In this document: piece by piece, positions 1 through 64,000 of the stretch | Position numbering within the stretch: the first letter of the stretch is position 1 | Layout: every line of letters starts with the position of its first letter | Source: Phormidesmis priestleyi BC1401 | GTDB taxonomy: Bacteria; Cyanobacteriota; Cyanobacteriia; Leptolyngbyales; Leptolyngbyaceae | Reading direction: 5' to 3' | Assembly (NCBI RefSeq): GCF_001650195.1 | Contig: NZ_LXYR01000001.1 | Span: forward strand, 134,358 to 198,357 | Length of the DNA: 64,000 bases | The notes under the pieces: generated by a model | The model's input: only the letters and a program-made list of their open reading frames with translations | Told to the model about the DNA's origin: nothing | The model's database searches: none | Program-made: the position numbers and the translations under genes

Positions 1-1
1 T

Positions 2-565
2 CTAGTAGGCAACGATATCGACACCGATCGGATCATTCCCGCCCGTTTTTTGCGGTGCGTCACGTTTGATGGGCTAGGAGCCGATGTGTTTGCCGACGAT
101 CGAGCACAAGCCAAGGGTCAACACCCGTTTGATCAATCTCAATACCAGGGCGCTAAAGTTCTCGTGGTCAATGATAATTTTGGCTGTGGCTCTAGTCGCG
201 AACACGCGCCGCAAGCGATCGCTAAGTGGGGAATTGGAGCGATCGTGGGTGAAAGTTTTGCCGAGATCTTTTTTGGTAACTGTGTGGTGATGGGTATTCC
301 CTGTGTGGCGGCTGATTCTACAACGACTAAACAATTGCAGGAAATGGTGACTGCCGATCCTCACGCTGAGATCACCGTCGATCTTGAAGCGATGCAAGTG
401 AAATGCGATAACTTTAGTGCCCCAATTTCGATGGGTGAAGGCTCTCGCATGATGCTGATGGCTGGCACTTGGGATGCGTGTGGTCAACTGGTTGCTCAGA
501 GCGATCGGACTCGTGCCACCGCCGCCACTCTGCCTTATCTCTCTTGGAGCAAACTCGCCTCCTAG
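2..565 (+). CDS. leuD: 3-isopropylmalate dehydratase small subunit, 5' partial
   Basis: Small subunit of isopropylmalate isomerase, which with LeuC converts 2-isopropylmalate to 3-isopropylmalate in leucine synthesis. The frame is open from base 2, so the start codon lies before the window; 187 residues are present. The family signature is clear: [14 protein letters not shown] at the N-terminus, then [13 protein letters not shown] in the swivel domain and [11 protein letters not shown]. Only about 10-20 N-terminal residues should be missing. LeuC, which would normally lie nearby, is not visible. The identification is secure from the conserved motifs; an aconitase-like homolog other than LeuD is unlikely given the length. 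Confidence 0.95.
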
Positions 566-792
566 CTCGACTTTAGCCTTGTAAGGAGTAGGAAAGGTAG
601 CAAGACTCAGAATAAAATTGAGATAAGGTGATCAGCCAACTCGTTTTGATGTGCTTGTTACGACGCTGATTTGAAATAAAAGACAAACTTAAGAATCTGC
701 TATCTTAGTTTCAGCCTTGATGTGTATCTGCGCTGGGTGATTCAGAGTTTTGAGTGTTAGACGACTGCGATCATAATCTTGTTTATTTAAAA

Positions 793-1878
793 ATGTCCCT
801 TCCTATCAATCTTACAAACCGTCAGCAGCAGGTTCTTTGGGCAACAGTGCGTCACTATATCGCCACCGCCGAGCCAGTCGGGTCAGAAGCGCTGGTGAAG
901 GAATATAACCTCAGCGTCAGTTCTGCCACGATTCGCAATGCAATGGGTGTTTTAGAAAAATCAGGGCTGCTTTATCAACCCCACACCTCAGCCGGGAGAA
1001 TTCCGTCTGATTCTGGCTATCGAATTTATGTAGATAACTTGATCAAACCCTCGATCGAGGCGACCAGTCAAATTGAGCAACTGCTGTCGTGTCGTCTCAA
1101 TGGTGACGAGTGGAGCTTTGAAGCATTGCTGCGCGGGGCTGCTCAGATTCTCTCAACGTTGAGCGGCTATATCACGCTGATTACGATGCCGCTGACTCGC
1201 ACGACTGAGTTACGCCATTTGCAGCTTGTGCAGGTTGACCCAGAGCGGATCATGCTGATTGTCGTCACCGATTCTTATGAGACTCGATCTCTGCTGATGG
1301 AATTGCCCAAATCCAACGACGACAGCAAACTTGATCCAGAACGGGTCGATCGCGAACTGCAAATTCTCTCAAACTTTTTAAACGAGCAACTGAGAGGACG
1401 ATCGCCTGCCGATCTCGCCACCCTCGACTGGAGCGAGTTGGGACGCGAGTTTGAACGCTATAGCCATTCGCTCACGTCGTTGCTGACTGATCTGACTCGT
1501 CGCCTTTCCCAGTCGTCTGCGCTGCCAACCCAGATCTTAATTAGCGGAGTCTCAGAAGTTCTCAGACAGCCCGAATTCTCGGAGCTGCATCACATCAAGA
1601 CTATTATGCACCTGCTCGAAGAAGAACAACACCAGCTAATGCCGCTGATTTTTGAGCAGCCCGACTCAGACGGATCGGGGCGACGCGTATCTGTTCGCAT
1701 TGGCTCTGAAAATCTTTTAGAACCGATTCGCGCCTGCACGCTGATTTCTTCGACCTATAGCCGAGGATCTGCGGCAGTCGGCAGCGTAGGGGTTTTGGGT
1801 CCGACGCGAATGGTTTATGAAGACACGATCGCCCTCGTTGAAGCCACAGCAGATTATTTGTCAGATGCGCTCGGTTAG
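793..1878 (+). CDS. hrcA: Heat-inducible transcription repressor HrcA
   Basis: HrcA represses chaperone operons by binding CIRCE operators and is released on heat shock. The protein has 361 residues from ATG 793, the usual family length. The N-terminal winged helix contains [26 protein letters not shown] and [14 protein letters not shown], all family hallmarks; the rest is the GAF-like domain. A longer frame opens at GTG 754, but its 13 extra residues are not family-like, so ATG 793 is preferred. It is monocistronic here and not next to dnaK or groEL. I found no CIRCE element in the window, so its targets are presumably elsewhere. Confidence 0.95.
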
Positions 1879-1924
1879 GGCTTGTGATATCGCTGATTGT
1901 CCGCACTTACGAGAATTTACCCCT

Positions 1925-2515
1925 GTGAGCGACCCTACAAATTCCTCTGAATCCTCGATCGTAGAACCTTCTCACTCGGCAGAAGATCTGTTTCGGATTT
2001 CTCCTCTGATTCGCATCACGCTGCTGAGTTTGTATGGGGCGTTGACGACTCCGCTGCCGTTTCTCTCGGAGGTGACGAAATCGCCAGTTCCGCCTAATTT
2101 GCTGTGGGTGGGCATTGCTCTTGGAGCGATCGGACTCTACGCCGTGTTGTGTGAACGGGTTGTCGTAAACCCGCAAGGAATTGAGGTGACGTATCCGCGC
2201 TGGGTGCCGAAGTTTTTTCGCAAGGGTTGGCAGTTGCCTTGGGCAGAAGTCAAAGCACTAAAGCCGCGATCGACGGGTCAAGGTGGACTGGTCTACTATT
2301 TTCTCAGCCAGTCGGGGCAGGGCTATCTGTTGCCGATGCGCGTCGCTGGATTTGCGCGGCTAGTCCGACGAGTTGAGGCAGAAACCGGAATTGACACAAG
2401 AGACGTGAAGCCGTTGTCTCAGCCCTGGATGTATCTCATTCTGCTGGGCTTGACGGTGATGCTGTTGGCGATCGACGGCTGGACAATTTGGACCGCAGCC
2501 ACACTGACCCCATAA
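1925..2515 (+). CDS. Hypothetical membrane protein with two to three TM segments
   Basis: Not recognised as a named family. From GTG 1925 it is 196 residues: a short polar N-terminus, a hydrophobic pair around residues 25-85 (ending near LLWVGIALGAIGLYAVL), a soluble middle of about 90 residues that looks like a bacterial PH-like fold (VVNPQGIEVTYPRW, LPWAEVKAL), and a C-terminal helix (YLILLGLTVMLLAI). The start is uncertain: ATG 1865, which overlaps the end of hrcA, and an even earlier start at 1817 are also open. Its position 46 bp behind hrcA suggests possible co-transcription but gives no clue to function. Confidence 0.7.
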   Translation: MSDPTNSSESSIVEPSHSAEDLFRISPLIRITLLSLYGALTTPLPFLSEVTKSPVPPNLLWVGIALGAIGLYAVLCERVVVNPQGIEVTYPRWVPKFFRKGWQLPWAEVKALKPRSTGQGGLVYYFLSQSGQGYLLPMRVAGFARLVRRVEAETGIDTRDVKPLSQPWMYLILLGLTVMLLAIDGWTIWTAATLTP

Positions 2516-2522
2516 TCTAAAA

Positions 2523-3332
2523 TTAAGCAAGGCTGGATGTCATCAGATCAGCCGCCATTTCAAAGTTGGCGGTGACGGATTGCACATCGTCGAGGTCTTC
2601 TAAAGCATCCATCAGCTTGAGGAGCGATCGGGCGTGATCGGGCTGAGTGACCTCGATCGTCGTGGTCGGAATCCAGCGCAACTCAACCAGACTGACGGTG
2701 TATTGGTCTCTGAGCGTTTGGCTCAACGCTTCCAGATTCTCTACGTCCGTCACGACTTCAGCCACGTTTCCGTCTTCGGTGTCGATCATCTCGTAAGCTT
2801 CAGCACCGCCTTCAAGACACGCTTCTAGAAATTCTTCTTCGTCTACTGGATCGTTTTCAAGAGTCCGATTGCGCCCCCGTTTGACCTGTGAAGTCGTCAT
2901 CGCCACTTCAACGATGCCCTTTTGCTCAAACATCCAGCCGACGCACCCAGATTCGCCCAAGTTGCCGCCGTTTTTGCTAAACGCTTCTCTGAGGGTGGCG
3001 GCGGTGCGATTGCGATTGTCAGTGAGTGCCTCGATTAAAACCGCGACTCCACCAGAGCCATAGCCTTCATAGCGAATGGCTTCTAACTCAGTGCTGTCTG
3101 CGCCTTTGCCTGCACCTTTGGCGATCGCTCGATCGATGTTGTCTGCGGGAATGCTGGCGGCTTTAGCTTTCTCGATCGCCGTGCGAAGCTGAAAGTTTGC
3201 CGCCGGATCGGGTACACCGCTGCGAGCCGCTACGATAATTTCTCGCGAGATTTTGGTGAAGACTTTGCCTTTAACCGCATCGACTCGTGCTTTTTGGCGC
3301 TTAATATTCGCCCACTTACTATGTCCTGCCAT
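2523..3332 (-). CDS. YebC/PmpR family DNA-binding or translation-associated protein
   Basis: A YebC/PmpR family member of 269 residues, slightly longer than the usual 240-250. The N-terminus MAGHSKWANIKRQKARVD is the family signature, followed by the IPADNIDRAI region and the acidic segment near DPVDEEEF. The family has been described as transcriptional regulators and, more recently, as factors that help ribosomes through difficult proline stretches; which applies here cannot be read from sequence. The gene converges with the membrane-protein gene (stop codons 7 bp apart) and has no obvious operon partner. Confidence 0.93.
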   Translation of the reverse strand: MAGHSKWANIKRQKARVDAVKGKVFTKISREIIVAARSGVPDPAANFQLRTAIEKAKAASIPADNIDRAIAKGAGKGADSTELEAIRYEGYGSGGVAVLIEALTDNRNRTAATLREAFSKNGGNLGESGCVGWMFEQKGIVEVAMTTSQVKRGRNRTLENDPVDEEEFLEACLEGGAEAYEMIDTEDGNVAEVVTDVENLEALSQTLRDQYTVSLVELRWIPTTTIEVTQPDHARSLLKLMDALEDLDDVQSVTANFEMAADLMTSSLA

Positions 3333-3388
3333 ATTGGAATGAAACTAGATGCTGATAGTAGATTCAATCTAAACGATCGCGGCGTTTT

Positions 3389-4222
3389 TCAACCTTTTCC
3401 CCCGGTGAAGGTGACTCCTTGAATGAAGTATCGGTTAAAAAAGGCGTAGATTGCCAAAGCAGGAAGCGTAGAAATCATGGAGGCTGCCATGATGTAATTC
3501 CAGTAAGTAACGTATTGACCCTTAAATGCATTTAGCCCTAAAGGAAGTGTAAACATTTCTGGGTTAGACATGACCACCAAAGGCAGTAAAAATTCATTCC
3601 AGGAACCCATAAAAATAAAAATTGTTTGAGCCGCTAGTGCGGGTTTTGCGAGAGGCATCACGACCTGAAAGAAGGTTTCAAATCGATTTAATCCATCGAG
3701 TGCGGCGGCTTCTTCTAACTCTTTGGGGAAGTTGAGAAAAAATTGTCGCATCATAAAAATAAAGGTGGCATTCACAAGTGCAGGTGCAATCAAACCTTGA
3801 TAAGAATTGAGCCAACCAAACGACTTAAGAATCAAGAACTTAGGTAAGAGAGTGATTTGTCCTGGTATGACTAAGACCGCTAAAACCAACACGAACAAGA
3901 GCCGATTTCCAGGGAATTTAATTCGAGCGAGTGCATAGCCTGCCATTGAGTTAAATAGCAAATTAAAGAGGGTGACTGTAACAGCAACCATGACGCTATT
4001 AGCTAACCATCTTCCAAATAAAGGTTCTTGCAAAAAGATGGTTTTGTAGTTCTCTAATGTGAAGGCTTTAGGAATGAAATCTGCCCCTCCTGCTGAGATT
4101 TCTGGTAGTGATTTAAATGAAGCAGACAGCGCCCAAGTAAACGGAATAAATGTGATGAACGCATAGACAGCAAGCGCTGCGTAAAGAAGCCATATCCACG
4201 ATCGAGCCGATTTTGCAATCAT
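3389..4222 (-). CDS. Carbohydrate ABC transporter permease (MalG-type)
   Basis: Inner-membrane permease of a CUT1 sugar importer, 277 residues with about six TM helices. The EAA loop that docks the ATPase is seen as EEAAALDGLNRFETFFQVVMPLAKP. It lies 9 bp downstream of the MalF-type permease and is the last gene of a three-gene operon (binding protein, MalF-type, MalG-type). No ATPase gene is in the window, so the system probably borrows a shared MsiK/MalK-like ATPase. The substrate cannot be deduced; the glucokinase gene downstream on the same strand hints at a glucose-containing sugar, and cyanobacterial glucosylglycerol/trehalose systems are another possibility. Confidence 0.9.
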   Translation of the reverse strand: MIAKSARSWIWLLYAALAVYAFITFIPFTWALSASFKSLPEISAGGADFIPKAFTLENYKTIFLQEPLFGRWLANSVMVAVTVTLFNLLFNSMAGYALARIKFPGNRLLFVLVLAVLVIPGQITLLPKFLILKSFGWLNSYQGLIAPALVNATFIFMMRQFFLNFPKELEEAAALDGLNRFETFFQVVMPLAKPALAAQTIFIFMGSWNEFLLPLVVMSNPEMFTLPLGLNAFKGQYVTYWNYIMAASMISTLPALAIYAFFNRYFIQGVTFTGGKG

Positions 4223-4231
4223 GTTTCACCT

Positions 4232-5134
4232 CTAATCTAATGATTCTTCTTTAAACAAACTGCGTTGAATTAGCGTCACCGTCATAATCACCAGTGCCAA
4301 CATCAGAGTCAACGCCAGCGCATATCCCATATCCAGATTTTTGAAGGCATATTGATAGATAAGAAGCACGATCGTCAGAGTTGCGTTATTCGGTCCTCCT
4401 GATCCGCTTGAGAAAATATAGGACTGATCGAATAACTGAAAGGTGCCAATAATTCCCATCACAATCACAAAGAACGTTACAGGTTTAAGAAATGGCAGTG
4501 TGATGCACCAAAACTTCTCCCACGGAGCTGCACCATCGATCGAGGCTGCCTCATATAAACTCTCTGGAATATCCTGCAGTGCCGCTAAATAAATCACCAT
4601 AAAAAGCGGAGCAGTTGCCCAAATATTCATTAGCATAATGCCTTTAAGTGCAACATCTGGATCGCCTAGCCAGTTATAGGTCGGAAGCCCAAAAAAGCCG
4701 AGGAAGCTATTGAGTAAACCGTTTGTGTTGTAAATCCACATAAAGATCAATGTGAGAACGGCTGACGATGTGACGGTTGGCAGAAAAAACGCGACCCGAA
4801 ACCAGCTTTTTCCTTTGATGTTGGTGTTGAGAATCAAGGCTAGTCCAAGCGCTAAAATTGTTTGGATAGGAACGACGATCGCCACATATTCAGCCGTGTT
4901 TTTCAGCGCAATCCAGACTCGCTCGTCTGATCTCATTCGCACAAAGTTTTTGAACCCTGCGAATTGAAAGCTGACTTCACCTAAAAGCTGAACTCGGTAA
5001 AAAGCCAGCACGATCGTAAAGATAACAGGGACGATTAGAAAGATTCCTAAAACGACGATTGCCGGAGTCATAAATAGATAGCCCGACACCGTTTCTCGTG
5101 TACTTTGCTTATTCCAGATGGTTTTGTTTAGCAT
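4232..5134 (-). CDS. Carbohydrate ABC transporter permease (MalF-type)
   Basis: Second permease of the same CUT1 sugar importer, 300 residues from ATG 5134 with six predicted TM helices. The EAA loop reads YEAASIDGAAPWEKFWCITLP. A longer in-frame start at 5284 would add 50 residues that overlap the binding-protein gene and are not family-like, so it is rejected. The start codon is only 5 bp from the stop of the binding-protein gene and the stop is 9 bp from the MalG-type gene, indicating one transcript. Confidence 0.9.
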   Translation of the reverse strand: MLNKTIWNKQSTRETVSGYLFMTPAIVVLGIFLIVPVIFTIVLAFYRVQLLGEVSFQFAGFKNFVRMRSDERVWIALKNTAEYVAIVVPIQTILALGLALILNTNIKGKSWFRVAFFLPTVTSSAVLTLIFMWIYNTNGLLNSFLGFFGLPTYNWLGDPDVALKGIMLMNIWATAPLFMVIYLAALQDIPESLYEAASIDGAAPWEKFWCITLPFLKPVTFFVIVMGIIGTFQLFDQSYIFSSGSGGPNNATLTIVLLIYQYAFKNLDMGYALALTLMLALVIMTVTLIQRSLFKEESLD

Positions 5135-5139
5135 ATCGA

Positions 5140-6390
5140 TTAATTGGATAAATAGATTTCTCGGTTCGCAGTGTCTTGAGCTTTTTGCATTGCATCTTTG
5201 AGCGATTGCTGACCGATTAAAGCACTTACAAATTGATTGTCGAAGTTGGTCAAAATTGTAGGTAATGTTTCTCCTGCTTGCCAAATCGTTGCATACGTTG
5301 ATCCGGCAATTAATGGAGCGTAAAGAGAGTGACGATCGGAGTCTAATCCCTTCAGCACCGATCGTCGAGACGGTAAAGCAAAGCCTTGGCTTCCTGATTC
5401 TTTCATTGTGGCTTCGCTAGTTAAATATTCAATGAGTTTCCAGGCAGCTTCTTTTTGGGTTGACTTACGATTCATCACGTAAGCAACGGTGTAAGCCATT
5501 GTGCCTTTTCTATTATTAATCGTTGGAACTTCCGCGGTCGAAAATTTCAAATTGGGAAACGTTTCTTTAAAGTAGGGAATCGTCCAGGCACCCGACAGCA
5601 TCATCGCGGCTTTTCCCTGCCCAAACATATCATCGCCTGAGCTAGCCCCCACATCAGAGGGTTGAGCCGATGAGCGATCGTGGCGATATTGCTCAATCAC
5701 AAGCTGTAAACCTTTTAAACTTTCTGGTGTGGCGAAGGCTGCATAGTGGTTACGATCGACCAACTCACCACCAAATGCTTGAATAATAAATTGCTGTCTA
5801 GGCAACTCTGGAGTGATGCCAAATCCATATTGATTGACTTTGCCAGTTTGGTCATAAAGCGTCAACTTTTTTGAATATTCAATTAGCTGATTCCATGTTT
5901 TGGGAGGTTGCTGAATCTTTGCTTTGGCGAATGCCGTCTCGTTATAGAAAAGAGCTAACGTAGAGAAATCCTTTGGAATGCCGTAGAGGTTTCCGTTCCG
6001 CTTAAAGGCATTGATTAAATTAGGTTCAAAGTCAGCTAGATTAAACTCAGACTTGATGTATGAATTCAGAGGTTCTAATACCTCATATTTCATTAATAAA
6101 GGGGCTTCAAAGGCATCTAAATAAAAAACATCGGGGGCGACTTCTCCAATTAAACGAGTTTTGATCACATCCATATATTGACTGTTGATCACTTCATGTT
6201 TAACTTTGATATTGGGATATTTCGCTTCAAATTGGTCAATTACTTTTTCTAAAAGTCGAGACTCGATCGGGTTACTCTGCCAGCCACTCAGTGTAATCTC
6301 GATCGCCCCTTCATTCTTATCACCAGAACGACACGAGTTTGTTAACAAAAGTAAAGCTGAAAATGCCAAACTAGAAAGCAGCTTTTTCAT
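5140..6390 (-). CDS. Sugar ABC transporter substrate-binding lipoprotein
   Basis: Extracellular solute-binding protein of family 1, 416 residues from ATG 6390. The signal peptide MKKLLSSLAFSALLLLTNSC carries a lipobox (LTNSC), so the mature protein should be anchored in the membrane by a lipidated cysteine. Family features include YPNIKVKHEVI near the N-terminus, the GIPKDFSTLALFYN segment, and GKAAMMLSGAWTIP late in the protein. A longer frame to 6489 adds a 33-residue leader unlike a signal peptide and is rejected. First gene of the importer operon, divergent from a second binding-protein gene whose start is 148 bp away. Confidence 0.92.
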   Translation of the reverse strand: MKKLLSSLAFSALLLLTNSCRSGDKNEGAIEITLSGWQSNPIESRLLEKVIDQFEAKYPNIKVKHEVINSQYMDVIKTRLIGEVAPDVFYLDAFEAPLLMKYEVLEPLNSYIKSEFNLADFEPNLINAFKRNGNLYGIPKDFSTLALFYNETAFAKAKIQQPPKTWNQLIEYSKKLTLYDQTGKVNQYGFGITPELPRQQFIIQAFGGELVDRNHYAAFATPESLKGLQLVIEQYRHDRSSAQPSDVGASSGDDMFGQGKAAMMLSGAWTIPYFKETFPNLKFSTAEVPTINNRKGTMAYTVAYVMNRKSTQKEAAWKLIEYLTSEATMKESGSQGFALPSRRSVLKGLDSDRHSLYAPLIAGSTYATIWQAGETLPTILTNFDNQFVSALIGQQSLKDAMQKAQDTANREIYLSN

Positions 6391-6537
6391 AGAGAAGTTT
6401 TTTAAAAACCGTATCTGATGAGCATTATCGAGGGTGTTAAATCTGAATCTGACTCTCGTAAGACAGACTTTAGAACAAAAGCGTTTCAAGTTGAGATAAT
6501 GATGTTCAGATTCGCAAAGATGACGGAGTAGCGCTCA

Positions 6538-7893
6538 ATGATTTTGCAACAATTTGCAGCGTTTTTAAGAAGGCAAAATGGTTGGAAGTTCTGGTCTGGA
6601 GCGATCGCCCTGTGTCTCAGCCTTCTGCTATCAGGATGTCAGGCACCTGCACGATCGTCCGATGTGACTCAGTTAACGCTTTGGCAAGGAGTCAATCCGC
6701 CTCCTAATCGCGACGTTTTGCAAAGACTGGTCAATAAATTTAACCAGCAGCATCCAGACATTCAGGTTGAATCGCTGTATGTGGGGCAGGGCGATCAGCA
6801 GATGCCCAAAATTCTCTCAGCCGTGGTGGGTAACGCTGCCCCCGATATGCTGTGGTTTGCGCCCATGTTGACTGGGCAACTTGTTGAATTAAATGCGCTG
6901 CGATCGCTAGACGATTTTCTATCTGCTTCGCCCCTCAAGGCACAGCTTGATCCTGCCCTTTTGGACACGATGACCTACGAGGGACACGTTTGGTCAATTC
7001 CTTTCGGCGCAAATAATGTCGGAATTTTTTATCGTCCCAGTCTGTTTAAAGCGGCTGGAATCACTGAACTCCCCAAAACCTGGGAAGACTTTCGGCAAGT
7101 GGCAAAGCGGCTGACTCGTGACACCAATGGAGACGGGCGCATAGACACCCACGGGATTTTGCTTCCGCTTGGCAAAGGTGAATGGAGCGTGTTTACGTGG
7201 CTACCGTTTATGTGGAGCGGCGGCGGCGAATTGATCGAGAAAAAAGAAATTCTGCGATACGGCAACCGGATTAATACAGGTTCTGTTGTGACAGAAACCG
7301 TGAACATTGTGAATGAGGGAGCGATCGCGGCTCTGCAACTCTGGCGCGATTTGATTCAAGACGGTTCGGCAATTCTCTCGCAGCCAGAACGAGGCTATGA
7401 ATTAGACGGCTTTCTTGCTGGAAAAGTAGCGATGCAGCTATCAGGTCCGTGGACGTTAGGACAATTGCAATCCACTAAAGTCGATTTTGGAGTGTTGCCG
7501 ATTCCGATCGGGGCACGACCCGCCACGGCGATCGGCGGTGAAAATCTGTTTCTGTTTAAATCGACTCCAGAGCGGGAACGAGCCGCCTTTACGTTTGCAG
7601 AATATGTGATGAGTGACGAATTTCAAACCGAATGGGCGATCGGAACGGGCTATTTACCCATCAATCTCAAATCTCGTAAAAATCCCGACTATCTGGCGTT
7701 CAAAGCTCAACAGCCTGCCGTCGATGTATTTCTGCAACAGGCAAAATATGGACGATCGCGCCCCATCTTTCCCGGCTACAACCGCATCTCAGATAATTTG
7801 GGACGGGCGATCGAGGCGACCTTGCTCGATCGGAGTTCTCCGGTAGACGCGTTAAAAGCCTCTCAGCAGCGACTCGATCTGATCTTTAAGTAG
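6538..7893 (+). CDS. Second sugar-binding lipoprotein of an ABC importer
   Basis: A family 1 extracellular solute-binding protein of 451 residues, separate from the one transcribed divergently. The N-terminus has a hydrophobic core and lipobox (LSLLLSGC). Typical features follow: LTLWQGVNPPPN, NAAPDMLWFAPM, an EF-like DTNGDGRID loop near residues 198-206, GKVAMQLSGPW and the C-terminal helical lobe. No permease lies on its strand; it may share the permeases encoded on the other strand or serve another system. The two binding proteins are clearly different in sequence, so this is not a recent duplication. Confidence 0.9.
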   Translation: MILQQFAAFLRRQNGWKFWSGAIALCLSLLLSGCQAPARSSDVTQLTLWQGVNPPPNRDVLQRLVNKFNQQHPDIQVESLYVGQGDQQMPKILSAVVGNAAPDMLWFAPMLTGQLVELNALRSLDDFLSASPLKAQLDPALLDTMTYEGHVWSIPFGANNVGIFYRPSLFKAAGITELPKTWEDFRQVAKRLTRDTNGDGRIDTHGILLPLGKGEWSVFTWLPFMWSGGGELIEKKEILRYGNRINTGSVVTETVNIVNEGAIAALQLWRDLIQDGSAILSQPERGYELDGFLAGKVAMQLSGPWTLGQLQSTKVDFGVLPIPIGARPATAIGGENLFLFKSTPERERAAFTFAEYVMSDEFQTEWAIGTGYLPINLKSRKNPDYLAFKAQQPAVDVFLQQAKYGRSRPIFPGYNRISDNLGRAIEATLLDRSSPVDALKASQQRLDLIFK

Positions 7894-7934
7894 TCGTTGT
7901 CTAAACCTATTTCTAGCTATACAAGGCAACCGCA

Positions 7935-8969
7935 TCATAGCTTCGATGCACAGAGAGCCGCGCCAATTAGCCCAACGTTTGGGTTGAGAACTACATGAAC
8001 CGGGATGCGTTCTAAAATCGATCCCATTCGACCTTTGTGAATAAAGGCAGTGAGAAAACCGCCCTCCTCAATTAAGGGCAGAATCTTCGCCGCGATGCCA
8101 CCTGCAACATACACACCCGCGTAAGGGAGAAGTTTTAGCGCTAAATTTCCTGCTTCAGCGCCGTAGGCTTCGACAAACATTTGCATCGTTTTTTCAGACA
8201 GCAAATCGCGATTTTCTAACGCCGCGATCGCGATTTCTGCTGCCGGATCGACGGTTTTCTCGCTGCGTCCTGCCTGAGACTCCCAATCTCTAACCACGTT
8301 ACCCACTTCAGAAGATTCTGTAGCAAATTGACGATCGCGCAAAAACTGATAGATCGCCACCACGCCCTGACCCGACACCACACGCTCGGCTGAAATGCGA
8401 TCGATATGATGTTTGTCGAGCAAATAGCGAGAAAGCTGAAACTCTAGCTCCGATCGGGGTGCAAAATCTGCGTGTCCGCCTTCGGAGCCAAACACCTGAT
8501 AGCCTTCTCCTGTATGAATGAGATAGCCTTGCCCTAATCCTGTTCCTGCACCTAAAACCGCGATCGGAGCTTTTTCCTGCGGGTGTCCGGCTTGCAGCAG
8601 ATGCAGATCTGACTCGCCCAAGCCCAACACGCCATAGCCAACCGCTTCAAAGTCATTAATCAGAGAGATTTTAGAAATCGCCAACACTTGCGACATCCGA
8701 TCGGCTTCTAAAGTCCAGCCGACGTTGGTGACTTTTGAAGTGTTGTTGATCACAGGTCCGGCGATCGCAAAACAGGCTTTCTCAGGCGAAAACGTCTGTC
8801 CCAATTCGCGATCGGCAGCCGCCAGAAACGTCTGCACCATCGGCACCAAATCAGGAAAATCACGACTGAGATATCGCACCTCGTAGAGCGCCTGCAGCGA
8901 GTCTTCTGATTTGACCAATCGCAAAATCGTCTTCGTTCCGCCGATGTCTCCCGCCAGCAACACAGTCAT
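7935..8969 (-). CDS. glk: Glucokinase
   Basis: ATP-dependent glucokinase of the ROK-unrelated bacterial Glk family, 344 residues. It phosphorylates glucose to glucose-6-phosphate in the cytoplasm. The phosphate-binding motif LAGDIGGTKTILRLV is at the N-terminus; LINDFEAVGYG contains the catalytic aspartate, and VLGAGTGLGQGYL and GSEGGHADFAPR are glucose/ATP-site motifs. It converges with the second sugar-binding protein gene and lies downstream of the dnaK/dnaJ genes on the same strand, with 60 bp separating it from dnaJ. The nearby sugar importer genes make a role in use of imported sugar reasonable, but this is inference. Confidence 0.94.
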   Translation of the reverse strand: MTVLLAGDIGGTKTILRLVKSEDSLQALYEVRYLSRDFPDLVPMVQTFLAAADRELGQTFSPEKACFAIAGPVINNTSKVTNVGWTLEADRMSQVLAISKISLINDFEAVGYGVLGLGESDLHLLQAGHPQEKAPIAVLGAGTGLGQGYLIHTGEGYQVFGSEGGHADFAPRSELEFQLSRYLLDKHHIDRISAERVVSGQGVVAIYQFLRDRQFATESSEVGNVVRDWESQAGRSEKTVDPAAEIAIAALENRDLLSEKTMQMFVEAYGAEAGNLALKLLPYAGVYVAGGIAAKILPLIEEGGFLTAFIHKGRMGSILERIPVHVVLNPNVGLIGAALCASKL

Positions 8970-9029
8970 CGAGATTCTCCTTCAATTACCCGAAATTTAA
9001 GCGGCTCCTCTAAACCAGTGAGCGATCGC

Positions 9030-10031
9030 TCACACAGGCAAATTTGCACGAGGATCAAAGGTTTCTAACTGACGTAGCTTTTCATAGAGTTCGCGTTCTT
9101 GAGCCGTTATTTCTTTAGGCATCACAATTTGCAATTCAACAATTTGGTCGCCCCGTTCTTTGGGCAAATCGCCCCGCTCATCGCTGCCGATTTCGGGATA
9201 GCCTTTATTTGCCAATCGCAACCGCTGACCCGATCGCACCCCGCTCGGAATCGTCATTTTGACCAAGCCGTCTAAAGTTGGAACCTCGATCGCGCCGCCC
9301 AACACTGCCTCACTGGGCGTAATAGGCAACTGACACACGACATCAGAACTTTCTAACTTAAAGAACGGATGCGGTGACACCTCAATTTTGAGATATAGAT
9401 TGCCCCCTGACATCCCCTGTCCCTTCAGTCGAATTCGTTGCCCCGTGACCATGCCAGCAGGCATATTGACTTCGAGCGATCGCCCATCTTCGAGTCGAAT
9501 TCGCTCTCGCCCACCTGAGTAAGCTTTTTCTAACGGCACGGTGAGGCGTGCTTCGGCATCGCGGCGAGTCGTCGTCGATCGCTCGCTAGGAATGGTATAG
9601 CTCGTTTTGCTCGTGCCAGGACGGTAGTAGTCAGTTTGGGGCGGTCGGGTGCTCGTGGTGTTGGTTGTCACACGCCGATTCAGCAACTGATCGACAAAAT
9701 CGTTGAAGTTGCGATATTCACCAAAATCTGCTTCTTGCGAGCCATTGCTGCCTGCTTTGTTCCAGGCATTTTTTGCGGCTCTGGCGGCTCCTTGAAATCC
9801 TCTTTGCTGCCAAAACTTGCCGAACTGGTCATACTGCGATCGCTTAGTGACATCTCCCAGCACTTCATACGCTTCGCCGAGTTCTTTAAACTTCTCCTCA
9901 GCCGCTTGGTCGCCAGGGTTGACATCGGGGTGATATTTGCGGGCTAGTTTGCGATACGCCGTCTTGATTTCGTCGCTCGTCGCATCTTTTTCGACCCCCA
10001 AGATTTCGTAATAATTTCTGAAATTCTGCAT
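9030..10031 (-). CDS. DnaJ/CbpA-type co-chaperone
   Basis: Type II (zinc-finger-less) J-protein of 333 residues. The J domain occupies residues 1-70 ([16 protein letters not shown], then [16 protein letters not shown] with the HPD motif). A Gly/Ala/Asn-rich linker follows, then two CTD-I/II beta domains ([40 protein letters not shown]-like). It lacks the CxxCxGxG repeats of canonical DnaJ. The frame opens earlier at a TTG (10040), but the ATG at 10031 gives the standard start. It lies 73 bp behind the dnaK gene with the long tail, the arrangement of the cyanobacterial dnaK3-dnaJ pair, so it is probably that DnaK's partner. Confidence 0.92.
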
Positions 10032-10104
10032 AGCGTTCAAGCAAGGAGGAAAAAACTATCAAAGGTGAGGGATGAAGCTGAGATAGCGTCATCCTTCAAA
10101 CGTT

Positions 10105-12675
10105 CTACAGCCAATCGTCTTCGTCGTCCCAGTTGTCTTGGCTGTAGTTGGGGCGACCCGGACGTTTTTTGGAGGTGTCACCCCGATTTGGGCGACGATC
10201 GCCAGCGTCGTAAGGGACATCGCTGCGGGTTCCATAGGGATCACTTTGAGAACTCCGTTTCGGCGCGCCGTTGTCTCGAATTCCAGACGGGTCATTGCGC
10301 GGTGGACGGGCAGGAGGATAGTCATTCTGTCTCGGCGAGTCAGCGTCGTTGCGTCTCGGAGCAGTGTAGTCGCGATCGCCATAAGAATCGCGTGAATCTC
10401 GACTAGGTGCATTTCCAGAACCGTTATTGCGTCTCGGCACGTCGCGATCGCGGGGCACATTTCCAGAATCATTGTTGCGTCTCGGCGCATCATAGTCTCT
10501 GGAGGGGTTTCCAGAATCATTGTTGCGTCTCGGCGCGTCGTAGTCGCGATCGCGAGGCACATTCCCAGAATCACCGTTGCGTCTGGGCGCGTCGTAATCG
10601 TTATTGCGTCTCGGTTCTGAAGAATAGTCGCGAGGCACGTTTCCAGAATCGTATCCGTCTCGTGAGTCGCGTCTGGGCAGATCATAGTCGCGGCGAGAAC
10701 CATAATCGTAGGGATCTTGTCGAGGCGCATCCCAGCCGTTATCACGTCGGGCACCATTATCGTAAGGGTCGCGACGATCGTTGTAGTAGTCGTAATCGTC
10801 GTCATCGTCGAGAAAGAATTTTTTGATTGACTCAAAGAAGCCGCCTTCTTCGTCACCCTGATTTTGCTGATAGACTTCTCGGTTTAGCTCATAGAGAACG
10901 TCTTTAAGATCGGCTTCGGCAATGTCAACCCCTCGATCGTTGTTGTCTGCTAGAGCTTCCCGGAGTTGTCGAATCAGTGGCTCAATTCGCGATCGGTAGC
11001 CGCTGACAAACTGCATTCCAAAATCGAGGGTTGCTTCTCGAAGCTGCCGTTCGGCTTGAAAGGTCAGCGCTTCCGCCCGATTGCGCTTCTCGATTTTTTC
11101 TTTGCGAAGTCGATCGACCTCTGCAAACTCTTCGGCATTGCGAATCATCTGCCGCACTTCTTCTTCGCCCAGCGTCGAAGCGCCCTGAACGGTGATGCTC
11201 TGCTCTCGTCCCGTGGTGCGATCCATTGCGGTGACTTGCAAAATGCCGTTGGCATCCACGTCAAACGACACCTGCACTTGAGGAATGCCTCGCGGTGCGG
11301 GAGGAATGCCCATTAGCTTAAAGCGACCGAGCGATTTGTTGCCCGATGCCATATCGCGTTCGCCTTGCAGGATATGAACTTCCACCATTGTCTGATTGTC
11401 TTCTGAGGTCGAAAACGTGTCCGATCGACGAGTCGGAATCGTCGTGTTGCGAGGGATTAACTTCTTCATGACTCCCCCGATCGTCTCTAAGCCAAACGAT
11501 AACGGCGTGACATCCAACAGCAGAATATCTTTGATTTCTCCGGCAAGAATTCCTGCCTGAATCGCGGCACCGACTGCGACAACCTCATCGGGGTTGACGT
11601 TTTGATTCGGTTCTTTGTTGATGATCGATCGGACGACTTGCTGCACCATCGGAATGCGCGTGGAGCCGCCGACTAGCACAATGTCATCAATATCCGCCGG
11701 AGTCATCCCGGCATCACGGAATGCTTGTTTGAGCGGTCCACGCAGTCGCGAGAGCAAATCGCCACAAAATCCTTCAAACTGCGATCGGGTCAGCCGAGTT
11801 TCGATGTGCAGCGGTCCATCTTCGTTCGCGTCAATAAAGGGCAGATTAATCTCGGTGACTGCCACCCCGGAGAGTTCAATTTTTGCTTTCTCAGCCGCTT
11901 CGGTGAGTCGCTGAAGTGCTTGACGATTGCGTCGCAGATCGACTTTTTCTTTTTCTAGAAATTCTTCAGCTAAGAAGTCCACGATTTTTTCGTCGAAGTC
12001 GTTGCCGCCTAACTGCGTGTCGCCGCTCGTGCCTTTGACCTCAAACACCCCATCTCCCACCTCAAGAATGGATACGTCAAACGTACCACCGCCCAAGTCA
12101 AACACGAGAATGGTTTCGCTTTGTCCCCGATCGAGTCCATATGCCAAAGATGCCGCCGTTGGCTCATTGAGAACTCGCTTCACGTCCAAGCCAGCAATGC
12201 GCCCTGCGTCGCGGGTTGCCTGTCGCTGCGAATCGTTGAAATAAGCGGGAACGGTAATCACGGCTCCACTAATCGGCTCGCCCAGATAGCGCGCCGCTTC
12301 ATCTGCCAGCTTTTTGAGAATCATCGCCGAGATTTCTTCGGGGGCAAAGGCTCGATCGAGCCTCGGACACTTGATCCGAACGTTGCCCTCTTCATCTTTG
12401 CGAATGGTGTAGGGCACTCGCTTCGATTCGGGTGATAGCTCGCCATATCGACGACCAATAAAGCGTTTGACTCCAAAAAAGGTGTTTTGAGGGTCGAGCA
12501 CCGATTGTCGCCGCGCCATTTGCCCGACCAACCGTTCGCCCTCTTTGTTAATGCCGACCACGGAGGGCGTTGTTCGCATTCCTTCTGCGTTGGCGATGAC
12601 GACGGGCTTGCCGCCTTCCATAACTGCCACCACCGAGTTTGTAGTCCCCAGGTCAATACCGACTACTCTTCCCAT
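10105..12675 (-). CDS. dnaK: Hsp70 chaperone DnaK with long repetitive C-terminal tail (DnaK3-like)
   Basis: Hsp70 of 856 residues, against about 630-640 for a standard DnaK. The ATPase domain is normal ([56 protein letters not shown]), as are the linker ([19 protein letters not shown]) and substrate-binding domain. From about residue 612 comes an acidic patch ([12 protein letters not shown]), and from residue 632 to the end an Arg/Asp/Asn/Pro-rich tail of 225 residues with imperfect repeats around [12 protein letters not shown], ending WDDEDDWL. Extended tails are known for cyanobacterial DnaK3, reported to be membrane/thylakoid associated; assignment as DnaK3 is inference from the tail and the adjacent dnaJ. 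The tail DNA (10108-10782) is correspondingly repetitive. Confidence 0.93.
10150..10790 (-). repeat. Imperfect tandem coding repeats in the dnaK tail
   Basis: The DNA for the DnaK tail has reiterated blocks in which GTTGCGTCTCGG, TCGCGATCGCGAGGCAC-like and TTTCCAGAATC segments recur on the plus strand, four to six times between about 10420 and 10650. At protein level this gives RRN(N/G)(D/G)SGN units separated by PRDRDYDAP-like spacers. The frame is kept across all copies, so the number of units can change by slippage or recombination without breaking the gene. Confidence 0.75.
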
Positions 12676-12811
12676 GCCTTGCGGTGCTCCTCGCGTGTCT
12701 AACTAAATGTTGAGAACGTTTGCTGGATTCATTCTATCCTGCTAGTGAGGAAGTCAAAAGAATGTGCCCAGGGTTAGGGTCATGACTCGTCGTTCTTCTA
12801 GGCTGAAAGGT

Positions 12812-12821
12812 ATACCCCAGT
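12812..12821 (-). promoter_or_regulatory. Motif ACTGGGGTAT upstream of dnaK, possible -10/operator
   Basis: On the minus strand this reads ACTGGGGTATACC, 137 bp before the dnaK start. The same ACyGGGGTAT arrangement sits at a plausible promoter of the Rrf2 gene and of the porin gene. The TATACC could be an extended -10. Only a half-site is present here. Functional assignment is inference. Confidence 0.35.
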
Positions 12822-12842
12822 ACACTCTGTTCTGATTGAAGT

Positions 12843-12855
12843 GCATACAGTATGC
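12843..12855. promoter_or_regulatory. 13-bp palindrome upstream of the xanthine dehydrogenase operon
   Basis: GCATACAGTATGC is a perfect palindrome around a central base, 46 bp before the GTG start of the first xanthine dehydrogenase gene. Size and position fit an operator for a dimeric regulator, but no regulator gene is adjacent and the sequence is not one I recognise. Confidence 0.35.
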
Positions 12856-12900
12856 TTTGCGGGATAATAAAAGTAAGTCATCATTACCTCTTCTGATAAC

Positions 12901-14337
12901 GTGACCTCAGCCCTTCAAAATCATTTCACGATCGTCATCAATGGCGCGACCGTTCGTCTCAAAGACGTGTCGCCGACGATGACCTTGCTGCACTATCTCC
13001 GGCAAAGCGGACGCATTGGCACCAAAGAAGGCTGCGGCGATGGCGACTGCGGGGCGTGTACGGTGGCGATCGTGGCTCAAGGCTCTGACGGCAAACCTCA
13101 CTATCAGGCGATGAATAGCTGTTTAATTCCATTAGGTGCGGTGGCGGGGCGAGAAATCGTTACGGTTGAAGGGGTGAGTCGCGATCGATTGCATCCGGTG
13201 CAAACGGCGATGGTGACGACGGGCGGATCGCAGTGTGGCTATTGCACTCCAGGATTTGTGATGAGTTTGTTTGCGGCTTATTACGATCGCGCCTTAAACG
13301 ATGCCTGTGTCGAAGGCAATCTGTGTCGCTGTACAGGTTATTTAGCGATTCGTCGAGCCGCTCAAGAGGTTGTAGAGAATCAACCGGATGATTCGGACGA
13401 TCGGTTTCACCAACACCTGCAAACTACCAGTGCGGACTTGAGTGAAATTTCTTATAACGGTAACGATCAATGGTTTTATCGTCCAACGCGACTCCAGGAC
13501 GTATTGACGCTGATGGAACAGTATCCAGATGCAACGCTGATTGCTGGAGGAACGGATTTAGGATTGGAAATTAGCTATCACCGTCAACACTGCGAGGTAA
13601 TGATTTCACTCGAAGCAGTGACAGAATTGAAAACGCTGGAAAACACGCTAGAGTTTGTAGAAATCGGGGCAGCCGTGCCGTTAATTCACGTTGAAGAGAC
13701 ACTACGCGGAGTCTTTCCTAGTTTAGATGAAATGCTGCATTGGTTCGCAGCGAGACAGATTCGGACTCGTGCCACGATCGGCGGCAATATTGGAACCGCG
13801 TCTCCGATCGGAGATCTCCCGCCCGTTTTGTTGTCCCTTGATGCCGAACTGAAACTTGCTCACTCAATGGGCGATCGCACGATTCCCCTCAGCGATTTTT
13901 TCAAAGGCTATCGACAAACCGATTTGCAGCCTGGAGAGGTGATTGTTTCGGTGAAAATTCCGAAAAGCGCATCGACTCGTCGCTTAAGTCAGGCTTATAA
14001 AATTGGCAAACGCGGAACCGATGACATTAGTATTGTCGCGGCTGCATTTGTGATCGATCTAGATGAGGATGATCGCATCCTTCACGCTCGACTGGCTTAT
14101 GGGGGAGTAGCAGCGATTCCGATTCGGGCGATCGCGGTCGAACAAATGCTAATCGGCAAATTTTGGAATCACGAAACCATTCAGCACGTCAAACCAGCGC
14201 TCAAGCAGGCATTTACGCCGTTGACCGACTTGAGAGGCAGCGCAGACTATCGAAGTCTCTTAGTTGCCAATTTGTTTGAGAAATTCTTTGTAGAATTTGG
14301 GGAAGCACCCATTCAGGCATTGGAGGTGACCGCATGA
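12901..14337 (+). CDS. xdhA: Xanthine dehydrogenase small subunit (2Fe-2S / FAD)
   Basis: Subunit carrying the iron-sulfur clusters and FAD of a molybdenum hydroxylase, 478 residues from GTG 12901. Residues 1-160 are the ferredoxin-like and helical 2Fe-2S domains: GCGDGDCGACTVAI binds the first cluster, and QCGYCTPGFVMS with NLCRCTGY bind the second. Residues 190-470 are the FAD domain (LIAGGTDLGLEI, TIGGNIGTASPIGDLPP). It overlaps the next gene by 4 bp (ATGA-type coupling). With the following two genes it should oxidise hypoxanthine/xanthine to urate, supplying nitrogen from purines; a related aldehyde or carbon-monoxide-type hydroxylase is the alternative but the XdhC neighbour favours xanthine. 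Confidence 0.92.
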   Translation: MTSALQNHFTIVINGATVRLKDVSPTMTLLHYLRQSGRIGTKEGCGDGDCGACTVAIVAQGSDGKPHYQAMNSCLIPLGAVAGREIVTVEGVSRDRLHPVQTAMVTTGGSQCGYCTPGFVMSLFAAYYDRALNDACVEGNLCRCTGYLAIRRAAQEVVENQPDDSDDRFHQHLQTTSADLSEISYNGNDQWFYRPTRLQDVLTLMEQYPDATLIAGGTDLGLEISYHRQHCEVMISLEAVTELKTLENTLEFVEIGAAVPLIHVEETLRGVFPSLDEMLHWFAARQIRTRATIGGNIGTASPIGDLPPVLLSLDAELKLAHSMGDRTIPLSDFFKGYRQTDLQPGEVIVSVKIPKSASTRRLSQAYKIGKRGTDDISIVAAAFVIDLDEDDRILHARLAYGGVAAIPIRAIAVEQMLIGKFWNHETIQHVKPALKQAFTPLTDLRGSADYRSLLVANLFEKFFVEFGEAPIQALEVTA

Positions 14338-16706
14338 GCGTCGGCAAACGCAAAAGCCACGAGAGCGCAGAAGCCCATGTCAGCGGCACCGCGATTTACA
14401 CCGACGATCAGCGCCTTCCATCTGGGATGCTGTCGCTGTTTCCGGTTTTGGCTCCTCATGCGAAGGCGAGAATCACCAAAATCGATGTGTCTGCGGCTTA
14501 CGAGGTCGAGGGTGTCGTCACCGTTTTGACCGCAGACGACGTTCCTGGCGAAAACAACACGGGAGTCATTGTCCACGATGAGATCTTGCTTGCCACCGAT
14601 GAAGTCAGCTATTGGGGGCAGGCAGTGATTTGGGTCGCAGGTGAAACCGAGGAAGCCGCACGACTAGGAGCCGAAAAAGTCATTGTTACCTATGAGACAC
14701 TCGACCCGATTCTCAGCATTAAAGACGCGATCGTGGCTCAAAGTTTCCACCACTCACCTCAAGTCGTGCGTCGCGGCGATCCCCAAACGGCTCTCCAATC
14801 CGCCGACTTCTGCCTGGATGGAGAAGTCGAAATGAATGGACAAGACCATTTCTATCTCGAAACTCAAACGAGTTGGGTCATCCCCGATGGCGAAGGACAT
14901 TATCAGGTTTATTCATCGACCCAGCACCCGACCGAAACTCAGATTATTGTGGCGCGCGTGTTGGGCATCGCCAGCAATCAAGTGGTCGTCACCTGTTTGA
15001 GAATGGGCGGCGGATTTGGCGGCAAAGAATCACAAGCAAACCCCTTTGCATCGGTAGCAGCGATCGCGGCTCACAAAACAGGTCGTCCGGCGCGAGTCAA
15101 GCTGAGACGACATCACGACATGATTCTCACGGGCAAACGGCACGGCTATTTAGGGCAATACCACGTTGGATTCACCGCCGACGGATTGATTACCGCGTTG
15201 GATGTTGATCTCTATGCCGATGGCGGTTGGAGTCTCGACTTGTCTCCTCCTGTGCTGCTGCGAGCCATGCTGCACGTCGATAACACCTACTACATTCCGC
15301 ACCTCGAAGTGAGGGGACGAATTGCGAAATTGAATCGTGTCTCAAACACGGCGTTTCGGGGGTTTGGCGGTCCTCAAGGAATGGTGGTGATTGAAGATAT
15401 TCTCGATCGCGTCGCCCGAACCCTAAATCTGCCGCCCGATGTGGTGCGCGAACGTAACTTCTATCACGGCACAGGTGAAACCAACACCACTCACTACGGA
15501 CAAGAACTCTACGACAACCGCCTCGCCCGAATTTGGCACGAAGCAAAAGCGTTGCGAAGCAGTTCTCCGTCTGGAGTGGTCGCTAATTTTGCAGAACGGC
15601 AGGTCGCGATCGCCCAATTCAATCAAGCCAATCTCCACAAAAAACGCGGCATTGCGATCACGCCCGTTAAGTTCGGCATCTCATTCAACAAAACTCAATA
15701 TAACCAAGCCGGGGCGCTGATTCTCGTCTACGCCGATGGCAGCATTCAACTCAATCACGGCGGCACCGAGATGGGGCAAGGGCTGCACACCAAAATGCTG
15801 CAAGTCGCGGCGCAAACCTTGGGCGTGAGTCTCGATCGCTTTCGCATCATGCCTACGAGTACCGACAAAGTGCCCAACACCTCGGCAACCGCAGCCTCTA
15901 GCGGCTCGGATCTCAACGGTCAAGCCGTCAAAAACGCCTGTGAAACCATTCAGTCGCGTCTTGCCACAGTCGCGGTGAGAATGATGACCCTCGACACACC
16001 GGAAGATTTAGTCTTTGCCAACGACTGGATTTATTGCCGCAGCTATCCTCAAAATCGCGTTTTGTTTGCCGATGTCGTCAAGCAGGCATACAGCGATCGG
16101 ATTAGTCTCTCGGCAACGGGCTATTACCGCACGCCCAACATTTATTGGGATGAAACCACAGGCAAAGGCAGACCGTTCTACTATTTCGCCTATGGTGTGG
16201 CGGTGAGCGAGGTTGAAGTGGACGGATTCACAGGCACTTTCAAACTGCGTCAGGTTGATATCGTCCATGACGCAGGCGCATCGCTTAATCCCCTCATCGA
16301 TCAAGGTCAAATAGAGGGTGGCTTTGTGCAGGGCATGGGCTGGTTAACGATGGAAGAATTAGTCTGGGACACGCAAGGACGACTCCGAACGGATGCGCCT
16401 AGCACCTACAAAATTCCGACGATCGGAGAAGTGCCCGAACACTTTCAGGTGCATCTGCTCGAACGAGCCGCTCAAGATGGCGTGATCTATGGCAGTAAAG
16501 CGATCGGAGAACCTCCCTTTATGCTGGCGATCTCAGTTCGAGAAGCCATTCGAGCAGCGATCGCGGCATTTGGTCAACCGAGTCACGTTCCGCTCACGTC
16601 TCCCGCCACGCCTGAAGTCATTTTGTGGGCGATCGAGCAGGTTCGCGCCGAGTCCTTTTCGCTGAACACACCAACCGATCTCGACGTGTTAGTCCCTTCC
16701 AAATGA
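14334..16706 (+). CDS. xdhB: Xanthine dehydrogenase molybdenum-binding subunit
   Basis: Large subunit with the molybdopterin active site, 790 residues, start overlapping the stop of the small-subunit gene. The aldehyde oxidase/xanthine dehydrogenase a/b hammerhead domain is at residues 1-120 (SAEAHVSGTAIYTDD-like region), followed by the Mo-binding domain with GGGFGGKESQ, FRGFGGPQG and, near the C-terminus, AIGEPPFMLAISVREAIR, which contains the catalytic glutamate (GEPP). The middle GTEMGQGLHTKM also belongs to the cofactor site. The length and motifs match XdhB. Its stop codon overlaps the ATG of xdhC (ATGA), so the three genes should be translated together. Confidence 0.93.
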   Translation: MSVGKRKSHESAEAHVSGTAIYTDDQRLPSGMLSLFPVLAPHAKARITKIDVSAAYEVEGVVTVLTADDVPGENNTGVIVHDEILLATDEVSYWGQAVIWVAGETEEAARLGAEKVIVTYETLDPILSIKDAIVAQSFHHSPQVVRRGDPQTALQSADFCLDGEVEMNGQDHFYLETQTSWVIPDGEGHYQVYSSTQHPTETQIIVARVLGIASNQVVVTCLRMGGGFGGKESQANPFASVAAIAAHKTGRPARVKLRRHHDMILTGKRHGYLGQYHVGFTADGLITALDVDLYADGGWSLDLSPPVLLRAMLHVDNTYYIPHLEVRGRIAKLNRVSNTAFRGFGGPQGMVVIEDILDRVARTLNLPPDVVRERNFYHGTGETNTTHYGQELYDNRLARIWHEAKALRSSSPSGVVANFAERQVAIAQFNQANLHKKRGIAITPVKFGISFNKTQYNQAGALILVYADGSIQLNHGGTEMGQGLHTKMLQVAAQTLGVSLDRFRIMPTSTDKVPNTSATAASSGSDLNGQAVKNACETIQSRLATVAVRMMTLDTPEDLVFANDWIYCRSYPQNRVLFADVVKQAYSDRISLSATGYYRTPNIYWDETTGKGRPFYYFAYGVAVSEVEVDGFTGTFKLRQVDIVHDAGASLNPLIDQGQIEGGFVQGMGWLTMEELVWDTQGRLRTDAPSTYKIPTIGEVPEHFQVHLLERAAQDGVIYGSKAIGEPPFMLAISVREAIRAAIAAFGQPSHVPLTSPATPEVILWAIEQVRAESFSLNTPTDLDVLVPSK

Positions 16707-17635
16707 TCGAGTTTTATCGGCAGTTTGCTCAATGGTTAAGGCAGGAACCCATTGTTCTCGCCACAGTGACGAGGGTTCAAGGCTCCGTTCCGAGAGAAGT
16801 GGGCGCGAAAATGATCATGGGTTCTGATCGGATCTTTGGCACGATCGGGGGCGGCGCAGGCGAAGCAAAGGTGATTCAACACGCGCTAATCGTTCTCGAA
16901 ACGGCTCAAAAACAGAGTGTTGAAATTGACTTAACAGGCGCACCTCAGCGAGAAACCCAAGGAATTTGCGGCGGCAAAATGCAGGTGTGGTTAGAGCGTT
17001 GGTCAGGAGAAGTGGCGATCGCACTGGTTCAATCTATTCTGCATTTGCTCAACGCTGGACGAACTGCAACCTTGGTGACTCCGTTTTATGCTGATTGCTC
17101 TCCCTACCTCGTGCATCACCCCGAATCCACACCCAACGCATTCATCGAAACGCTGCAACCGCCACCAACTTTATTAATCATTGGCGCAGGTCATGTAGGC
17201 GAACAGTTAGCAAAAGTTGCGCACTTAATCGGGTTTCAAATTATGGTGCATGACGATCGGGCAGAGTGGGCAAATTCACAACGATATCCTCAAGCTGCTG
17301 GAATTTTTAATGGCTCGATCGCTGAAGTCATTGAGCAATTTTCAGCCCATTCAAATTTATACGTTGCTCTTGTAACCCGCGGATATCACTACGATTTAGC
17401 CGCTTTAGAATGTCTTTTGAAACGGGATAGTGTTTGCGCTTATGTCGGCATGATTGGTAGTGAGAAACGAGTCCGACAGGTGTATCAGGCGCTTGAGAAA
17501 ATGGGTGTTTCTGAAAGTAAGCTGAAAGGGATTTATGCCCCGATCGGGCTAGAGATTGGGGCGCTAACACCCGAAGAAATCGCTGTCAGCATCGGTGCCG
17601 AACTTGTTTTGGTGCGTCGGGGTATAGCTTCCTAA
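16703..17635 (+). CDS. xdhC: XdhC family molybdenum cofactor insertion protein
   Basis: XdhC binds molybdenum cofactor, helps its sulfuration and inserts it into xanthine dehydrogenase. The protein is 310 residues from ATG 16703, which overlaps the xdhB stop by 4 bp; a longer frame opening at 16625 lies inside xdhB. The N-terminal XdhC domain has VTRVQGSVPREVGAKMI and the IGGGAGEA segment with GICGGKMQVWLE containing the conserved cysteine; the C-terminal Rossmann-like domain has LLIIGAGHVGEQLAKVA and YVGMIGSEKRVRQV. It completes the operon. A complete purine-degradation pathway is not visible in the window. Confidence 0.93.
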   Translation: MIEFYRQFAQWLRQEPIVLATVTRVQGSVPREVGAKMIMGSDRIFGTIGGGAGEAKVIQHALIVLETAQKQSVEIDLTGAPQRETQGICGGKMQVWLERWSGEVAIALVQSILHLLNAGRTATLVTPFYADCSPYLVHHPESTPNAFIETLQPPPTLLIIGAGHVGEQLAKVAHLIGFQIMVHDDRAEWANSQRYPQAAGIFNGSIAEVIEQFSAHSNLYVALVTRGYHYDLAALECLLKRDSVCAYVGMIGSEKRVRQVYQALEKMGVSESKLKGIYAPIGLEIGALTPEEIAVSIGAELVLVRRGIAS

Positions 17636-17641
17636 TGAGTG

Positions 17642-18644
17642 TTACGAAATTTCGTAAACAATTAATTTAGCAGCAATGGTTTCCATTGTATTATTTGGAG
17701 ATTTAACCTCTACGTCTCTAAGATCCAATGAACCCAAACTTGCCAGCGTTTCAATATGACTTCTATCGGATTCAGGAAAAGAAAGATATTTTGAAGTTCT
17801 CATCAAAACGAACAGTTGAAAAGATTTTTCTAAATCTGAAGTGACATTTAGATAGTCATAGACTTTGAAAGGATGAGCAATGTCCCACATACCTCTCACT
17901 CTTAGATTGGTGATGCCTAACGGATCAATCTTGTTCACTCTCGCTAACTCTTTGGTTACGCTTAACTCAACTCCTCGAATCTCAGCGATGCCGTTAATAA
18001 TATTACTTCTAATTCTTTCGTAAACTTCTTTGTTTGCTGCATCAATAGTCCGGACAATTTTTGAGGCAGAGGCTGAACCCCGCATTCTACCGTCAGCATC
18101 TGACCGCGCCGAGGAGGCTCAAACCCGCATTCTGCCGTTGGCGATTCAAAACTGTCCGGACCATTGCTGCATAACAGTCGCCATAAACCAGCCATAATGA
18201 AGATAGCTGTCTTTGCCCTCCAATATGACCAATGCAATAAATATTATCTTTTTCAGTCCAATCTTCACATTTTCGGCAATCAGAAAGAATCATTAAGCTA
18301 TCAGCAAACAACTTTGCAGACGGATAAGAGCTATTAAGAGCTATCCTCGCGGTTGGAGTTGTGATTTTTTTAACTTCAACAGCATCGCCACCCCTGATCA
18401 TAAAGTCTGGCGGATTATTTGCATTACCACCCCAGGAGAAAACACTTCTATGAGCTTTAGCCTTTTCACAGCGATCGCTAATGCTGATCGAGTCCGCGAA
18501 TATGTCTTTTGCGAAATCTTCTAAAGCATCTCCAACAGAATTAATGCGATTTTCACTTCGATAGTATTCAATCACATCAGGAATTCCGCTGTCTACGATC
18601 GTTTTGATCGCTTTAAGAATATTGGTTGACGCTTGATAATTCAT
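17642..18644 (-). pseudogene. NgoPII-family type II restriction endonuclease, disrupted by a 121-bp insertion
   Basis: Two fragments in different frames make one gene: an N-terminal part (18644 to about 18164, with NSVGDALEDFAKDIF, GNANNPPDFMIRGGDAVEVKK holding the PD...ExK nuclease core, and LWLVYGDCYAA) and a C-terminal part (about 18042 to 17642, with NKEVYERIRSNI and IDPLGITNLRVRGMWD). They are split at a TTGCTGCAT direct repeat (18034-18042 and 18164-18172). Deleting one repeat copy plus the 121 bp between them (130 bp) joins ...GDCYAA to NKEVYERI in frame and gives 290 residues, close to the length expected of NgoPII (GGCC). As it stands the insert shifts the frame, so the nuclease is probably inactive. 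The cognate methyltransferase gene lies 31 bp upstream on the same strand. Confidence 0.88.
18043..18163. mobile_element. 121-bp MITE-like insertion with 9-bp target duplication
   Basis: Bounded by the direct repeat TTGCTGCAT on both sides. Near each end is the inverted repeat GTCCGGACAATTTTTGAG (left, 18048) against GTCCGGACAGTTTTGAAT (right end read on the other strand), giving about 14 matches of 18. Inside are two direct copies of a roughly 29-bp block starting GAGGCTSAAMCCCGCATTCT at 18069 and 18114. It is too small to code for a transposase, so it would have been moved by a transposase encoded elsewhere. The 9-bp duplication is a size used by several IS families. I could not place it in a named family. 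Confidence 0.8.
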
Positions 18645-18675
18645 AATGCTGATCCATCAAATTTCTACCTTAATT

Positions 18676-19740
18676 CTAAAAGCATTTGAATAGCCTTCTC
18701 ATTTTTCCCAAAACAACTTCATCTGAGTGGGTGATTAAACATGAGCTTTTATTTAATTCTTGGGCGATAGATTTTGCTATTTCACAAGCAAAGTTAACTG
18801 GAACGGCATTTCCTATCATTTTGTATGCAGCCGCTAGATCTTGATAGTAAAAAATAAAATCATCTGGAAATGTTTGAATTCTGGCACATTCGCGAATCGT
18901 CAATCTTCGATAGGGAAATTGAGAAGATGTATCAAAAATCCACTTGTCTTTTCCAACGTGAATCATGCAATTAGCCTGTGGATGAATAGGAGCATGACGA
19001 CCACCCGCTTGAATCGTAAAAGAAGGTTGATCCCACGATCGGACGCGATTTCGAGACATATAAATACTAGAAAAATCGCCTTGCATATATTCATGATTTG
19101 ATACAAGACAAGCTTCGCCATTCGTTTTACTTCTACCGATCGCGGGCAACTCAGATCCCTGCAAATCTCCGATCGCTTGCTTTAAGGTGCAACTATTAGA
19201 GGCAGACTTCACTGCATCAAACTGAAATTTCTTCCCTAAACTAGCGTGAAACCCAACAAAAATAACACGCTTTCTTTCTTGGGGAACAGCATAGTTTTTA
19301 GCATCTAGCAGCTTATAAGTTACGACGTAGCCAGCTTCTTCAAAAGCCAAAATAATATTCTGTAGAGCAGTTCCATGCTTTTTGTGAAGCATTCCAGAAA
19401 CATTTTCAGCAAGAAAAAATAAGGGTTGTTTATCTTTTAAGATGCGAACATATTCCCAAAAAAGCTGACCCCGTTCATCTTCCATTCCTCTTTGACTACC
19501 TGCCTCGCTCCAACTTTGACAAGGAGGACCTCCCATGATTCCAGCACAGTCTGGGATATCTGATGAAGGAATATCTCTAATGCTTCTCTTGTCAAAAATT
19601 GTGTGAGGGTGATTTTTTTCATAGGTTTCCCAGATAGCCTTATCAAATTCATTTGCCCATAGGACGTTAAAACCTGCTTTAGAGAAACCTAAATCTAGCC
19701 CTCCGCAACCTGAAAATAAGGACACGACATCATTTTGCAT
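18676..19740 (-). CDS. DNA (cytosine-5)-methyltransferase, NgoPII/HaeIII-like (probably GGCC)
   Basis: C5-cytosine methyltransferase of 354 residues. Motif I SLFSGCGGLDLGFSKAGF binds SAM, motif IV GGPPCQSWSEAG holds the catalytic cysteine, motif VI is FFLAENVSGM, motif VIII QERKRVIFVGF, and motifs IX/X are RRLTIRECARIQTFP and AYKMIGNAVPVNFACEIAKSI. The frame is uninterrupted. The downstream nuclease is NgoPII-like, so a GGCC target is likely (inference). As the nuclease gene is broken, this enzyme now acts as an orphan methylase, and it no longer has a partner to protect against. Confidence 0.93.
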   Translation of the reverse strand: MQNDVVSLFSGCGGLDLGFSKAGFNVLWANEFDKAIWETYEKNHPHTIFDKRSIRDIPSSDIPDCAGIMGGPPCQSWSEAGSQRGMEDERGQLFWEYVRILKDKQPLFFLAENVSGMLHKKHGTALQNIILAFEEAGYVVTYKLLDAKNYAVPQERKRVIFVGFHASLGKKFQFDAVKSASNSCTLKQAIGDLQGSELPAIGRSKTNGEACLVSNHEYMQGDFSSIYMSRNRVRSWDQPSFTIQAGGRHAPIHPQANCMIHVGKDKWIFDTSSQFPYRRLTIRECARIQTFPDDFIFYYQDLAAAYKMIGNAVPVNFACEIAKSIAQELNKSSCLITHSDEVVLGKMRRLFKCF

Positions 19741-19812
19741 CAGAGAACCTGTATTAATCGATCGACGGTTGCCATTTAATCTTCTCTACACAACCTGACA
19801 AAACCACAAAAT

Positions 19813-20514
19813 CTAAATCGGTAATCGATCGAGGTTTTTATTCGACCCAATCACCACGATCGCTGACCCCTTGCGAAGAATTGTAATCGGATCAGGATTG
19901 ATCACAAACTTGCCATCTTGACTAAACGCCAGCACATTTAGCCCATAGCGAGACCGCAGTTTTAGCTCAGAAATTGTGCGCTGATCAAATTCTTCGGGCA
20001 CAATCACTTCGACAATGCTGTTTTCAGGATCAAGCTCAAAGCGATCGAGGATGCCGGGTTTGGTCAGCGATCGAGCCAACTCGTAGCCCGCATCGTGTTC
20101 TGGAAACACCACATGATCAGCACCCACTTTTTTGAGCAGCTTTTCGTGAATCTCAGACGAGGCTTTAGCAACCACGTGCCGAACGCCGCCCTCTTTGAGG
20201 TTTAGCGTTGTAATAATACTTTCCTGGACATAGTTTCCGATCGCTACAATCACAGTGTCTTGCTCAAATAGTCCAGCTTCTTTGAGGGCGGCGGGCTGCG
20301 TCGAGTCAAGCTGACGAGAATGAGCAACGATGCGATCGTTCAACGCCTGATCGACTCGTTCCATGTTGGCATCGACTCCCAAAACGTCGTAGCCCTGACC
20401 ATGCAATGTCGAACAGACTGCCCGACCAAAGCGCCCCAGACCAACCACCGCAAACTGCCTGTTTTTGGAGTCCGATCGCAGCCCATGAAAAAATTTAAGC
20501 GCAGATAGATTCAC
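19813..20514 (-). CDS. ktrA: KtrA-type RCK regulatory subunit of potassium uptake
   Basis: Cytoplasmic RCK subunit that gates the KtrB potassium channel-like transporter, 233 residues. The RCK_N Rossmann domain is seen as FAVVGLGRFGRAVCSTLHGQG (nucleotide-binding GxGxxG) and the acidic end of beta-2 as VLGVDANMERVDQAL. The C-terminal RCK_C (TrkA_C) domain follows from about residue 145 (SIVEVIVPEEFDQRTISEL). It lies 78 bp downstream of ktrB on the same strand. In cyanobacteria Ktr systems are important for potassium uptake under salt and osmotic stress. Confidence 0.92.
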   Translation of the reverse strand: MNLSALKFFHGLRSDSKNRQFAVVGLGRFGRAVCSTLHGQGYDVLGVDANMERVDQALNDRIVAHSRQLDSTQPAALKEAGLFEQDTVIVAIGNYVQESIITTLNLKEGGVRHVVAKASSEIHEKLLKKVGADHVVFPEHDAGYELARSLTKPGILDRFELDPENSIVEVIVPEEFDQRTISELKLRSRYGLNVLAFSQDGKFVINPDPITILRKGSAIVVIGSNKNLDRLPI

Positions 20515-20592
20515 AATTTTAGGAGGGTGATGGGATAAAAAGAAAGTACGCCTCTTCGCCGTTTAAAGTATCTAACGAGTTGAGCCTGCAAA

Positions 20593-21927
20593 TTAGCCCA
20601 CGAGCAGATTTTCTTCGGGGTAGTGGACAAAACTAGGCTTGGGATCTCCTAACAGCGCACCCACTAGCAGCAAGATGCCAACTCGACCCACATACATGAT
20701 TCCAATGATTACAAGCTGTCCGAGGGGCGAGATATTAAGCGTTCCGACTGCTGATAGACCGACTGTTGCAAAGGCAGACACCACTTCAAACAAAATATGA
20801 ATAAAACTAAGCTCTGGGTCGGTGAGGGCAATCAAAATCGTTCCGCCAATCACCGTCATGGTTGAACCCACCAGCACGCCCACCGCTTTCAAAATCAGAG
20901 GCATCGGAATCTGACGGTGATAGCACAGCACCTCATCTTTTCCCTCAAGAACGGCTTGCGTACAGGTGATTAACACTCGAAATGTTGTGGTTTTAATGCC
21001 GCCTCCCGTTCCACCTGGACTTGCGCCGATGAACATGAGCGCGATCGTAATAAATAACCCGGCGTTGGTCATTTTGCTGATGTCGATCGTGTTAAAGCCT
21101 GCTGTTCGAGGCGTGACCGATTGAAACCAGGCTGCCATGACTCGATCGCTCCAACCTATCGCCCCCAGTGTTTGAACGTTGCTAGATTCGGTGGCGAGAA
21201 ACGCGATCGTGCCGATCGCTAATAACAGCAGTGTTGTACTTAATGCAATCCTAAAATTGAGGGTGAAAAACGATTTTTTTGAGGGATTAGAAATGCGATC
21301 GCGTCCCCAATAAAACATTTCCATAATCGCCTGATAGCCAATGCCCCCAAAAATGATCAGCAGCGTGATCACAGCATTCATCAACGGCGATCTCGCATAC
21401 TGAATCAAGTTATCAGAGAATAAGCTAAATCCAGCGTTGTTAAACGCATTAACGCTGTGAAAAATTGAGAGCCATACTCCTTCGTGAAAGCCAAACTGAG
21501 GCACGAAAATCGTCATTAACAAAAAGATGCCTGTGAGTTCAAAAATCAAAGTAGTGGCGATAATCGATCGGATCAACATCGACAACTCCGACAGCCCAGG
21601 GATATCTAACGATTGCTGAATAGCAACTTTGTCTCTGAGTCCCAGTCGTCTGCCGAGCAGCAGCAGCAGCACCGTTGTCGCGGTCATATAGCCAAGTCCG
21701 CCCACTTGCACCAGCAGCAAAATCACTAGCTGCCCCCAAAACGAGTAAAACTTGCCGACATCTACTACCGATAATCCAGTGACACACACCGCCGATGTAG
21801 AGGTAAACAGAGCAACTACTGGATCGCTCCACGTTCTACTCAAGAGGGAAAACGGCATCATCAACAGCAGCGCTCCGATCGTGATGACAGCAAGAAATCC
21901 GAGACAAATCGTGCGAGAGACAGTCAT
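20593..21927 (-). CDS. ktrB: KtrB-type potassium (sodium-coupled) transporter
   Basis: Membrane subunit of the Ktr system, 444 residues with repeated M1-P-M2 units. Selectivity-filter-like loops are visible: TSTSAVCVTGLSVVD, NAFNNAGFSLFSD, TPRTAGFNTIDIS and VSAFATVGLSAVG, with the conserved glycines. The C-terminus ends in a short polar tail. The gene begins the ktrBA pair. It would import potassium across the plasma membrane driven by sodium or membrane potential. The possible third cyanobacterial subunit KtrE is not in the window. Confidence 0.92.
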   Translation of the reverse strand: MTVSRTICLGFLAVITIGALLLMMPFSLLSRTWSDPVVALFTSTSAVCVTGLSVVDVGKFYSFWGQLVILLLVQVGGLGYMTATTVLLLLLGRRLGLRDKVAIQQSLDIPGLSELSMLIRSIIATTLIFELTGIFLLMTIFVPQFGFHEGVWLSIFHSVNAFNNAGFSLFSDNLIQYARSPLMNAVITLLIIFGGIGYQAIMEMFYWGRDRISNPSKKSFFTLNFRIALSTTLLLLAIGTIAFLATESSNVQTLGAIGWSDRVMAAWFQSVTPRTAGFNTIDISKMTNAGLFITIALMFIGASPGGTGGGIKTTTFRVLITCTQAVLEGKDEVLCYHRQIPMPLILKAVGVLVGSTMTVIGGTILIALTDPELSFIHILFEVVSAFATVGLSAVGTLNISPLGQLVIIGIMYVGRVGILLLVGALLGDPKPSFVHYPEENLLVG

Positions 21928-22125
21928 AGTTAGAAAAGTGAGTGGAGCAAAACAGATGAGTCAGAAATGGGCGATAGTTCAAAGTTAATTATGCTGTCGG
22001 TCGAGTGATTGCGATTCAGCCATTCCAGGAATCGCAATTTTGCTCGATCGTCAACCTACCTCAGAGTCTCATCAAACTGCTGCCAATAAGGTAGGCTATT
22101 TTCAGTCTTTTAGAAAATTTCCTGC

Positions 22126-22962
22126 ATGACTTCGACGCTCTATCAACAAATTCAGCAGTTTTATGATGCTTCTTCGAGCCTGTGGGAGCAGGTTTGGGGA
22201 GAACACATGCACCACGGCTATTATGGGGCAGACGGTCGAGAGCCAAAAGAGCGCAGACAGGCACAGATCGATCTGATCGAAGAACTATTGCGGTGGGCAA
22301 ACGTCACCCAGGCTGAAAATATTTTGGATGTTGGCTGCGGTATTGGCGGCAGTTCGCTTTATTTGGCAAAAAAATTCACGGCAAAAGCAACAGGGATCAC
22401 GTTAAGTCCGGTGCAGGCAAACCGAGCGATCGAGCGTGCCCAATCCGCAAACCTCAATGCCCATTTTCAAGTGGCAAATGCGTTAGACATGCCCTTCGCG
22501 GATAATTCTTTTGATCTGGTGTGGTCGCTAGAAAGTGGCGAACATATGCCCGACAAGGTGAAGTTTTTGCAAGAGTGTTACCGAGTTCTCAAACCGGGCG
22601 GCACGTTTATTTTTGCAACGTGGTGTCATCGATCGACCGATCGCCAAGCGCTCACCGCCGACGAGCAAACGCACTTAGAAGACATTTATCGAGTCTACTG
22701 TTTGCCTTACGTGATTTCGCTGCCGGAGTATGAACAAATTGCCCGTGAGGTTGGTCTACAAAACTTGAGATCAGCCGATTGGTCAACCGCTGTCGCGCCT
22801 TTTTGGAACGTCGTCATCGATTCAGCGTTTACACCTGCCGCTTTTTGGGGGCTTTTAACCTCTGGCTGGACGACGATTCAAGCCGCGTTGTCATTGGGCT
22901 TGATGAGTCGAGGCTACGATCGGGGGTTGATTAAATTTGGGTTGATCTGTGCCACCAAATAA
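22126..22962 (+). CDS. Gamma-tocopherol C-methyltransferase (VTE4-like)
   Basis: SAM-dependent methyltransferase of 278 residues. SAM motif I is LDVGCGIGGSSLYLAKKF, followed by the post-I GITLSPVQANRA and the WSLESGEHMPDKVKFLQE motif II/III region. The N-terminus QFYDASSSLWEQVWGEHMHHGYY is typical of the tocopherol methyltransferase/sterol methyltransferase group. It would methylate gamma- to alpha-tocopherol (and delta- to beta-). The homogentisate phytyltransferase gene follows 54 bp downstream on the same strand, which supports a role in vitamin E synthesis rather than another small-molecule methyl transfer. A MPBQ methyltransferase is the main alternative. Confidence 0.88.
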   Translation: MTSTLYQQIQQFYDASSSLWEQVWGEHMHHGYYGADGREPKERRQAQIDLIEELLRWANVTQAENILDVGCGIGGSSLYLAKKFTAKATGITLSPVQANRAIERAQSANLNAHFQVANALDMPFADNSFDLVWSLESGEHMPDKVKFLQECYRVLKPGGTFIFATWCHRSTDRQALTADEQTHLEDIYRVYCLPYVISLPEYEQIAREVGLQNLRSADWSTAVAPFWNVVIDSAFTPAAFWGLLTSGWTTIQAALSLGLMSRGYDRGLIKFGLICATK

Positions 22963-23016
22963 TGGGACGAACCCGATCGCTGACGATGACATCTATTCGT
23001 AAATTCAGCCTTACCT

Positions 23017-23952
23017 ATGAGCCGCACTTCTCCAAAATCATCCGTTTCTTCGGTTCCTTCAAACTTCGTTAAAAAACACGCTCCCTGGCTTTATGCTTTC
23101 TGGAAGTTTTCTCGCCCTCACACCATCATTGGCACTTCTTGCAGCGTTTTGGGCATGTATGTGATCGCGGCGGCAAATCAATCCTCCTTCCCGTCTTCCT
23201 TCCTCTTTCCTCTGATCGCGTGTCTCTGTGGCAACGTTTATATCGTCGGACTCAATCAGCTAGAAGATGTCGCGATCGACCGCATCAATAAACCTCATTT
23301 ACCCTTAGCCTCTGGAGAGTTTTCGCGATCGCAAGGAGTCGCGATCGTCGCAATCACAGGCATTTTGGCGATCCTTCTCGCTGCTTTACAAGGGCAATAT
23401 TTGTTGGGAATGGTGGGATTGAGTTTGGCGATCGGCACTGCCTATTCGCTGCCGCCGATTCGTCTTAAGCGGTTTCCCTTTTGGGCTTCGGTGTGTATTT
23501 TTAGCGTTCGGGGCGCGATCGTCAATCTCGGATTGTTTTTGCACTTTAACAATGGGTTTCCGATTCCGGCTAACGTGTGGGCACTGACGCTATTTGTGTT
23601 GGTGTTCACATTTGCGATCGCGATCTTTAAAGATGTTCCTGACATGGAGGGCGATCGACAATATAATATCAGCACCTTTAGTCTGAGAGTCGGTAAGAAA
23701 GCTGTATTCAGCTTGTCTCGCTGGGTATTAACGGCGTGTTATCTCGGAGTGGTCGCGGCTGCATTCTGGTTGCCGTTGGTGAATGCGCCTTTTTTGATCG
23801 TGAGTCACCTAATACTGGTGGGCGTTTTGTGGTTGCGAAGTCAGAAAGTCGATCTGCAAGATCCGCAAGAAGTCGCGAAGTTTTATCAATTTATTTGGAA
23901 GATGTTTTTTCTGGAATACTTACTTTTTCCGATCGCGTGTCTCTTACATTAA
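23017..23952 (+). CDS. Homogentisate phytyltransferase (VTE2-like)
   Basis: Membrane prenyltransferase of the UbiA family, 311 residues with about eight TM helices, which joins homogentisate to phytyl diphosphate, the committed step of tocopherol synthesis. The two diphosphate/Mg-binding motifs are NQLEDVAIDRINKPHLPLASG and KDVPDMEGDRQ. The N-terminal FSRPHTIIGTS is characteristic of this subgroup. It lies immediately behind the tocopherol methyltransferase gene, so the two steps may be co-transcribed. Plastoquinone-pathway homologs in cyanobacteria have different neighbours and motif context, so phytyltransferase is favoured. Confidence 0.92.
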   Translation: MSRTSPKSSVSSVPSNFVKKHAPWLYAFWKFSRPHTIIGTSCSVLGMYVIAAANQSSFPSSFLFPLIACLCGNVYIVGLNQLEDVAIDRINKPHLPLASGEFSRSQGVAIVAITGILAILLAALQGQYLLGMVGLSLAIGTAYSLPPIRLKRFPFWASVCIFSVRGAIVNLGLFLHFNNGFPIPANVWALTLFVLVFTFAIAIFKDVPDMEGDRQYNISTFSLRVGKKAVFSLSRWVLTACYLGVVAAAFWLPLVNAPFLIVSHLILVGVLWLRSQKVDLQDPQEVAKFYQFIWKMFFLEYLLFPIACLLH

Positions 23953-24019
23953 AAAAACGATCAAAAAAGCTGATGAATGAATCACGATAGGTTTAATTCA
24001 TCTCTCATCTTTTGGCGTT

Positions 24020-24775
24020 ATGACTTCAGTGGGCAAAGTTTATCTCGTTGGCGCTGGACCTGGAACCGTCGATTATCTGACCGTCAAAGGCTATCGGCTT
24101 CTGGCGCAAGCAGAAGTTCTTGTCTATGATGCCTTGGTTGATGTAGAGTTGCTGCAACTTGTCCCTGACCATTGTCTCAAGCTCAACGTCGGCAAACGAG
24201 GCGGAAAGCCTAGCATGAAACAACCTTACATCGATCGCCTCCTGGTCAAACAGTGTCAACAAGGAAAGCAAGTCATCCGTCTCAAAAGTGGAGACCCGTT
24301 TATTTTTGGGCGATCGACCTCCGAGATTCAGGCACTGATCGCCGCAGGATGTGATTTTGAAGTCGTTCCGGGCATCTCTTCAGCGCTGGCGGCTCCTCTG
24401 CTAGCGGGGATTCCCCTCACCGATCTGGTTCTCAGCCGCTGTTTTACTGTTCTGAGCGCTCACGAACCCGATAATCTAAACTGGCAGACTCTCGCCCAAA
24501 TTGATACTTTAGTGATTCTCATGGGAGGGCAGCATTTGTCTGCGATCGTTCAGCAATTGCAAAAACAAGGACGATCGTCTCAGACTCCGATCGCGATTAT
24601 TCGGTGGGCAGGGCACTCTCAACAGCAGATTTGGATCAGCACACTGTCCCAAATTCTGGCACACTCAGGTAACCAATCGCTATCGCCTTGTGTGATTGTG
24701 ATTGGCGAAGTTGTGGGGTTGCATTCATTTCTGCAACCGTCTATTCATCTTCCTGATCCGACTTTAGATGGTTAA
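24020..24775 (+). CDS. cobA: Uroporphyrinogen-III C-methyltransferase
   Basis: SUMT (CobA), 251 residues, which uses two SAM to make precorrin-2 from uroporphyrinogen III, leading to sirohaem and cobalamin. The family motifs are VYLVGAGPGTVDYLTVKGYRLL at the N-terminus, QVIRLKSGDPFIFGR in the middle and VPGISSALAAPLLAGIPLT. It has no fused CysG dehydrogenase domain. The uroporphyrinogen-III synthase gene follows 68 bp later on the same strand, so enzyme and substrate source are linked. Confidence 0.94.
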   Translation: MTSVGKVYLVGAGPGTVDYLTVKGYRLLAQAEVLVYDALVDVELLQLVPDHCLKLNVGKRGGKPSMKQPYIDRLLVKQCQQGKQVIRLKSGDPFIFGRSTSEIQALIAAGCDFEVVPGISSALAAPLLAGIPLTDLVLSRCFTVLSAHEPDNLNWQTLAQIDTLVILMGGQHLSAIVQQLQKQGRSSQTPIAIIRWAGHSQQQIWISTLSQILAHSGNQSLSPCVIVIGEVVGLHSFLQPSIHLPDPTLDG

Positions 24776-24843
24776 CCTCGCACGATCGTGCGGTCGGAAT
24801 GCGATGAATTTCTATTGATATAGTCCTCTACCCGACATGTGCT

Positions 24844-25632
24844 GTGTGTACCCTTCCTCTTTCTAGCAAAACCATTCTCGTCACGCGATCGGCGGGGCAG
24901 TCGAGCCAGTTTACTAAGCTGCTGCAACAGCAAGGTGCAACCGTGGTTGAGATGCCCACATTAGAAATCACGCCGCCGTCTGATTGGCAAGATTTAGACG
25001 ACGCGATCGCTCAACTCAATGAGTTCGATTGGCTGATTCTCACGTCTGGCAATGCGGTTGACTATTTTTTTGAGCGGTTAGCGTCGCGGCTGCAAGATGT
25101 GAGAGGCTTGTCTGAGATCAAGATCGCAGTGGTGGGTGAGAAAACCGCGTTTATTCTTAAGCAGCGAGGGCTACAGGCAGATTTTATTCCTCCTGCGTTT
25201 GTCGCTGACTCAATGGTAGCCAATTTCCCAGAGCCTGTGAGCGGCAAGAAACTGCTGTTTCCGCGAGTCGAGACGGGCGGGCGAGAAGTGTTGATGAAAG
25301 AGTTTAGCGATCAAGGGGCAGACGTGACGGAAGTGGCGGCTTATCAGTCGGGGTGCCCTGTGACGATCGACCCCAGCGCGTTAGCCGCTCTGCAAAATCG
25401 TCAGGTTGATGTGATTACGTTCGCCAGTTCTAAAACAGTAAAATATTTCTGTCAACTCGTCGAAACGTCGCTGGGCGAAGCGTGGCAAACTTATTTAGAA
25501 AATGTCGGCATTGCCTCGATCGGTCCTCAAACCTCAAAAACCTGCCACGCTCTATTCGGACGGGTTGACGTAGAAGCCGAAGAATATACCTTAGAAGGGC
25601 TGACTCAAGCGGTTGTCAAACTGGCGAGTTGA
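24844..25632 (+). CDS. hemD: Uroporphyrinogen-III synthase
   Basis: Closes hydroxymethylbilane to uroporphyrinogen III with inversion of ring D. The 262-residue protein is of family length with two Rossmann-like lobes. Conserved regions include ILVTRSAGQSSQFTKLLQQQG at the start, DWLILTSGNAVDYFFERL, AVVGEKTAF, and VITFASSKTVKYF with IASIGPQTSKT. HemD is poorly conserved generally, so the match rests on these motifs plus linkage to cobA. The start codon is GTG 24844; the nearby ATG is out of frame. Confidence 0.88.
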   Translation: MCTLPLSSKTILVTRSAGQSSQFTKLLQQQGATVVEMPTLEITPPSDWQDLDDAIAQLNEFDWLILTSGNAVDYFFERLASRLQDVRGLSEIKIAVVGEKTAFILKQRGLQADFIPPAFVADSMVANFPEPVSGKKLLFPRVETGGREVLMKEFSDQGADVTEVAAYQSGCPVTIDPSALAALQNRQVDVITFASSKTVKYFCQLVETSLGEAWQTYLENVGIASIGPQTSKTCHALFGRVDVEAEEYTLEGLTQAVVKLAS

Positions 25633-25681
25633 TACTTTCCGTGGTCTGTCTCATGATCACTGGTCACTTTACTAGAAGCAG

Positions 25682-25699
25682 TTAGTACAAATATACTAA
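25682..25699. promoter_or_regulatory. Inverted repeat TTAGTA-N6-TACTAA, LexA-like
   Basis: TTAGTACAAATATACTAA lies 43 bp before the membrane-protein start at 25742. Its core AGTAC-AAAT-ATACT differs by one base from the cyanobacterial SOS-type consensus AGTAC-N4-GTACT as I recall it. The same geometry recurs at 42231-42248. Regulation by LexA is inference. Confidence 0.35.
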
Positions 25700-25741
25700 A
25701 CTATGCTATCCTCATCTCAAACCTGGTGCGGAGGCAATTTT

Positions 25742-26329
25742 ATGAGTGTTGAGCAGACTACCCAACTGATTCAGCTAATTCTCAACTCAGTGCTGATGGT
25801 GGTCGCCTGTGCCTTTATTTTGGCAGGCTTATTGCTGAGACGAAGCGCCCTAGAACAGCGTCTGCAAACCACCAGCTTAGAATATTATCAGGTGTTGCAT
25901 CTCGCCTATGGCTCTCAGGGCGATCGCCTTTTGTTGCTCAAAAAGCAGCTCCGCCACCTCCAGCAGCAGGTTAAACTATCGCGAAACAGCACTGTTGCCA
26001 TTCACTACGCTTTTATGGTTTTTGTTGCCAGCACCTTCGCGCTGTCGCTGAGAACGGTCTGGGATGCGGCGTGGTTAATTACAACGGCTCTCACGCTATT
26101 CGTCGTCGGAGTCGGAATTTTGCTGCTGAGCGTGACGCTGCTATTGCTTGATTTGCACAAGTCCGATCGTCCCTTTTGGCAAGAAGTTAGAGGAATGTCG
26201 ATTCTCAACCAAAGCGCCACCGTCGAGTTGCGCCCCGATCGAGCAGGGCGACGCACCGCTTCCGATCGATTGCGTCGCAGTCCTGATGTGGCGATCGTCA
26301 GAGCGTCTCGCAAAGCTAGAGTCAGTTAG
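25742..26329 (+). CDS. Hypothetical membrane protein with three TM segments (DUF2721-like topology)
   Basis: Start ATG 25742 is chosen because GGAGG (25730-25734) precedes it; an upstream ATG at 25703 lacks this. The 195-residue protein has a TM helix near residues 10-32 (LNSVLMVVACAFILAGLLL), a cytoplasmic basic/coiled stretch (RRSALEQRLQ... LLLLKKQLRHLQQQVKLSR), two further helices around residues 95-145 and a basic Arg-rich tail. This layout resembles small DUF2721-type membrane proteins, but I cannot confirm the family. No function can be assigned. Its 3' end overlaps the converging gene by 4 bp. Confidence 0.75.
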   Translation: MSVEQTTQLIQLILNSVLMVVACAFILAGLLLRRSALEQRLQTTSLEYYQVLHLAYGSQGDRLLLLKKQLRHLQQQVKLSRNSTVAIHYAFMVFVASTFALSLRTVWDAAWLITTALTLFVVGVGILLLSVTLLLLDLHKSDRPFWQEVRGMSILNQSATVELRPDRAGRRTASDRLRRSPDVAIVRASRKARVS

Positions 26330-26604
26330 AGTTGAGGAGCAATCACCGTCGCGGTTCGACCCGACTCGTCAACGACAATCCAGCCCGTTCCAAGATCTAA
26401 ATCTTCAGCGTGGGTGCTGACTTTGAAATAGACTTTTTCGCCTGTGTTGGTCTCGATCGCAAAGTCTGCGTTTTGAGCATAGACCACCTTAAACCCGCGA
26501 TCTTGCAGGCAAAACTTTGCCCAACTCTTCAGCGACTGCCGATTGGGATCAAACGGAATCGGAGGACGATCAAACAGCGTTTGCATCACACGAATCAGTT
26601 CCAT
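26326..26604 (-). CDS. Hypothetical conserved cytosolic protein
   Basis: 92 residues from ATG 26604. Not recognised. It is small and globular with FDPNRQSLKSWAKFCLQDRGF and a beta-rich C-terminus (VYFKVSTHAEDLDLGTGWIVVDESG). A longer frame to 26787 runs into the nei gene and is not used. It starts 10 bp after the glycosylase gene ends, on the same strand, so it may be co-transcribed with nei; that does not show a repair role. Confidence 0.6.
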   Translation of the reverse strand: MELIRVMQTLFDRPPIPFDPNRQSLKSWAKFCLQDRGFKVVYAQNADFAIETNTGEKVYFKVSTHAEDLDLGTGWIVVDESGRTATVIAPQL

Positions 26605-26614
26605 AGATTTCGGT

Positions 26615-27436
26615 TTAGAGAGCCTGACATTGAGGACAAAAATAGAGCCGCCGCCCTGCATAAATGTCTTTGACGATCGCCGTTCCGCACAAAAAACAGG
26701 GTTTGCCTTGACGACCAAAGACACAGTGCCGATAGTCACTGCGTTTATAGTGCTGCTCTTTAAGCTGGGCAACAATCTGTAAATCATTGGTGATGCCCTT
26801 TGTCAGATAAGACTGATGGGTCACCGATAATACTGCTTGCGCCAACGCCTGAATCTGTCCAGTATCGCAGTCTACGGGGCGTAAAGACGGATGCACTTTG
26901 GCGACGAACAAGATCTCGCTGCGAAGATAGTTTCCTAATCCTCCTAAAAAGTGTTGGTCTAGCAAGAGCGATGTCAATTGCCGACGATGGAATCGTTTAT
27001 CGAGAAAGCGATCGACCACTTCCTCGATCGTGACGGCTTGATCCAACACATCCAATTCGACTCGACCTAGAAACGGATGAGTCGCTAACCCATGCTCATC
27101 TAACACCTGAATGTCAGACGCACTGTAGAGCAGAGCCGATTTTTTTGAGTTGTGAATCGCCAATCGCAACTGCCGATTCGTCGTCGGGTAAGACTGTAAG
27201 TTTCGCACATACCAGCGACCATAAAGCTGATTGTGGCTATAGATGTAAAGCGGAACGGAGAAGCAAATCACCATCGCTTTTCCGCGCGTTCTAACCGCTG
27301 TGATGGTTTCTCCAGTCAGCGTTTCCTCAAATGATTTGAGCCGATCGAACGCGAAGAAAATCTCAGTCACGGGTCGATCGACCAATGCCTTTGCCACCTC
27401 GTCAGCCGCTTGTCTAATTTCTGGACCTTCAGGCAT
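26615..27436 (-). CDS. nei: Fpg/Nei family DNA glycosylase, Nei-like (endonuclease VIII)
   Basis: DNA base-excision repair enzyme of 273 residues that removes oxidised bases and cuts the AP site. The N-terminal MPEGPEIRQAAD carries the catalytic proline and glutamate. The helix-two-turn-helix region reads DQHFLGGLGNYLRSEILF. The C-terminal zinc finger is complete: C-x2-C at CFLCG and C-x2-C at CPQCQ. Features fit Nei rather than MutM. The downstream hypothetical gene is 10 bp away; the PHP gene is divergent with overlapping upstream regions. Confidence 0.92.
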   Translation of the reverse strand: MPEGPEIRQAADEVAKALVDRPVTEIFFAFDRLKSFEETLTGETITAVRTRGKAMVICFSVPLYIYSHNQLYGRWYVRNLQSYPTTNRQLRLAIHNSKKSALLYSASDIQVLDEHGLATHPFLGRVELDVLDQAVTIEEVVDRFLDKRFHRRQLTSLLLDQHFLGGLGNYLRSEILFVAKVHPSLRPVDCDTGQIQALAQAVLSVTHQSYLTKGITNDLQIVAQLKEQHYKRSDYRHCVFGRQGKPCFLCGTAIVKDIYAGRRLYFCPQCQAL

Positions 27437-27472
27437 CTCAACGACCTAAGTAATCAGTGTTGTAATAGAAGT

Positions 27473-28300
27473 ATGCTAGAACTTCACTGTCACACAACCT
27501 ATTCTGACGGCACGCTTACCCCTACAGAGCTAGTCAACGCCGCGATCGCCAAACAAGTCCAGGCGTTAGCGATCACGGACCACGACACCATGAGCGGCTG
27601 GGATGAAGCGTTTGCCGCCGCGATTGACCAGATCGAGATCGTCCCCGGACTCGAACTCAGCACCGTTTGCAATGATCGCTCTCTTCACATTTTGGGCTTC
27701 TACCCCGATCGAGATCTTCTATCTGCACCGTTAAATGAACGATTGGAAGGACGCAAACGGCGATCGCAAGCAATCATCGAAAAACTTGCCGATCTTGGCT
27801 ATCCCGTCGAACTGCCAGAGATGGGAGAAGGCATGGCTCCCGGTCGTCCTCACATTGCGTCGGCAATGGTGCGCGCTGGATATGTCGGCTCATCGCGAGA
27901 GGCGTTCGATCGCTTCCTGGGGGACGATAAACCAGCCTATGTGCATTATGAAAAATTTGACAGCGAGGACGGAATAGAGTTGCTGCGATCGTGCAAAGCG
28001 GTTCCGGTGTGGGCGCATCCCTGTCTATTTCGAGGCGGTTATGTCGAAGAGATTTTGCCTCAACTTGTCGATGCGGGATTGATGGGTATCGAAGTATTTC
28101 ACCCCAGCCACACGCTCAGGCAAGTGGCGCGACTCGAAGCGCTCTGTGAGGAGTATCAACTGCTGATGACGGGCGGCAGCGACTATCACGGACCCAACCC
28201 CGAAACCAAGCGCGATGATTATTCGTCTCTCAACAGTTTGCATCTGTCGTTAAACTTGCTGGAGCCAATTAAACAAGCCGCCGATCGGCAGCGACACTAA
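27473..28300 (+). CDS. PHP-domain phosphoesterase (YciV/RNase AM-like)
   Basis: 275 residues from ATG 27473; the frame opens at 27410 inside the divergent nei start, so the later ATG is preferred. The metal-binding PHP motifs are present: LHCHTTYSDGTLTPTELV, LAITDHDTMSGW, VPGLELSTV, WAHPCLF and GGSDYHGPN. This subgroup includes 3',5'-nucleoside bisphosphate phosphatase/5'-3' exonuclease (RNase AM), a metal-dependent hydrolase of the cytosol. Exact substrate cannot be told. A Nei neighbour could suggest nucleic-acid turnover but is weak evidence. Confidence 0.88.
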   Translation: MLELHCHTTYSDGTLTPTELVNAAIAKQVQALAITDHDTMSGWDEAFAAAIDQIEIVPGLELSTVCNDRSLHILGFYPDRDLLSAPLNERLEGRKRRSQAIIEKLADLGYPVELPEMGEGMAPGRPHIASAMVRAGYVGSSREAFDRFLGDDKPAYVHYEKFDSEDGIELLRSCKAVPVWAHPCLFRGGYVEEILPQLVDAGLMGIEVFHPSHTLRQVARLEALCEEYQLLMTGGSDYHGPNPETKRDDYSSLNSLHLSLNLLEPIKQAADRQRH

Positions 28301-28375
28301 TCAGCACAGCCGATCGCCGCACAATCTTTATCGACCTCCTTTGATTTTCTCCAGAAAGCGCTCTATTTTCAAAGG

Positions 28376-28622
28376 CTACCGTGTACACACAAGTCCTCGT
28401 CACTTCGTTTGGGTCGGCTTCAGCCCACTAAATCCCCCATTCTGGAGGACTTTGAGCCGGAGCGGTGGCTGAACTTTGAACCCCTTTCTGTCTCAGAGTC
28501 CCCCAATTTTGATGGGTCACTGCGTTGGGCGGGTTCCCCGACTTAAGGCAAGTGACGTGGGGGATTTAGGGGCGAAAGATTTTGGCAATGACCGATCAAC
28601 CGACTTGTGTGTACACAGTAGG
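28376..28622. mobile_element. 247-bp MITE-like element with IS4-type ends
   Basis: The left end CTACCGTGTACACACAAGTC matches the right end, read on the other strand, at 19 of 20 positions. It is flanked by TTTCAAAGG (28367) and TTTCTAAAGG (28623), a plausible imperfect target duplication. No coding capacity is visible. The interior holds CTAAATCCCCCA (28428) and its complement TGGGGGATTTAG (28558), a dispersed-repeat type seen in cyanobacteria. Its end sequence is almost the same as the 3' end of the decayed IS4-family transposase at 34353, so it is probably a non-autonomous derivative of that element. Confidence 0.8.
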
Positions 28623-28722
28623 TTTCTAAAGGATAGAGGAATGGTAGATGCACCCTGATGATTCACCCCTGGCACTGGTCGGGGGTCTTTTGTGGATAAG
28701 AAAGACACCGAATGCTGAACCA

Positions 28723-29511
28723 CTAAATGAGATCTGGATCTTCACCCAACTCCCGCAGACGAGCCGCCAAGCGTTCAGCCCTGAGTCGTTCCACTTCCGC
28801 TCGTTGTGTCTCTGCTTCCGCTCGTTGTGTCTCTGCTTCTGCTCGTTGCGTCTCTGCTTCCGCTCGTTGTTGAGCAACCTCTTCGGGTAAGAGCACCAGT
28901 GAGCCATTCGCGTCATAAAACCGCAGCCAGCTTGTCGTCTCGCGATCGAGGGTTCCCGTCCAAGTGCCTAACCATAAACCCAAGGTTTCACACCATAGCC
29001 AACCCCGGCTGTCAGGCAGAATCTCGTCGTAGGCGCTGCTTCGATGCCAGCCCTGCAGTGAGGTTGAATCAAAAGGATTATAGACGAAGTAATCTTGAGT
29101 CTTAAAGACCCGATCGTATAGCTGCTTTTTTAGACCCAAATCGACCTTGGCAGTGCTAGGAGACATCAGTTCAATAATGACATCGGGATAGCGCCCCTCT
29201 TCTTCCCAGACAACCCAGCCTTGGCGATCGCGGGTTCCTTCTACGTCTAGTACGACAAAGAAATCAGGTCCTCTAAAGTCGCGATTTTTAACCTGAGTGC
29301 TGCTGTAGTAAATAAACATATTGCCCCCGACATAAAAGTCGGTCTGCCCGATCCGATATTGCTGATAAGAGCGAATCAGCACATTCATCGCGACGCGATG
29401 TTGATTGGTTTCCAAGGGTTCTCCATCGTCGAAGATCAAGTCGGTGGGCGGCATGGGAGGATTCCAGCCGTCAGGGTCAGCGTTGGTCTGGGTGGGAAGG
29501 GTATCGACCAT
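28723..29511 (-). CDS. Uma2-family (DUF820) endonuclease-like protein with C-terminal repeat tail
   Basis: 262 residues from ATG 29511 (a TTG at 29526 is also open). The Uma2/PD-(D/E)XK-like core has NRDFRGPDFFVV, then VIIELMSPSTAKVDLGLKKQLYDR, the usual D...ExK arrangement. The C-terminal 50 residues are a charged coiled-coil tail of AEAETQR heptads coded by 21-bp repeats, ending RLRELGEDPDLI. Uma2 proteins are abundant in cyanobacteria and their function is unknown; nuclease activity is a prediction from the fold. A second Uma2 gene at 54435 has the same kind of tail ending LGVDPDQI. Confidence 0.88.
   Translation of the reverse strand: MVDTLPTQTNADPDGWNPPMPPTDLIFDDGEPLETNQHRVAMNVLIRSYQQYRIGQTDFYVGGNMFIYYSSTQVKNRDFRGPDFFVVLDVEGTRDRQGWVVWEEEGRYPDVIIELMSPSTAKVDLGLKKQLYDRVFKTQDYFVYNPFDSTSLQGWHRSSAYDEILPDSRGWLWCETLGLWLGTWTGTLDRETTSWLRFYDANGSLVLLPEEVAQQRAEAETQRAEAETQRAEAETQRAEVERLRAERLAARLRELGEDPDLI
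28788..28872 (-). repeat. 21-bp tandem repeat in the Uma2 coding tail
   Basis: About four copies of a 21-bp unit (plus strand CGTTGTGTCTCTGCTTCCGCT with small changes) encode AEAETQR heptads in frame. The copy number could vary without frame loss. Confidence 0.8.
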
Positions 29512-29600
29512 AGCGAGCACCAGCAAGAAGAAACCCTTGTATTTTATCGCTGATCACGGCATTGATCAGTAAGGTAGTCCACCTTCCAACCATACTGTCT

Positions 29601-29802
29601 ATGTCTATTTCGCTTTATCAGCTTGACCCGTTGAATCGATTTAGCGATCGGGCTTCCAATTACGCCGACTATCGTCCCAGCTACCCACTATGAACAACTA
29701 ATCACCGATCTCAATGGTTTGTATGAGAAGTGGGCAGATGAAGGATGGGTCTATCTGAAATATCAAACTCAAGTTTTTTTAGCGAATCCGCAAACCGTTT
29801 GA
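29601..29802 (+). pseudogene. Remnant of a class I SAM-dependent methyltransferase
   Basis: An ATG at 29601 gives 30 residues (MSISLYQLDPLNRFSDRASN, then YADYRPSYP) that look like the start of a methyltransferase, and stop at 29693. A second frame starting at 29689 (YEQLITDLNGLYEKW, ending KYQTQVFLANPQTV) resembles a methyltransferase C-terminus and ends at 29802. Overlapping fragments in different frames imply a large internal deletion and frame change. The SAM-binding core is missing. It is too short to be functional. Confidence 0.6.
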
Positions 29803-29812
29803 CACATACTAA

Positions 29813-29846
29813 AAGCCGTTGGTCAAGAATTCTTGACCAACGGCTT
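29813..29846 (-). terminator. Perfect 34-bp palindrome, likely terminator of the thrC operon
   Basis: AAGCCGTTGGTCAAGAA is followed directly by its exact reverse complement. It lies 26 bp past the last gene of the minus-strand moaD-thrC operon, with a short T-rich stretch (TTTTAG) downstream on that strand. It may also work for the pseudogene side, but nothing active reads that way. Confidence 0.7.
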
Positions 29847-29872
29847 GATGAATGATGGATAGATGAGCGTGA

Positions 29873-30148
29873 TTAGCCGCCCGCGATTGCTGGAATGATG
29901 CTGACTTCATCACCATCACTTAAAGATGTGTTAATGCCATCTAAAAAGCGAATATCTTCACTATTAACGTAGAAATTAACGAATCGGCGCAGTTGTCCTT
30001 GTTCATCACACAAACGGGCTTTGATGCCGGGACAACTTTGCTCTAGAGACTCTAGCAACTCGACAACGCTGGTGCCATCGCAATCAAGAGTGGCTTGATC
30101 ATTAGTCAATTTTTGAAGGGGAGTCGGAATCAGAACTTTAACAGACAT
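29873..30148 (-). CDS. MoaD/ThiS-family sulfur carrier protein, CysO-like
   Basis: 91 residues of the ubiquitin-like beta-grasp fold ending in the activatable Gly-Gly (SIIPAIAGG). Features such as [14 protein letters not shown] at the start, [19 protein letters not shown] in the middle and the length match mycobacterial CysO, which carries sulfur as a C-terminal thiocarboxylate for cysteine synthesis. Here it follows thrC by 32 bp on the same strand. In several bacteria such carriers are coded next to thrC; the reaction served in cyanobacteria is not established, so a sulfur-transfer role is inferred from family and context. Confidence 0.85.
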
Positions 30149-30180
30149 ATCAGAAAAAATGAAGGATCAGGAATGAAAAA

Positions 30181-31485
30181 CTAAACCAGAACTTGCTGCC
30201 ACTCTAGACGATCGAGGGTTTTTGACCGCTCTAGGGCACGCTCAAAGCTGTCGAGTTTTGGCTCGATCGTAAACGGTTCGCCCACATAGCCTTGAACCGC
30301 TTCTTGCGTTTTAAGACCGTTGCCCGTGATGTAGACAACCGTGGTTTCTTCGGGATCAATTTTACCTGCTTCAACCAGCTTTTTGAGAACGGCGATCGTC
30401 GTTCCGCCTGCGGTTTCGGTGAAAATGCCTTCGGTTTCGGCTAATAGCTTGATGCCCTCAATGATTTCGGCATCGTTAACGGAGGCGATGTTGCCATTTG
30501 TTTTACGGGCGATATCGATCGCGTAAACCCCATCTGCGGGGTTGCCGATCGCGATAGATTTCGCGATCGTGTTGGGCTTCACAGGCGAGATAAAGTCGCG
30601 TCCTTCCTCAAAAGCTTTGGCGATCGGAGAACAGCCTTCTGCTTGGGCACCGCTAAACCGCACGGGCTTCGCATCGACTAATCCAACTTCAACAAATTCT
30701 TGGAAGCCTTTGTAAATCTTGGTAAACAGAGAACCCGATGCCAACGGCGCAACGATATGGTCGGGCAACTGCCAGCCCAACTGTTCGGCGACTTCATAGC
30801 CCAGCGTCTTAGAGCCTTCTGAATAGTAGGGGCGAAGATTGATATTCACAAATCCCCATCCGTGGGTGTTGGCGACCTCAGAGCAAAGCCGATTCACCTG
30901 ATCGTAATTGCCATGAACTGACATCACAGTCGGATTGTAAATCAGAGTGCCCATCACTTTGCCTGCTTCTAAGTCAGACGGGATAAACACGCAGCACTCT
31001 AAACCCGCATGAGCGGCGATCGCGGCTGTCGAGTTTGCTAAATTTCCAGTGCTAGCACACGAAACGGTGGTAAAGCCTAGCTCTTGAGCACGAGTCAGCG
31101 CAACCGATACGACCCGATCCTTAAAGCTCAGGGTCGGCATATTCACCGCGTCATTTTTGATGTAAAGCTTTTTGAGACCCAGGCGACGGGCTAAACGGTT
31201 GGCTTGCACGAGGGGAGTCATGCCAGTGCCGACATCGATCGGGGTGTTGGTAGCGACGGGTAAAAACGGACGATAGCGCCAAATCGAGTGAGGACCAGCC
31301 TGAATCGTTTCGCGAGTGACGGTGCGACGCAGCAAATCATAGTCATATTTCACTTCTAGCGGACCGAAGCAAAACTCGCAAACATGGGTCGCTTTGAGTT
31401 CATACTCGGCACCACACTCTTTGCATTTCAAGGCTTCAAAGGCAGCAGTGGTGGAATGAGCTTTGAGTTGAGTCGCCTGAGTCAT
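30181..31485 (-). CDS. thrC: Threonine synthase
   Basis: PLP-dependent threonine synthase, 434 residues, which converts O-phosphohomoserine to threonine. An N-terminal zinc-ribbon-like segment (LKCKECGAEYELKATHVCEFCFGPLEV) has four cysteines. The PLP lysine is in PTLSFKDRVVSVALTRAQE, and the phosphate-binding loop is CASTGNLANSTAAIAAHAG. The middle gene of a minus-strand trio, with a MoaD-like gene 110 bp upstream and a CysO-like gene 32 bp downstream. Threonine synthase is the conventional call; a paralog acting with the sulfur carriers would look the same by these motifs. Confidence 0.93.
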   Translation of the reverse strand: MTQATQLKAHSTTAAFEALKCKECGAEYELKATHVCEFCFGPLEVKYDYDLLRRTVTRETIQAGPHSIWRYRPFLPVATNTPIDVGTGMTPLVQANRLARRLGLKKLYIKNDAVNMPTLSFKDRVVSVALTRAQELGFTTVSCASTGNLANSTAAIAAHAGLECCVFIPSDLEAGKVMGTLIYNPTVMSVHGNYDQVNRLCSEVANTHGWGFVNINLRPYYSEGSKTLGYEVAEQLGWQLPDHIVAPLASGSLFTKIYKGFQEFVEVGLVDAKPVRFSGAQAEGCSPIAKAFEEGRDFISPVKPNTIAKSIAIGNPADGVYAIDIARKTNGNIASVNDAEIIEGIKLLAETEGIFTETAGGTTIAVLKKLVEAGKIDPEETTVVYITGNGLKTQEAVQGYVGEPFTIEPKLDSFERALERSKTLDRLEWQQVLV

Positions 31486-31595
31486 ATCGTGAAGTCCCCT
31501 CGGTGCAAGCGTTCTGTAGGTTTAACGTCTGATGTAAATTGATACTAACATGGGCGAAAAATCGAGTCAAACAATCCCGATAAAAAGAGTCGGGA

Positions 31596-31856
31596 TTAGA
31601 GTCCGCCGCTGACTGGAGGAATGAAAACCACTTCGTCACCGGATTGCAACACAGTGTCAGGCTCAACAAACTGAAGATTCACGCCAAAGCGAGTCAGGTC
31701 GCGCCATTGAGTGAGTTCGGGGTGCTCGGCGAGCAGACGATCGCGCACCTGAGCCACCGTTGCCCCAGTCGGGAGTTCTAGCCTCAATTCTGAGACCCCA
31801 TAGGCTTCTTGATAAGCCGCAAACAGTTTGACCACGATCGTGATGGAATCAGGCAT
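31596..31856 (-). CDS. moaD: MoaD/ThiS-family sulfur carrier with C-terminal GGL
   Basis: 86 residues of the MoaD type: VVKLFAAYQEAYG at the start, LPTGATVAQVRDRLLAEHP, and DEVVFIPPVSGGL at the end. MoaD must end in Gly-Gly to be adenylated and charged with sulfur, but here the codons GGC GGA are followed by CTC (Leu) before TAA. Either the Leu is removed by a peptidase, or the protein is not charged in the usual way, or there is a sequence error. No moaE or moaB lies beside it. It starts the minus-strand trio with thrC. Confidence 0.8.
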   Translation of the reverse strand: MPDSITIVVKLFAAYQEAYGVSELRLELPTGATVAQVRDRLLAEHPELTQWRDLTRFGVNLQFVEPDTVLQSGDEVVFIPPVSGGL

Positions 31857-31999
31857 GATTAAAAGCAGTTAAGAATGAGCTATCGGCTATCAGCTTACTA
31901 GCTGATCGTTTGAGGAGTAAAATTAAGACAACACCGCTTCACTGATGCGCGTGAAGCCTTGCCACTGCTCGCCATCCTGTTACTTATGCCTTCTGATTG

Positions 32000-34003
32000 A
32001 TGACCTACTGCTTAAATCTTGACTGTAAGCGTCCGCAAAATTTTGACGGGGCAGAATTTTGTCAAAGCTGCGGTGCAAATCTGGTGCCACTACTGCGGGG
32101 GCGCTATCGAGTTTTGAAGCCGTTGGGTCAGGGAGGTTTTGGCAAAACGTTTCTCGCCCTGGATGAAGATCGGCTAAAAACCCAGTGTGTGATCAAGCAA
32201 TTTTCACCCCAGCTTAAAGGCACGAAAGCGCTAGAAAAAGCCGTGAAACTGTTTGAGCAAGAGGCAATGCGCCTGCATGAATTGGGGGAACATCCTCACA
32301 TTCCGGCTCTGCTGGCATATTTTGAGCAAGATCAGCGACTCTATCTAGTCCAGCAGTTTGTTGAAGGTCCGACTTTAGCGCAAGAGCTTCATCGGCAAGG
32401 GGCATTTAGTGAACAGAAGATTCGAGAAGTGCTGGTGCGGCTGCTGCCAATTTTGAAGTTTGTGCACGATCGCCACATTATTCATCGCGATATCACACCA
32501 ACCAACATTATTCGCCGCAAACTTGACGGCAGACTCGTCTTAATCGATTTTGGGATCGCCAAACTGTTGACCGAAAGCACCGCCACTCAGCCCGGCACCA
32601 AGATCGGCACCGAAGGCTATGCCCCTATTGAGCAGTTGCGAAATGGTCAGGCATATCCCGCGAGTGACTTTTATAGCTTGGGCGCAACCTGCGTTTATTT
32701 GCTGACTCAAATCAGACCCGAAGATCTCTACGATCCCTTAGTGGGGCGGTGGCTGTGGCGAGACAAACTTGCCCAGCGAGGAGCCTCTATTAGCGATCGC
32801 GTCGGGTGGATGCTCGACAAAATGCTCAAAGATTTGGTGAACGATCGCTATCAAACCGCAGATGAAGCGATGCGCGATTTGCGATCGGCACTGTCTACGC
32901 CTGCCTTTGCTTCTCCTCAAGGGTCGTCTCGCTTGACGGGTGCATCGTCAGGGGTGACTCAACCCCCCACTTCTGGAACGCCCAGCCACTCAGGGAATAG
33001 CGCTTCTAACAGCAGACCCTCTAGAGAAAGACTATCCTCTGCGGCAAGCCCTTCTCAGCCGATCATGCCACCTTCCTCTCCGAGAAGCTATGGCTCACCG
33101 ATTTCTGGCAGCCCCAAGATTCGTCGATGTTTGCATACGTTGAGTGGGCACTCGTCTTGGGTCGTGTCGATCGCGCTCACCTCTGATGGCAGAACGCTGA
33201 TCAGTGGCGGGTTAGACGATCGCATTATGCTGTGGGATTTGAGCACCGGGGAACGGCTCGGAATTCTCACAGGGCACAACAAACCGATCAACTGTTTAGC
33301 CACAAGTCCTGATGGTAAGACGTTGATTAGCTGCAGTGACGACGACTCGATTAAGATCTGGCAGTTGCCCAATGGAGCGATGCTGCGATCGCTAGCGGGT
33401 CACAGTCGAGATGTCAATTCGGTCGCGGTTAGCCCAGACGGACAGTTTTTTGCCAGTGGCAGCGAAGACCGCACGGTTTGCGTGTGGCGACTGAGAACCG
33501 GGGAACTGCTGCAAAGCTTTACCGATTTGGCGGGAATGGTGCGATCGGTGGCAATCAGCCCCAACAGTCAGATTCTCGCCAGTGGCGGTCTCGATAACCA
33601 CATTAAACTCTGGAACCTCAACACCGGGCATCTGGTGCGAACCCTGACCGGACACAGCAACTCAGTCATGTCGATCGCCATCAGCCCCGATGGGCAAATT
33701 TTGGCAAGCAGCAGTAAAGACAAAACGATCAAGGTGTGGAACCCCAACACAGGCGCAGTCATTCGCACGCTGTTGGGTCACACCGATATTGTCAACTCGA
33801 TCGTCATCAGCCCCGACGGAAAAACGCTGATTAGCGGCAGCCACGATAAAACGATAAAGCTGTGGAATCTTGGAACAGGTGAGTTAATTGGCACCCTTAC
33901 CGAACACACCAATTCTGTCAACGTGGTAGCGATTAGCGCTGATGGACACCAGTTTGCGAGCGGCAGTTCTGACAATACGATAAAAGTTTGGCAACTATCC
34001 TAG
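32000..34003 (+). CDS. Serine/threonine protein kinase with N-terminal zinc ribbon and WD40 repeats
   Basis: 667 residues from ATG 32000. Residues 1-30 have a zinc-ribbon-like CLNLDCKRPQNFDGAEFCQSCG. The kinase domain covers about 35-300: glycine loop PLGQGGFGKTFLA, VAIK-type lysine (CVIKQFSP), catalytic loop HRDITPTNII, DFGIAKLL, and GTEGYAPIEQL in the activation segment. A Ser/Pro/Gly-rich linker (300-370) follows, then seven WD40 repeats to the end (SGHSSWV..., repeated LWNLNTG or IWQLPNG-type strands). The catalytic motif has HRD with T at the usual K+2 region, so the kinase looks active. Such Hanks-type kinase/WD40 proteins occur mainly in cyanobacteria and actinobacteria; the target is unknown. 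Confidence 0.92.
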   Translation: MTYCLNLDCKRPQNFDGAEFCQSCGANLVPLLRGRYRVLKPLGQGGFGKTFLALDEDRLKTQCVIKQFSPQLKGTKALEKAVKLFEQEAMRLHELGEHPHIPALLAYFEQDQRLYLVQQFVEGPTLAQELHRQGAFSEQKIREVLVRLLPILKFVHDRHIIHRDITPTNIIRRKLDGRLVLIDFGIAKLLTESTATQPGTKIGTEGYAPIEQLRNGQAYPASDFYSLGATCVYLLTQIRPEDLYDPLVGRWLWRDKLAQRGASISDRVGWMLDKMLKDLVNDRYQTADEAMRDLRSALSTPAFASPQGSSRLTGASSGVTQPPTSGTPSHSGNSASNSRPSRERLSSAASPSQPIMPPSSPRSYGSPISGSPKIRRCLHTLSGHSSWVVSIALTSDGRTLISGGLDDRIMLWDLSTGERLGILTGHNKPINCLATSPDGKTLISCSDDDSIKIWQLPNGAMLRSLAGHSRDVNSVAVSPDGQFFASGSEDRTVCVWRLRTGELLQSFTDLAGMVRSVAISPNSQILASGGLDNHIKLWNLNTGHLVRTLTGHSNSVMSIAISPDGQILASSSKDKTIKVWNPNTGAVIRTLLGHTDIVNSIVISPDGKTLISGSHDKTIKLWNLGTGELIGTLTEHTNSVNVVAISADGHQFASGSSDNTIKVWQLS

Positions 34004-34060
34004 AGTTTGACTGGTAGATAACCTTGGTAACTCACCACTGGCTTTCGTCCGTCCTTTCCG

Positions 34061-34288
34061 CTATGCTGTGCCCCTTTCAGGCTTAAATCCAGGCGATGCT
34101 GGTTGAAAATGCAGCACCATAATTTGCTCTGGGCGTAGTCCTAAAGACTTGTGAGTGCGTCCATTGCGATCGCTGAATTCAACTTCAAACGCTGTGCCAT
34201 TAGCCAATGTCTCAACGATCGTTCCAACCTGCCCACGCCACACATTGTATCGAGGAAGGTCAGCGGTCAGGGCAACAACGTTTAGCAA
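34061..34288 (-). CDS. DUF4926-like small protein
   Basis: About 75 residues. The C-terminal fold (LLNVVALTADLPRYNVWRGQ, VGTIVETLANGTAFEVEFSD, RPEQIMVL) resembles DUF4926 proteins, small SH3/KOW-like beta proteins often found near toxin-antitoxin or mobile loci. No ATG is present; the family-like start is a TTG at 34288, or else the original start has been lost, since the decayed IS element and a REP-like repeat begin within 60 bp upstream. The frame continues upstream into the IS remnant (to 34411), which looks accidental. Confidence 0.55.
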   Translation of the reverse strand: MLNVVALTADLPRYNVWRGQVGTIVETLANGTAFEVEFSDRNGRTHKSLGLRPEQIMVLHFQPASPGFKPERGTA

Positions 34289-34323
34289 TTTGACTGTATT
34301 AGATATTAGACCTCCTGCATACT

Positions 34324-34352
34324 CCGCCCTCACCCCAGCCCTCTCCTTGGGG
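34324..34352. repeat. Half of a REP-like repeat (CCTCACCCCAGCCCTCTCC) cut by the IS end
   Basis: This resembles the start of the longer hairpin repeat at 56624-56708. The IS end begins immediately after it, suggesting the element inserted inside a repeat copy. Confidence 0.5.
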
Positions 34353-35262
34353 CTACCGTGTATACACAAGTCCACCCAGAGCCATTTTCCAACCCATAAA
34401 GGTGGCTTCAAACTGTCGTAGCCCCCTCACCAATGTTGGCATTCCGGGTGGTCTTTGGGTGTTACAGCCTGACCATCCACCCATTCTGGCAATGAACCAA
34501 ACTGCCCAAGGCAGGGTTGAAGGGGTTGAAGGGTTTTGCTATTTTTTCGTTTTTCCTGCCAAACTCGGCGCAATCTGCGATGGACATTGCTGTTGTGCCT
34601 CAGAGAAAACAACAGAAGCTGAAATCGTCGGATTATCCCGACCCTCTACCATCTGTAATGTTCTGACTGCCACCGATAAAGCTAAAACGGTCAGACCCTG
34701 AATGGCGGATATGAACTCCATTTGACTCGCCTCGACATTTGATCCCTTCTGTTTGATGGTGGCAAAGAGTTGCTCGATCCGTCATCGCCAGCAGTCCCAC
34801 TCAATCACCTGTAATGCTTGTTCTAGACAGACCACTTCGTGCGTGGTCATCAAACGCTGATGCACTGGTTTTTGACCCCTGGGTGGATTGGCTTCCGTGG
34901 CTTCGACCGCGTACAGTCTGATCCGGTCTGGGTAGTTTTTATCCTTCAATGGATCGGGACGTTGGATGTCTACGGCAGTGCAACGGACGCTCAGGACTGC
35001 CTCTCTGGTCGTTCTGGTTTGGCGAGAATCCCCTTCTACCCTACTGCGGTAGCTCCCGCTAAAAGGCTGGGACGACAAATAGCAGTAGAGTGATTGAGCC
35101 TTCTCAACCAGACGACGGTCTTGTTTGATTCTCACTAGAAGACGGTTGTAGCGGTCTGGGACGGTTGCCCATTCCTCGTAGAGATCCGCTTCTCGATCTC
35201 CAATATGGGTGACTAATTGGGCATCGCCTGCTCTCAAGACCTAAAAAAATGGCGTAGTCGGC
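34353..35262 (-). pseudogene. Decayed IS4-family transposase with one recognisable IS end
   Basis: Minus-strand pieces in several frames line up as one transposase: RAGDAQLVTHIGDREADLYE (the DREADLY segment typical of IS4-group DDE enzymes) at 35237-35170, then IQRPDPLKDKNYPDRIRLYAVEA and QKPVHQRLMTTHEVVCLEQAL, VIEWDCWR; a stop precedes further pieces with MEFISAIQGLTVLALSVAVRTLQ and, in another frame, TLVRGLRQFEATFMGWK. The last frame ends at a TAG inside the terminal sequence GGCTACCGTGTATACACAAGTC read from the plus strand (34351). The N-terminal half and the other IS end are missing. Clearly inactive. Confidence 0.8.
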
Positions 35263-35422
35263 TGCCACAGGAACAACCAAACGCGGCAGAGCAAATCGTT
35301 GGAGCCGACTGTCGATATATCATCTGTGGAAGTCAGAGATCACCTGCGGCTCAACTCAACCGTTCGGCGATAATAAACGTTTGTATCGATCCAGCAAGCC
35401 ACTATTCACGGTTTCAGATTTT

Positions 35423-36400
35423 ATGTCTAGCGATTCTTCAGATTTCCGTCCATCAAATCAGATTCTACCCAAACTCATCATTCACGGCGGAGCAGGTAGC
35501 TCACTCAAGGGCAAAGGCGGAGCCGATGCAGTCCGGCAGTCGCTCTACAGCGTGATTGAGGAAGTCTATCTGCTCTTGCAAGAAGGGGCAACTGCTCAGG
35601 CAGCGGTTGTGCGGGGCTGTCAGCTTTTAGAAGACGATCCGCGCTTTAATGCCGGAACGGGTTCGGTGCTGCAATCTGACGGGCAGACTCGCATGAGTGC
35701 ATCTTTAATGGATGGCACTACTCAAAAGTTTAGCGGAGTGATCAACACCGCTCGCGTCAGACATCCGATCGACCTGGCGTTATTTCTGCAAGATGTTGAC
35801 GATCGCATTCTTTCAGACTATGGCTCGGCTGAACTGCTGCGAGAATTGCAGGTGCCGCTCTATGATCCTACGACCGATCTGCGACTCCAAGAATGGATTC
35901 AGGAGCGTGCCGGAAACTTTGATAAAACAATGGCGGGAGTGGTAGCAGAGCAAGAACTGGTCAGCGACAACGCGGGACGAGGGACGATCGGAGTTGTGGC
36001 GCTAGACGGTCAAGGCAACATTGCGGCAGGCACTTCAACAGGCGGCAAAGGCTTTGAGCGAGTTGGGCGTGTTAGCGATTCTGCGATGCCTGCTGGAAAT
36101 TATGCCACGGCACAAGCGGGTATTAGCTGCACTGGGATTGGAGAAGACATCATTGATGAGTGTCTCGCCGCCAAAATCGTGATTCGCGTTACAGACGGGT
36201 TATCTCTAAAAGCTGCCTTTGAGCGATCAATGCAAGAAGCTCATACCCACAAGCGAGATCTGGGCGCGATCGGACTGGATGCAACCGGGGCGATCGCGTG
36301 GGGCAAAACCAGTGAGGTTTTGTTGGCTGCCTACCACACGGGTGAAAGAATTGCAGATACGTTAGATATGGCAACCGGAATGCAAGTGTCCGCTGTGTAA
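35423..36400 (+). CDS. iaaA: Isoaspartyl peptidase / L-asparaginase (Ntn-hydrolase type)
   Basis: 325 residues from ATG 35423; an upstream open frame to 35381 overlaps the decayed IS region and is not used. It is a plant-type asparaginase precursor that cleaves itself to expose a nucleophilic threonine; the processing site is in DNAGRGTIGVVALDGQGN, with Thr as the new N-terminus. KLIIHGGAGSS is the N-terminal motif and TSTGGKGFERVGRVSD and GNYATAQAGISCTGIGE are typical of the beta subunit. It degrades isoaspartyl dipeptides and asparagine, a role in protein repair or nitrogen reuse. In cyanobacteria it may also act in cyanophycin breakdown. Confidence 0.93.
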   Translation: MSSDSSDFRPSNQILPKLIIHGGAGSSLKGKGGADAVRQSLYSVIEEVYLLLQEGATAQAAVVRGCQLLEDDPRFNAGTGSVLQSDGQTRMSASLMDGTTQKFSGVINTARVRHPIDLALFLQDVDDRILSDYGSAELLRELQVPLYDPTTDLRLQEWIQERAGNFDKTMAGVVAEQELVSDNAGRGTIGVVALDGQGNIAAGTSTGGKGFERVGRVSDSAMPAGNYATAQAGISCTGIGEDIIDECLAAKIVIRVTDGLSLKAAFERSMQEAHTHKRDLGAIGLDATGAIAWGKTSEVLLAAYHTGERIADTLDMATGMQVSAV

Positions 36401-36419
36401 AGAAACGATTCATGCAAAC

Positions 36420-36457
36420 AGACCAAGAATTTTTTCATTCGGGATAATTCTTGGTCT
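36420..36457 (+). terminator. Stem-loop after the asparaginase gene
   Basis: AGACCAAGAATT pairs with AATTCTTGGTCT across 14 bases, 20 bp after the stop. No clear T-run follows, so it may be an end-processing rather than a classical Rho-independent site. Confidence 0.5.
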
Positions 36458-36512
36458 ATCTGCTTATATGGCACTACGAAATTGCGTTAGGATGCTGGGC
36501 TGCGGTCGAAGC

Positions 36513-36536
36513 AACAAGGGGCTTAAGCCCCTTGTT
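36513..36536 (-). terminator. 24-bp palindrome at the end of the small minus-strand gene
   Basis: AACAAGGGGCTTAAGCCCCTTGTT is a perfect palindrome that ends exactly at the stop codon region of the gene starting at 36797. It could stop transcription from that gene; the T-run is short. Confidence 0.5.
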
Positions 36537-36797
36537 CTAACATACATCCCCGCCATCTTGACTCGAAGAACTCCCGCCAATACCAAGCTGTTTCTTGCTT
36601 TTCTTAAGTTGTTTCCAAAGAGATTTAATTTCTCGATAAGACTCTTCAGGAGTCAACTTGCCTCCAGTCTCTAAACAGCAAATGTAGGTGATGCGCTGAG
36701 AAAACTCTTGCAAATTCGCATTAAAAACTAGGTTCTCAGGCTTGACCTCACCGCGATAGCGACTGCGAGGATGCAAAAAATCGAACTGGTCAGCCAT
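36537..36797 (-). CDS. Small conserved cyanobacterial protein (DUF7219-like)
   Basis: 86 residues, soluble, starting MADQFDFLHPRSRYRGEVK with a good Shine-Dalgarno (AAGGAGA) just upstream of ATG 36797. Conserved stretch: PENLVFNANLQEFSQRI, then CCLETGGKLTPEESYREIKSLWKQLKKSKKQLGIG. I recall this as a family found across cyanobacteria and called DUF7219; the number is from memory. Function is unknown. It stands alone, flanked by the asparaginase gene and a DnaJ-domain gene. Confidence 0.75.
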   Translation of the reverse strand: MADQFDFLHPRSRYRGEVKPENLVFNANLQEFSQRITYICCLETGGKLTPEESYREIKSLWKQLKKSKKQLGIGGSSSSQDGGDVC

Positions 36798-36994
36798 TTT
36801 TTATCTCCTTATCAGAAAAGCATTCCTATCTATCTGCTTCAGCAACGCTGAGTTTGCAGGACTTCTGGCTTTGAGAATGTTCGTCGTTTAACCAAAAAGC
36901 TCCTAGCTTTGACAGGAGGGATTTCTATCTTAACGGTGATTTAACCAAATATTAACCTAACCTGAGATGGAGGGTCTGTTTGTATCCGATATCA

Positions 36995-37720
36995 CTAACG
37001 CAGTTCTCGGACCTCTGCCAATGCGTCTCTTCGCAGGCGTTCAGAAATTCTAAATAGCTCCTGTCCTGTATGGAGATGGCTATCGTCGTAATTATTTGTG
37101 AAATACTCCAATTCATCAATGCCATCAGACACCTGATTGAGGCAATGATAAAGATTGGCGGCTGCCCCTGCCGCGATCGCAGGGTTAGGCAGCGAACGAA
37201 GAACGGTTTGAGCTTTGCTGAGAGCCTGATGACAGTCTTTGATATAAGCCTGAAACGCCTCCATCAGTTGATCATCAAACGGGTCAGCAGACAGCTCTTT
37301 CATCTGAGCCTTGAGAGGGCGCAAAATCAGATTTAACTGCCGATTAACTGGCGTGAAAACTCGGTTGAGCCATAGCCGAAGCTGACTATCAACGTCTTGC
37401 TCTGCCTGACGCTGTTGGCGATAAACTGCCTGCGCGGCAGCCGTGCGTTTTTGGCGATCGCTGGCACTTTCACCCGCAAATCCATCCGCGTCGAACTTCA
37501 GTTGATATTGAAGCTGATGGTCATACGATCTGCGACTTTGCGGGTCGCTTAAAACTTCATAAGCTTGATTGATGCGAGTAATTTTGTCGTGAGTTGCGGT
37601 GTCTTGATTGACATCTGGGTGAAACCGCTTTGCCATCTGCCGATAGGCTTTTTTAATCTCCGCCTGGGTTGCATTTGGCTCAACATCTAGAGTTTGGTAG
37701 TAGCTGGATGAATCTGGCAT
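36995..37720 (-). CDS. DnaJ-domain protein with helical C-terminus
   Basis: 241 residues. Residues 1-70 are a J domain (YYQTLDVEPNATQAEIKKAY, RQMAKRFHPDVNQDT with HPD, INQAYEVLSDPQSRRSYDH). The rest is alpha-helical without Gly/Phe or CTD domains, so it is a specialised J-protein, not a general DnaJ. Its Hsp70 partner is unknown, although the window has a DnaK3-like gene. It stands alone in transcription. Confidence 0.88.
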   Translation of the reverse strand: MPDSSSYYQTLDVEPNATQAEIKKAYRQMAKRFHPDVNQDTATHDKITRINQAYEVLSDPQSRRSYDHQLQYQLKFDADGFAGESASDRQKRTAAAQAVYRQQRQAEQDVDSQLRLWLNRVFTPVNRQLNLILRPLKAQMKELSADPFDDQLMEAFQAYIKDCHQALSKAQTVLRSLPNPAIAAGAAANLYHCLNQVSDGIDELEYFTNNYDDSHLHTGQELFRISERLRRDALAEVRELR

Positions 37721-37903
37721 AGTGCCATTTTAAAGCGAGGAGGCAGCATGAGGGAACAAAAATTTTGTCTCTCCTCCCTCCTCGTTTTGGGCATCGTCAA
37801 GATCAGACAATCATCTCTTGCGGCATCACCATCGCCAGTCCAATCTCGGTAGTCTCTAGTACTGGCTCTGCCAGAACCGTTTTTTTGGGAAAGGCTAAGT
37901 CTT

Positions 37904-38350
37904 TTAGATGTAATACATAAAATCGAGTTGTCGCCGAGAGTCGCGACGATCGCGCAGCTCTTGCAGCGTATATTTTTGCAGAATTGCACTGGCAGCGCGA
38001 TGAGCTTCTTGCCAGATTTCAAGAATCACTGCACCCTCTAGAGTCTTGTCGCTTTTTGCGTCGCTGTCTTGAGCATTCGGCTGCGTTTCTAACCCTTCTA
38101 TGCAGATAAAGACCTCTAGAAGATTGATTTTCCAAGGCTCGCGGGCTAGAGTATAGCCGCCTTTTGCCCCGCGCTGTGAGCGGATAATTCCGCCGCGTCT
38201 GAGGGTGGCAAGCAGTTGTTCTAGATAGCGATCGGGAATATTTTGCTGGGCGGCAATCTGCCGAATTTGCAACGGTTCGCCAGTGTCGTAATGAGCCGCC
38301 AGTTCGATGAGCGCTAAAAGGGCATACTCGCTTTTACAAGAAAGTTCCAC
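37904..38350 (-). CDS. Rrf2-family transcriptional regulator
   Basis: 148 residues from GTG 38350 (VELSCKSEYALLALIEL is the usual family start; GTG 38362 would add four residues). The winged helix is LQIRQIAAQQNIPDRYLEQLLATLRRGGIIRSQRGAKGGYTLA. Only one cysteine is present in the region (VFICIEGLETQP) where IscR and NsrR have three, so a classical 4Fe/2Fe cluster site is missing or altered. Its own promoter region carries the inverted repeat described at 38408, suggesting autoregulation, and the porin gene behind it in the genome has a similar half-site. It lies between a DnaJ-like gene and the porin. Confidence 0.88.
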   Translation of the reverse strand: MELSCKSEYALLALIELAAHYDTGEPLQIRQIAAQQNIPDRYLEQLLATLRRGGIIRSQRGAKGGYTLAREPWKINLLEVFICIEGLETQPNAQDSDAKSDKTLEGAVILEIWQEAHRAASAILQKYTLQELRDRRDSRRQLDFMYYI

Positions 38351-38407
38351 GGGTAAGATCACAGGGTAAAGGAGCAGTTCTGTCAGGTGATCCCAACACT
38401 TCTAATC

Positions 38408-38432
38408 ATACCCCGGTTTTCCACTGGGGTTT
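38408..38432 (-). promoter_or_regulatory. Inverted repeat operator-like site at the Rrf2 promoter
   Basis: ATACCCCGGT-5-ACTGGGGTTT is an inverted repeat (8 of 10 paired). Read on the minus strand it ends GGGGTATGAT, which can serve as an extended -10 of the Rrf2 promoter, 58 bp before GTG 38350. A repressor on the repeat would block that promoter. The same half sequence lies at the porin and dnaK upstream regions. Confidence 0.5.
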
Positions 38433-38451
38433 AGTAGATTCACAGACTCAC

Positions 38452-38477
38452 AAAAAAGCCCTGCACAAGGCAGGGCT
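38452..38477 (-). terminator. Rho-independent terminator of the porin gene
   Basis: On the minus strand AGCCCTG pairs with CAGGGCT across a 7-base loop and is followed by TTTTTT. It lies 24 bp beyond the porin stop codon. Confidence 0.85.
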
Positions 38478-38500
38478 AAATATTTACCGAATGTCAAAAC

Positions 38501-40231
38501 CTAGAAGGTAAATGTTGTCCGAACGGTGCCAACATAAACGGTGTCGTTTGCGCTGTTGTTCTCTGGGTTGAAGATCACAATAATGCCCGGAGTAACTGAG
38601 ATGTTGTTGTTCAACTGATAGCGATATAGACCCTCGACGTGGAAGGAGGAGTTCCGGTCTTCTCCCACGTTTCCAAGACTGCTGTTGGTCACTTTAGGAG
38701 GCTGACCCAGCACAATTCCTGCCAGGTTGCCTTTCTTGCCCAAATCAGGGAATGCAAGAGTCACTGCCCAGTTCCAAATGTCAGCATCTGCATTAACGAT
38801 CGGGCTTTCCCGACGAGCCGTTGTATAGCCAGCCCAGCCTGCCAGCGTAAACCCAGGAGTCACACGAATAGCACCCTCTAAACCAAACTGGTCAGAAGAT
38901 GTCGCCACATTGCCGAAAGGACGGTTTGCAAGAGCGCTGCCTGTAGCACTCGTGACACCAACGTTGGTGCCTTTATCGTAAGAACGGACGTAAGTAAGAC
39001 CTAAATCAATGCCTTGAGTGGGTCTAAAGGCGATCTGAGCCAGAGCAGCGCTAGAGCCGTTAAACAACCCATTTGCATTCGTTGGGTCAGAGGCGTTGTC
39101 AGCAAGATAGCCCAATGACACAGTAAGAGCTTGACCCAACGGATAGTTGAGGGTTACACCCGCACCACTGGCACTGTTGCTGCTGCCCTGACGGTAAATG
39201 GGGTTAAATCGACCAAATCGAGAGATTGTGCCCTGCCCATCACTCGCTAGCAGGGGGTTGAAGTTGGGAATGTTGTTGTAAAACTCGCCGCCGATCGCGT
39301 CAACGGTCACGCTTCCTGCACCGATGGGGAAACGGTAGTAGAGCTTGTCTACAAAGATCGAGTTGTTGGCGGGAGTGCCAGAAGGGCTAGCACCCTCATA
39401 GGACAAACGTGCCATGTTGGTTCCAGTGGCAGCACCAAAATCGGTAATGTTGCGAGCTTGAAGACGAGTTAAGAGCGTATCTTTGCCCGTGAAGCTGGTT
39501 GCAAGGCTGAGACGAACTCGATCGCTAAAGGTCTGGTTTTCGTCAACGTTAGTTCTCGCAGGACCAGGAAGTCCAGCATCAATTCGTCTCTGTTGAACGG
39601 AACCGATCGCTTTGCTGCCACCCAATGCCCCAGAGAACGAGAAAATCGCTTCTCCTCTGAGCTTGGTGGTGGTGGAGAACTGCTGCTTTTCAAGGGTGGT
39701 AGCGCGAGCTTCTAGAGAATCGACGCGACCGCGCAGGGTTGCCAATTCTGCTGAAAATTCTTCCTGTAGCTTTTGCAGGGTTGCCAGGTCTTCTTTCTTA
39801 ACCAGGTCAGCCGTGGAAGCCGCAATTAACTCGTTGACGCGATCGAGACATGCGTTCAAACCTGCTGCAAACTCGAAGCGAGTCAGGGCGCGATTGCCGC
39901 GAAAGGTCTTGTCGGGGTAGCCCACAATGCAGCCATAGCGCTCGACGAGCGATTGCAGTGCTTGAAACGCCCAGTCAGTGGGGCGCACGTCAGAGAGCTG
40001 AGAAACCGAGGTAACTTGGCTGACTTCGTTGTTTACCCCTTCGCTACCGTAAGCTTTTACTTGGTCGAGGGAGGCAACGCTGGTCGAAGAGGGAGCCGCT
40101 TGCGCGATTTCGAGGGGCTTGGGTGCATCAGCAGCACTCGCAATTCCAGCCGTTACGATCGTTGCAGAGATAGTCAAAGTAGCACTCAAGAGTGCTTGAG
40201 TCGCAAAAAGCGACTTTAGGGTATTTTTCAT
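38501..40231 (-). CDS. Iron uptake porin (SLH domain + OprB-type barrel)
   Basis: Outer-membrane porin of 576 residues from ATG 40231 (the frame also opens at GTG 40249). There is a Sec signal peptide (ATQALLSATLTISATIVTAGIASAA), an SLH domain near 60-110 (DVRPTDWAFQALQSLVERYG, FRGNRALTRFEFAAGLNACL) that binds peptidoglycan, a short coiled coil (FSAELATLRGRVDSLEARATTLEKQ), and a beta barrel ending in the C-terminal aromatic VRTTFTF. This architecture is common to cyanobacterial iron-uptake porins; substrates may also include other small ions. The Rrf2 regulator gene follows it on the same strand. Confidence 0.9.
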   Translation of the reverse strand: MKNTLKSLFATQALLSATLTISATIVTAGIASAADAPKPLEIAQAAPSSTSVASLDQVKAYGSEGVNNEVSQVTSVSQLSDVRPTDWAFQALQSLVERYGCIVGYPDKTFRGNRALTRFEFAAGLNACLDRVNELIAASTADLVKKEDLATLQKLQEEFSAELATLRGRVDSLEARATTLEKQQFSTTTKLRGEAIFSFSGALGGSKAIGSVQQRRIDAGLPGPARTNVDENQTFSDRVRLSLATSFTGKDTLLTRLQARNITDFGAATGTNMARLSYEGASPSGTPANNSIFVDKLYYRFPIGAGSVTVDAIGGEFYNNIPNFNPLLASDGQGTISRFGRFNPIYRQGSSNSASGAGVTLNYPLGQALTVSLGYLADNASDPTNANGLFNGSSAALAQIAFRPTQGIDLGLTYVRSYDKGTNVGVTSATGSALANRPFGNVATSSDQFGLEGAIRVTPGFTLAGWAGYTTARRESPIVNADADIWNWAVTLAFPDLGKKGNLAGIVLGQPPKVTNSSLGNVGEDRNSSFHVEGLYRYQLNNNISVTPGIIVIFNPENNSANDTVYVGTVRTTFTF

Positions 40232-40249
40232 GATCACTTCCGTATTCAC

Positions 40250-40601
40250 ACCAGTAGACTGAGAAGACCCACAAAGCTTTGAATCCCAACAGGATTACCT
40301 GAAGAAATTCCAGATTTCTCTGAAAAGCTTTCTATGGACATTTCGCTAGTATACCCCAGTGGAATTCTTAATCCACACGTTGGTCAAAACTTTTAATCGA
40401 GTGCTGACTTGACTTCTAGGGCTGTTGGCAATTTTTATGTAACTTGGTACACAGAAAAGATTCATCAAATCTTCAACGTCTTGAGCGAGTGAACGATGCT
40501 TTTTGCTTGAAGGGTTTAAGAGTTTCAGCCTCTGGTAGATGTCGAGCTAAGGGGATGTCCGGCTACGATTACCCATAGAAGTTTACATTAAGTGAGACGC
40601 T
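40250..40601. other. Intergenic region between the porin and a phosphoesterase, divergent promoters
   Basis: 352 bp with no gene. Near the porin side it contains the candidate minus-strand promoter/operator at 40348-40360. The rest is A/T-rich leader with no RNA gene or repeat that I can recognise. Confidence 0.5.
40348..40360 (-). promoter_or_regulatory. ACTGGGGTATACT promoter motif of the porin gene
   Basis: Read on the minus strand, ACTGGGG runs directly into TATACT, a good -10 hexamer, about 117 bp before the porin ATG. The ACTGGGGTAT part matches the half-site at the Rrf2 and dnaK upstream regions. The other half of the Rrf2 palindrome is not conserved here. Confidence 0.45.
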
Positions 40602-42164
40602 ATGCAATTTGTGTCTGATCCTTCGATCGCAATCAAGATCCAAAAAATGGAGGAGCGGGTGCGGTGGCAAGCAAGTGCGATCGTCGATCGAGGCATTGAT
40701 CAGACGCGGCTTGTCTTGACAGATGGGCAAGACGACACTCCAGAGTTTTCGTTTTTGGTGATTGGAGATAGTGGCTCTGGGCAGCACCGGGGTCATAGCC
40801 CTCAACGGCAAATTGCCCAGCGAATGCTCGACCATCGGCAAGATTCTCGCTTTATTTTGCACACAGGCGATGTGATTTATCTAGTTGGCTCTAGCGAGTT
40901 TTATCTCAAAAATTTCATCAAGCCCTATCGAGAATTCATCGTAGGCGGTGAGCACTACAACCGGATTTCTTATGACCAAATGGTATTTAATTTGCCATTT
41001 TTGGCAGTTCCCGGAAATCATGACTACTACGATTTGCCTCTCGCTTATGGGTTGGCGATTCAGCTAACCTATCCGATTCGGCGACTGCTGCAATCGCGCC
41101 TGAACTTTGACATTGGCTGGCATGGTTCGTTTCAGGGCAAAGCATATGCTCAGGCATTTCTGGATCTGTTGCGATCGGTTGAGATGCGCGGCGGGTTAGG
41201 CGACCATCTCGATCGTCACTATACGGCTGAGACCGACACGGGGCGATGTTTGCGCTACGAACCTGGAAAATTTACGCGGCTGCCCAATCGTTATTACACT
41301 TTTCGCAGCGGTGGAATTGATTTTTTTGCCTTAGACTCCAACACGTTTAACGCGCCTGCACCGTTGCCCAAAACGTCAGAGGGGCAAGCCTATCGACGGA
41401 CGTTAGAAACCCGATATGCGGCAGTAGAGCTAGAGATGCAGGAACTCCTAAAGCAATCGGGAACGTTGAATCCTAATCAACCTCAAGATGCCGAACAACT
41501 GGATGATATTCGGGTCAAGTTAGAGCAGCTTGAGGAAGTTCAACGAGACATTGATAAGCAACTGAATGTAGATGAAAGCACCGTTTCAGATGTTGCCCAG
41601 TTGGAATGGCTGCGCGATCGGCTAATCCAATCCTGGAGAACAAAAGGTGTCAGAGGCAGAGTGCTGTTTTTTCATCATCCGCCCTATGTGACTGAGGCGA
41701 CTAAATGGCAACAGGCACAGACATTAGCGGTGCGGCGAAGACTGCGGCAGGTCTTGGATGAGGTATCTCAGGAGATCGGAGATTTGACCAAAGGGCGGGC
41801 GATCGTCGATCTCGTTCTCAATGGTCACGCCCACTGTTTAGAATATTTACGAACTACTGACACAGGGCACGCCGATGCCAACACAAATTGGATTGTGTGC
41901 GGCGGCAGTGGCTATAGTTTGCGCCGTCAGCGAGTTGAAGGGGCAGCGGTGACAGAATCGCTGAATGGAAGAGACACTCTGGTCGCAAAATCACAGCTAT
42001 TCGTGGGGCGTGAAGGAAGAGGTTCTCAAAAGCGCCGCCCCTATTCGTTTTTGAGGATTGATGTGCGGGCAGGTGAACCTGTGAAATTTGTGATTCGTCC
42101 GTTTGTATCGGAATGGTTTCAGGGAAGGTGGCACGATCGGGCGTTGTCAGAGTTTGTTATCTAG
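40602..42164 (+). CDS. Calcineurin-like metallophosphoesterase
   Basis: 520 residues, no signal peptide. The metal-binding motifs of the family are seen: FLVIGDSGSGQHRG (D of GD), LHTGDVIYLVG, FLAVPGNHDYYD, HHPPYVTE and LNGHAHCLEYL. Between them is an insert of about 130 residues, partly coiled coil (ELEMQELLKQSG, DIRVKLEQLEEVQRDIDKQ). The substrate is unknown; such proteins cut phosphodiesters or phosphomonoesters. It stands alone between the porin and a small protein gene. Confidence 0.85.
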   Translation: MQFVSDPSIAIKIQKMEERVRWQASAIVDRGIDQTRLVLTDGQDDTPEFSFLVIGDSGSGQHRGHSPQRQIAQRMLDHRQDSRFILHTGDVIYLVGSSEFYLKNFIKPYREFIVGGEHYNRISYDQMVFNLPFLAVPGNHDYYDLPLAYGLAIQLTYPIRRLLQSRLNFDIGWHGSFQGKAYAQAFLDLLRSVEMRGGLGDHLDRHYTAETDTGRCLRYEPGKFTRLPNRYYTFRSGGIDFFALDSNTFNAPAPLPKTSEGQAYRRTLETRYAAVELEMQELLKQSGTLNPNQPQDAEQLDDIRVKLEQLEEVQRDIDKQLNVDESTVSDVAQLEWLRDRLIQSWRTKGVRGRVLFFHHPPYVTEATKWQQAQTLAVRRRLRQVLDEVSQEIGDLTKGRAIVDLVLNGHAHCLEYLRTTDTGHADANTNWIVCGGSGYSLRRQRVEGAAVTESLNGRDTLVAKSQLFVGREGRGSQKRRPYSFLRIDVRAGEPVKFVIRPFVSEWFQGRWHDRALSEFVI

Positions 42165-42230
42165 AACAAAACGACTTCTAAAATAACTTTCTTAGGATAG
42201 ACGGAAGGCATCGTTATGGAACGTAAAATG

Positions 42231-42248
42231 TTAGTAAAGATGTACTAA
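42231..42248. promoter_or_regulatory. Inverted repeat TTAGTA-N6-TACTAA, LexA-like
   Basis: TTAGTAAAGATGTACTAA lies 13 bp before the start of the small gene at 42261. The core AGTAA-AGAT-GTACT is one base off the recalled SOS-type AGTAC-N4-GTACT. Same geometry as 25682-25699. It would sit over the translation-initiation region, fit for a repressor. Confidence 0.35.
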
Positions 42249-42260
42249 ACAACTAGACCT

Positions 42261-42620
42261 ATGGCGATCGAAACCCTTCGTAAAAGTGAAATGATGGTGC
42301 ATCTGCTAGATGCCCTAGATGCAGGTGAAGATATTGGACACTATGGACGACTGGTGTTTGCAATGGTCGCTCGTCACTTTATGGATGAGGATGAATTGGT
42401 TGGCTATCTGCAAAAAGATCAAGACTTCAGTGAGGCAGAAGCAAAGACGCTTTATCAACAAGTTCAGGGAAAAGACTACAACCCACCGAAGCGCGATCGA
42501 GTTTTAGAATGGCAGTCACGTCAAGACTTTCCGATCTGTCCAAATTCAGCAAAATCAAGGAGACGTTCCACCGAAACGTCTCTACCGGATGGCTCAACCT
42601 GCGCTGACTTTGTGGAGTAG
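42261..42620 (+). CDS. Small acidic hypothetical protein with a repeat-derived C-terminus
   Basis: 119 residues. The first 85 ([49 protein letters not shown]) look like a genuine globular helical protein of a conserved cyanobacterial type, which I cannot name. From about residue 100 the frame is coded by a dispersed hairpin repeat (42559-42586: [13 protein letters not shown]), and it then runs 27 bp into the converging recQ gene. The original stop was therefore probably lost when the repeat arrived, or the protein gained a new tail. A candidate LexA-like box precedes it. Confidence 0.65.
42559..42586. repeat. Dispersed GAGACGTT hairpin repeat, copy 1 (in a coding frame)
   Basis: GGAGACGTT and AACGTCTCT form the arms around CCACCGA. 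The same hairpin family occurs at 44279, 47281 and 62743. This copy lies inside the reading frame of the small gene at 42261. Confidence 0.75.
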
Positions 42621-44237
42621 ACCTCGCAACACAGCAGTCATCGTGCTCAATGTTTTGTAACCGACTTGCTCAAACAAAATCACGACTTTATCGGCTTCGT
42701 ATCGCATCACAGTGCCCTCGCCCCAAGACTTGTGAATTACTCGGCTGCTGATGGGGTAGGGTTTTAGACCGCTGTCACTCGCCGAAATTCCGGCTTTGCA
42801 GTTATCACAATGTCCGCAGACTTGGTCAAGCTGCTCACCAAAATAATTGAGTACATATTTACGGCGACAATCTCGAACTTCTGCATAGCCTCGCATCATT
42901 TCTAGGCGCGATCGCTCCACGTTTGTCTTGCGCTCTTGAGCTTGCAGCACCTCAGCCGTAGCTTTGTGAAGATCGGGGCTATTTTTTGTGGCAATGACTT
43001 CATTCGTTGGCAGTGTTTCGACCACACCAGCCAGGTGCAGTTGATTGAGTAGGGTTTTGAGCTTAGATTTTGATAAATCTGTCAAGTCTTGAAGTTGTTG
43101 AAGCTCGATCGCAGCCGTTTGACTTTGAATGATTTGAGCGACTCGCTCAATCTGCTCTGCGTCTAGTTTGCTGCCGCCAGCAAAGAATCGCCGCAGATTC
43201 AAGTCTTCGGGCATATAGAACAAAATCGCTTTTGCCGGAGCGTCGTCTCGCCCAGCCCGTCCAATTTCTTGATAATAAGAGTCGATCGAATCGCTGATAT
43301 TGTAGTGAAACACAAATCGAACATTATGTTTGTTCACTCCCATTCCAAAAGCAGTCGTTGCAACAATCACATCTGCATGATCATTCATAAATGCGTCTTG
43401 AGCCTGTTCGCGTTCTTTCGGTTTCATCCCAGCGTGATAGGCGATCGCGTTAATTCCTTCGCTTTTTAGCAACTCTGCAATTTGCTCCGTCACTTTACGA
43501 GTGGCAGCATACACGATTCCTGGTTTCTCTGCGTGCTTAACTCGATTGAGAAACACCTCACGCTTTTCATCATCATCTCCAAATCGCTCGATCGCCAGCC
43601 AGAGATTTGGACGATCAAATCCGCGAACTAAAACTTGTGGATCACGCATCTCCAATCGCTGAATGATTTCTTCGCGCACGGGAGGCGATGCCGTCGCAGT
43701 CAGCGCCAGCACGGGAGGGTGACCTAACGCATCAATCACCGCTCCCAAGCGCAAATAATCGGGGCGAAAATCATGACCCCATTCGCTAACGCAGTGCGCC
43801 TCATCCACAACAAACAGCGACGGTTTTGTGACTTGCAGATGCTCGATCGTATCGGGGTTGTTAAACTGTTCGGGTGCCAAAAAGAGATATTCGAGTTTGC
43901 CGTCTGCCCACTGCTCAAAGATTTCAGCTCGCTGCTGAGGATGAATGGTTGAGTTGACGACGGCTGCCGCACCCACATCTTGATGGTCAATCGTTCCGAC
44001 CTGATCGTGTTGAAGTGCCAGAAGAGGCGAGATGACGATCGTGGCTCCTGGAATCTGAGACGCAGCTAGCTTGTAAATTGCTGATTTCCCAGAGCCTGTG
44101 GGCATTACAGCAAGGGTGTCTCTACCGTCTAAAATCGATTGGACTGCCGCTTCTTGACCGGGACGCAAATTGTCAAAACCGAGACGATCGTGAGCAATCT
44201 TCTGAAGAGATAGAGTCTGCTTAGGAGTCTTCGTCAT
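42594..44237 (-). CDS. recQ: RecQ-family ATP-dependent DNA helicase
   Basis: 547 residues from ATG 44237 (an ATG at 44258 would add seven). Superfamily 2 helicase motifs are complete: [18 protein letters not shown], motif [13 protein letters not shown], motif Ia [11 protein letters not shown], motif [14 protein letters not shown], motif III LALTATA, motif [17 protein letters not shown]. The RecQ zinc-binding region is present ([20 protein letters not shown]). Instead of an HRDC domain it ends with about 45 residues ([21 protein letters not shown]) resembling a small SH3-like/DUF3553 domain. It unwinds DNA in repair and recombination. The gene converges with the small gene at 42261, overlapping by 27 bp. 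Confidence 0.9.
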
Positions 44238-44278
44238 TATTAAAGTGATTAAAATCAATAAAATCTAAAGGAAAATTG

Positions 44279-44316
44279 CGTTAGTAGAGACATTTTGTAG
44301 AGCGTCTCTACTAACG
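44279..44316. repeat. Dispersed GAGAC hairpin repeat, copy 2
   Basis: Arms CGTTAGTAGAGAC and GTCTCTACTAACG, 12-base loop. It lies between the SDR gene end (44344) and recQ, where it can also end transcription. Confidence 0.75.
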
Positions 44317-44343
44317 ATCGTTAAGTCGTGAAATTTGAGGGGA

Positions 44344-45351
44344 TTAGCGATCGCCAAGTCCGCCTAATAGTGCAGCCACTCCCAGTGCAGCGACAGCAAA
44401 TGCCCCGATCGCAAATGCCGGACCTTTATCGAGCATATCAGCAATACTAGGAACTTCTAGCTTGTCAAAATCACCATTCACTTTGTCATAGCCTTGAATC
44501 GGTTCATACAAATTGTTGGGAGCGTCTTCAGATTTAGGCTCATCGGTTTTTTGGAATGGGAACGCGATCGCCAACAGCAACGCATCTACAAGTCCGGGTG
44601 AAATTCTTTGTGCGATATCTAGAATGCGACCCACATCACTAACAATGTAGTCACGAACAGGATTTTCTGCTGCATAGAGAATGGCATCCGTAACCAAACT
44701 TGCATTGTAGTAGGGCGGAACTCCCGTTGGTTTTACGCCTAGTTTTGTTTTACCTTTGTTGTAGAACGGCGTATTGATCACACCCGGCATAATGTTAGTG
44801 ACACTGATCGGGTAGCCCTCATTTTTGAGTTCGAGTCGCATTGCATCAATGAACCCGATCGCACCGTGTTTAGCCGCAGAATAAGCGCTTTGATAAGGCA
44901 ACGATCGTCGTCCCTCTAACGAAGTAACGTGAATCGACGCGCCTCGTCCTTCTCGTTTTAGATAAGGTAAAGCCACCATCGCGCCATAAACCTGTCCCAT
45001 CAAGGTGACATCAATGACTCGTTTGAACTCTTCAGGAGTCACGTTATCAAAGTTCGCAAACACACTGGTTGCGGCGAGACTAACCCACGTATCTATCCGC
45101 CCAAAGTGCTCAACGGTTTTCTCAGCGATCGCTTTGACTTGCTCAAAATCAGCGACATCGGCAGGAACAGCGATCGCGTCGCCTCCGCTTGCAGAGATTT
45201 CCTCGACCAGCGTATCTAATCCCTCTTTGCTGCGAGCCGCCACTACAACTTTTGCGCCTTTCTGAGCAAACTTTAGAGCCGTGTCTCTACCAATTCCGCT
45301 TGACGCTCCAACCACTACAACGACTTGTTGATCAATCGGTTTTAAGTTCAT
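44344..45351 (-). CDS. SDR-family oxidoreductase with C-terminal membrane helix
   Basis: 335 residues. The Rossmann start is VVVVGASSGIGRDTALKFAQKG (TGxxxGIG-type), and the active site is SAYSAAKHGAIGF (YxxxK). After the 245-residue SDR core come a hydrophilic linker and one hydrophobic helix (FAIGAFAVAALGVAALLGGL) near the C-terminus, so the enzyme is probably membrane-tethered. NAD(P)-dependent; the substrate is unknown. It lies next to a DUF6335-type gene and a cluster of stress-type genes, which suggests a role in detoxification or lipid metabolism. Confidence 0.88.
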   Translation of the reverse strand: MNLKPIDQQVVVVVGASSGIGRDTALKFAQKGAKVVVAARSKEGLDTLVEEISASGGDAIAVPADVADFEQVKAIAEKTVEHFGRIDTWVSLAATSVFANFDNVTPEEFKRVIDVTLMGQVYGAMVALPYLKREGRGASIHVTSLEGRRSLPYQSAYSAAKHGAIGFIDAMRLELKNEGYPISVTNIMPGVINTPFYNKGKTKLGVKPTGVPPYYNASLVTDAILYAAENPVRDYIVSDVGRILDIAQRISPGLVDALLLAIAFPFQKTDEPKSEDAPNNLYEPIQGYDKVNGDFDKLEVPSIADMLDKGPAFAIGAFAVAALGVAALLGGLGDR

Positions 45352-45398
45352 TTGTTATTCCTTCGCTTTTATGGTTGTTGATTCTCGCGAAAAGTGAT

Positions 45399-45911
45399 CT
45401 AAAGGATTTCTTCTTGGGCTTCTAAATCTTGTCGCTCATCATAATCGTCTGATGATTTAGGTTCTAGCTCCCAGCGTTGGTCATCCCGTTGTTCTAAAAT
45501 CTCAGTGGTGTGGAGATAATTAAAATCACTCATTTCTAGACCGACTGCTTTACCCAAATCGTCTACGACACTCATATCAGGTGTGTTGACAGTGCCACCG
45601 ACCGACTCGTCACCAACCGCATTCGCTTGCTCATAGTTGGCATCAATATCACCGCCCGTCAATTCGGGGGTTGCCTCGTTGAGATCTTGCATTCGATTCA
45701 GCATCGTTCGACCGCCGATGCTAAACCCTGGCACATCGTGAACGCCCGTTCCATAAGACTCTGTGAGTTCTTGCGGCACATCATCACCCGCAATTTCTTC
45801 GTCGCCTTCTGGCTCTTCTAACCGCTCAATATTGCCGCCAAGATCGTGAACTGCTGACTCAAGATCATCGCGGTCGGTTTGGCTAGGTTCGGCATATTCT
45901 GCATCAGACAT
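45399..45911 (-). CDS. DUF6335-like acidic protein
   Basis: 170 residues, very acidic and without membrane segments, with conserved patches ELTGGDIDANYEQANAVGDE, VGGTVNTPDMSVVDDLGKAV and EQRDDQRWELEPKSSDDY. I recall these as the cyanobacterial family DUF6335, of unknown function; the number is from memory. Divergent from the DJ-1/PfpI-ferritin gene and 47 bp upstream of the SDR gene on the same strand, possibly one transcript with it. Confidence 0.75.
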   Translation of the reverse strand: MSDAEYAEPSQTDRDDLESAVHDLGGNIERLEEPEGDEEIAGDDVPQELTESYGTGVHDVPGFSIGGRTMLNRMQDLNEATPELTGGDIDANYEQANAVGDESVGGTVNTPDMSVVDDLGKAVGLEMSDFNYLHTTEILEQRDDQRWELEPKSSDDYDERQDLEAQEEIL

Positions 45912-46167
45912 GGTCGTTGCTCCAAAACTATCCGTTCATAAACGGTAACGAATTTCAAAATTCATAGAAATCTTCAAATAGGTAGATCGCCCATGCTTTG
46001 AGACTGAGATCTTTCTCTAGACAGAGGAGAGCTTACCTCTATAGAGCGAGGAGCGAGATTGCGCCTCAGACATAGGCTTAACGGTGCTTAGCAAGGCAGG
46101 ATCTGCTGACGACTCAGATTGCTCCATCGCCCTTAAAAGAAGCGTCAGAATGCAAGGAGAAGCTGCA

Positions 46168-47271
46168 ATGGTTACAAATGGTCAAACCAGTGATAAAAAA
46201 AGAGTCGCCATTCTCATTGAGCAAGGCGTAGAAGATGCAGAATTTCAGATTCCCTATACTGCGTTGAAGAAAGCGGGAGCCGACGTAGTAGTTCTGGGTT
46301 CTCGAATGAATGAGGAGTATAAAGGCAAACAAGAGAAAGTTTCAATTAATGCTGATGCAACCACTACAGAATCGATCGCGGCTGATTTTGACGCAGTGAT
46401 TATCCCCGGTGGGATGGCTCCTGACAAAATGAGAACCAACATGAAGACGGTTCGTTTTGTGCAAGATGCTTTTGCAGCCAGGATTTTAGTTGCCTCTGTC
46501 TGCCATGGTCCGCAGGTTTTGATTGAGGGCGATTTGCTGAAAGGAGTCAGAGTTACTGGCTTTCGCGCAATTCGCAAAGATATGCAAAACGCAGGCGCGA
46601 ATTATGTGGATGAGCCGTTGGTCATTGACGACAATTTGATTAGCTCTCGTCGTCCGGGTGATTTACCGATCTTTGCCACGGCGATTTTAAAGAATTTGGG
46701 ATTGTCGATCGCAGACACCACTCTGCCCGATCTTAGCGATCGAGATGCAGGCTGGTGGAAGCTAGGCGAAGAGTGGGGCGGCTCTAGCAAAAGCGAGATT
46801 GTGAGTGCGATCAATACGGCGATCGCGGGTGAGCGCTACGGGTTTGAAACCTTTGAACACTACGCTTCAAGCGCTCCTGACGAAGCAATGCGAGAACTCT
46901 TTCAGGAGATTCGTGTTAACAAATCGCGTCACATTCAGATGCTTGAATCGCGTCTGGGAGTATTGGGCGAAACTCCTTCACTGCAAGCAAACGCCAGCGG
47001 TGCCTTTGCAACCTTGAAGACCTTCTTCCAAACCAGCCAAAACGATGTCGAGATTCTGCGTCGGGCATTGGGAGATTTGCAGACGGGCGTAGTGGATGTC
47101 TACAGTTTGCGGAACAAGCTCACCGACCCAGCGACGGTCGTCATTTTTGACGAAATGGAAATCACTCTGGCAAAAGACGAGCAGCGAATTGCTGATCTCT
47201 ATAAAGATCGTTTAGTTGGAGTGCCAGAGGCTCCTAAACCGATGAGCAAACCTGCCGTAAGTGGTGGTTGA
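46168..47271 (+). CDS. DJ-1/PfpI-family protein fused to a ferritin-like domain
   Basis: 367 residues. The start at ATG 46168 is chosen because AAGGAG lies 10 bases upstream (at 46153); ATG 46150 and an earlier start at 46084 are also open. Residues 1-185 are a DJ-1/PfpI domain (VAILIEQGVEDAEFQIPYTALKKAG, PGGMAPDKMRT, and the nucleophile elbow VASVCHGPQVLIEG). Residues 215-350 are a helical bundle (NTAIAGERYGFETFEHYAS, DEMEITLAKDEQRIADLYK) like ferritin-like/DUF2383 stress proteins. The first part may be a deglycase/chaperone or a peptidase; the second may bind metal. Fusion is unusual in my experience of the family. Confidence 0.85.
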   Translation: MVTNGQTSDKKRVAILIEQGVEDAEFQIPYTALKKAGADVVVLGSRMNEEYKGKQEKVSINADATTTESIAADFDAVIIPGGMAPDKMRTNMKTVRFVQDAFAARILVASVCHGPQVLIEGDLLKGVRVTGFRAIRKDMQNAGANYVDEPLVIDDNLISSRRPGDLPIFATAILKNLGLSIADTTLPDLSDRDAGWWKLGEEWGGSSKSEIVSAINTAIAGERYGFETFEHYASSAPDEAMRELFQEIRVNKSRHIQMLESRLGVLGETPSLQANASGAFATLKTFFQTSQNDVEILRRALGDLQTGVVDVYSLRNKLTDPATVVIFDEMEITLAKDEQRIADLYKDRLVGVPEAPKPMSKPAVSGG

Positions 47272-47280
47272 GCAAACGAC

Positions 47281-47316
47281 TTTTGTAGAGACATTATGTG
47301 TGATGTCTCTACAAAA
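47281..47316. repeat. Dispersed GAGACAT hairpin repeat, copy 3
   Basis: Arms TTTTGTAGAGACAT and ATGTCTCTACAAAA with an 8-base loop, 10 bp after the DJ-1 fusion stop. The A/T flank makes it a good candidate terminator in both directions. Confidence 0.75.
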
Positions 47317-47423
47317 AATGAACCTCTTGCACAAATCCTGAAAGCTGTCTAAGCCAGCAATCTGGGAGATTTGAAAGAGTCATCGATCACACAAACAGAG
47401 ACAACATTCTATAGAGAGCCATC

Positions 47424-48131
47424 ATGGAAACAGAAGCAGGAAAAATCAATCAAAGTCAAGCCGAAACCGACGAGACGATATCAGACAAAGAACGCTGGGC
47501 ATCGATCGTCGGTGGCAGTGCAATGGTGCTGATGGGATTGCAACAGCGATCGCTGCGAGGAATTCTAACGGCAATTGCTGGCGGAGGTCTTGCTTATCAC
47601 GGCGCAACCGCAGATAAAAGTCTTCAAGACAAAGTGGTAGATGCAACGGGTATCAACAAAGCGATTAGAGTTGAGAAAACCGTCACCATTGATAAATCGG
47701 CTGAAGAACTCTATAACTATTGGCACAACTTTGAGAACCTGCCAAACTTTATGAAGCACGTCAAATCGGTTCAGGTGCTCGATATGCGGCGGTCTCACTG
47801 GGTCGCCAACGCGCCTTTAGGTCAAACGATCGAGTGGGATGCTGACATCATCAACGATCAGCCGAATCAACTAATCGCCTGGGCATCTGAAGAGGGCGCA
47901 CAGGTCGATAACTCTGGCTTCGTGCGGTTTTCTCCTGCCCCTAGCGATCGCGGCACCGAGGTCAAAGTAGTGATGGAATACAACGTGCCGGGGGGGATGG
48001 TGACAGCCGCGATCGCCAAACTATTTGGTGAAGAACCCGAACAGCAAATCGGGGACGAACTGCGTCGATTTAAGCAACTGATGGAAACGGGTGAAATTGC
48101 CACGACCGAAGGGCAATCAAGAGGTCAATAA
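47424..48131 (+). CDS. SRPBCC (START/polyketide cyclase-like) protein with N-terminal hydrophobic helices
   Basis: 235 residues. An N-terminal hydrophobic segment (WASIVGGSAMVLMGLQQRSLR, AIAGGGLAYHGA) resembles a DUF2892-like membrane anchor, followed by a SRPBCC domain (TVTIDKSAEELYNYWHNFEN, PNFMKHVKSVQVLD, WDADIINDQPNQLIAWAS). SRPBCC proteins bind hydrophobic ligands. It lies between the DJ-1 fusion and the alcohol dehydrogenases on the same strand, 18 bp before the dehydrogenase frame begins. Confidence 0.85.
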   Translation: METEAGKINQSQAETDETISDKERWASIVGGSAMVLMGLQQRSLRGILTAIAGGGLAYHGATADKSLQDKVVDATGINKAIRVEKTVTIDKSAEELYNYWHNFENLPNFMKHVKSVQVLDMRRSHWVANAPLGQTIEWDADIINDQPNQLIAWASEEGAQVDNSGFVRFSPAPSDRGTEVKVVMEYNVPGGMVTAAIAKLFGEEPEQQIGDELRRFKQLMETGEIATTEGQSRGQ

Positions 48132-48149
48132 CTTGCGGAGACGTTCTAA

Positions 48150-49320
48150 ATGAAAGCTGTTTGCTGGCACGGTGCTAACGATGTTCGGGTTGATAACGTT
48201 CCTGACCCGAAGATTCTCAATCCACGGGATGCCATTCTCAAAGTGACGGCAACCACGATCTGCGGGGTCTGACCTACACATTTACGATGGCTACATCCCT
48301 TCAATGATGCCGGGTGACATTATCGGGCATGAATTCGTCGGCGAAATCGTCGAGACGGGGCGTGAAGTCAAAACGTTGAAAAAGGGCGATCGAGTCGTTG
48401 TCTCTTCAATGATAAGCTGTGGTCAATGTCGCTACTGCAAACATCAAGAGTGGTCACTGTGCGACAACTCAAATCCTAAAGGGGCGCTGCAAGAGCCGCT
48501 GTTTGGCTTCAGCACATCGGGAATTTATGGCTACTCCCACCTATTTGGCGGTTATGCAGGGGCACAAGCCGAATATGTGCGGATTCCGTATGCCGATTAT
48601 GGTGCTATCAAAATCCCTGAAGGACTGACCGACGAGCAAGCTTTGCCCATTTCGGATGCCTTCCCGACTGGGCTTATGGGTGCAGATCTGTGCAACATTA
48701 AGCGCGGCGATATCGTTGCCGTTTGGGGCTGCGGTCCGGTGGGTCAATTCACGATTCGCAGTGCCTACATGCTGGGAGCCGAACGCGTCATCGCCATCGA
48801 TCGCGTCCCCGAACGCTTAAAAATGGCAAGAGAGCAGAGTGGAGCCGACACCATCAACTATGAAGAAGTGGGCGCAGGCGAAGCCCTCAAAGAGATGACT
48901 GGCGGACGCGGACCCGATGCCTGCATTGATGCTGTCGGGCTTGAAGCTCACGGCATGGGCTTTATGGGTGCTTATGACGAAGTAAAACAAGCTGTGAAAC
49001 TGTCGATCGATCGTCCTTACGTCATTCGCCAAATGATTCTTGCCTGTCGCAAAGGCGGCACTCTGTCAATCATGGGCGTTTATGCTGGTTTCCTCGACAA
49101 AATGCCAATGGGTGCCGCGTTTAGCAAAGGCTTGACCCTGAAAATGGGACAAATGTTTGGGCAAAAATATATCCCTATGCTGCTCGATCGGGCTGTCAAA
49201 GGTGAGATCGATCCGTCCTATGTATTCACGCACCAGATGCCTCTAGACCAGGCTAAACAGGCATATGAGACGTTCAAACACAAAAAGGACAACTGCATCA
49301 AAGTTGTGCTGAAACCCTAA
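48150..49320 (+). pseudogene. Zinc-dependent alcohol dehydrogenase, frameshifted
   Basis: The frame opens at ATG 48150 ([20 protein letters not shown]) and runs to ATTCTCAAAGTGACGGCAAC; at GGGG 48264-48267 one extra G shifts it, giving a stop. Removing one G restores [20 protein letters not shown], and the gene then reads on to 49320 with 389 residues, against 390 for the paralog at 50045. All remaining dehydrogenase motifs are intact ([31 protein letters not shown] zinc site, [14 protein letters not shown]). It is either a young pseudogene or a sequencing error in a homopolymer. The two proteins are paralogs flanking the LEA-like gene. Confidence 0.85.
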
Positions 49321-49359
49321 TTCATTTCTGCAATTCTTTATTTACTGGCTGCGACTCAA

Positions 49360-49941
49360 ATGCTCAAATCATTAACCACTCTCCTATCCAGCATTCTGTT
49401 ATTTGTGGGTTTGTTATTTAGCAATCCTGCAACGTTTCAAGCGGTGGCAGCGGTCACGCCTGATGCGGCAAAACAAGTAATCAAAGAGGCTGATAGTGTT
49501 CAAGAGGCAACCCGAAATCTGAAAGCGTTAGACTCTTCAGAGATTCTTAAAAATCACGGCACTTTAGACACCACAAAAGACGTTCTGAAGACGAGCGCTC
49601 AAGACCGAATCACCGATCGACCAAAAGGCGATCCTTTAATCAGCACTGCCGAAGAAAAAATCAAAGAAGCGGCTGAAAACGTCAAAGAAAAGCTCAACCT
49701 TAACGAGCCAATTCCTGAAAGCACCAAAAAGTTTGGCAGACAGCTAACTGGGAAAGCAGACGATGCCGCAGACGAAGTTGGAAAAGCGACTGATACGGTC
49801 ACAGGTAAATCTTGACAAGTCGTTGAAGATATCGCAGACAAATCTAAGGCTGCGGCAAAGGAAAGCAAGGAAGCGATAAAATCTAACGCTAGAGATATGA
49901 CAAACTTATCGAAACCTGGTTACTACCAGACAAAGCGATAG
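49360..49941 (+). pseudogene. Secreted LEA-like amphipathic protein with an in-frame TGA
   Basis: A signal peptide (LTTLLSSILLFVGLLFSNPA) is followed by an Ala/Lys/Glu-rich helical region (EEKIKEAAENVKEKLNLN, KADDAADEVGKATDTVTGKS). TGA at 49813-49815 ends a 151-residue product, yet the same frame continues to TAG 49939-49941 with a similar composition (QVVEDIADKSKAAAKESKEA), to a full 193 residues. The continuity of style across the stop says the stop is new (nonsense mutation or error) or is read through. The composition resembles LEA/CsbD-type desiccation proteins. I cannot name a family. Confidence 0.7.
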
Positions 49942-50044
49942 ATTGTCAACACTAACAACGCTCAAATAAATCATCAATGGGTAATGGATTGCACTTGAGA
50001 ATCCATTACCCCTGATTCACAAATTCACTGTGGAGAACCCTCAA

Positions 50045-51217
50045 ATGAAAGCAGTTTGCTGGCGCGGTGCAAAAGACGTTCGAGTCGAAAATGTGCCTGA
50101 CCCAAAAATTCTTAACCCTCGCGATGCGATCGTCAAAATCACCTCAACCGCGATTTGTGGCTCTGACCTGCACCTCTATGACGGCTTTATCCCCAGTATG
50201 ATGTCGGGCGACATTATGGGGCACGAGTTTATGGGTGAAATCGTCGAGCTGGGTACTGGAGTCAAGAATTTAAGCATTGGCGATCGGGTCATCGTTCCAT
50301 TCACGATTTCGTGTGGAAGCTGTTATAGCTGCAAAACTGCCCAGTGGTCATTGTGCGATAACTCGAATCCCAATGCGTTTATGGCAGAAGCGTTATACGG
50401 TTACTCCGCAGCAGGACTGTTTGGCTATTCTCACATTTTTGGCGGCTATGCTGGGGGTCAAGCAGAATATGCCCGTGTTCCCTTTGCAGATGTGGGTTTA
50501 TACAAAGTTCCTGAAGGCTTGACTGACGATCAAGTGCTATTTCTGAGCGACATTTTTCCGACGGGCTACATGGCAGCAGAGAACTGCAATATCAAACCTG
50601 GAGACACCGTTGCGATTTGGGGTTGTGGTCCGGTTGGGCAGTTTGCGATTCGCAGTGCCTTCTTACTGGGAGCGGAGCGAGTGATCGCGATCGATCGCTT
50701 TCCCGATCGCTTAAAAATGGCAAAAGAGCAAGCAGGCGCAACAGAAGTCATTAACTACGAAGAAGTAGATGCAGGCGAAGCCCTCAAAGAAATGACTGGA
50801 GGACGCGGACCCGATTCCTGTATCGATGCGGTCGGCATGGAAGCTCACGGCACAGGTCCCGATTATCTCTACGACAAAGCGAAACAAGCCGTTCGATTGG
50901 AAACCGATCGCCCAACTGCCTTGAGACAGGTCATCGTCGCGTGTGGCAAAGGCGGCACCGTTTCGATTCCAGGAGTGTACGGCGGCATTTTGGACAAGAT
51001 ACCGTTTGGAGCAGCGTTTAACAAAGGGCTGACGATGAAAATGGGTCAAACCCACGTCCATAAATACCTTGACCCTTTGATGAAACACATTCAAAACGGC
51101 GACATCGACCCTTCGTTTGTGATTACGCATCGGATCTCGATCGACGATGCTCCTCAAGCTTACGAAACCTTTAAGCACAAGAAAGACAATTGTATCAAGG
51201 TTGTAATCAAGCTATAG
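50045..51217 (+). CDS. Zinc-dependent alcohol dehydrogenase (glutathione-independent formaldehyde dehydrogenase-like)
   Basis: 390 residues from ATG 50045 (GTG 50030 also open). The medium-chain dehydrogenase motifs are present: [12 protein letters not shown] at the catalytic zinc, [14 protein letters not shown], the structural zinc loop [20 protein letters not shown] and the NAD-binding [20 protein letters not shown]. It lies 103 bp after the LEA-like frame and is a paralog of the frameshifted gene at 48150. Aldehyde removal (formaldehyde or other) is the best family-based guess. A strong terminator follows 13 bp after the stop. Confidence 0.9.
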
Positions 51218-51230
51218 AAGCTGTCGGAAG

Positions 51231-51259
51231 ATCCCCAATTTGAAGTTGGGGATTTTTTT
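51231..51259 (+). terminator. Rho-independent terminator of the alcohol dehydrogenase gene
   Basis: ATCCCCAA pairs with TTGGGGAT across 7 bases and is followed by a run of seven T. Confidence 0.88.
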
Positions 51260-51263
51260 ATGC

Positions 51264-51300
51264 AAAAAAAGGTGTGTTGCAGAAACACCACAACACACCT
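51264..51300 (-). terminator. Rho-independent terminator of the ChaB-like gene
   Basis: On the minus strand AGGTGTGTTG pairs with CAACACACCT across an 11-base loop, followed by a run of T. It abuts the plus-strand terminator, insulating the converging genes. Confidence 0.85.
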
Positions 51301-51367
51301 AAGAATCTGAATAGAATATAATCCTCAGCAGTGGTTGATTATAAAAGATAACGGGTCACACATCAGT

Positions 51368-51715
51368 TTAGTTAGCGCTAGACTCAACGCCTGAACTGAT
51401 AGTTTTGTCATCCGGTTTTTGTTTGCGGTGCCAGCTTCCATCCTGACCACGCTCAAAACCCTGCTTGACGCTATTCCAAGCAACACTCATCGCAGCATCT
51501 TTGCTGAGACCATCGTTTTGAGAGTTTTGAAACGCCGCTAAAAATACCTGCTCAGATCCATCCAGCAGTTTGTCAGTTACTTCAGCAGGTAGACCCATAC
51601 TTTGCTGATCGACATCTGCATCATCTCGTTTTGCGGCTTCTTGATCGGAGTCTCGGTTAGACATTGCCTCCTCAGAGGGTTCTCCGATCTGCGTACCCAT
51701 TTGCTCTTCTGACAT
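51368..51715 (-). CDS. ChaB-family protein
   Basis: 115 residues from ATG 51715. After an acidic N-terminal 45 residues comes a ChaB domain: LPAEVTDKLLDGSEQVFLAAFQ, SKDAAMSVAWNSVKQGFERGQDGSWHRK. ChaB is a small cation-transport-associated regulator of unclear biochemistry that recurs in stress loci. It faces the terminator of the dehydrogenase gene and ends the stress-type cluster. Confidence 0.82.
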   Translation of the reverse strand: MSEEQMGTQIGEPSEEAMSNRDSDQEAAKRDDADVDQQSMGLPAEVTDKLLDGSEQVFLAAFQNSQNDGLSKDAAMSVAWNSVKQGFERGQDGSWHRKQKPDDKTISSGVESSAN

Positions 51716-51932
51716 ATCAATTCTCCTAGGGTTAAAATCTGAGATCATGATAAGCAGCCCCTCTAGACGCGTCCTCTTCCCAAATGTAGGTTACCTGACA
51801 TCTTGCACCAATCTCAATAAGCCGATTTTGCAACGGAGCAGAAGGACTTTTAGACTTTTTTATTCTCAACAAGCGTGGTTTTAGCTCAGGTGCAAGATCT
51901 GAGTTACGTTACAAAACCGCCTCTATCTTGGG

Positions 51933-53375
51933 TCAGCCCAACACACAGCCCGATCGCCCAGGCAGATGCAGTTCCAAATGTTGCTCAACCCACTGGATGT
52001 CAGCAGAGCCATACAACAGCTTACTTTGGGGCTTTAGGTCGGATTGATTGAGCGTGAGTTCAGCCGAAGTTGTTCCTGCATTGACTGCAATCACTAAGGT
52101 GTCATCTCCTAGTGTGCGAGCAAATACATAAACGGTTCCTTCAGCGTGAAGAACTTTGTAGTTTCCCGTTCGCAAAGCCGGATGAGCGTGACGCAGCGCA
52201 ATCAGTTGTCGGTGACACTCAAATATCTTGTAATTCCAATCAGATTTAAGTGGAAAGCCACGACGAGAATCAGGATCGAGGGCACCTGGCAACCCAACTT
52301 CGTCACCATAATAAATGCTGGGCGCACCCGGAAACGTCAGCAGCAATAGGGTCGCGAGTTCGACGCTGGGCTGATCACCGTCCGCGATCGACAGCAGCCG
52401 AGCCGTATCGTGACTGGCTAAGAGATTGAGTTGAGTGAGCTGAATCTCCCAATCATAGAGCGCCAACAGTGCCCGAATTTTTTCAGCATACTCCGCCGCA
52501 AACAGAGGAGGAGAGGGTTGATAATCTCGGCTTTGCACTTGACTGATATCGACTCGATCGCCCGCCACAAACGCGATCGTCGGACCTGTAAACAGATAGT
52601 TCATCACGCCATCAAACTGCGTTCCATCAAGCCATTGGCGTGAGTCACCCCACACCTCACCCACGATGTAGGCTTCGGGATTGACGGCTTTGACCCGATC
52701 GCGGAATTCTTGCCAAAATCCAGGCGTTTTGATCTCAAATGGCACATCTAATCGCCAGCCATCTACGCCGAATTTAATCCAATATTCGGCAATCTCCATG
52801 ATGTATTCGCGCACCTCGGAATTGTCGTGATTAAACACAGGTAACGCGCGATTGCCGTCCCACCCTTCGTAGTTAGCAGGATATTCGCCGTTATAGGCAT
52901 TGACGGGCCATTCATAAACTTTAAACCAGTCAACCCAAGGAGAATGCGGACCGTTTTCAAGCACATCATGAAAGAAGAAAAAACCGCGACTAGAGTGATT
53001 AAATACTCCATCTAAAACGACCTTAATATCTCGTCGATGCGACTCTTCTAACAGGGCTTGAAACGCATCATTGCCGCCCAACATTGGGTCGACCTGATAA
53101 TAATCGTGAGTGTGATATCGGTGATTGCTAGCCGATTGAAAGATGGGCGTAAAGTAAATCGCATTGATGCCCAAATCTTGAATATAGTCGAGCTTTTCAG
53201 TCACACCCCAAAGGTCGCCTCCTTTATAGCCTTGCAGCGTTGGAATGGCGTGCCAATCTTCCCAGCGATCGTGGTGATGCAGCCGCTTGCGTGCCGTCTG
53301 ACTTTTGGCAAAGCGATCGGGGAAAATTTGATAAAAAACCGCGTGTTTCACCCAGTCTGGTGTTTGAATTTGCAT
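51933..53375 (-). CDS. Glycoside hydrolase family 13 enzyme (alpha-glucosidase/cyclomaltodextrinase-like)
   Basis: 480 residues, cytoplasmic. GH13 regions: DGVFNHSSRGF (region I), GWRLDVPFE (region II, nucleophile Asp), VGEVWG (region III, acid/base Glu) and LLASHDTARLL (region IV). Substrate start YQIFPDRFAKS and WGVTEKLDYIQDLGINAIYFTPIF are characteristic of the neopullulanase/cyclomaltodextrinase group, but the N-terminal beta domain of those enzymes is absent. It probably works on maltodextrins from glycogen or imported sugars. Confidence 0.88.
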   Translation of the reverse strand: MQIQTPDWVKHAVFYQIFPDRFAKSQTARKRLHHHDRWEDWHAIPTLQGYKGGDLWGVTEKLDYIQDLGINAIYFTPIFQSASNHRYHTHDYYQVDPMLGGNDAFQALLEESHRRDIKVVLDGVFNHSSRGFFFFHDVLENGPHSPWVDWFKVYEWPVNAYNGEYPANYEGWDGNRALPVFNHDNSEVREYIMEIAEYWIKFGVDGWRLDVPFEIKTPGFWQEFRDRVKAVNPEAYIVGEVWGDSRQWLDGTQFDGVMNYLFTGPTIAFVAGDRVDISQVQSRDYQPSPPLFAAEYAEKIRALLALYDWEIQLTQLNLLASHDTARLLSIADGDQPSVELATLLLLTFPGAPSIYYGDEVGLPGALDPDSRRGFPLKSDWNYKIFECHRQLIALRHAHPALRTGNYKVLHAEGTVYVFARTLGDDTLVIAVNAGTTSAELTLNQSDLKPQSKLLYGSADIQWVEQHLELHLPGRSGCVLG

Positions 53376-53544
53376 GAGTGCCTTTCTAGTCCCTTTATCG
53401 CTAGGTTACAAGCACTCAACAATTTCTACAGTCCTACCTCTGGTAGAAAAAGCAGGGTTTAGGAGGCAAATATTAAATTTTAGGTAGAAAATCAATCCTG
53501 ACTTTCTGAGTGAGGCAAGATACCCATAATTTGAGGGTCACGCC

Positions 53545-54390
53545 ATGCAATTAAAAGATTTAGTCGAACACAACACCGTTGTTAACTTATCAACCCTGAC
53601 GAGCGACAAAGAACTCGTCACCGATCTGCAAACTCGCCTCAGCGCGATCGGGTTTCTCACCGGAGATCCCAGCACTGCGATTGATGGTGTGTTTGGGGCG
53701 ATGACTAAAGATGCGCTCGATCGCTTTTGCAAAGCGGCTCATCTCAACAACTCCAGCACGGGCGTGTTTGGAGCCACTTTTGCTCGGAAGCTGATCGATA
53801 CCCGTCCTCCGGTAATGCCAGTTACGCCAACGTTGGTAGCAAAACCTCAGCCCACGTCCGATGCACTGGCAACGGCTCTTAAATTCACCCTGCTCTGGGA
53901 AGGCGGCTATGTGAATCATCCTGATGATCCCGGTGGTGCCACCAACAAGGGCGTGACTCAAGACACCTACAACACCTACCGGATCAACAATCGGCTCTCG
54001 ACTCGCAGAGTGGATTTGATCACCGATGCAGAAGTTCATGACATCTATTTGTCGATGTATTGGAAGCCTTCACAAGCCAATATTATGGTGTTGCCATTAG
54101 CGATCGCTCATTTTGACACTGCTGTTAACTTTGGAGTGGGAGGCGCGATCGAGTTTTTGCAAGAAGCACTGGAGATCAGCGCCGATGGCATTTTTGGTCC
54201 AGGAACTCAGGCGGCTCTGTTAGCCAACAACAACGCTCAAACCGCTCAAAAAATCGTTCGGGGTCGGATTTACTATCGCAATCAGCGCGTAAATTCTAAC
54301 CCCACTCAAGGGGTCTTTCTAACGGGCTGGCTAAACCGAGATAATGACCTGGGCGGATTTTTGCAAAGCCTGGATGTCTCGATCGCTTAA
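53545..54390 (+). CDS. GH108-type muramidase with peptidoglycan-binding domain
   Basis: 281 residues. Residues 1-75 are a PG-binding_1-like module (TDLQTRLSAIGFLTGDPS, IDGVFGAMTKDALDRFC). The N-acetylmuramidase GH108 domain (about 100-215) begins LKFTLLWEGGYVNHPDDPGG, which contains the catalytic glutamate, and has NKGVTQDTYNTYR. A second peptidoglycan-binding motif (LQEALEISADGIFGPGTQAAL) follows in the C-terminus. No signal peptide or membrane segment is visible, as in phage endolysins that need a holin. Other phage genes are not near, so a domesticated prophage lysin or a cell-wall enzyme exported in another way are both possible. Confidence 0.85.
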   Translation: MQLKDLVEHNTVVNLSTLTSDKELVTDLQTRLSAIGFLTGDPSTAIDGVFGAMTKDALDRFCKAAHLNNSSTGVFGATFARKLIDTRPPVMPVTPTLVAKPQPTSDALATALKFTLLWEGGYVNHPDDPGGATNKGVTQDTYNTYRINNRLSTRRVDLITDAEVHDIYLSMYWKPSQANIMVLPLAIAHFDTAVNFGVGGAIEFLQEALEISADGIFGPGTQAALLANNNAQTAQKIVRGRIYYRNQRVNSNPTQGVFLTGWLNRDNDLGGFLQSLDVSIA

Positions 54391-54434
54391 AGCGCGATCA
54401 CCGATAATAAACCTAACCTGCGTCATAAAATTCT

Positions 54435-55130
54435 ATGCACATCACAGGCATAACCGCCCAGCAGCTAGAAGCCGCGATGCCCGATGCTAGCAAACTTTTG
54501 AGCGATGAGCCAGAGATGGAAAGTTCGTTACATTACGCGCAACTGGCGTTATTGGTCGCCTGTCTCGAATTTCTGTGGCGCGATCGCAACGATTTCTTTA
54601 TCGGCGCAAATCTCACCATTTACTTCAGCCGCCAACAACTGCGAAACCGTGACTTTCGCGGACCCGATTTTTTCTTAATTCAGCAGACCGATCGCCGACC
54701 TCGCAACGCCTGGGTGACGTGGGAAGAAGACGGCAAATATCCGAATCTGATTATCGAATTGCTCTCAACTTCGACTGCCGACATCGATCGCAGCCTTAAA
54801 AAAACCCTTTATCAAGATCGCTTTCGGACTCCCGAATACTTCTGGTTTTCTCCAGACACCCTGGAGTTTGAAGGGTTTCGTTTAGTGGGACATCGTTATG
54901 AGCCGATCGCTCTCACTGCAAACGGTTGGCGCTGGAGTGAAGAACTAGAGCTTTTCTTGGGGATTGAAAGCAAACAACTTCGCTACTTTACAAGGAATGG
55001 AGATTTAGTTCCGACACCCGATGAAGCCGCGATTCAAGAACGTCAACGTGCGGATCAACTGGCTGAACGTGCAGATCAACTGGCTGAATATCTGCGATCG
55101 CTTGGAGTCGATCCCGATCAAATCAGCTAG
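54435..55130 (+). CDS. Uma2-family (DUF820) endonuclease-like protein
   Basis: 231 residues, second Uma2 protein of the window. The core carries the same motifs as the gene at 28723 (RNRDFRGPDFFLIQQ, LIIELLSTSTADIDRSLKKTLYQDR). The tail repeats ADQLAER twice (21-bp DNA repeats at about 55048-55089) and ends RSLGVDPDQIS. The predicted fold is PD-(D/E)XK; function is unknown. It overlaps the converging photolyase gene by 8 bp. Confidence 0.88.
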   Translation: MHITGITAQQLEAAMPDASKLLSDEPEMESSLHYAQLALLVACLEFLWRDRNDFFIGANLTIYFSRQQLRNRDFRGPDFFLIQQTDRRPRNAWVTWEEDGKYPNLIIELLSTSTADIDRSLKKTLYQDRFRTPEYFWFSPDTLEFEGFRLVGHRYEPIALTANGWRWSEELELFLGIESKQLRYFTRNGDLVPTPDEAAIQERQRADQLAERADQLAEYLRSLGVDPDQIS

Positions 55131-56574
55131 CGGGTTCGCTGCCCACGATCGCTCTCTGCTGTTGATATTGCTCTTTGAATTTGCGTTGCTGTTGATTGTG
55201 ATCGACGATCGGAGATGGATAACCACAGCGATCGCGATCGGATTGCGAAATCTCTCCCGTAATCAAATCTTTGGTGTCAACACTTCGCAATTCTGGCAAC
55301 CATTCGCGAATGTAGTCTGCGTCTGCATCAAACTTTTTCGCCTGACTCGCAGGATTGAAGATTCGCAGTGGTTTGGGGTCCATGCCGCTCGATGCGCTCC
55401 ACTGCCAGCCGCCATTGTTGGCAGACAGATCGCCATCGTAGAGTCTTTGCATAAAATACTTCTCGCCGAGCCTAAAATCGACCAACAGATCTTTGGTTAA
55501 GAAACTGGCAACGATCATGCGGCAACGGTTGTGCATCCAGGCAGCTTCGTTCATTTGACGCATAGCAGCATCGACGATCGGATACCCCGTCCGACCTTCA
55601 CACCACGCCTGAAAGTACTCCTCGTTGTTCTCCCACGGAAAGGTTTTGAGCACTTTGCGGTATGCCCCTTCTGCCAACTCTGGAAAGAAATACATAACGT
55701 GCTGATAAAATTCTCGCCACGCCAACTCTTGCCGCCAGGTCTGAATGCTGGCTTGAGTTTCATCACTGCGGCTTTGCTCTAATGCTGTCAATGTTGCTGC
55801 CCAAACGGTTCGCACGCCAATCACGCCAAACTTGAGGGCTGCACTCAACAACGACGTGCCCGGATTTGCCGGGAAGTTGCGCTGCTCCTGATAGGCATTG
55901 ATTGCTGACTGACAAAATTCTTCTAATCGCTCTTGTGCAGCCTGTTCGCCCGGTTCCAACATTAACGAGTTGTCCCAAACAAACCCCAAATCTTTGGCGG
56001 TGGGGAGCGCGATCGTGCCCGCTTGTTTTGCAGTTTCTGCCTCTGCTTCAGTCAACCCTTCCGCTCCCACAAAATCGGGCATCGGCTCTGCTTTGGGTTT
56101 GCTGACCCAGTTCCGCCAAAACGGACTGTAGACGGTGTAAGGCGAACCCGAACCAGACTTGATCTCTTCAGGAGAGTGCATCAACTGATCCCAAGAGGTT
56201 TTAACCTCGATTCCAGCTTGGTTGAGAGCGGAAATCATGGCTCGATCGCGCTCTTGAGAATAGGGTTCGACATCCCAGTTCCAGAAAACGGCTTGGGCGT
56301 TGAGTGCCTTGGCTAACTTGGGAACCGCGGTTCGGGGATCGGCGTTGAGGATGAGTAATTGACTTCCGGCTTCGGCGTAGCGCTGCTGGAGCGATCGCAG
56401 ACTCCCGATCATATACGTGACCCGCGCTGGGGCGACATCATCTCGCTGCAACAGGTTGGGATCGAAACAAAAAACGCCGACGACTTTGGGCGATCGTTGA
56501 CGTGCGATCGCCAGCCCCACATTGTCCGCGGTTCGCAAATCTCGACGATGCAAAAATAAAATTAGATCAGACAT
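55123..56574 (-). CDS. phrA: Deoxyribodipyrimidine photolyase (class I)
   Basis: Light-driven repair of cyclobutane pyrimidine dimers, 483 residues from ATG 56574 (frame opens at 56637). The N-terminal chromophore domain starts LILFLHRRDLRTADNVGLA. The FAD domain has TSLLSAALKFGVIGVRTVW, WQTWRQELAWREFYQHV, PIVDAAMRQMNEAAWMHNRCRM and NNGGWQWSASSGMDPKP, all family motifs including the substrate-contact region. Photoreactivation suits a light-exposed cyanobacterium. Confidence 0.93.
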   Translation of the reverse strand: MSDLILFLHRRDLRTADNVGLAIARQRSPKVVGVFCFDPNLLQRDDVAPARVTYMIGSLRSLQQRYAEAGSQLLILNADPRTAVPKLAKALNAQAVFWNWDVEPYSQERDRAMISALNQAGIEVKTSWDQLMHSPEEIKSGSGSPYTVYSPFWRNWVSKPKAEPMPDFVGAEGLTEAEAETAKQAGTIALPTAKDLGFVWDNSLMLEPGEQAAQERLEEFCQSAINAYQEQRNFPANPGTSLLSAALKFGVIGVRTVWAATLTALEQSRSDETQASIQTWRQELAWREFYQHVMYFFPELAEGAYRKVLKTFPWENNEEYFQAWCEGRTGYPIVDAAMRQMNEAAWMHNRCRMIVASFLTKDLLVDFRLGEKYFMQRLYDGDLSANNGGWQWSASSGMDPKPLRIFNPASQAKKFDADADYIREWLPELRSVDTKDLITGEISQSDRDRCGYPSPIVDHNQQQRKFKEQYQQQRAIVGSEPAS

Positions 56575-56623
56575 AGAAGTTAGCAGAGAGAGAATGGCTA
56601 TACTAGGCTTCCTGACCGAATAC

Positions 56624-56708
56624 ACCCTCATCCCCAACCCTTCTCCCTGGGGAGAAGGGAGCTAGAAATCTTGTCCCCTCTCCTTCGGGAGAGGGCTAGG
56701 GTGAGGGT
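56624..56708. repeat. REP-like double hairpin repeat
   Basis: ACCCTCA (56624) and TGAGGGT (56702) form outer arms around two hairpins: CCCTTCTCC-CTGG-GGAGAAGGG (56638-56659) and CCCTCTCC-TTC-GGGAGAGGG (56676-56695). This is a dispersed intergenic repeat of a type common in cyanobacteria; half a copy sits at 34324. Confidence 0.75.
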
Positions 56709-56745
56709 GGAGGATTCGTGCAGGAGGTCTACTCTCTACTATCTC

Positions 56746-57294
56746 TTAAGTCAAGAACGGTTTCGCCAGCATAAAGCTACAGATTGACTTAGCATCCGTC
56801 AGATCACCTGAATAGATCGCCTGTTCGACTTCTTCAGGACTCATGAGAACCGTTTCAATATCCTCATCGTCGTCTTGCTGAGGAGGATTTTCGAGCAATT
56901 CTAGATCCGTTGCCAGAAACGTATAGATAATTTCATCTGAATAGCCAGGAGCCAAAAAGAACTCACCGAGTTTCTTTAAAGTGCCTGCTCGATAGCCGAC
57001 TTCTTCTTGAATCTCGCGCTCGATCGTTCCCGCTGGGTCTTCACCCACTTCAAGCGTCCCTGCCGGAAACTCTAACAGTCGCCCCTGCACGGTGAAGCGA
57101 TATTGGCGAGTCAGCACCAGTCTGCCATCGGGTCTAACCGGGACTGCCAGCGCTCCTCCCGGATGGCGCACGCACTCCCACTCGCCCTCAGATTTGTTGG
57201 GCAAGCGCAGTCGATTGACTTCAAAACTAAACTTGCGACCCTTGTAGGAAAGGCGCTGTTTGAGCAACTGAGGCGGTTCTGAACCCAAAGCCAT
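56746..57294 (-). CDS. Nudix hydrolase (ADP-ribose pyrophosphatase-like)
   Basis: 182 residues from ATG 57294, chosen because the frame upstream to 57387 overlaps folK. The Nudix box is complete: GTLEVGEDPAGTIEREIQEEVGY (positions of G, E, RE and EE-G as in the consensus). The upstream SFEVNRLRLPNKSEGEWECV and QYRFTVQGRLLEFPAG are typical of the ADP-ribose/NDP-sugar type. Cleans up nucleoside diphosphate derivatives. It follows folK on the same strand, 28 bp away. Confidence 0.88.
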   Translation of the reverse strand: MALGSEPPQLLKQRLSYKGRKFSFEVNRLRLPNKSEGEWECVRHPGGALAVPVRPDGRLVLTRQYRFTVQGRLLEFPAGTLEVGEDPAGTIEREIQEEVGYRAGTLKKLGEFFLAPGYSDEIIYTFLATDLELLENPPQQDDDEDIETVLMSPEEVEQAIYSGDLTDAKSICSFMLAKPFLT

Positions 57295-57322
57295 AAGCAA
57301 AAGAGGTAAAGGGTAAACGTTT

Positions 57323-57823
57323 CTAAAAGATAGCCTGCTTGATCCCTGAGTGATCCACCCGTTGAGCGAGTTGAGCGATCGTAGCACCCGTCACAGGCTC
57401 CACCCAGTCAGGGGCAATTTCTGCTAGGGGAACGAGAACAAAGGCACGATCGCACATCCGAGGATGGGGGATTTGCAAATCAGGCGTATTTAAGATTACA
57501 TCATCAAACAGGAGCAAGTCTAAGTCAAGGGTTCGCGCACTCCATCGCTGCTGTCTGACTCTGCCAAACTGACGCTCAACCTCTAAAAGAGCGTAGAGCA
57601 ACTCGTGCGGGGTGAGCGTCGTTTTCAGTAAGGCACACTGGTTGAGATAATCGGGCTGAGGAGGGCTATCAGGCAGAGTCAGCGCTTTCGTTAAGTAGCC
57701 GTGTGACTGCTGCTCGACGCTGATCCCCGGCGTGCGATCGAGAGCTTCGAGTGCAGACTTTAGAATCGTTTGAGAGTCGCCCAGGTTACTGCCAAGGGCG
57801 ACCGCACACAAGACGGATTGCAA
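57323..57823 (-). CDS. folK: 2-amino-4-hydroxy-6-hydroxymethyldihydropteridine pyrophosphokinase
   Basis: 166 residues; transfers pyrophosphate to the pterin in folate synthesis. Signatures: VALGSNLGDSQTIL at the N-terminus, FGRVRQQRWSARTLDLDLLLFDD in the active site and IPHPRMCDRAFVLVPLAEI. The start is TTG 57823, directly after the stop of the TPR gene, since no ATG is in frame near the family start. Confidence 0.93.
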   Translation of the reverse strand: MQSVLCAVALGSNLGDSQTILKSALEALDRTPGISVEQQSHGYLTKALTLPDSPPQPDYLNQCALLKTTLTPHELLYALLEVERQFGRVRQQRWSARTLDLDLLLFDDVILNTPDLQIPHPRMCDRAFVLVPLAEIAPDWVEPVTGATIAQLAQRVDHSGIKQAIF

Positions 57824-58765
57824 TTAGTTCTTCTCGCTTTTCTCAGCTTCACTCTTAGGCGCAGCACTCGGAGCCGGACTTGCCTCTGAGCTAGGAGCCG
57901 CAGAAGTCGGAGCCGCACTTGGGCTAGTCGGCGCACTCGAAGGGGCACTGGTTGCGCCCGGAGGGGCATTACTCGCCGCCTTTTGAATCTGGTCTTTATA
58001 TTGAGCAGGTGCCAGCGAAACTGCCGTGTCAAACAGGGGTTTTGCCTGATCTGCTTTGCCCTGCGCCTTTAACACCAGTGCTTTGCCAAACACAGGCTGA
58101 AAGTCTTGCTTATTGCCCTGAATCGCTTCATCAAAGACATTGACGGCTTCGCTGTAGCGTTTTTGAGACGCAAACACTCGACCGAGCAACACTTGAACGG
58201 CTGTCACGTCGACGCTACCTGCCTGATTTTTATTCGCTTGGGGTGCGGTTTTGAGCGTGTCTTGCAGCATTCCGATCGCCGCTTCGGGTCGCTGCTGCTC
58301 AATCAACAGTCCGGCTAATCCTTGCAGCGCATTCAGGTCGCCCGGTTTGGTGTTGAGAATATTGCGATATGCCTGAGCGGCTCCCTCTTTGTCTCCGGTC
58401 TGCTGCTTGGCTTGAGCCAGCAACACTGCATATTCAGACTGAGCCGGATTCAGCTTGGCTAACTTTTCGAGCGGCTCGATCGCCCCCTTAATATCGGTTA
58501 ATCTCAGCCGCGCTTCTAGCAATCCTCGTAGGGCAGTCTGGTTATCTGGCTCACGCTTGAGAACTTCTTCATAGCCTCTTGCCTGCGCCTCAACGTCTGC
58601 TTTTTTGGCTTCGACTGACTGCGTTGGGCTAGGAGTCGCGACCGTATTTTTTTGAGGGGTAAACGTCGCACTGAGCAGAGGAATGATCGACACCCCCAAC
58701 AAACCCACGGTTGCGATAATCAACACCACGTTCAGCAGCCAACGATTCTTTCGCTTTTCAGCCAC
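57824..58765 (-). CDS. TPR protein with membrane anchor and Ala/Ser/Pro-rich tail
   Basis: 313 residues. A membrane helix is near the N-terminus (WLLNVVLIIATVGLLGVSIIPLL), followed by five or so TPR helices (RGYEEVLKREPDNQTALRGL, YAVLLAQAKQQTGDKEGAAQ, YSEAVNVFDEAIQGNKQ) on the outside and an Ala/Ser/Pro-rich disordered C-terminus. Protein-protein interaction is its likely role; no partner is indicated. The last codon abuts the folK start, so they share a transcript. Confidence 0.88.
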   Translation of the reverse strand: MAEKRKNRWLLNVVLIIATVGLLGVSIIPLLSATFTPQKNTVATPSPTQSVEAKKADVEAQARGYEEVLKREPDNQTALRGLLEARLRLTDIKGAIEPLEKLAKLNPAQSEYAVLLAQAKQQTGDKEGAAQAYRNILNTKPGDLNALQGLAGLLIEQQRPEAAIGMLQDTLKTAPQANKNQAGSVDVTAVQVLLGRVFASQKRYSEAVNVFDEAIQGNKQDFQPVFGKALVLKAQGKADQAKPLFDTAVSLAPAQYKDQIQKAASNAPPGATSAPSSAPTSPSAAPTSAAPSSEASPAPSAAPKSEAEKSEKN

Positions 58766-58886
58766 AGGATTGCCTCGAAATCTACAGCGTATTCAATATA
58801 GTCTCTTAGACAGGCGATCGACGATCAAAAACGGGCAATAGACGAATTCTATGTACCCGTCTTTAGTGACTCAGTGCCCAAATCGG

Positions 58887-59201
58887 TTAGCTAGCTGCTT
58901 GAGCAGATTGCTGGCTTGCAGGAGTCGCAGACGTAGCATATTGCGATTGTGCAGCCGGGTCAACTTGTGATAGCTCAATGTGGTTGAGCAACGTGGTCAC
59001 AAATGAGAACAGGAGAAACGGCAAAGACAGCACTAGCACTAGCCCAACTGTTGCCAATGCATAGACCGGACGAGCCGCGCCCATCAGAGCCATTGCAGCC
59101 GCCAAACTGATGAAAATCACAATCAGCCAGATCATAATCTGACCGTAAACGTCCCCAAATGAGAGGGTGCACACAACTCGATATTTTTTCAGGTTATTCA
59201 T
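58887..59201 (-). CDS. Small hypothetical membrane protein
   Basis: 104 residues with two TM segments (MIWLIVIFISLAAAMALMGA and ATVGLVLVLSLPFLLFSFV) and a Ser/Ala/Gln-rich tail. Not recognised. ATG 59201 is the first start. No operon partner; the TPR gene begins 121 bp further on the same strand. Confidence 0.65.
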   Translation of the reverse strand: MNNLKKYRVVCTLSFGDVYGQIMIWLIVIFISLAAAMALMGAARPVYALATVGLVLVLSLPFLLFSFVTTLLNHIELSQVDPAAQSQYATSATPASQQSAQAAS

Positions 59202-59435
59202 AAAAGGTGCCTCGCAATGGCGGTCTAGCTGGAGACTTTTTGCAAAAAGAGCTTTCCGGCAAAAAGTTCTGTAAACCTCTAATGTAAAGCGACTATTCAG
59301 CGTCTCCTCATTTTTGACATCTAAATGCAGAAATTTTTACATCGCTTCACGATCGGTAGAATTTGGTGGACAAGGATTATCTAGACGGAACCCGCAACAC
59401 CGCTTAATGTACAAGAAAGTGAATTCCACCGTCTC

Positions 59436-59972
59436 ATGCCGCTAGAACAGATCGAAATTCTCTCGTCTAACGAAATCCGTCGGACTCTAACTCGGTTAGC
59501 CTCCCAAATCGTCGAGAAATCGGGCAATCTCTCAAAATTGGTGCTCTTAGGAATCTATACCAGAGGAGTGCCACTAGCTGAAAAGTTAGCCGAGCAAATC
59601 GAAGCGTTGGAAGGAGTGCGCGTGGCGATCGGAGCGATCGACATCACCTTTTACCGCGATGACCTGGATACGATCGCGGTTCGCACCCCTGCTAAAACCA
59701 ACATCCCGTTTGATCTTTCGGGCAAAACTGTGGTGCTGGTCGATGACGTGATCTATAAAGGGCGAACGATTCGAGCCGCGTTAGATGCCGTGATTGATCA
59801 TGGCAGACCTGAAGTGATTCGATTAGCGGTGCTGGTCGATCGCGGACATCGTGAGGTGCCGATTCATCCCGACTTCACGGGCAAAAAGCTGCCCACAGCT
59901 AAAGAAGAAACGGTCAAAGTTTATGTGCAAGATATCGATGGACGAGATGGCGTGGAACTCATCAAGGGATGA
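59436..59972 (+). CDS. pyrR: Bifunctional pyr operon regulator / uracil phosphoribosyltransferase
   Basis: 178 residues of the PyrR phosphoribosyltransferase family. PRPP-binding motif [20 protein letters not shown] is present, with [10 protein letters not shown] and [21 protein letters not shown] earlier. PyrR either binds pyr-leader RNA to control attenuation or acts as a UPRTase; I saw no attenuator leader in the window. The 234-bp upstream region has an ACTTTTTGC/GCAAAAAGT hairpin (59235-59267) which may be the terminator of the preceding gene or a leader. Confidence 0.93.
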
Positions 59973-60014
59973 ATTCAGTTACGTTAGAAGAATTATTGAG
60001 TATCTGACATTTCT

Positions 60015-61049
60015 ATGAATTCTTTTGCAGACACCCAAATTCGCAAAGCTGATCACCTTCGCATTTGTCTTGACGAACAGGTGCAGTGTCGAGACGTGAC
60101 GAATGGATTGGAGCATTATCGGTTTGTTCATAACTGTTTGCCCGATCTCGATCGCGATGATATCAATCTCAGCACCTCATTTTTAGGCAAAAAGCTAGGC
60201 GCACCGATTCTGATTTCCTCAATGACCGGGGGAACGGAGATCGCAAAGCAGATTAACCAGCGACTAGCCACGATCGCTCAACATTACAAGCTGGCGATGG
60301 GCGTAGGGTCTCAGCGCGTGGCGGTCGAAAATCCTCAAGTGGCAGACACTTTTGCGATGAGAGCGATCGCGCCTGATGCCGTTCTGTTCGCCAATCTGGG
60401 AGCAGTTCAGCTTAACTATCGCTATGGCATTGATGAGTGTCTGCGAGTCATCGAACAGCTTGAAGCCGATGCCCTGATTTTGCACCTCAATCCGCTGCAA
60501 GAATGTGTGCAGACAAAGGGAGATACTAACTTTCGCGGCTTGCTAGAGAAAATTGCAGGGCTGTGTGACAAACTTTCCGTTCCGGTGATTGTCAAAGAAG
60601 TGGGCAACGGAATTTCTGCCCCGATCGCCCAAAAATTGATTGCGGCAGGAGTCGCCGCGATCGACGTAGCAGGAGCAGGCGGCACGTCGTGGGCAAAGGT
60701 CGAGAGCGAACGGGCAACCGACGACAAACAGCGTCGGCTGGGCGCAACATTTGCCGATTGGGGCATTCCAACCGCCGAGTGCATTGTGGCAGTGCGATCT
60801 ATTTCTCCAGATGTTCCCCTAATCGCGTCGGGCGGGTTGCGAAACGGATTAGAGATTGCGAAGACGATCGCGCTGGGTGCCGATCTTGCAGGGCTGGCGT
60901 TTCCATTTTTGCAAGCAGCGAACGAGTCGGAAGAAGCGGCTCATGCCTTAGCCGATGTGCTGATCGCAGAAATCACAACAGTGCTTTTTTGTACCGGAAA
61001 TGCAACGCTTGCTGACTTAAAGCGATCGGGAACTTTGAAGGCTGTTTAA
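60015..61049 (+). CDS. fni: Type 2 isopentenyl-diphosphate delta-isomerase
   Basis: FMN-dependent IDI-2 interconverting IPP and DMAPP for isoprenoids, 344 residues. Family motifs: [70 protein letters not shown], and [11 protein letters not shown] with the Ser/Gly-rich FMN site, [14 protein letters not shown]. The isoprenoids serve carotenoids, chlorophyll phytyl and the tocopherols made by genes elsewhere in the window. The start codon is 42 bp after pyrR. Confidence 0.95.
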
Positions 61050-61094
61050 CGGGCATAGGCTCTAAAATCTAAACGTTGTCTCTTTGATTCATCA

Positions 61095-61853
61095 ATGACC
61101 TATTGCCTCGGAATTTTAACCAGCGCTGGCTTGGTGATGGCTGCTGACTCTCGCACAAATGCCGGGGTTGACTATGTTTCGACCCACCAAAAGCTGTTTG
61201 ACTTTTCGCTACCCGGAGAGCGGGTCATTTTGCTCTGCACGTCGGGCAATCTGTCGGTGACTCAATCTGTTTTGACGCTGCTCAAACGAGACATTAAAGT
61301 TCAGGAACCGATTAACCTGCATACGCTGCCCAATCTGTATGAGATCGCTCGATACATTGGCGGCAAAACCCGGCAGATTCAAGAGCAGGATCGATCGTGG
61401 CTCGAAAAAGATCGCATCGACTTCAAATGCACGTTTTTGCTGGGCGGACAGATTCGAGGTGAAGAACCGGAACTGTATATGATCTATAGCCAGGGCAACT
61501 GCATTCAAGCGTCTAGAGAAACGCCATTTTTGCAGATTGGCGAGGCGAAATATGGTAAGCCGATTCTCGATCGAGTCCTCAATTTTGACACGTCATTAGA
61601 GGCGGCGGCGAAGTGTGCGCTGCTGTCGATCGATTCCACGATGAAGTCAAATATTTCAGTCGGTCCGCCGATTAATGTCGTCATGTATGAAGCGGATAGT
61701 TTCAAAATTCGCTATGAGCTTCGGCTCGATCGGGGTGCACCTTATCTCGCTCAGATTCGGAGGTTTTGGGAAGGTCATCTCAACGAGGCATTTGAACGAA
61801 TGCCTAATATTGACTGGGATCAGTCTTCAGAATCCGATCAAGATAACCCTTGA
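61095..61853 (+). CDS. Proteasome-type protease, Anbu
   Basis: 252 residues; Ntn hydrolase of the Anbu (BPH) family, ancestral relative of HslV and proteasome beta subunits. After Met removal Thr2 (MTYCLGILTSAGLVMAADSR) would be the nucleophile; other motifs are VSTHQKLFDF and RVILLCTSGNLSVTQSVL. The family is known for its operon with a transglutaminase-like, an alpha-E and a circularly permuted ATP-grasp protein; here those genes follow on the opposite strand. It overlaps the transglutaminase gene tail-to-tail by 16 bp. Confidence 0.92.
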   Translation: MTYCLGILTSAGLVMAADSRTNAGVDYVSTHQKLFDFSLPGERVILLCTSGNLSVTQSVLTLLKRDIKVQEPINLHTLPNLYEIARYIGGKTRQIQEQDRSWLEKDRIDFKCTFLLGGQIRGEEPELYMIYSQGNCIQASRETPFLQIGEAKYGKPILDRVLNFDTSLEAAAKCALLSIDSTMKSNISVGPPINVVMYEADSFKIRYELRLDRGAPYLAQIRRFWEGHLNEAFERMPNIDWDQSSESDQDNP

Positions 61854-62707
61854 ATTTGAATCTGATAGTGAATGGTAGATTGAATATTTCCGCCTTGACT
61901 AAAGCTGCCAGAAATCGGAGCCGCATAGTTAGAAACAGCGCTGGCGACGAGGGCAATGTGACGATCGCTGACCGCTAATCCATGCGTCGAGTCATAGCCT
62001 CGCCATCCTGCACCCGGCAAATAAACCTCAGCCCAGGCGTGAAGATGTCGATCGCCTTGATCAGGGTCGCCTTCTTGATAGCCGCTGACAAACCGCGCCG
62101 CAAGTCCGATCGCTCGACACACTTCGATGAAGAGAACCGTCAAGTCTCGACACGATCCCTGTTTTTCTGACCAAGTGATTCCCGGTGATAGAGGCGCTCC
62201 GGTTTCGCGCACTAGATAGCGACAGGTTTCGTAAATGCGTTGATTGAGAGTTCCTAAGAAGTTGATAGTGTCACCCGAAACTGCGTGGTTGATGTCTTGA
62301 GCAAGCTGAAGGGCGATCGGATCGACGGACGTTCCATAAAGGACATTTTGTCCGGTCAGATAGGGCTGAAGCTGCAACAACAGCGACGCGGGATAATCGA
62401 TCGGAAGCCGTGCCGCCCAAGGTTCCATCAAATAGTTAAACGGATTTGACTCGTGAGTTTCAATCTGCGACTGCGCCTGAACGTGCAGAGAGTCAGTCTT
62501 CTCAGGCGGAAACCACACTTTGATTAGAGCATTGCCATCGAGATCGACAATCTGCGATCGCGAACTCGGCATCGGAGTCACTTGCAGCGAGAACAGTTTG
62601 AGCGTTTGCCAGCCATTCGATCGCGGACGCAGCCGCACCAGATGAGGCTGCAACGTCACAGGCTGACCATATTTATAAGTCGTAGTGTGTGAAATTTGGT
62701 AAAGCAC
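61838..62707 (-). CDS. Transglutaminase-like protein (Anbu locus)
   Basis: 289 residues from GTG 62707; the frame extends to 62758 through a repeat (62743-62773), so GTG is favoured because YQISHTTTYKYGQPVTL is the family start. The Cys-His-Asp triad is in KQGSCRDLTVLFIEVCRAIGL, HLHAWAEVYLPG and GYDSTHGLAV. It belongs to the group found with alpha-E and ATP-grasp proteins that is thought to make or cleave peptide-type conjugates. The Anbu gene ends within it on the other strand. Confidence 0.88.
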   Translation of the reverse strand: MLYQISHTTTYKYGQPVTLQPHLVRLRPRSNGWQTLKLFSLQVTPMPSSRSQIVDLDGNALIKVWFPPEKTDSLHVQAQSQIETHESNPFNYLMEPWAARLPIDYPASLLLQLQPYLTGQNVLYGTSVDPIALQLAQDINHAVSGDTINFLGTLNQRIYETCRYLVRETGAPLSPGITWSEKQGSCRDLTVLFIEVCRAIGLAARFVSGYQEGDPDQGDRHLHAWAEVYLPGAGWRGYDSTHGLAVSDRHIALVASAVSNYAAPISGSFSQGGNIQSTIHYQIQIQGLS

Positions 62708-62742
62708 GAAAAAAAGCAACCAGAAACAAAACCCACAAACCC

Positions 62743-62773
62743 CGTGGAGACGTTCCACCGGAACGTCTCCACG
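62743..62773. repeat. Dispersed GAGACGTT hairpin repeat, copy 4
   Basis: CGTGGAGACGTTCC and GGAACGTCTCCACG, perfect 14-bp arms with loop ACC. It lies between the transglutaminase start and the alpha-E gene end. Confidence 0.8.
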
Positions 62774-62854
62774 CTATCGGGTAAACCAACAGCCACCGCA
62801 TTCATTCACAAATTCGATCGAGCACCCAATTCGACCATTTCATCCCTCATCTTT

Positions 62855-63808
62855 TCAATGAACAGGTTGCGATGCAAAAAAGGTCTCAAAGACATTCTTG
62901 CCCACTTCATTCATACGACGCTGTAGACTATCTAAAAATTCGTGCAGCCCGACCTGAACGATTTCATCGATCGTCAAATAATCCAAGTCCGATCGCAATC
63001 GTCCTAATGTACGCTCCGCAGGATTGCACCACGTCCCGATCGGAGTTCCTGTAATTTCATGCAGCGATCGCTCCCCTTGCTGAATGCAAAACCGAATCGA
63101 TCGCGGAAAATCTCGCTCTAAGACCAAAAACTTTGCCACCGACATTGGCGTAATCCGATGCAACCCCTGTTTGCGATACATCTCGTAAGCACTCGCCGAT
63201 CGCAGTAATGCCATCCACTGCAAGTCATCCAGCATCGTGCCTACATCTTTGACCGACGGCAGCAAAATAAAATACTTTACGTCCAGAATCCGGGTCGTTT
63301 TGTCGGCTCGTTCTAAAAGTCTGCCAATTTGTCCAAAATGCCAGCCTTCGTTGTGAGTCATCGTCGCATTGGTGATGCCAGCAAACAGGTGACTAGCGAG
63401 TTTCACTTCACTAAAAAATTCTGGCAACTGAGACGGGGCGGTAGATTGAGCCGCCTCTTTGACCATGAAATAAAACGCATTCACCTGTTGCCACATTTCA
63501 GACGAGATGATTTCTCGCACCGATCGAGCATTTTCCCGCGCCGAATTTAAACACGACAAAATCGAATTGGAATAATTGCGGTCAAACGTGAGAAACCGGA
63601 TTACATTCTCAGCGGTCGCCTCTCCATAGCGTTCTTTAAACAGAGGCAAATCTCCAGTCGTTAAGACTAACGGCTCCCATTGTTGGGTGACTCCGATCGG
63701 AGAATCCAACAGCAAATTCAAATTAACGTCTATAAATCGAGCAATATTTTCTGCCCGCTCAATATAACGGTTTAGCCAATAAATCGAATCAGCAACACGA
63801 CTCAGCAT
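62855..63808 (-). CDS. Alpha-E domain-containing protein
   Basis: 317 residues, all-helical, with motifs LSRVADSIYWLNRYIERAEN at the start, then SILSCLNSARENARSVREII, QIGRLLERADKTTRILDVKYF and FLVLERDFPRSIRFCIQ. The alpha-E family is found next to ATP-grasp and transglutaminase-like proteins; function unknown, suggested to take part in a peptide-ligating system. Between the ATP-grasp gene and the transglutaminase gene, 23 bp downstream of the former. Confidence 0.92.
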   Translation of the reverse strand: MLSRVADSIYWLNRYIERAENIARFIDVNLNLLLDSPIGVTQQWEPLVLTTGDLPLFKERYGEATAENVIRFLTFDRNYSNSILSCLNSARENARSVREIISSEMWQQVNAFYFMVKEAAQSTAPSQLPEFFSEVKLASHLFAGITNATMTHNEGWHFGQIGRLLERADKTTRILDVKYFILLPSVKDVGTMLDDLQWMALLRSASAYEMYRKQGLHRITPMSVAKFLVLERDFPRSIRFCIQQGERSLHEITGTPIGTWCNPAERTLGRLRSDLDYLTIDEIVQVGLHEFLDSLQRRMNEVGKNVFETFFASQPVH

Positions 63809-63831
63809 AGAAACTTTTGTGATTTACTCGG

Positions 63832-64000
63832 TTATTTAGAAACGACCCACGTATCTTTGCTGCCGCCACCCTGCGAGGAGTTGACGACGAGAGATCCTTT
63901 CTTGAGCGCCACGCGAGTCAACCCACCCGGATTGACATAAATCTCTTTGCCATAGAGCACATAAGGACGCAAATCGACGTGACAACCCTCAAACCGATCG
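63832..64000 (-). CDS. Circularly permuted type 2 ATP-grasp protein, C-terminal part only
   Basis: Only 55 codons are inside the window, ending at TAA (63832-63834). Residues read [39 protein letters not shown] and SKDTWVV, the C-terminal signature of the ATP-grasp group that accompanies alpha-E proteins. The rest lies beyond 64000. Confidence 0.85.

Follow-up and report, generated by a model that had tools for sequence, protein, structure and literature searches.

A 25-bp operator-like dyad over the promoter of a putative CymR-like Rrf2 gene in cyanobacteria and its probable link to cysteine synthesis

Introduction

The closest described counterparts of the locus analysed here are regulators of the Rrf2 family. 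CymR of Bacillus subtilis and Staphylococcus aureus works with CysK; the B. subtilis CymR-CysK complex is described as repressing cysteine genes, and partners of CysK as usually ending in isoleucine (PMC4961446, PMC12895370, PMC2869319, PMC9338935). The Pseudomonas aeruginosa IscR site is reported to overlap the regulator's own promoter, like the dyad described below, and the type 1 IscR consensus published in the same source has the length and spacing of this dyad and is compatible with 17 of its 25 letters (PMC3899308). Among cyanobacteria, Slr0846 of Synechocystis appears in a review in a list, as an uncharacterized IscR (PMC7058544). In the titles and abstracts of the open-access literature, a scope that leaves most subscription literature aside, we recognised no account of this operator or of a cyanobacterial rrf2-cysK operon. 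The kind of regulator is known from Firmicutes. To our knowledge, the control of cysteine synthesis in cyanobacteria is poorly described.

The Rrf2 protein considered here has the Rrf2 fold, length and C-terminal isoleucine in common with CymR, and both are without the iron-sulfur ligand set. An association with CysK also appears common to both, seen here as adjacency of rrf2 and cysK in relatives and not in the window itself; this conserved gene arrangement is one difference from CymR. The comparison with CymR covers the protein and its cysK context. The motif has the 25-bp dyad, 5-bp centre and ATA..TAT outer ends of an IscR type 1 operator, but the inner letters differ, the cyanobacterial protein has no cluster ligands, and the target would be cysK, not isc.

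Results

The locus and its dyad

The window, meaning the whole 64-kb stretch of DNA that was analysed (G000:C1:134358-198357), belongs to a 5.55-Mb cyanobacterial genome, and in a protein scan the closest relatives of its Rrf2 protein were found in Leptolyngbya-like genomes. Read along the minus strand, the locus consists of the porin gene, a terminator-like hairpin, the dyad, rrf2 and, after a 183-bp gap, a gene with a DnaJ domain:

38501-40249, minus strand: porin gene (NCBIfam 'iron uptake porin')
38457-38477, minus strand: terminator-like hairpin (8 pairs and a T run) separating the porin gene from the rrf2 promoter, from a scan with 4 such matches in the region against 3.6 in shuffles
38408-38432, minus strand: operator-like dyad of 25 bp, AAACCCCAGTGGAAAACCGGGGTAT, letters checked; the sole genome match with fewer than 3 mismatches
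38405-38410, minus strand: -10 element TATGAT of the Rrf2 promoter, assigned from the hexamers at orthologous sites, overlapping the dyad
37904-38362, minus strand: Rrf2-family regulator gene, 152 aa (Pfam Rrf2, 1.1e-34)
37765-37889, minus strand: decayed cysK remnant between rrf2 and dnaJ, from local alignment to the sister-species cysK
36995-37720, minus strand: DnaJ-domain gene (Pfam DnaJ, 5.3e-23), which follows cysK in relatives

The original prediction placed a shared operator-like motif at the rrf2 and porin promoters and a similar half-site before dnaK, and every motif letter that it gave is found at the position stated. At rrf2 these letters form the minus-strand arrangement AAACCCCAGT-N5-ACCGGGGTAT, and the dyad does lie over the -10 element, as had been claimed. 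The accompanying claim of an extended -10 fails: the TG one base upstream of TATGAT is missing, so the element is no classical extended -10. No -35 hexamer is evident at the rrf2 promoter, which the promoter scan did not list, and this leaves room for activation by Rrf2.

The dyad is real and more than a chance likeness, as judged from its frequency. One match at up to 3 mismatches was found in the window against 0.06 expected, and the pattern AWACYCCRGT-N5-ACYGGRGTWT has, in the whole 5.55-Mb genome, one perfect site and six with 3 mismatches, compared with two matches for the reversed pattern used as control. The expectation that the motif would be commoner than chance is thus borne out for the full rrf2 dyad, but not for the half-site: ACYGGRGTWTA has 15 genome matches against 11 for its reversed control, so the half-site by itself gives no genome-wide signal.

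Conservation of the dyad and the -10 element

The Rrf2 protein scan returned 471 relatives, of which the best 80 were kept for upstream comparison. Among these 80 loci, the dyad stands upstream of the rrf2 orthologue in 78; the other two, L003 and L060, are cut by contig ends (44 and 283 bp of upstream sequence, respectively) and fall outside the operator count. The best dyad match within 400 bp upstream has 0 mismatches in 36 loci, 1 in 25, 2 in 9, 3 in 7 and 4 in one, while a single shuffle of each upstream region gave at least 5 mismatches in 80 of 80. The operator consensus across orthologous loci, AAACCCYAGTGnnnAACCGGAGTATACTa, carries more than 1 bit at positions 1 to 28 save 12 to 14; outside it, information is mostly 0.2 to 0.4 bits, with an A-rich stretch immediately downstream. 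The final six bases of this consensus are the -10 element, which reads TATACT at 63, TATAAT at 10, TATGAT at 4 and TATTAT at one of the 78 orthologous sites. A unique dyad that is conserved over the rrf2 -10 makes autoregulation, as originally proposed, probable and well supported by sequence, with Rrf2 itself as the presumed ligand of the site.

Of 194 genomes sampled over the phylum, 37 have an operator site at no more than one mismatch; much of this sample belongs to a single family with genomes of about 2 Mb, most of which lack the site. When loci were fetched at that threshold, Rrf2 lay beside the operator in 28 of 30, and cysK followed Rrf2 in all 28. A wider regulon sought with the full pattern was rejected on the same count. 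Places L237, L239, L241, L245 and L133 of this search carry no assignment. One perfect operator without an adjoining Rrf2 was observed in genome G002 (L234 4637-4661, the same place as L115), flanked by genes that, judging by their translations, encode a TPR-repeat protein and a lysozyme-like protein.

Linkage of rrf2 to cysK and decay of either gene

In 76 of the 79 loci that allow the test, drawn from the same best 80 of 471 relatives, cysK follows rrf2 on the same strand. Of the three without it, L017 offers just 320 bp of downstream sequence, and the one remaining locus of the 80 ends too early for the test. Besides the window, the loci that have lost the linked cysK include L018, L006 and L235. 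Of the 80 loci, 71 have the dnaJ cluster downstream of rrf2, as does the window. In the sister species the order is operator, rrf2, cysK starting 12 bp past the rrf2 stop, and then dnaJ, and this cysK scores 470 bits against the cysteine synthase A cut-off of 351.

In the window, the interval 37765-37889 aligns locally with the sister-species cysK at a score of 89, compared with 53 for the best of 200 shuffles, and consists of two 20-residue matches in different frames, to CysK residues 65-84 and 87-106. As these alignments read, the linked cysK of the window is a decayed remnant. The host genome has another cysK at G000:C55 (77% identity), with no operator in its upstream region. The reverse condition is seen in G231 (L248, G231:C112), where an intact cysK of 84.6% identity, followed by dnaJ, is preceded by an operator with TATACT (32.1 bits), and where rrf2 is a remnant in which only the last 36 residues are weakly matched (E 4e-4). 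Judged likewise from its letters, this locus is the mirror image of the window: cysK is kept and the adjoining rrf2 has decayed.

Operators at other cysK genes

Fifty-three cysK upstream regions from relatives were scored, comprising 50 of 91 cysK places and 3 more; of the rest of the 91, which were left out, 27 had shown a site close upstream beforehand and 14 were weaker matches. Rrf2 accompanies 18 of the 53 and is absent from 35. The operator together with a -10-like hexamer occurs 71 to 232 bp upstream of 5 of the 35 Rrf2-less cysK genes, at 26.6, 21.2, 14.3, 13.3 and 8.5 bits. In shuffles, 0.0 of 35 would be expected to score that high, the best reverse-strand score was -4.8, and the background maximum, the best of 46 dnaK and psaA/psaB loci, was 3.9 bits. 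A few other unlinked cysK genes have degenerate versions of the operator at similar places; 30 of the 35 regions, including that of the host genome's remaining cysK, have no strong site. Among the 18 Rrf2-linked cysK loci, which are from distant genera, 11 lie above that 3.9-bit maximum, while the other 7 fail to exceed it.

Nature of the Rrf2 protein

The window protein is well above the family cut-offs (119.8 against 30 bits for Pfam, 107.2 against 73.3 for the NCBIfam superfamily). CymR is its nearest named NCBIfam model, with a full-length match of 98.5 bits that misses the curated CymR equivalog cut-off of 195; the cut-off of the IscR model is missed as well, at 69 against 207.6 bits. The C-terminus reads MYYI in all 81 proteins of the comparison (the best 80 of 471 relatives plus the window), with the stop codon immediately after it in 80 of 80. 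The predicted structure has a mean pLDDT of 77.6, a moderate confidence, and adds little beyond the sequence match. The similarity of many relatives begins at the second GTG of the gene (residue 5), and the start is thus probably at 38350 rather than 38362.

An alternative that accepts the dyad would make the protein an iron-sulfur or redox sensor like IscR, or an activator of photosystem genes, with the cysK link secondary. Among solved chains, IscR of T. potens comes nearest to the window protein, and a Listeria protein and CymR are also among the nearest; in length and layout the operator matches an IscR type 1 site, and the listing of the cyanobacterial Slr0846 as IscR in the review mentioned above (PMC7058544) points the same way. 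The ligand set of IscR, three cysteines and one histidine, is nevertheless absent: among the 81 proteins Cys87 is the sole invariant cysteine, Cys9 is present in 79, and Cys137, found in 67, is missing from the window protein. The strong linkage to cysK also argues against this sensor. For the photosystem version, the title of a 2009 paper ties an Rrf2-type regulator to psaAB, and Slr0846, also of the Rrf2 type, is reported to affect these genes. The psaAB genes, considered as a target on the strength of that report, were rejected: 30 psaA/psaB loci from 15 genomes all lack the operator. In this respect the present system appears to differ from Slr0846, with which it shares membership of the cyanobacterial Rrf2 family. 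We regard this alternative as unlikely.

The porin and dnaK half-sites

The original prediction extended control by Rrf2 to the porin gene and pointed to a similar half-site before dnaK:

40351-40360, minus strand: porin half-site ACTGGGGTAT, matched letter for letter by the sister species alone in an alignment of 6 family promoters
40348-40353, minus strand: porin -10 TATACT, the same in all 6 family promoters of the alignment
12812-12821, minus strand: ACTGGGGTAT upstream of dnaK, 136 bp from its ATG

That Rrf2 controls itself, the porin and dnaK via shared half-sites has some points in its favour. The half-site is perfect at all three genes, ACTGGGGTATACT stands at 40348-40360 on the minus strand as predicted, and the sister species keeps ACTGGGGTATACT at its own porin. 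Many relatives likewise have a porin gene upstream of rrf2, so that the two are old neighbours, and 3 of the 15 half-site matches in the genome, one being the rrf2 dyad itself, fall within the window. By count, however, the half-site does not stand out from its reversed control (15 against 11), and the decamer CCACTGGGGT, with 9 genome matches against 2 for its control, is followed by TATA at none of the 7 places outside the window.

Comparison across porins weighs against such control. Matches to ACYGGRGTWTACT within 2 mismatches are absent from 54 of 56 Rrf2-linked porins, no better than shuffles, and the two that have one come from close relatives. Over the 55 linked porin upstream regions longer than 100 bp, full-site scores reach no higher than -2.3 bits, one region of 67 bp being left out of this scoring; the window porin scores -21.5 bits, against 38.7 at the window rrf2. 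Six family porin promoters could be aligned: ACTGGGGT is shared by the window and the sister species alone, a third porin has a variant, ACTAGAGT / ACTAGAGTAT, that fits the half-site, and three break its conserved letters. Two more distant family porins outside this alignment, L147 and L148, gave no half-site. The porin was accordingly rejected as a member of the regulon on the evidence of the 56 linked porins and the six aligned promoters. It probably has its own promoter, with a coincidental likeness to the half-site, although a weak, recently gained half-site may be present. A leader, GGTGTGAATACGGAAGTGATCATG, directly precedes the porin start (40231-40255), and most of the six porins in the family alignment conserve it.

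The dnaK half-site has its letters in place but is not conserved: none of 17 other orthologues, that of the sister species among them, has it within 330 bp upstream, and on this ground it was rejected as a regulatory site. In nearer relatives, a conserved promoter-like element sits closer to dnaK. The copy in the window is probably coincidental, and joint control of the three genes through half-sites is, on the whole, very improbable.

It is similarly doubtful, to the point of being hard to credit, that another protein binds the dyad, such as the product of the genome's second Rrf2 gene at G000:C10. That gene exists, and G231 keeps operator and cysK beside a mere rrf2 remnant, in a genome where only that locus was examined for rrf2. 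Against it, the genome search found no dyad match with fewer than 4 mismatches at the second Rrf2 gene, and the dyad accompanies the window-type gene across genera. An RNA hairpin or porin terminator is the least credible reading and was rejected: the inverted repeat does lie downstream of the porin gene, and further places matching the pattern (L238, L240, L242) resemble terminators by eye, but no T run follows the dyad, a terminator-like hairpin already stands between porin and dyad, and of the 78 sites just 1 can pair in the standard way at positions 2/24, 8 can at 5/21 and 1 can at 8/18, so that the symmetry is of the protein-binding kind.

Discussion

What might the dyad be for? We consider it likely that it is the operator of the adjacent, CymR-like and autoregulated Rrf2, and that the motif probably serves cysteine synthesis rather than the neighbouring porin. 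In most relatives the promoter is shared with cysK, and the same operator stands at some other cysK genes, which leads us to infer that cysteine synthesis is most likely what the system tunes. An Rrf2 dimer on 38408-38432 would cover the -10 element and repress its own promoter, and in most relatives the same promoter would also drive cysK. Sensing could proceed as in Bacillus: CysK would bind the regulator via its C-terminal isoleucine, in the MYYI tail, and would strengthen its DNA binding when cysteine is plentiful. With its linked cysK decayed, the regulator of the host seems to keep a single strong site, at its own promoter, and may still work with the CysK from the other locus. The sequences themselves show the dyad with its conservation and its place over the -10, the linkage of rrf2 and cysK, further operators at cysK genes, the C-terminus and the cysK remnant, whereas DNA binding, repression as opposed to activation, partnership with CysK and the signal are inferred.

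Whether the whole of this amounts to a cyanobacterial CymR-like cysteine sensor is, in our estimate, evenly balanced. In such a sensor, MYYI would dock in CysK, the complex would shut the rrf2-cysK operon and, in certain species, a second cysK through the 25-bp operator that covers the -10, and its two halves would be separable, as the window and G231 would illustrate. If this reading is true, a widely conserved regulator can be assigned an operator and a core target, together with a partner that experiments can test, and the lineage of the window and G231 would be natural tests of each half alone.
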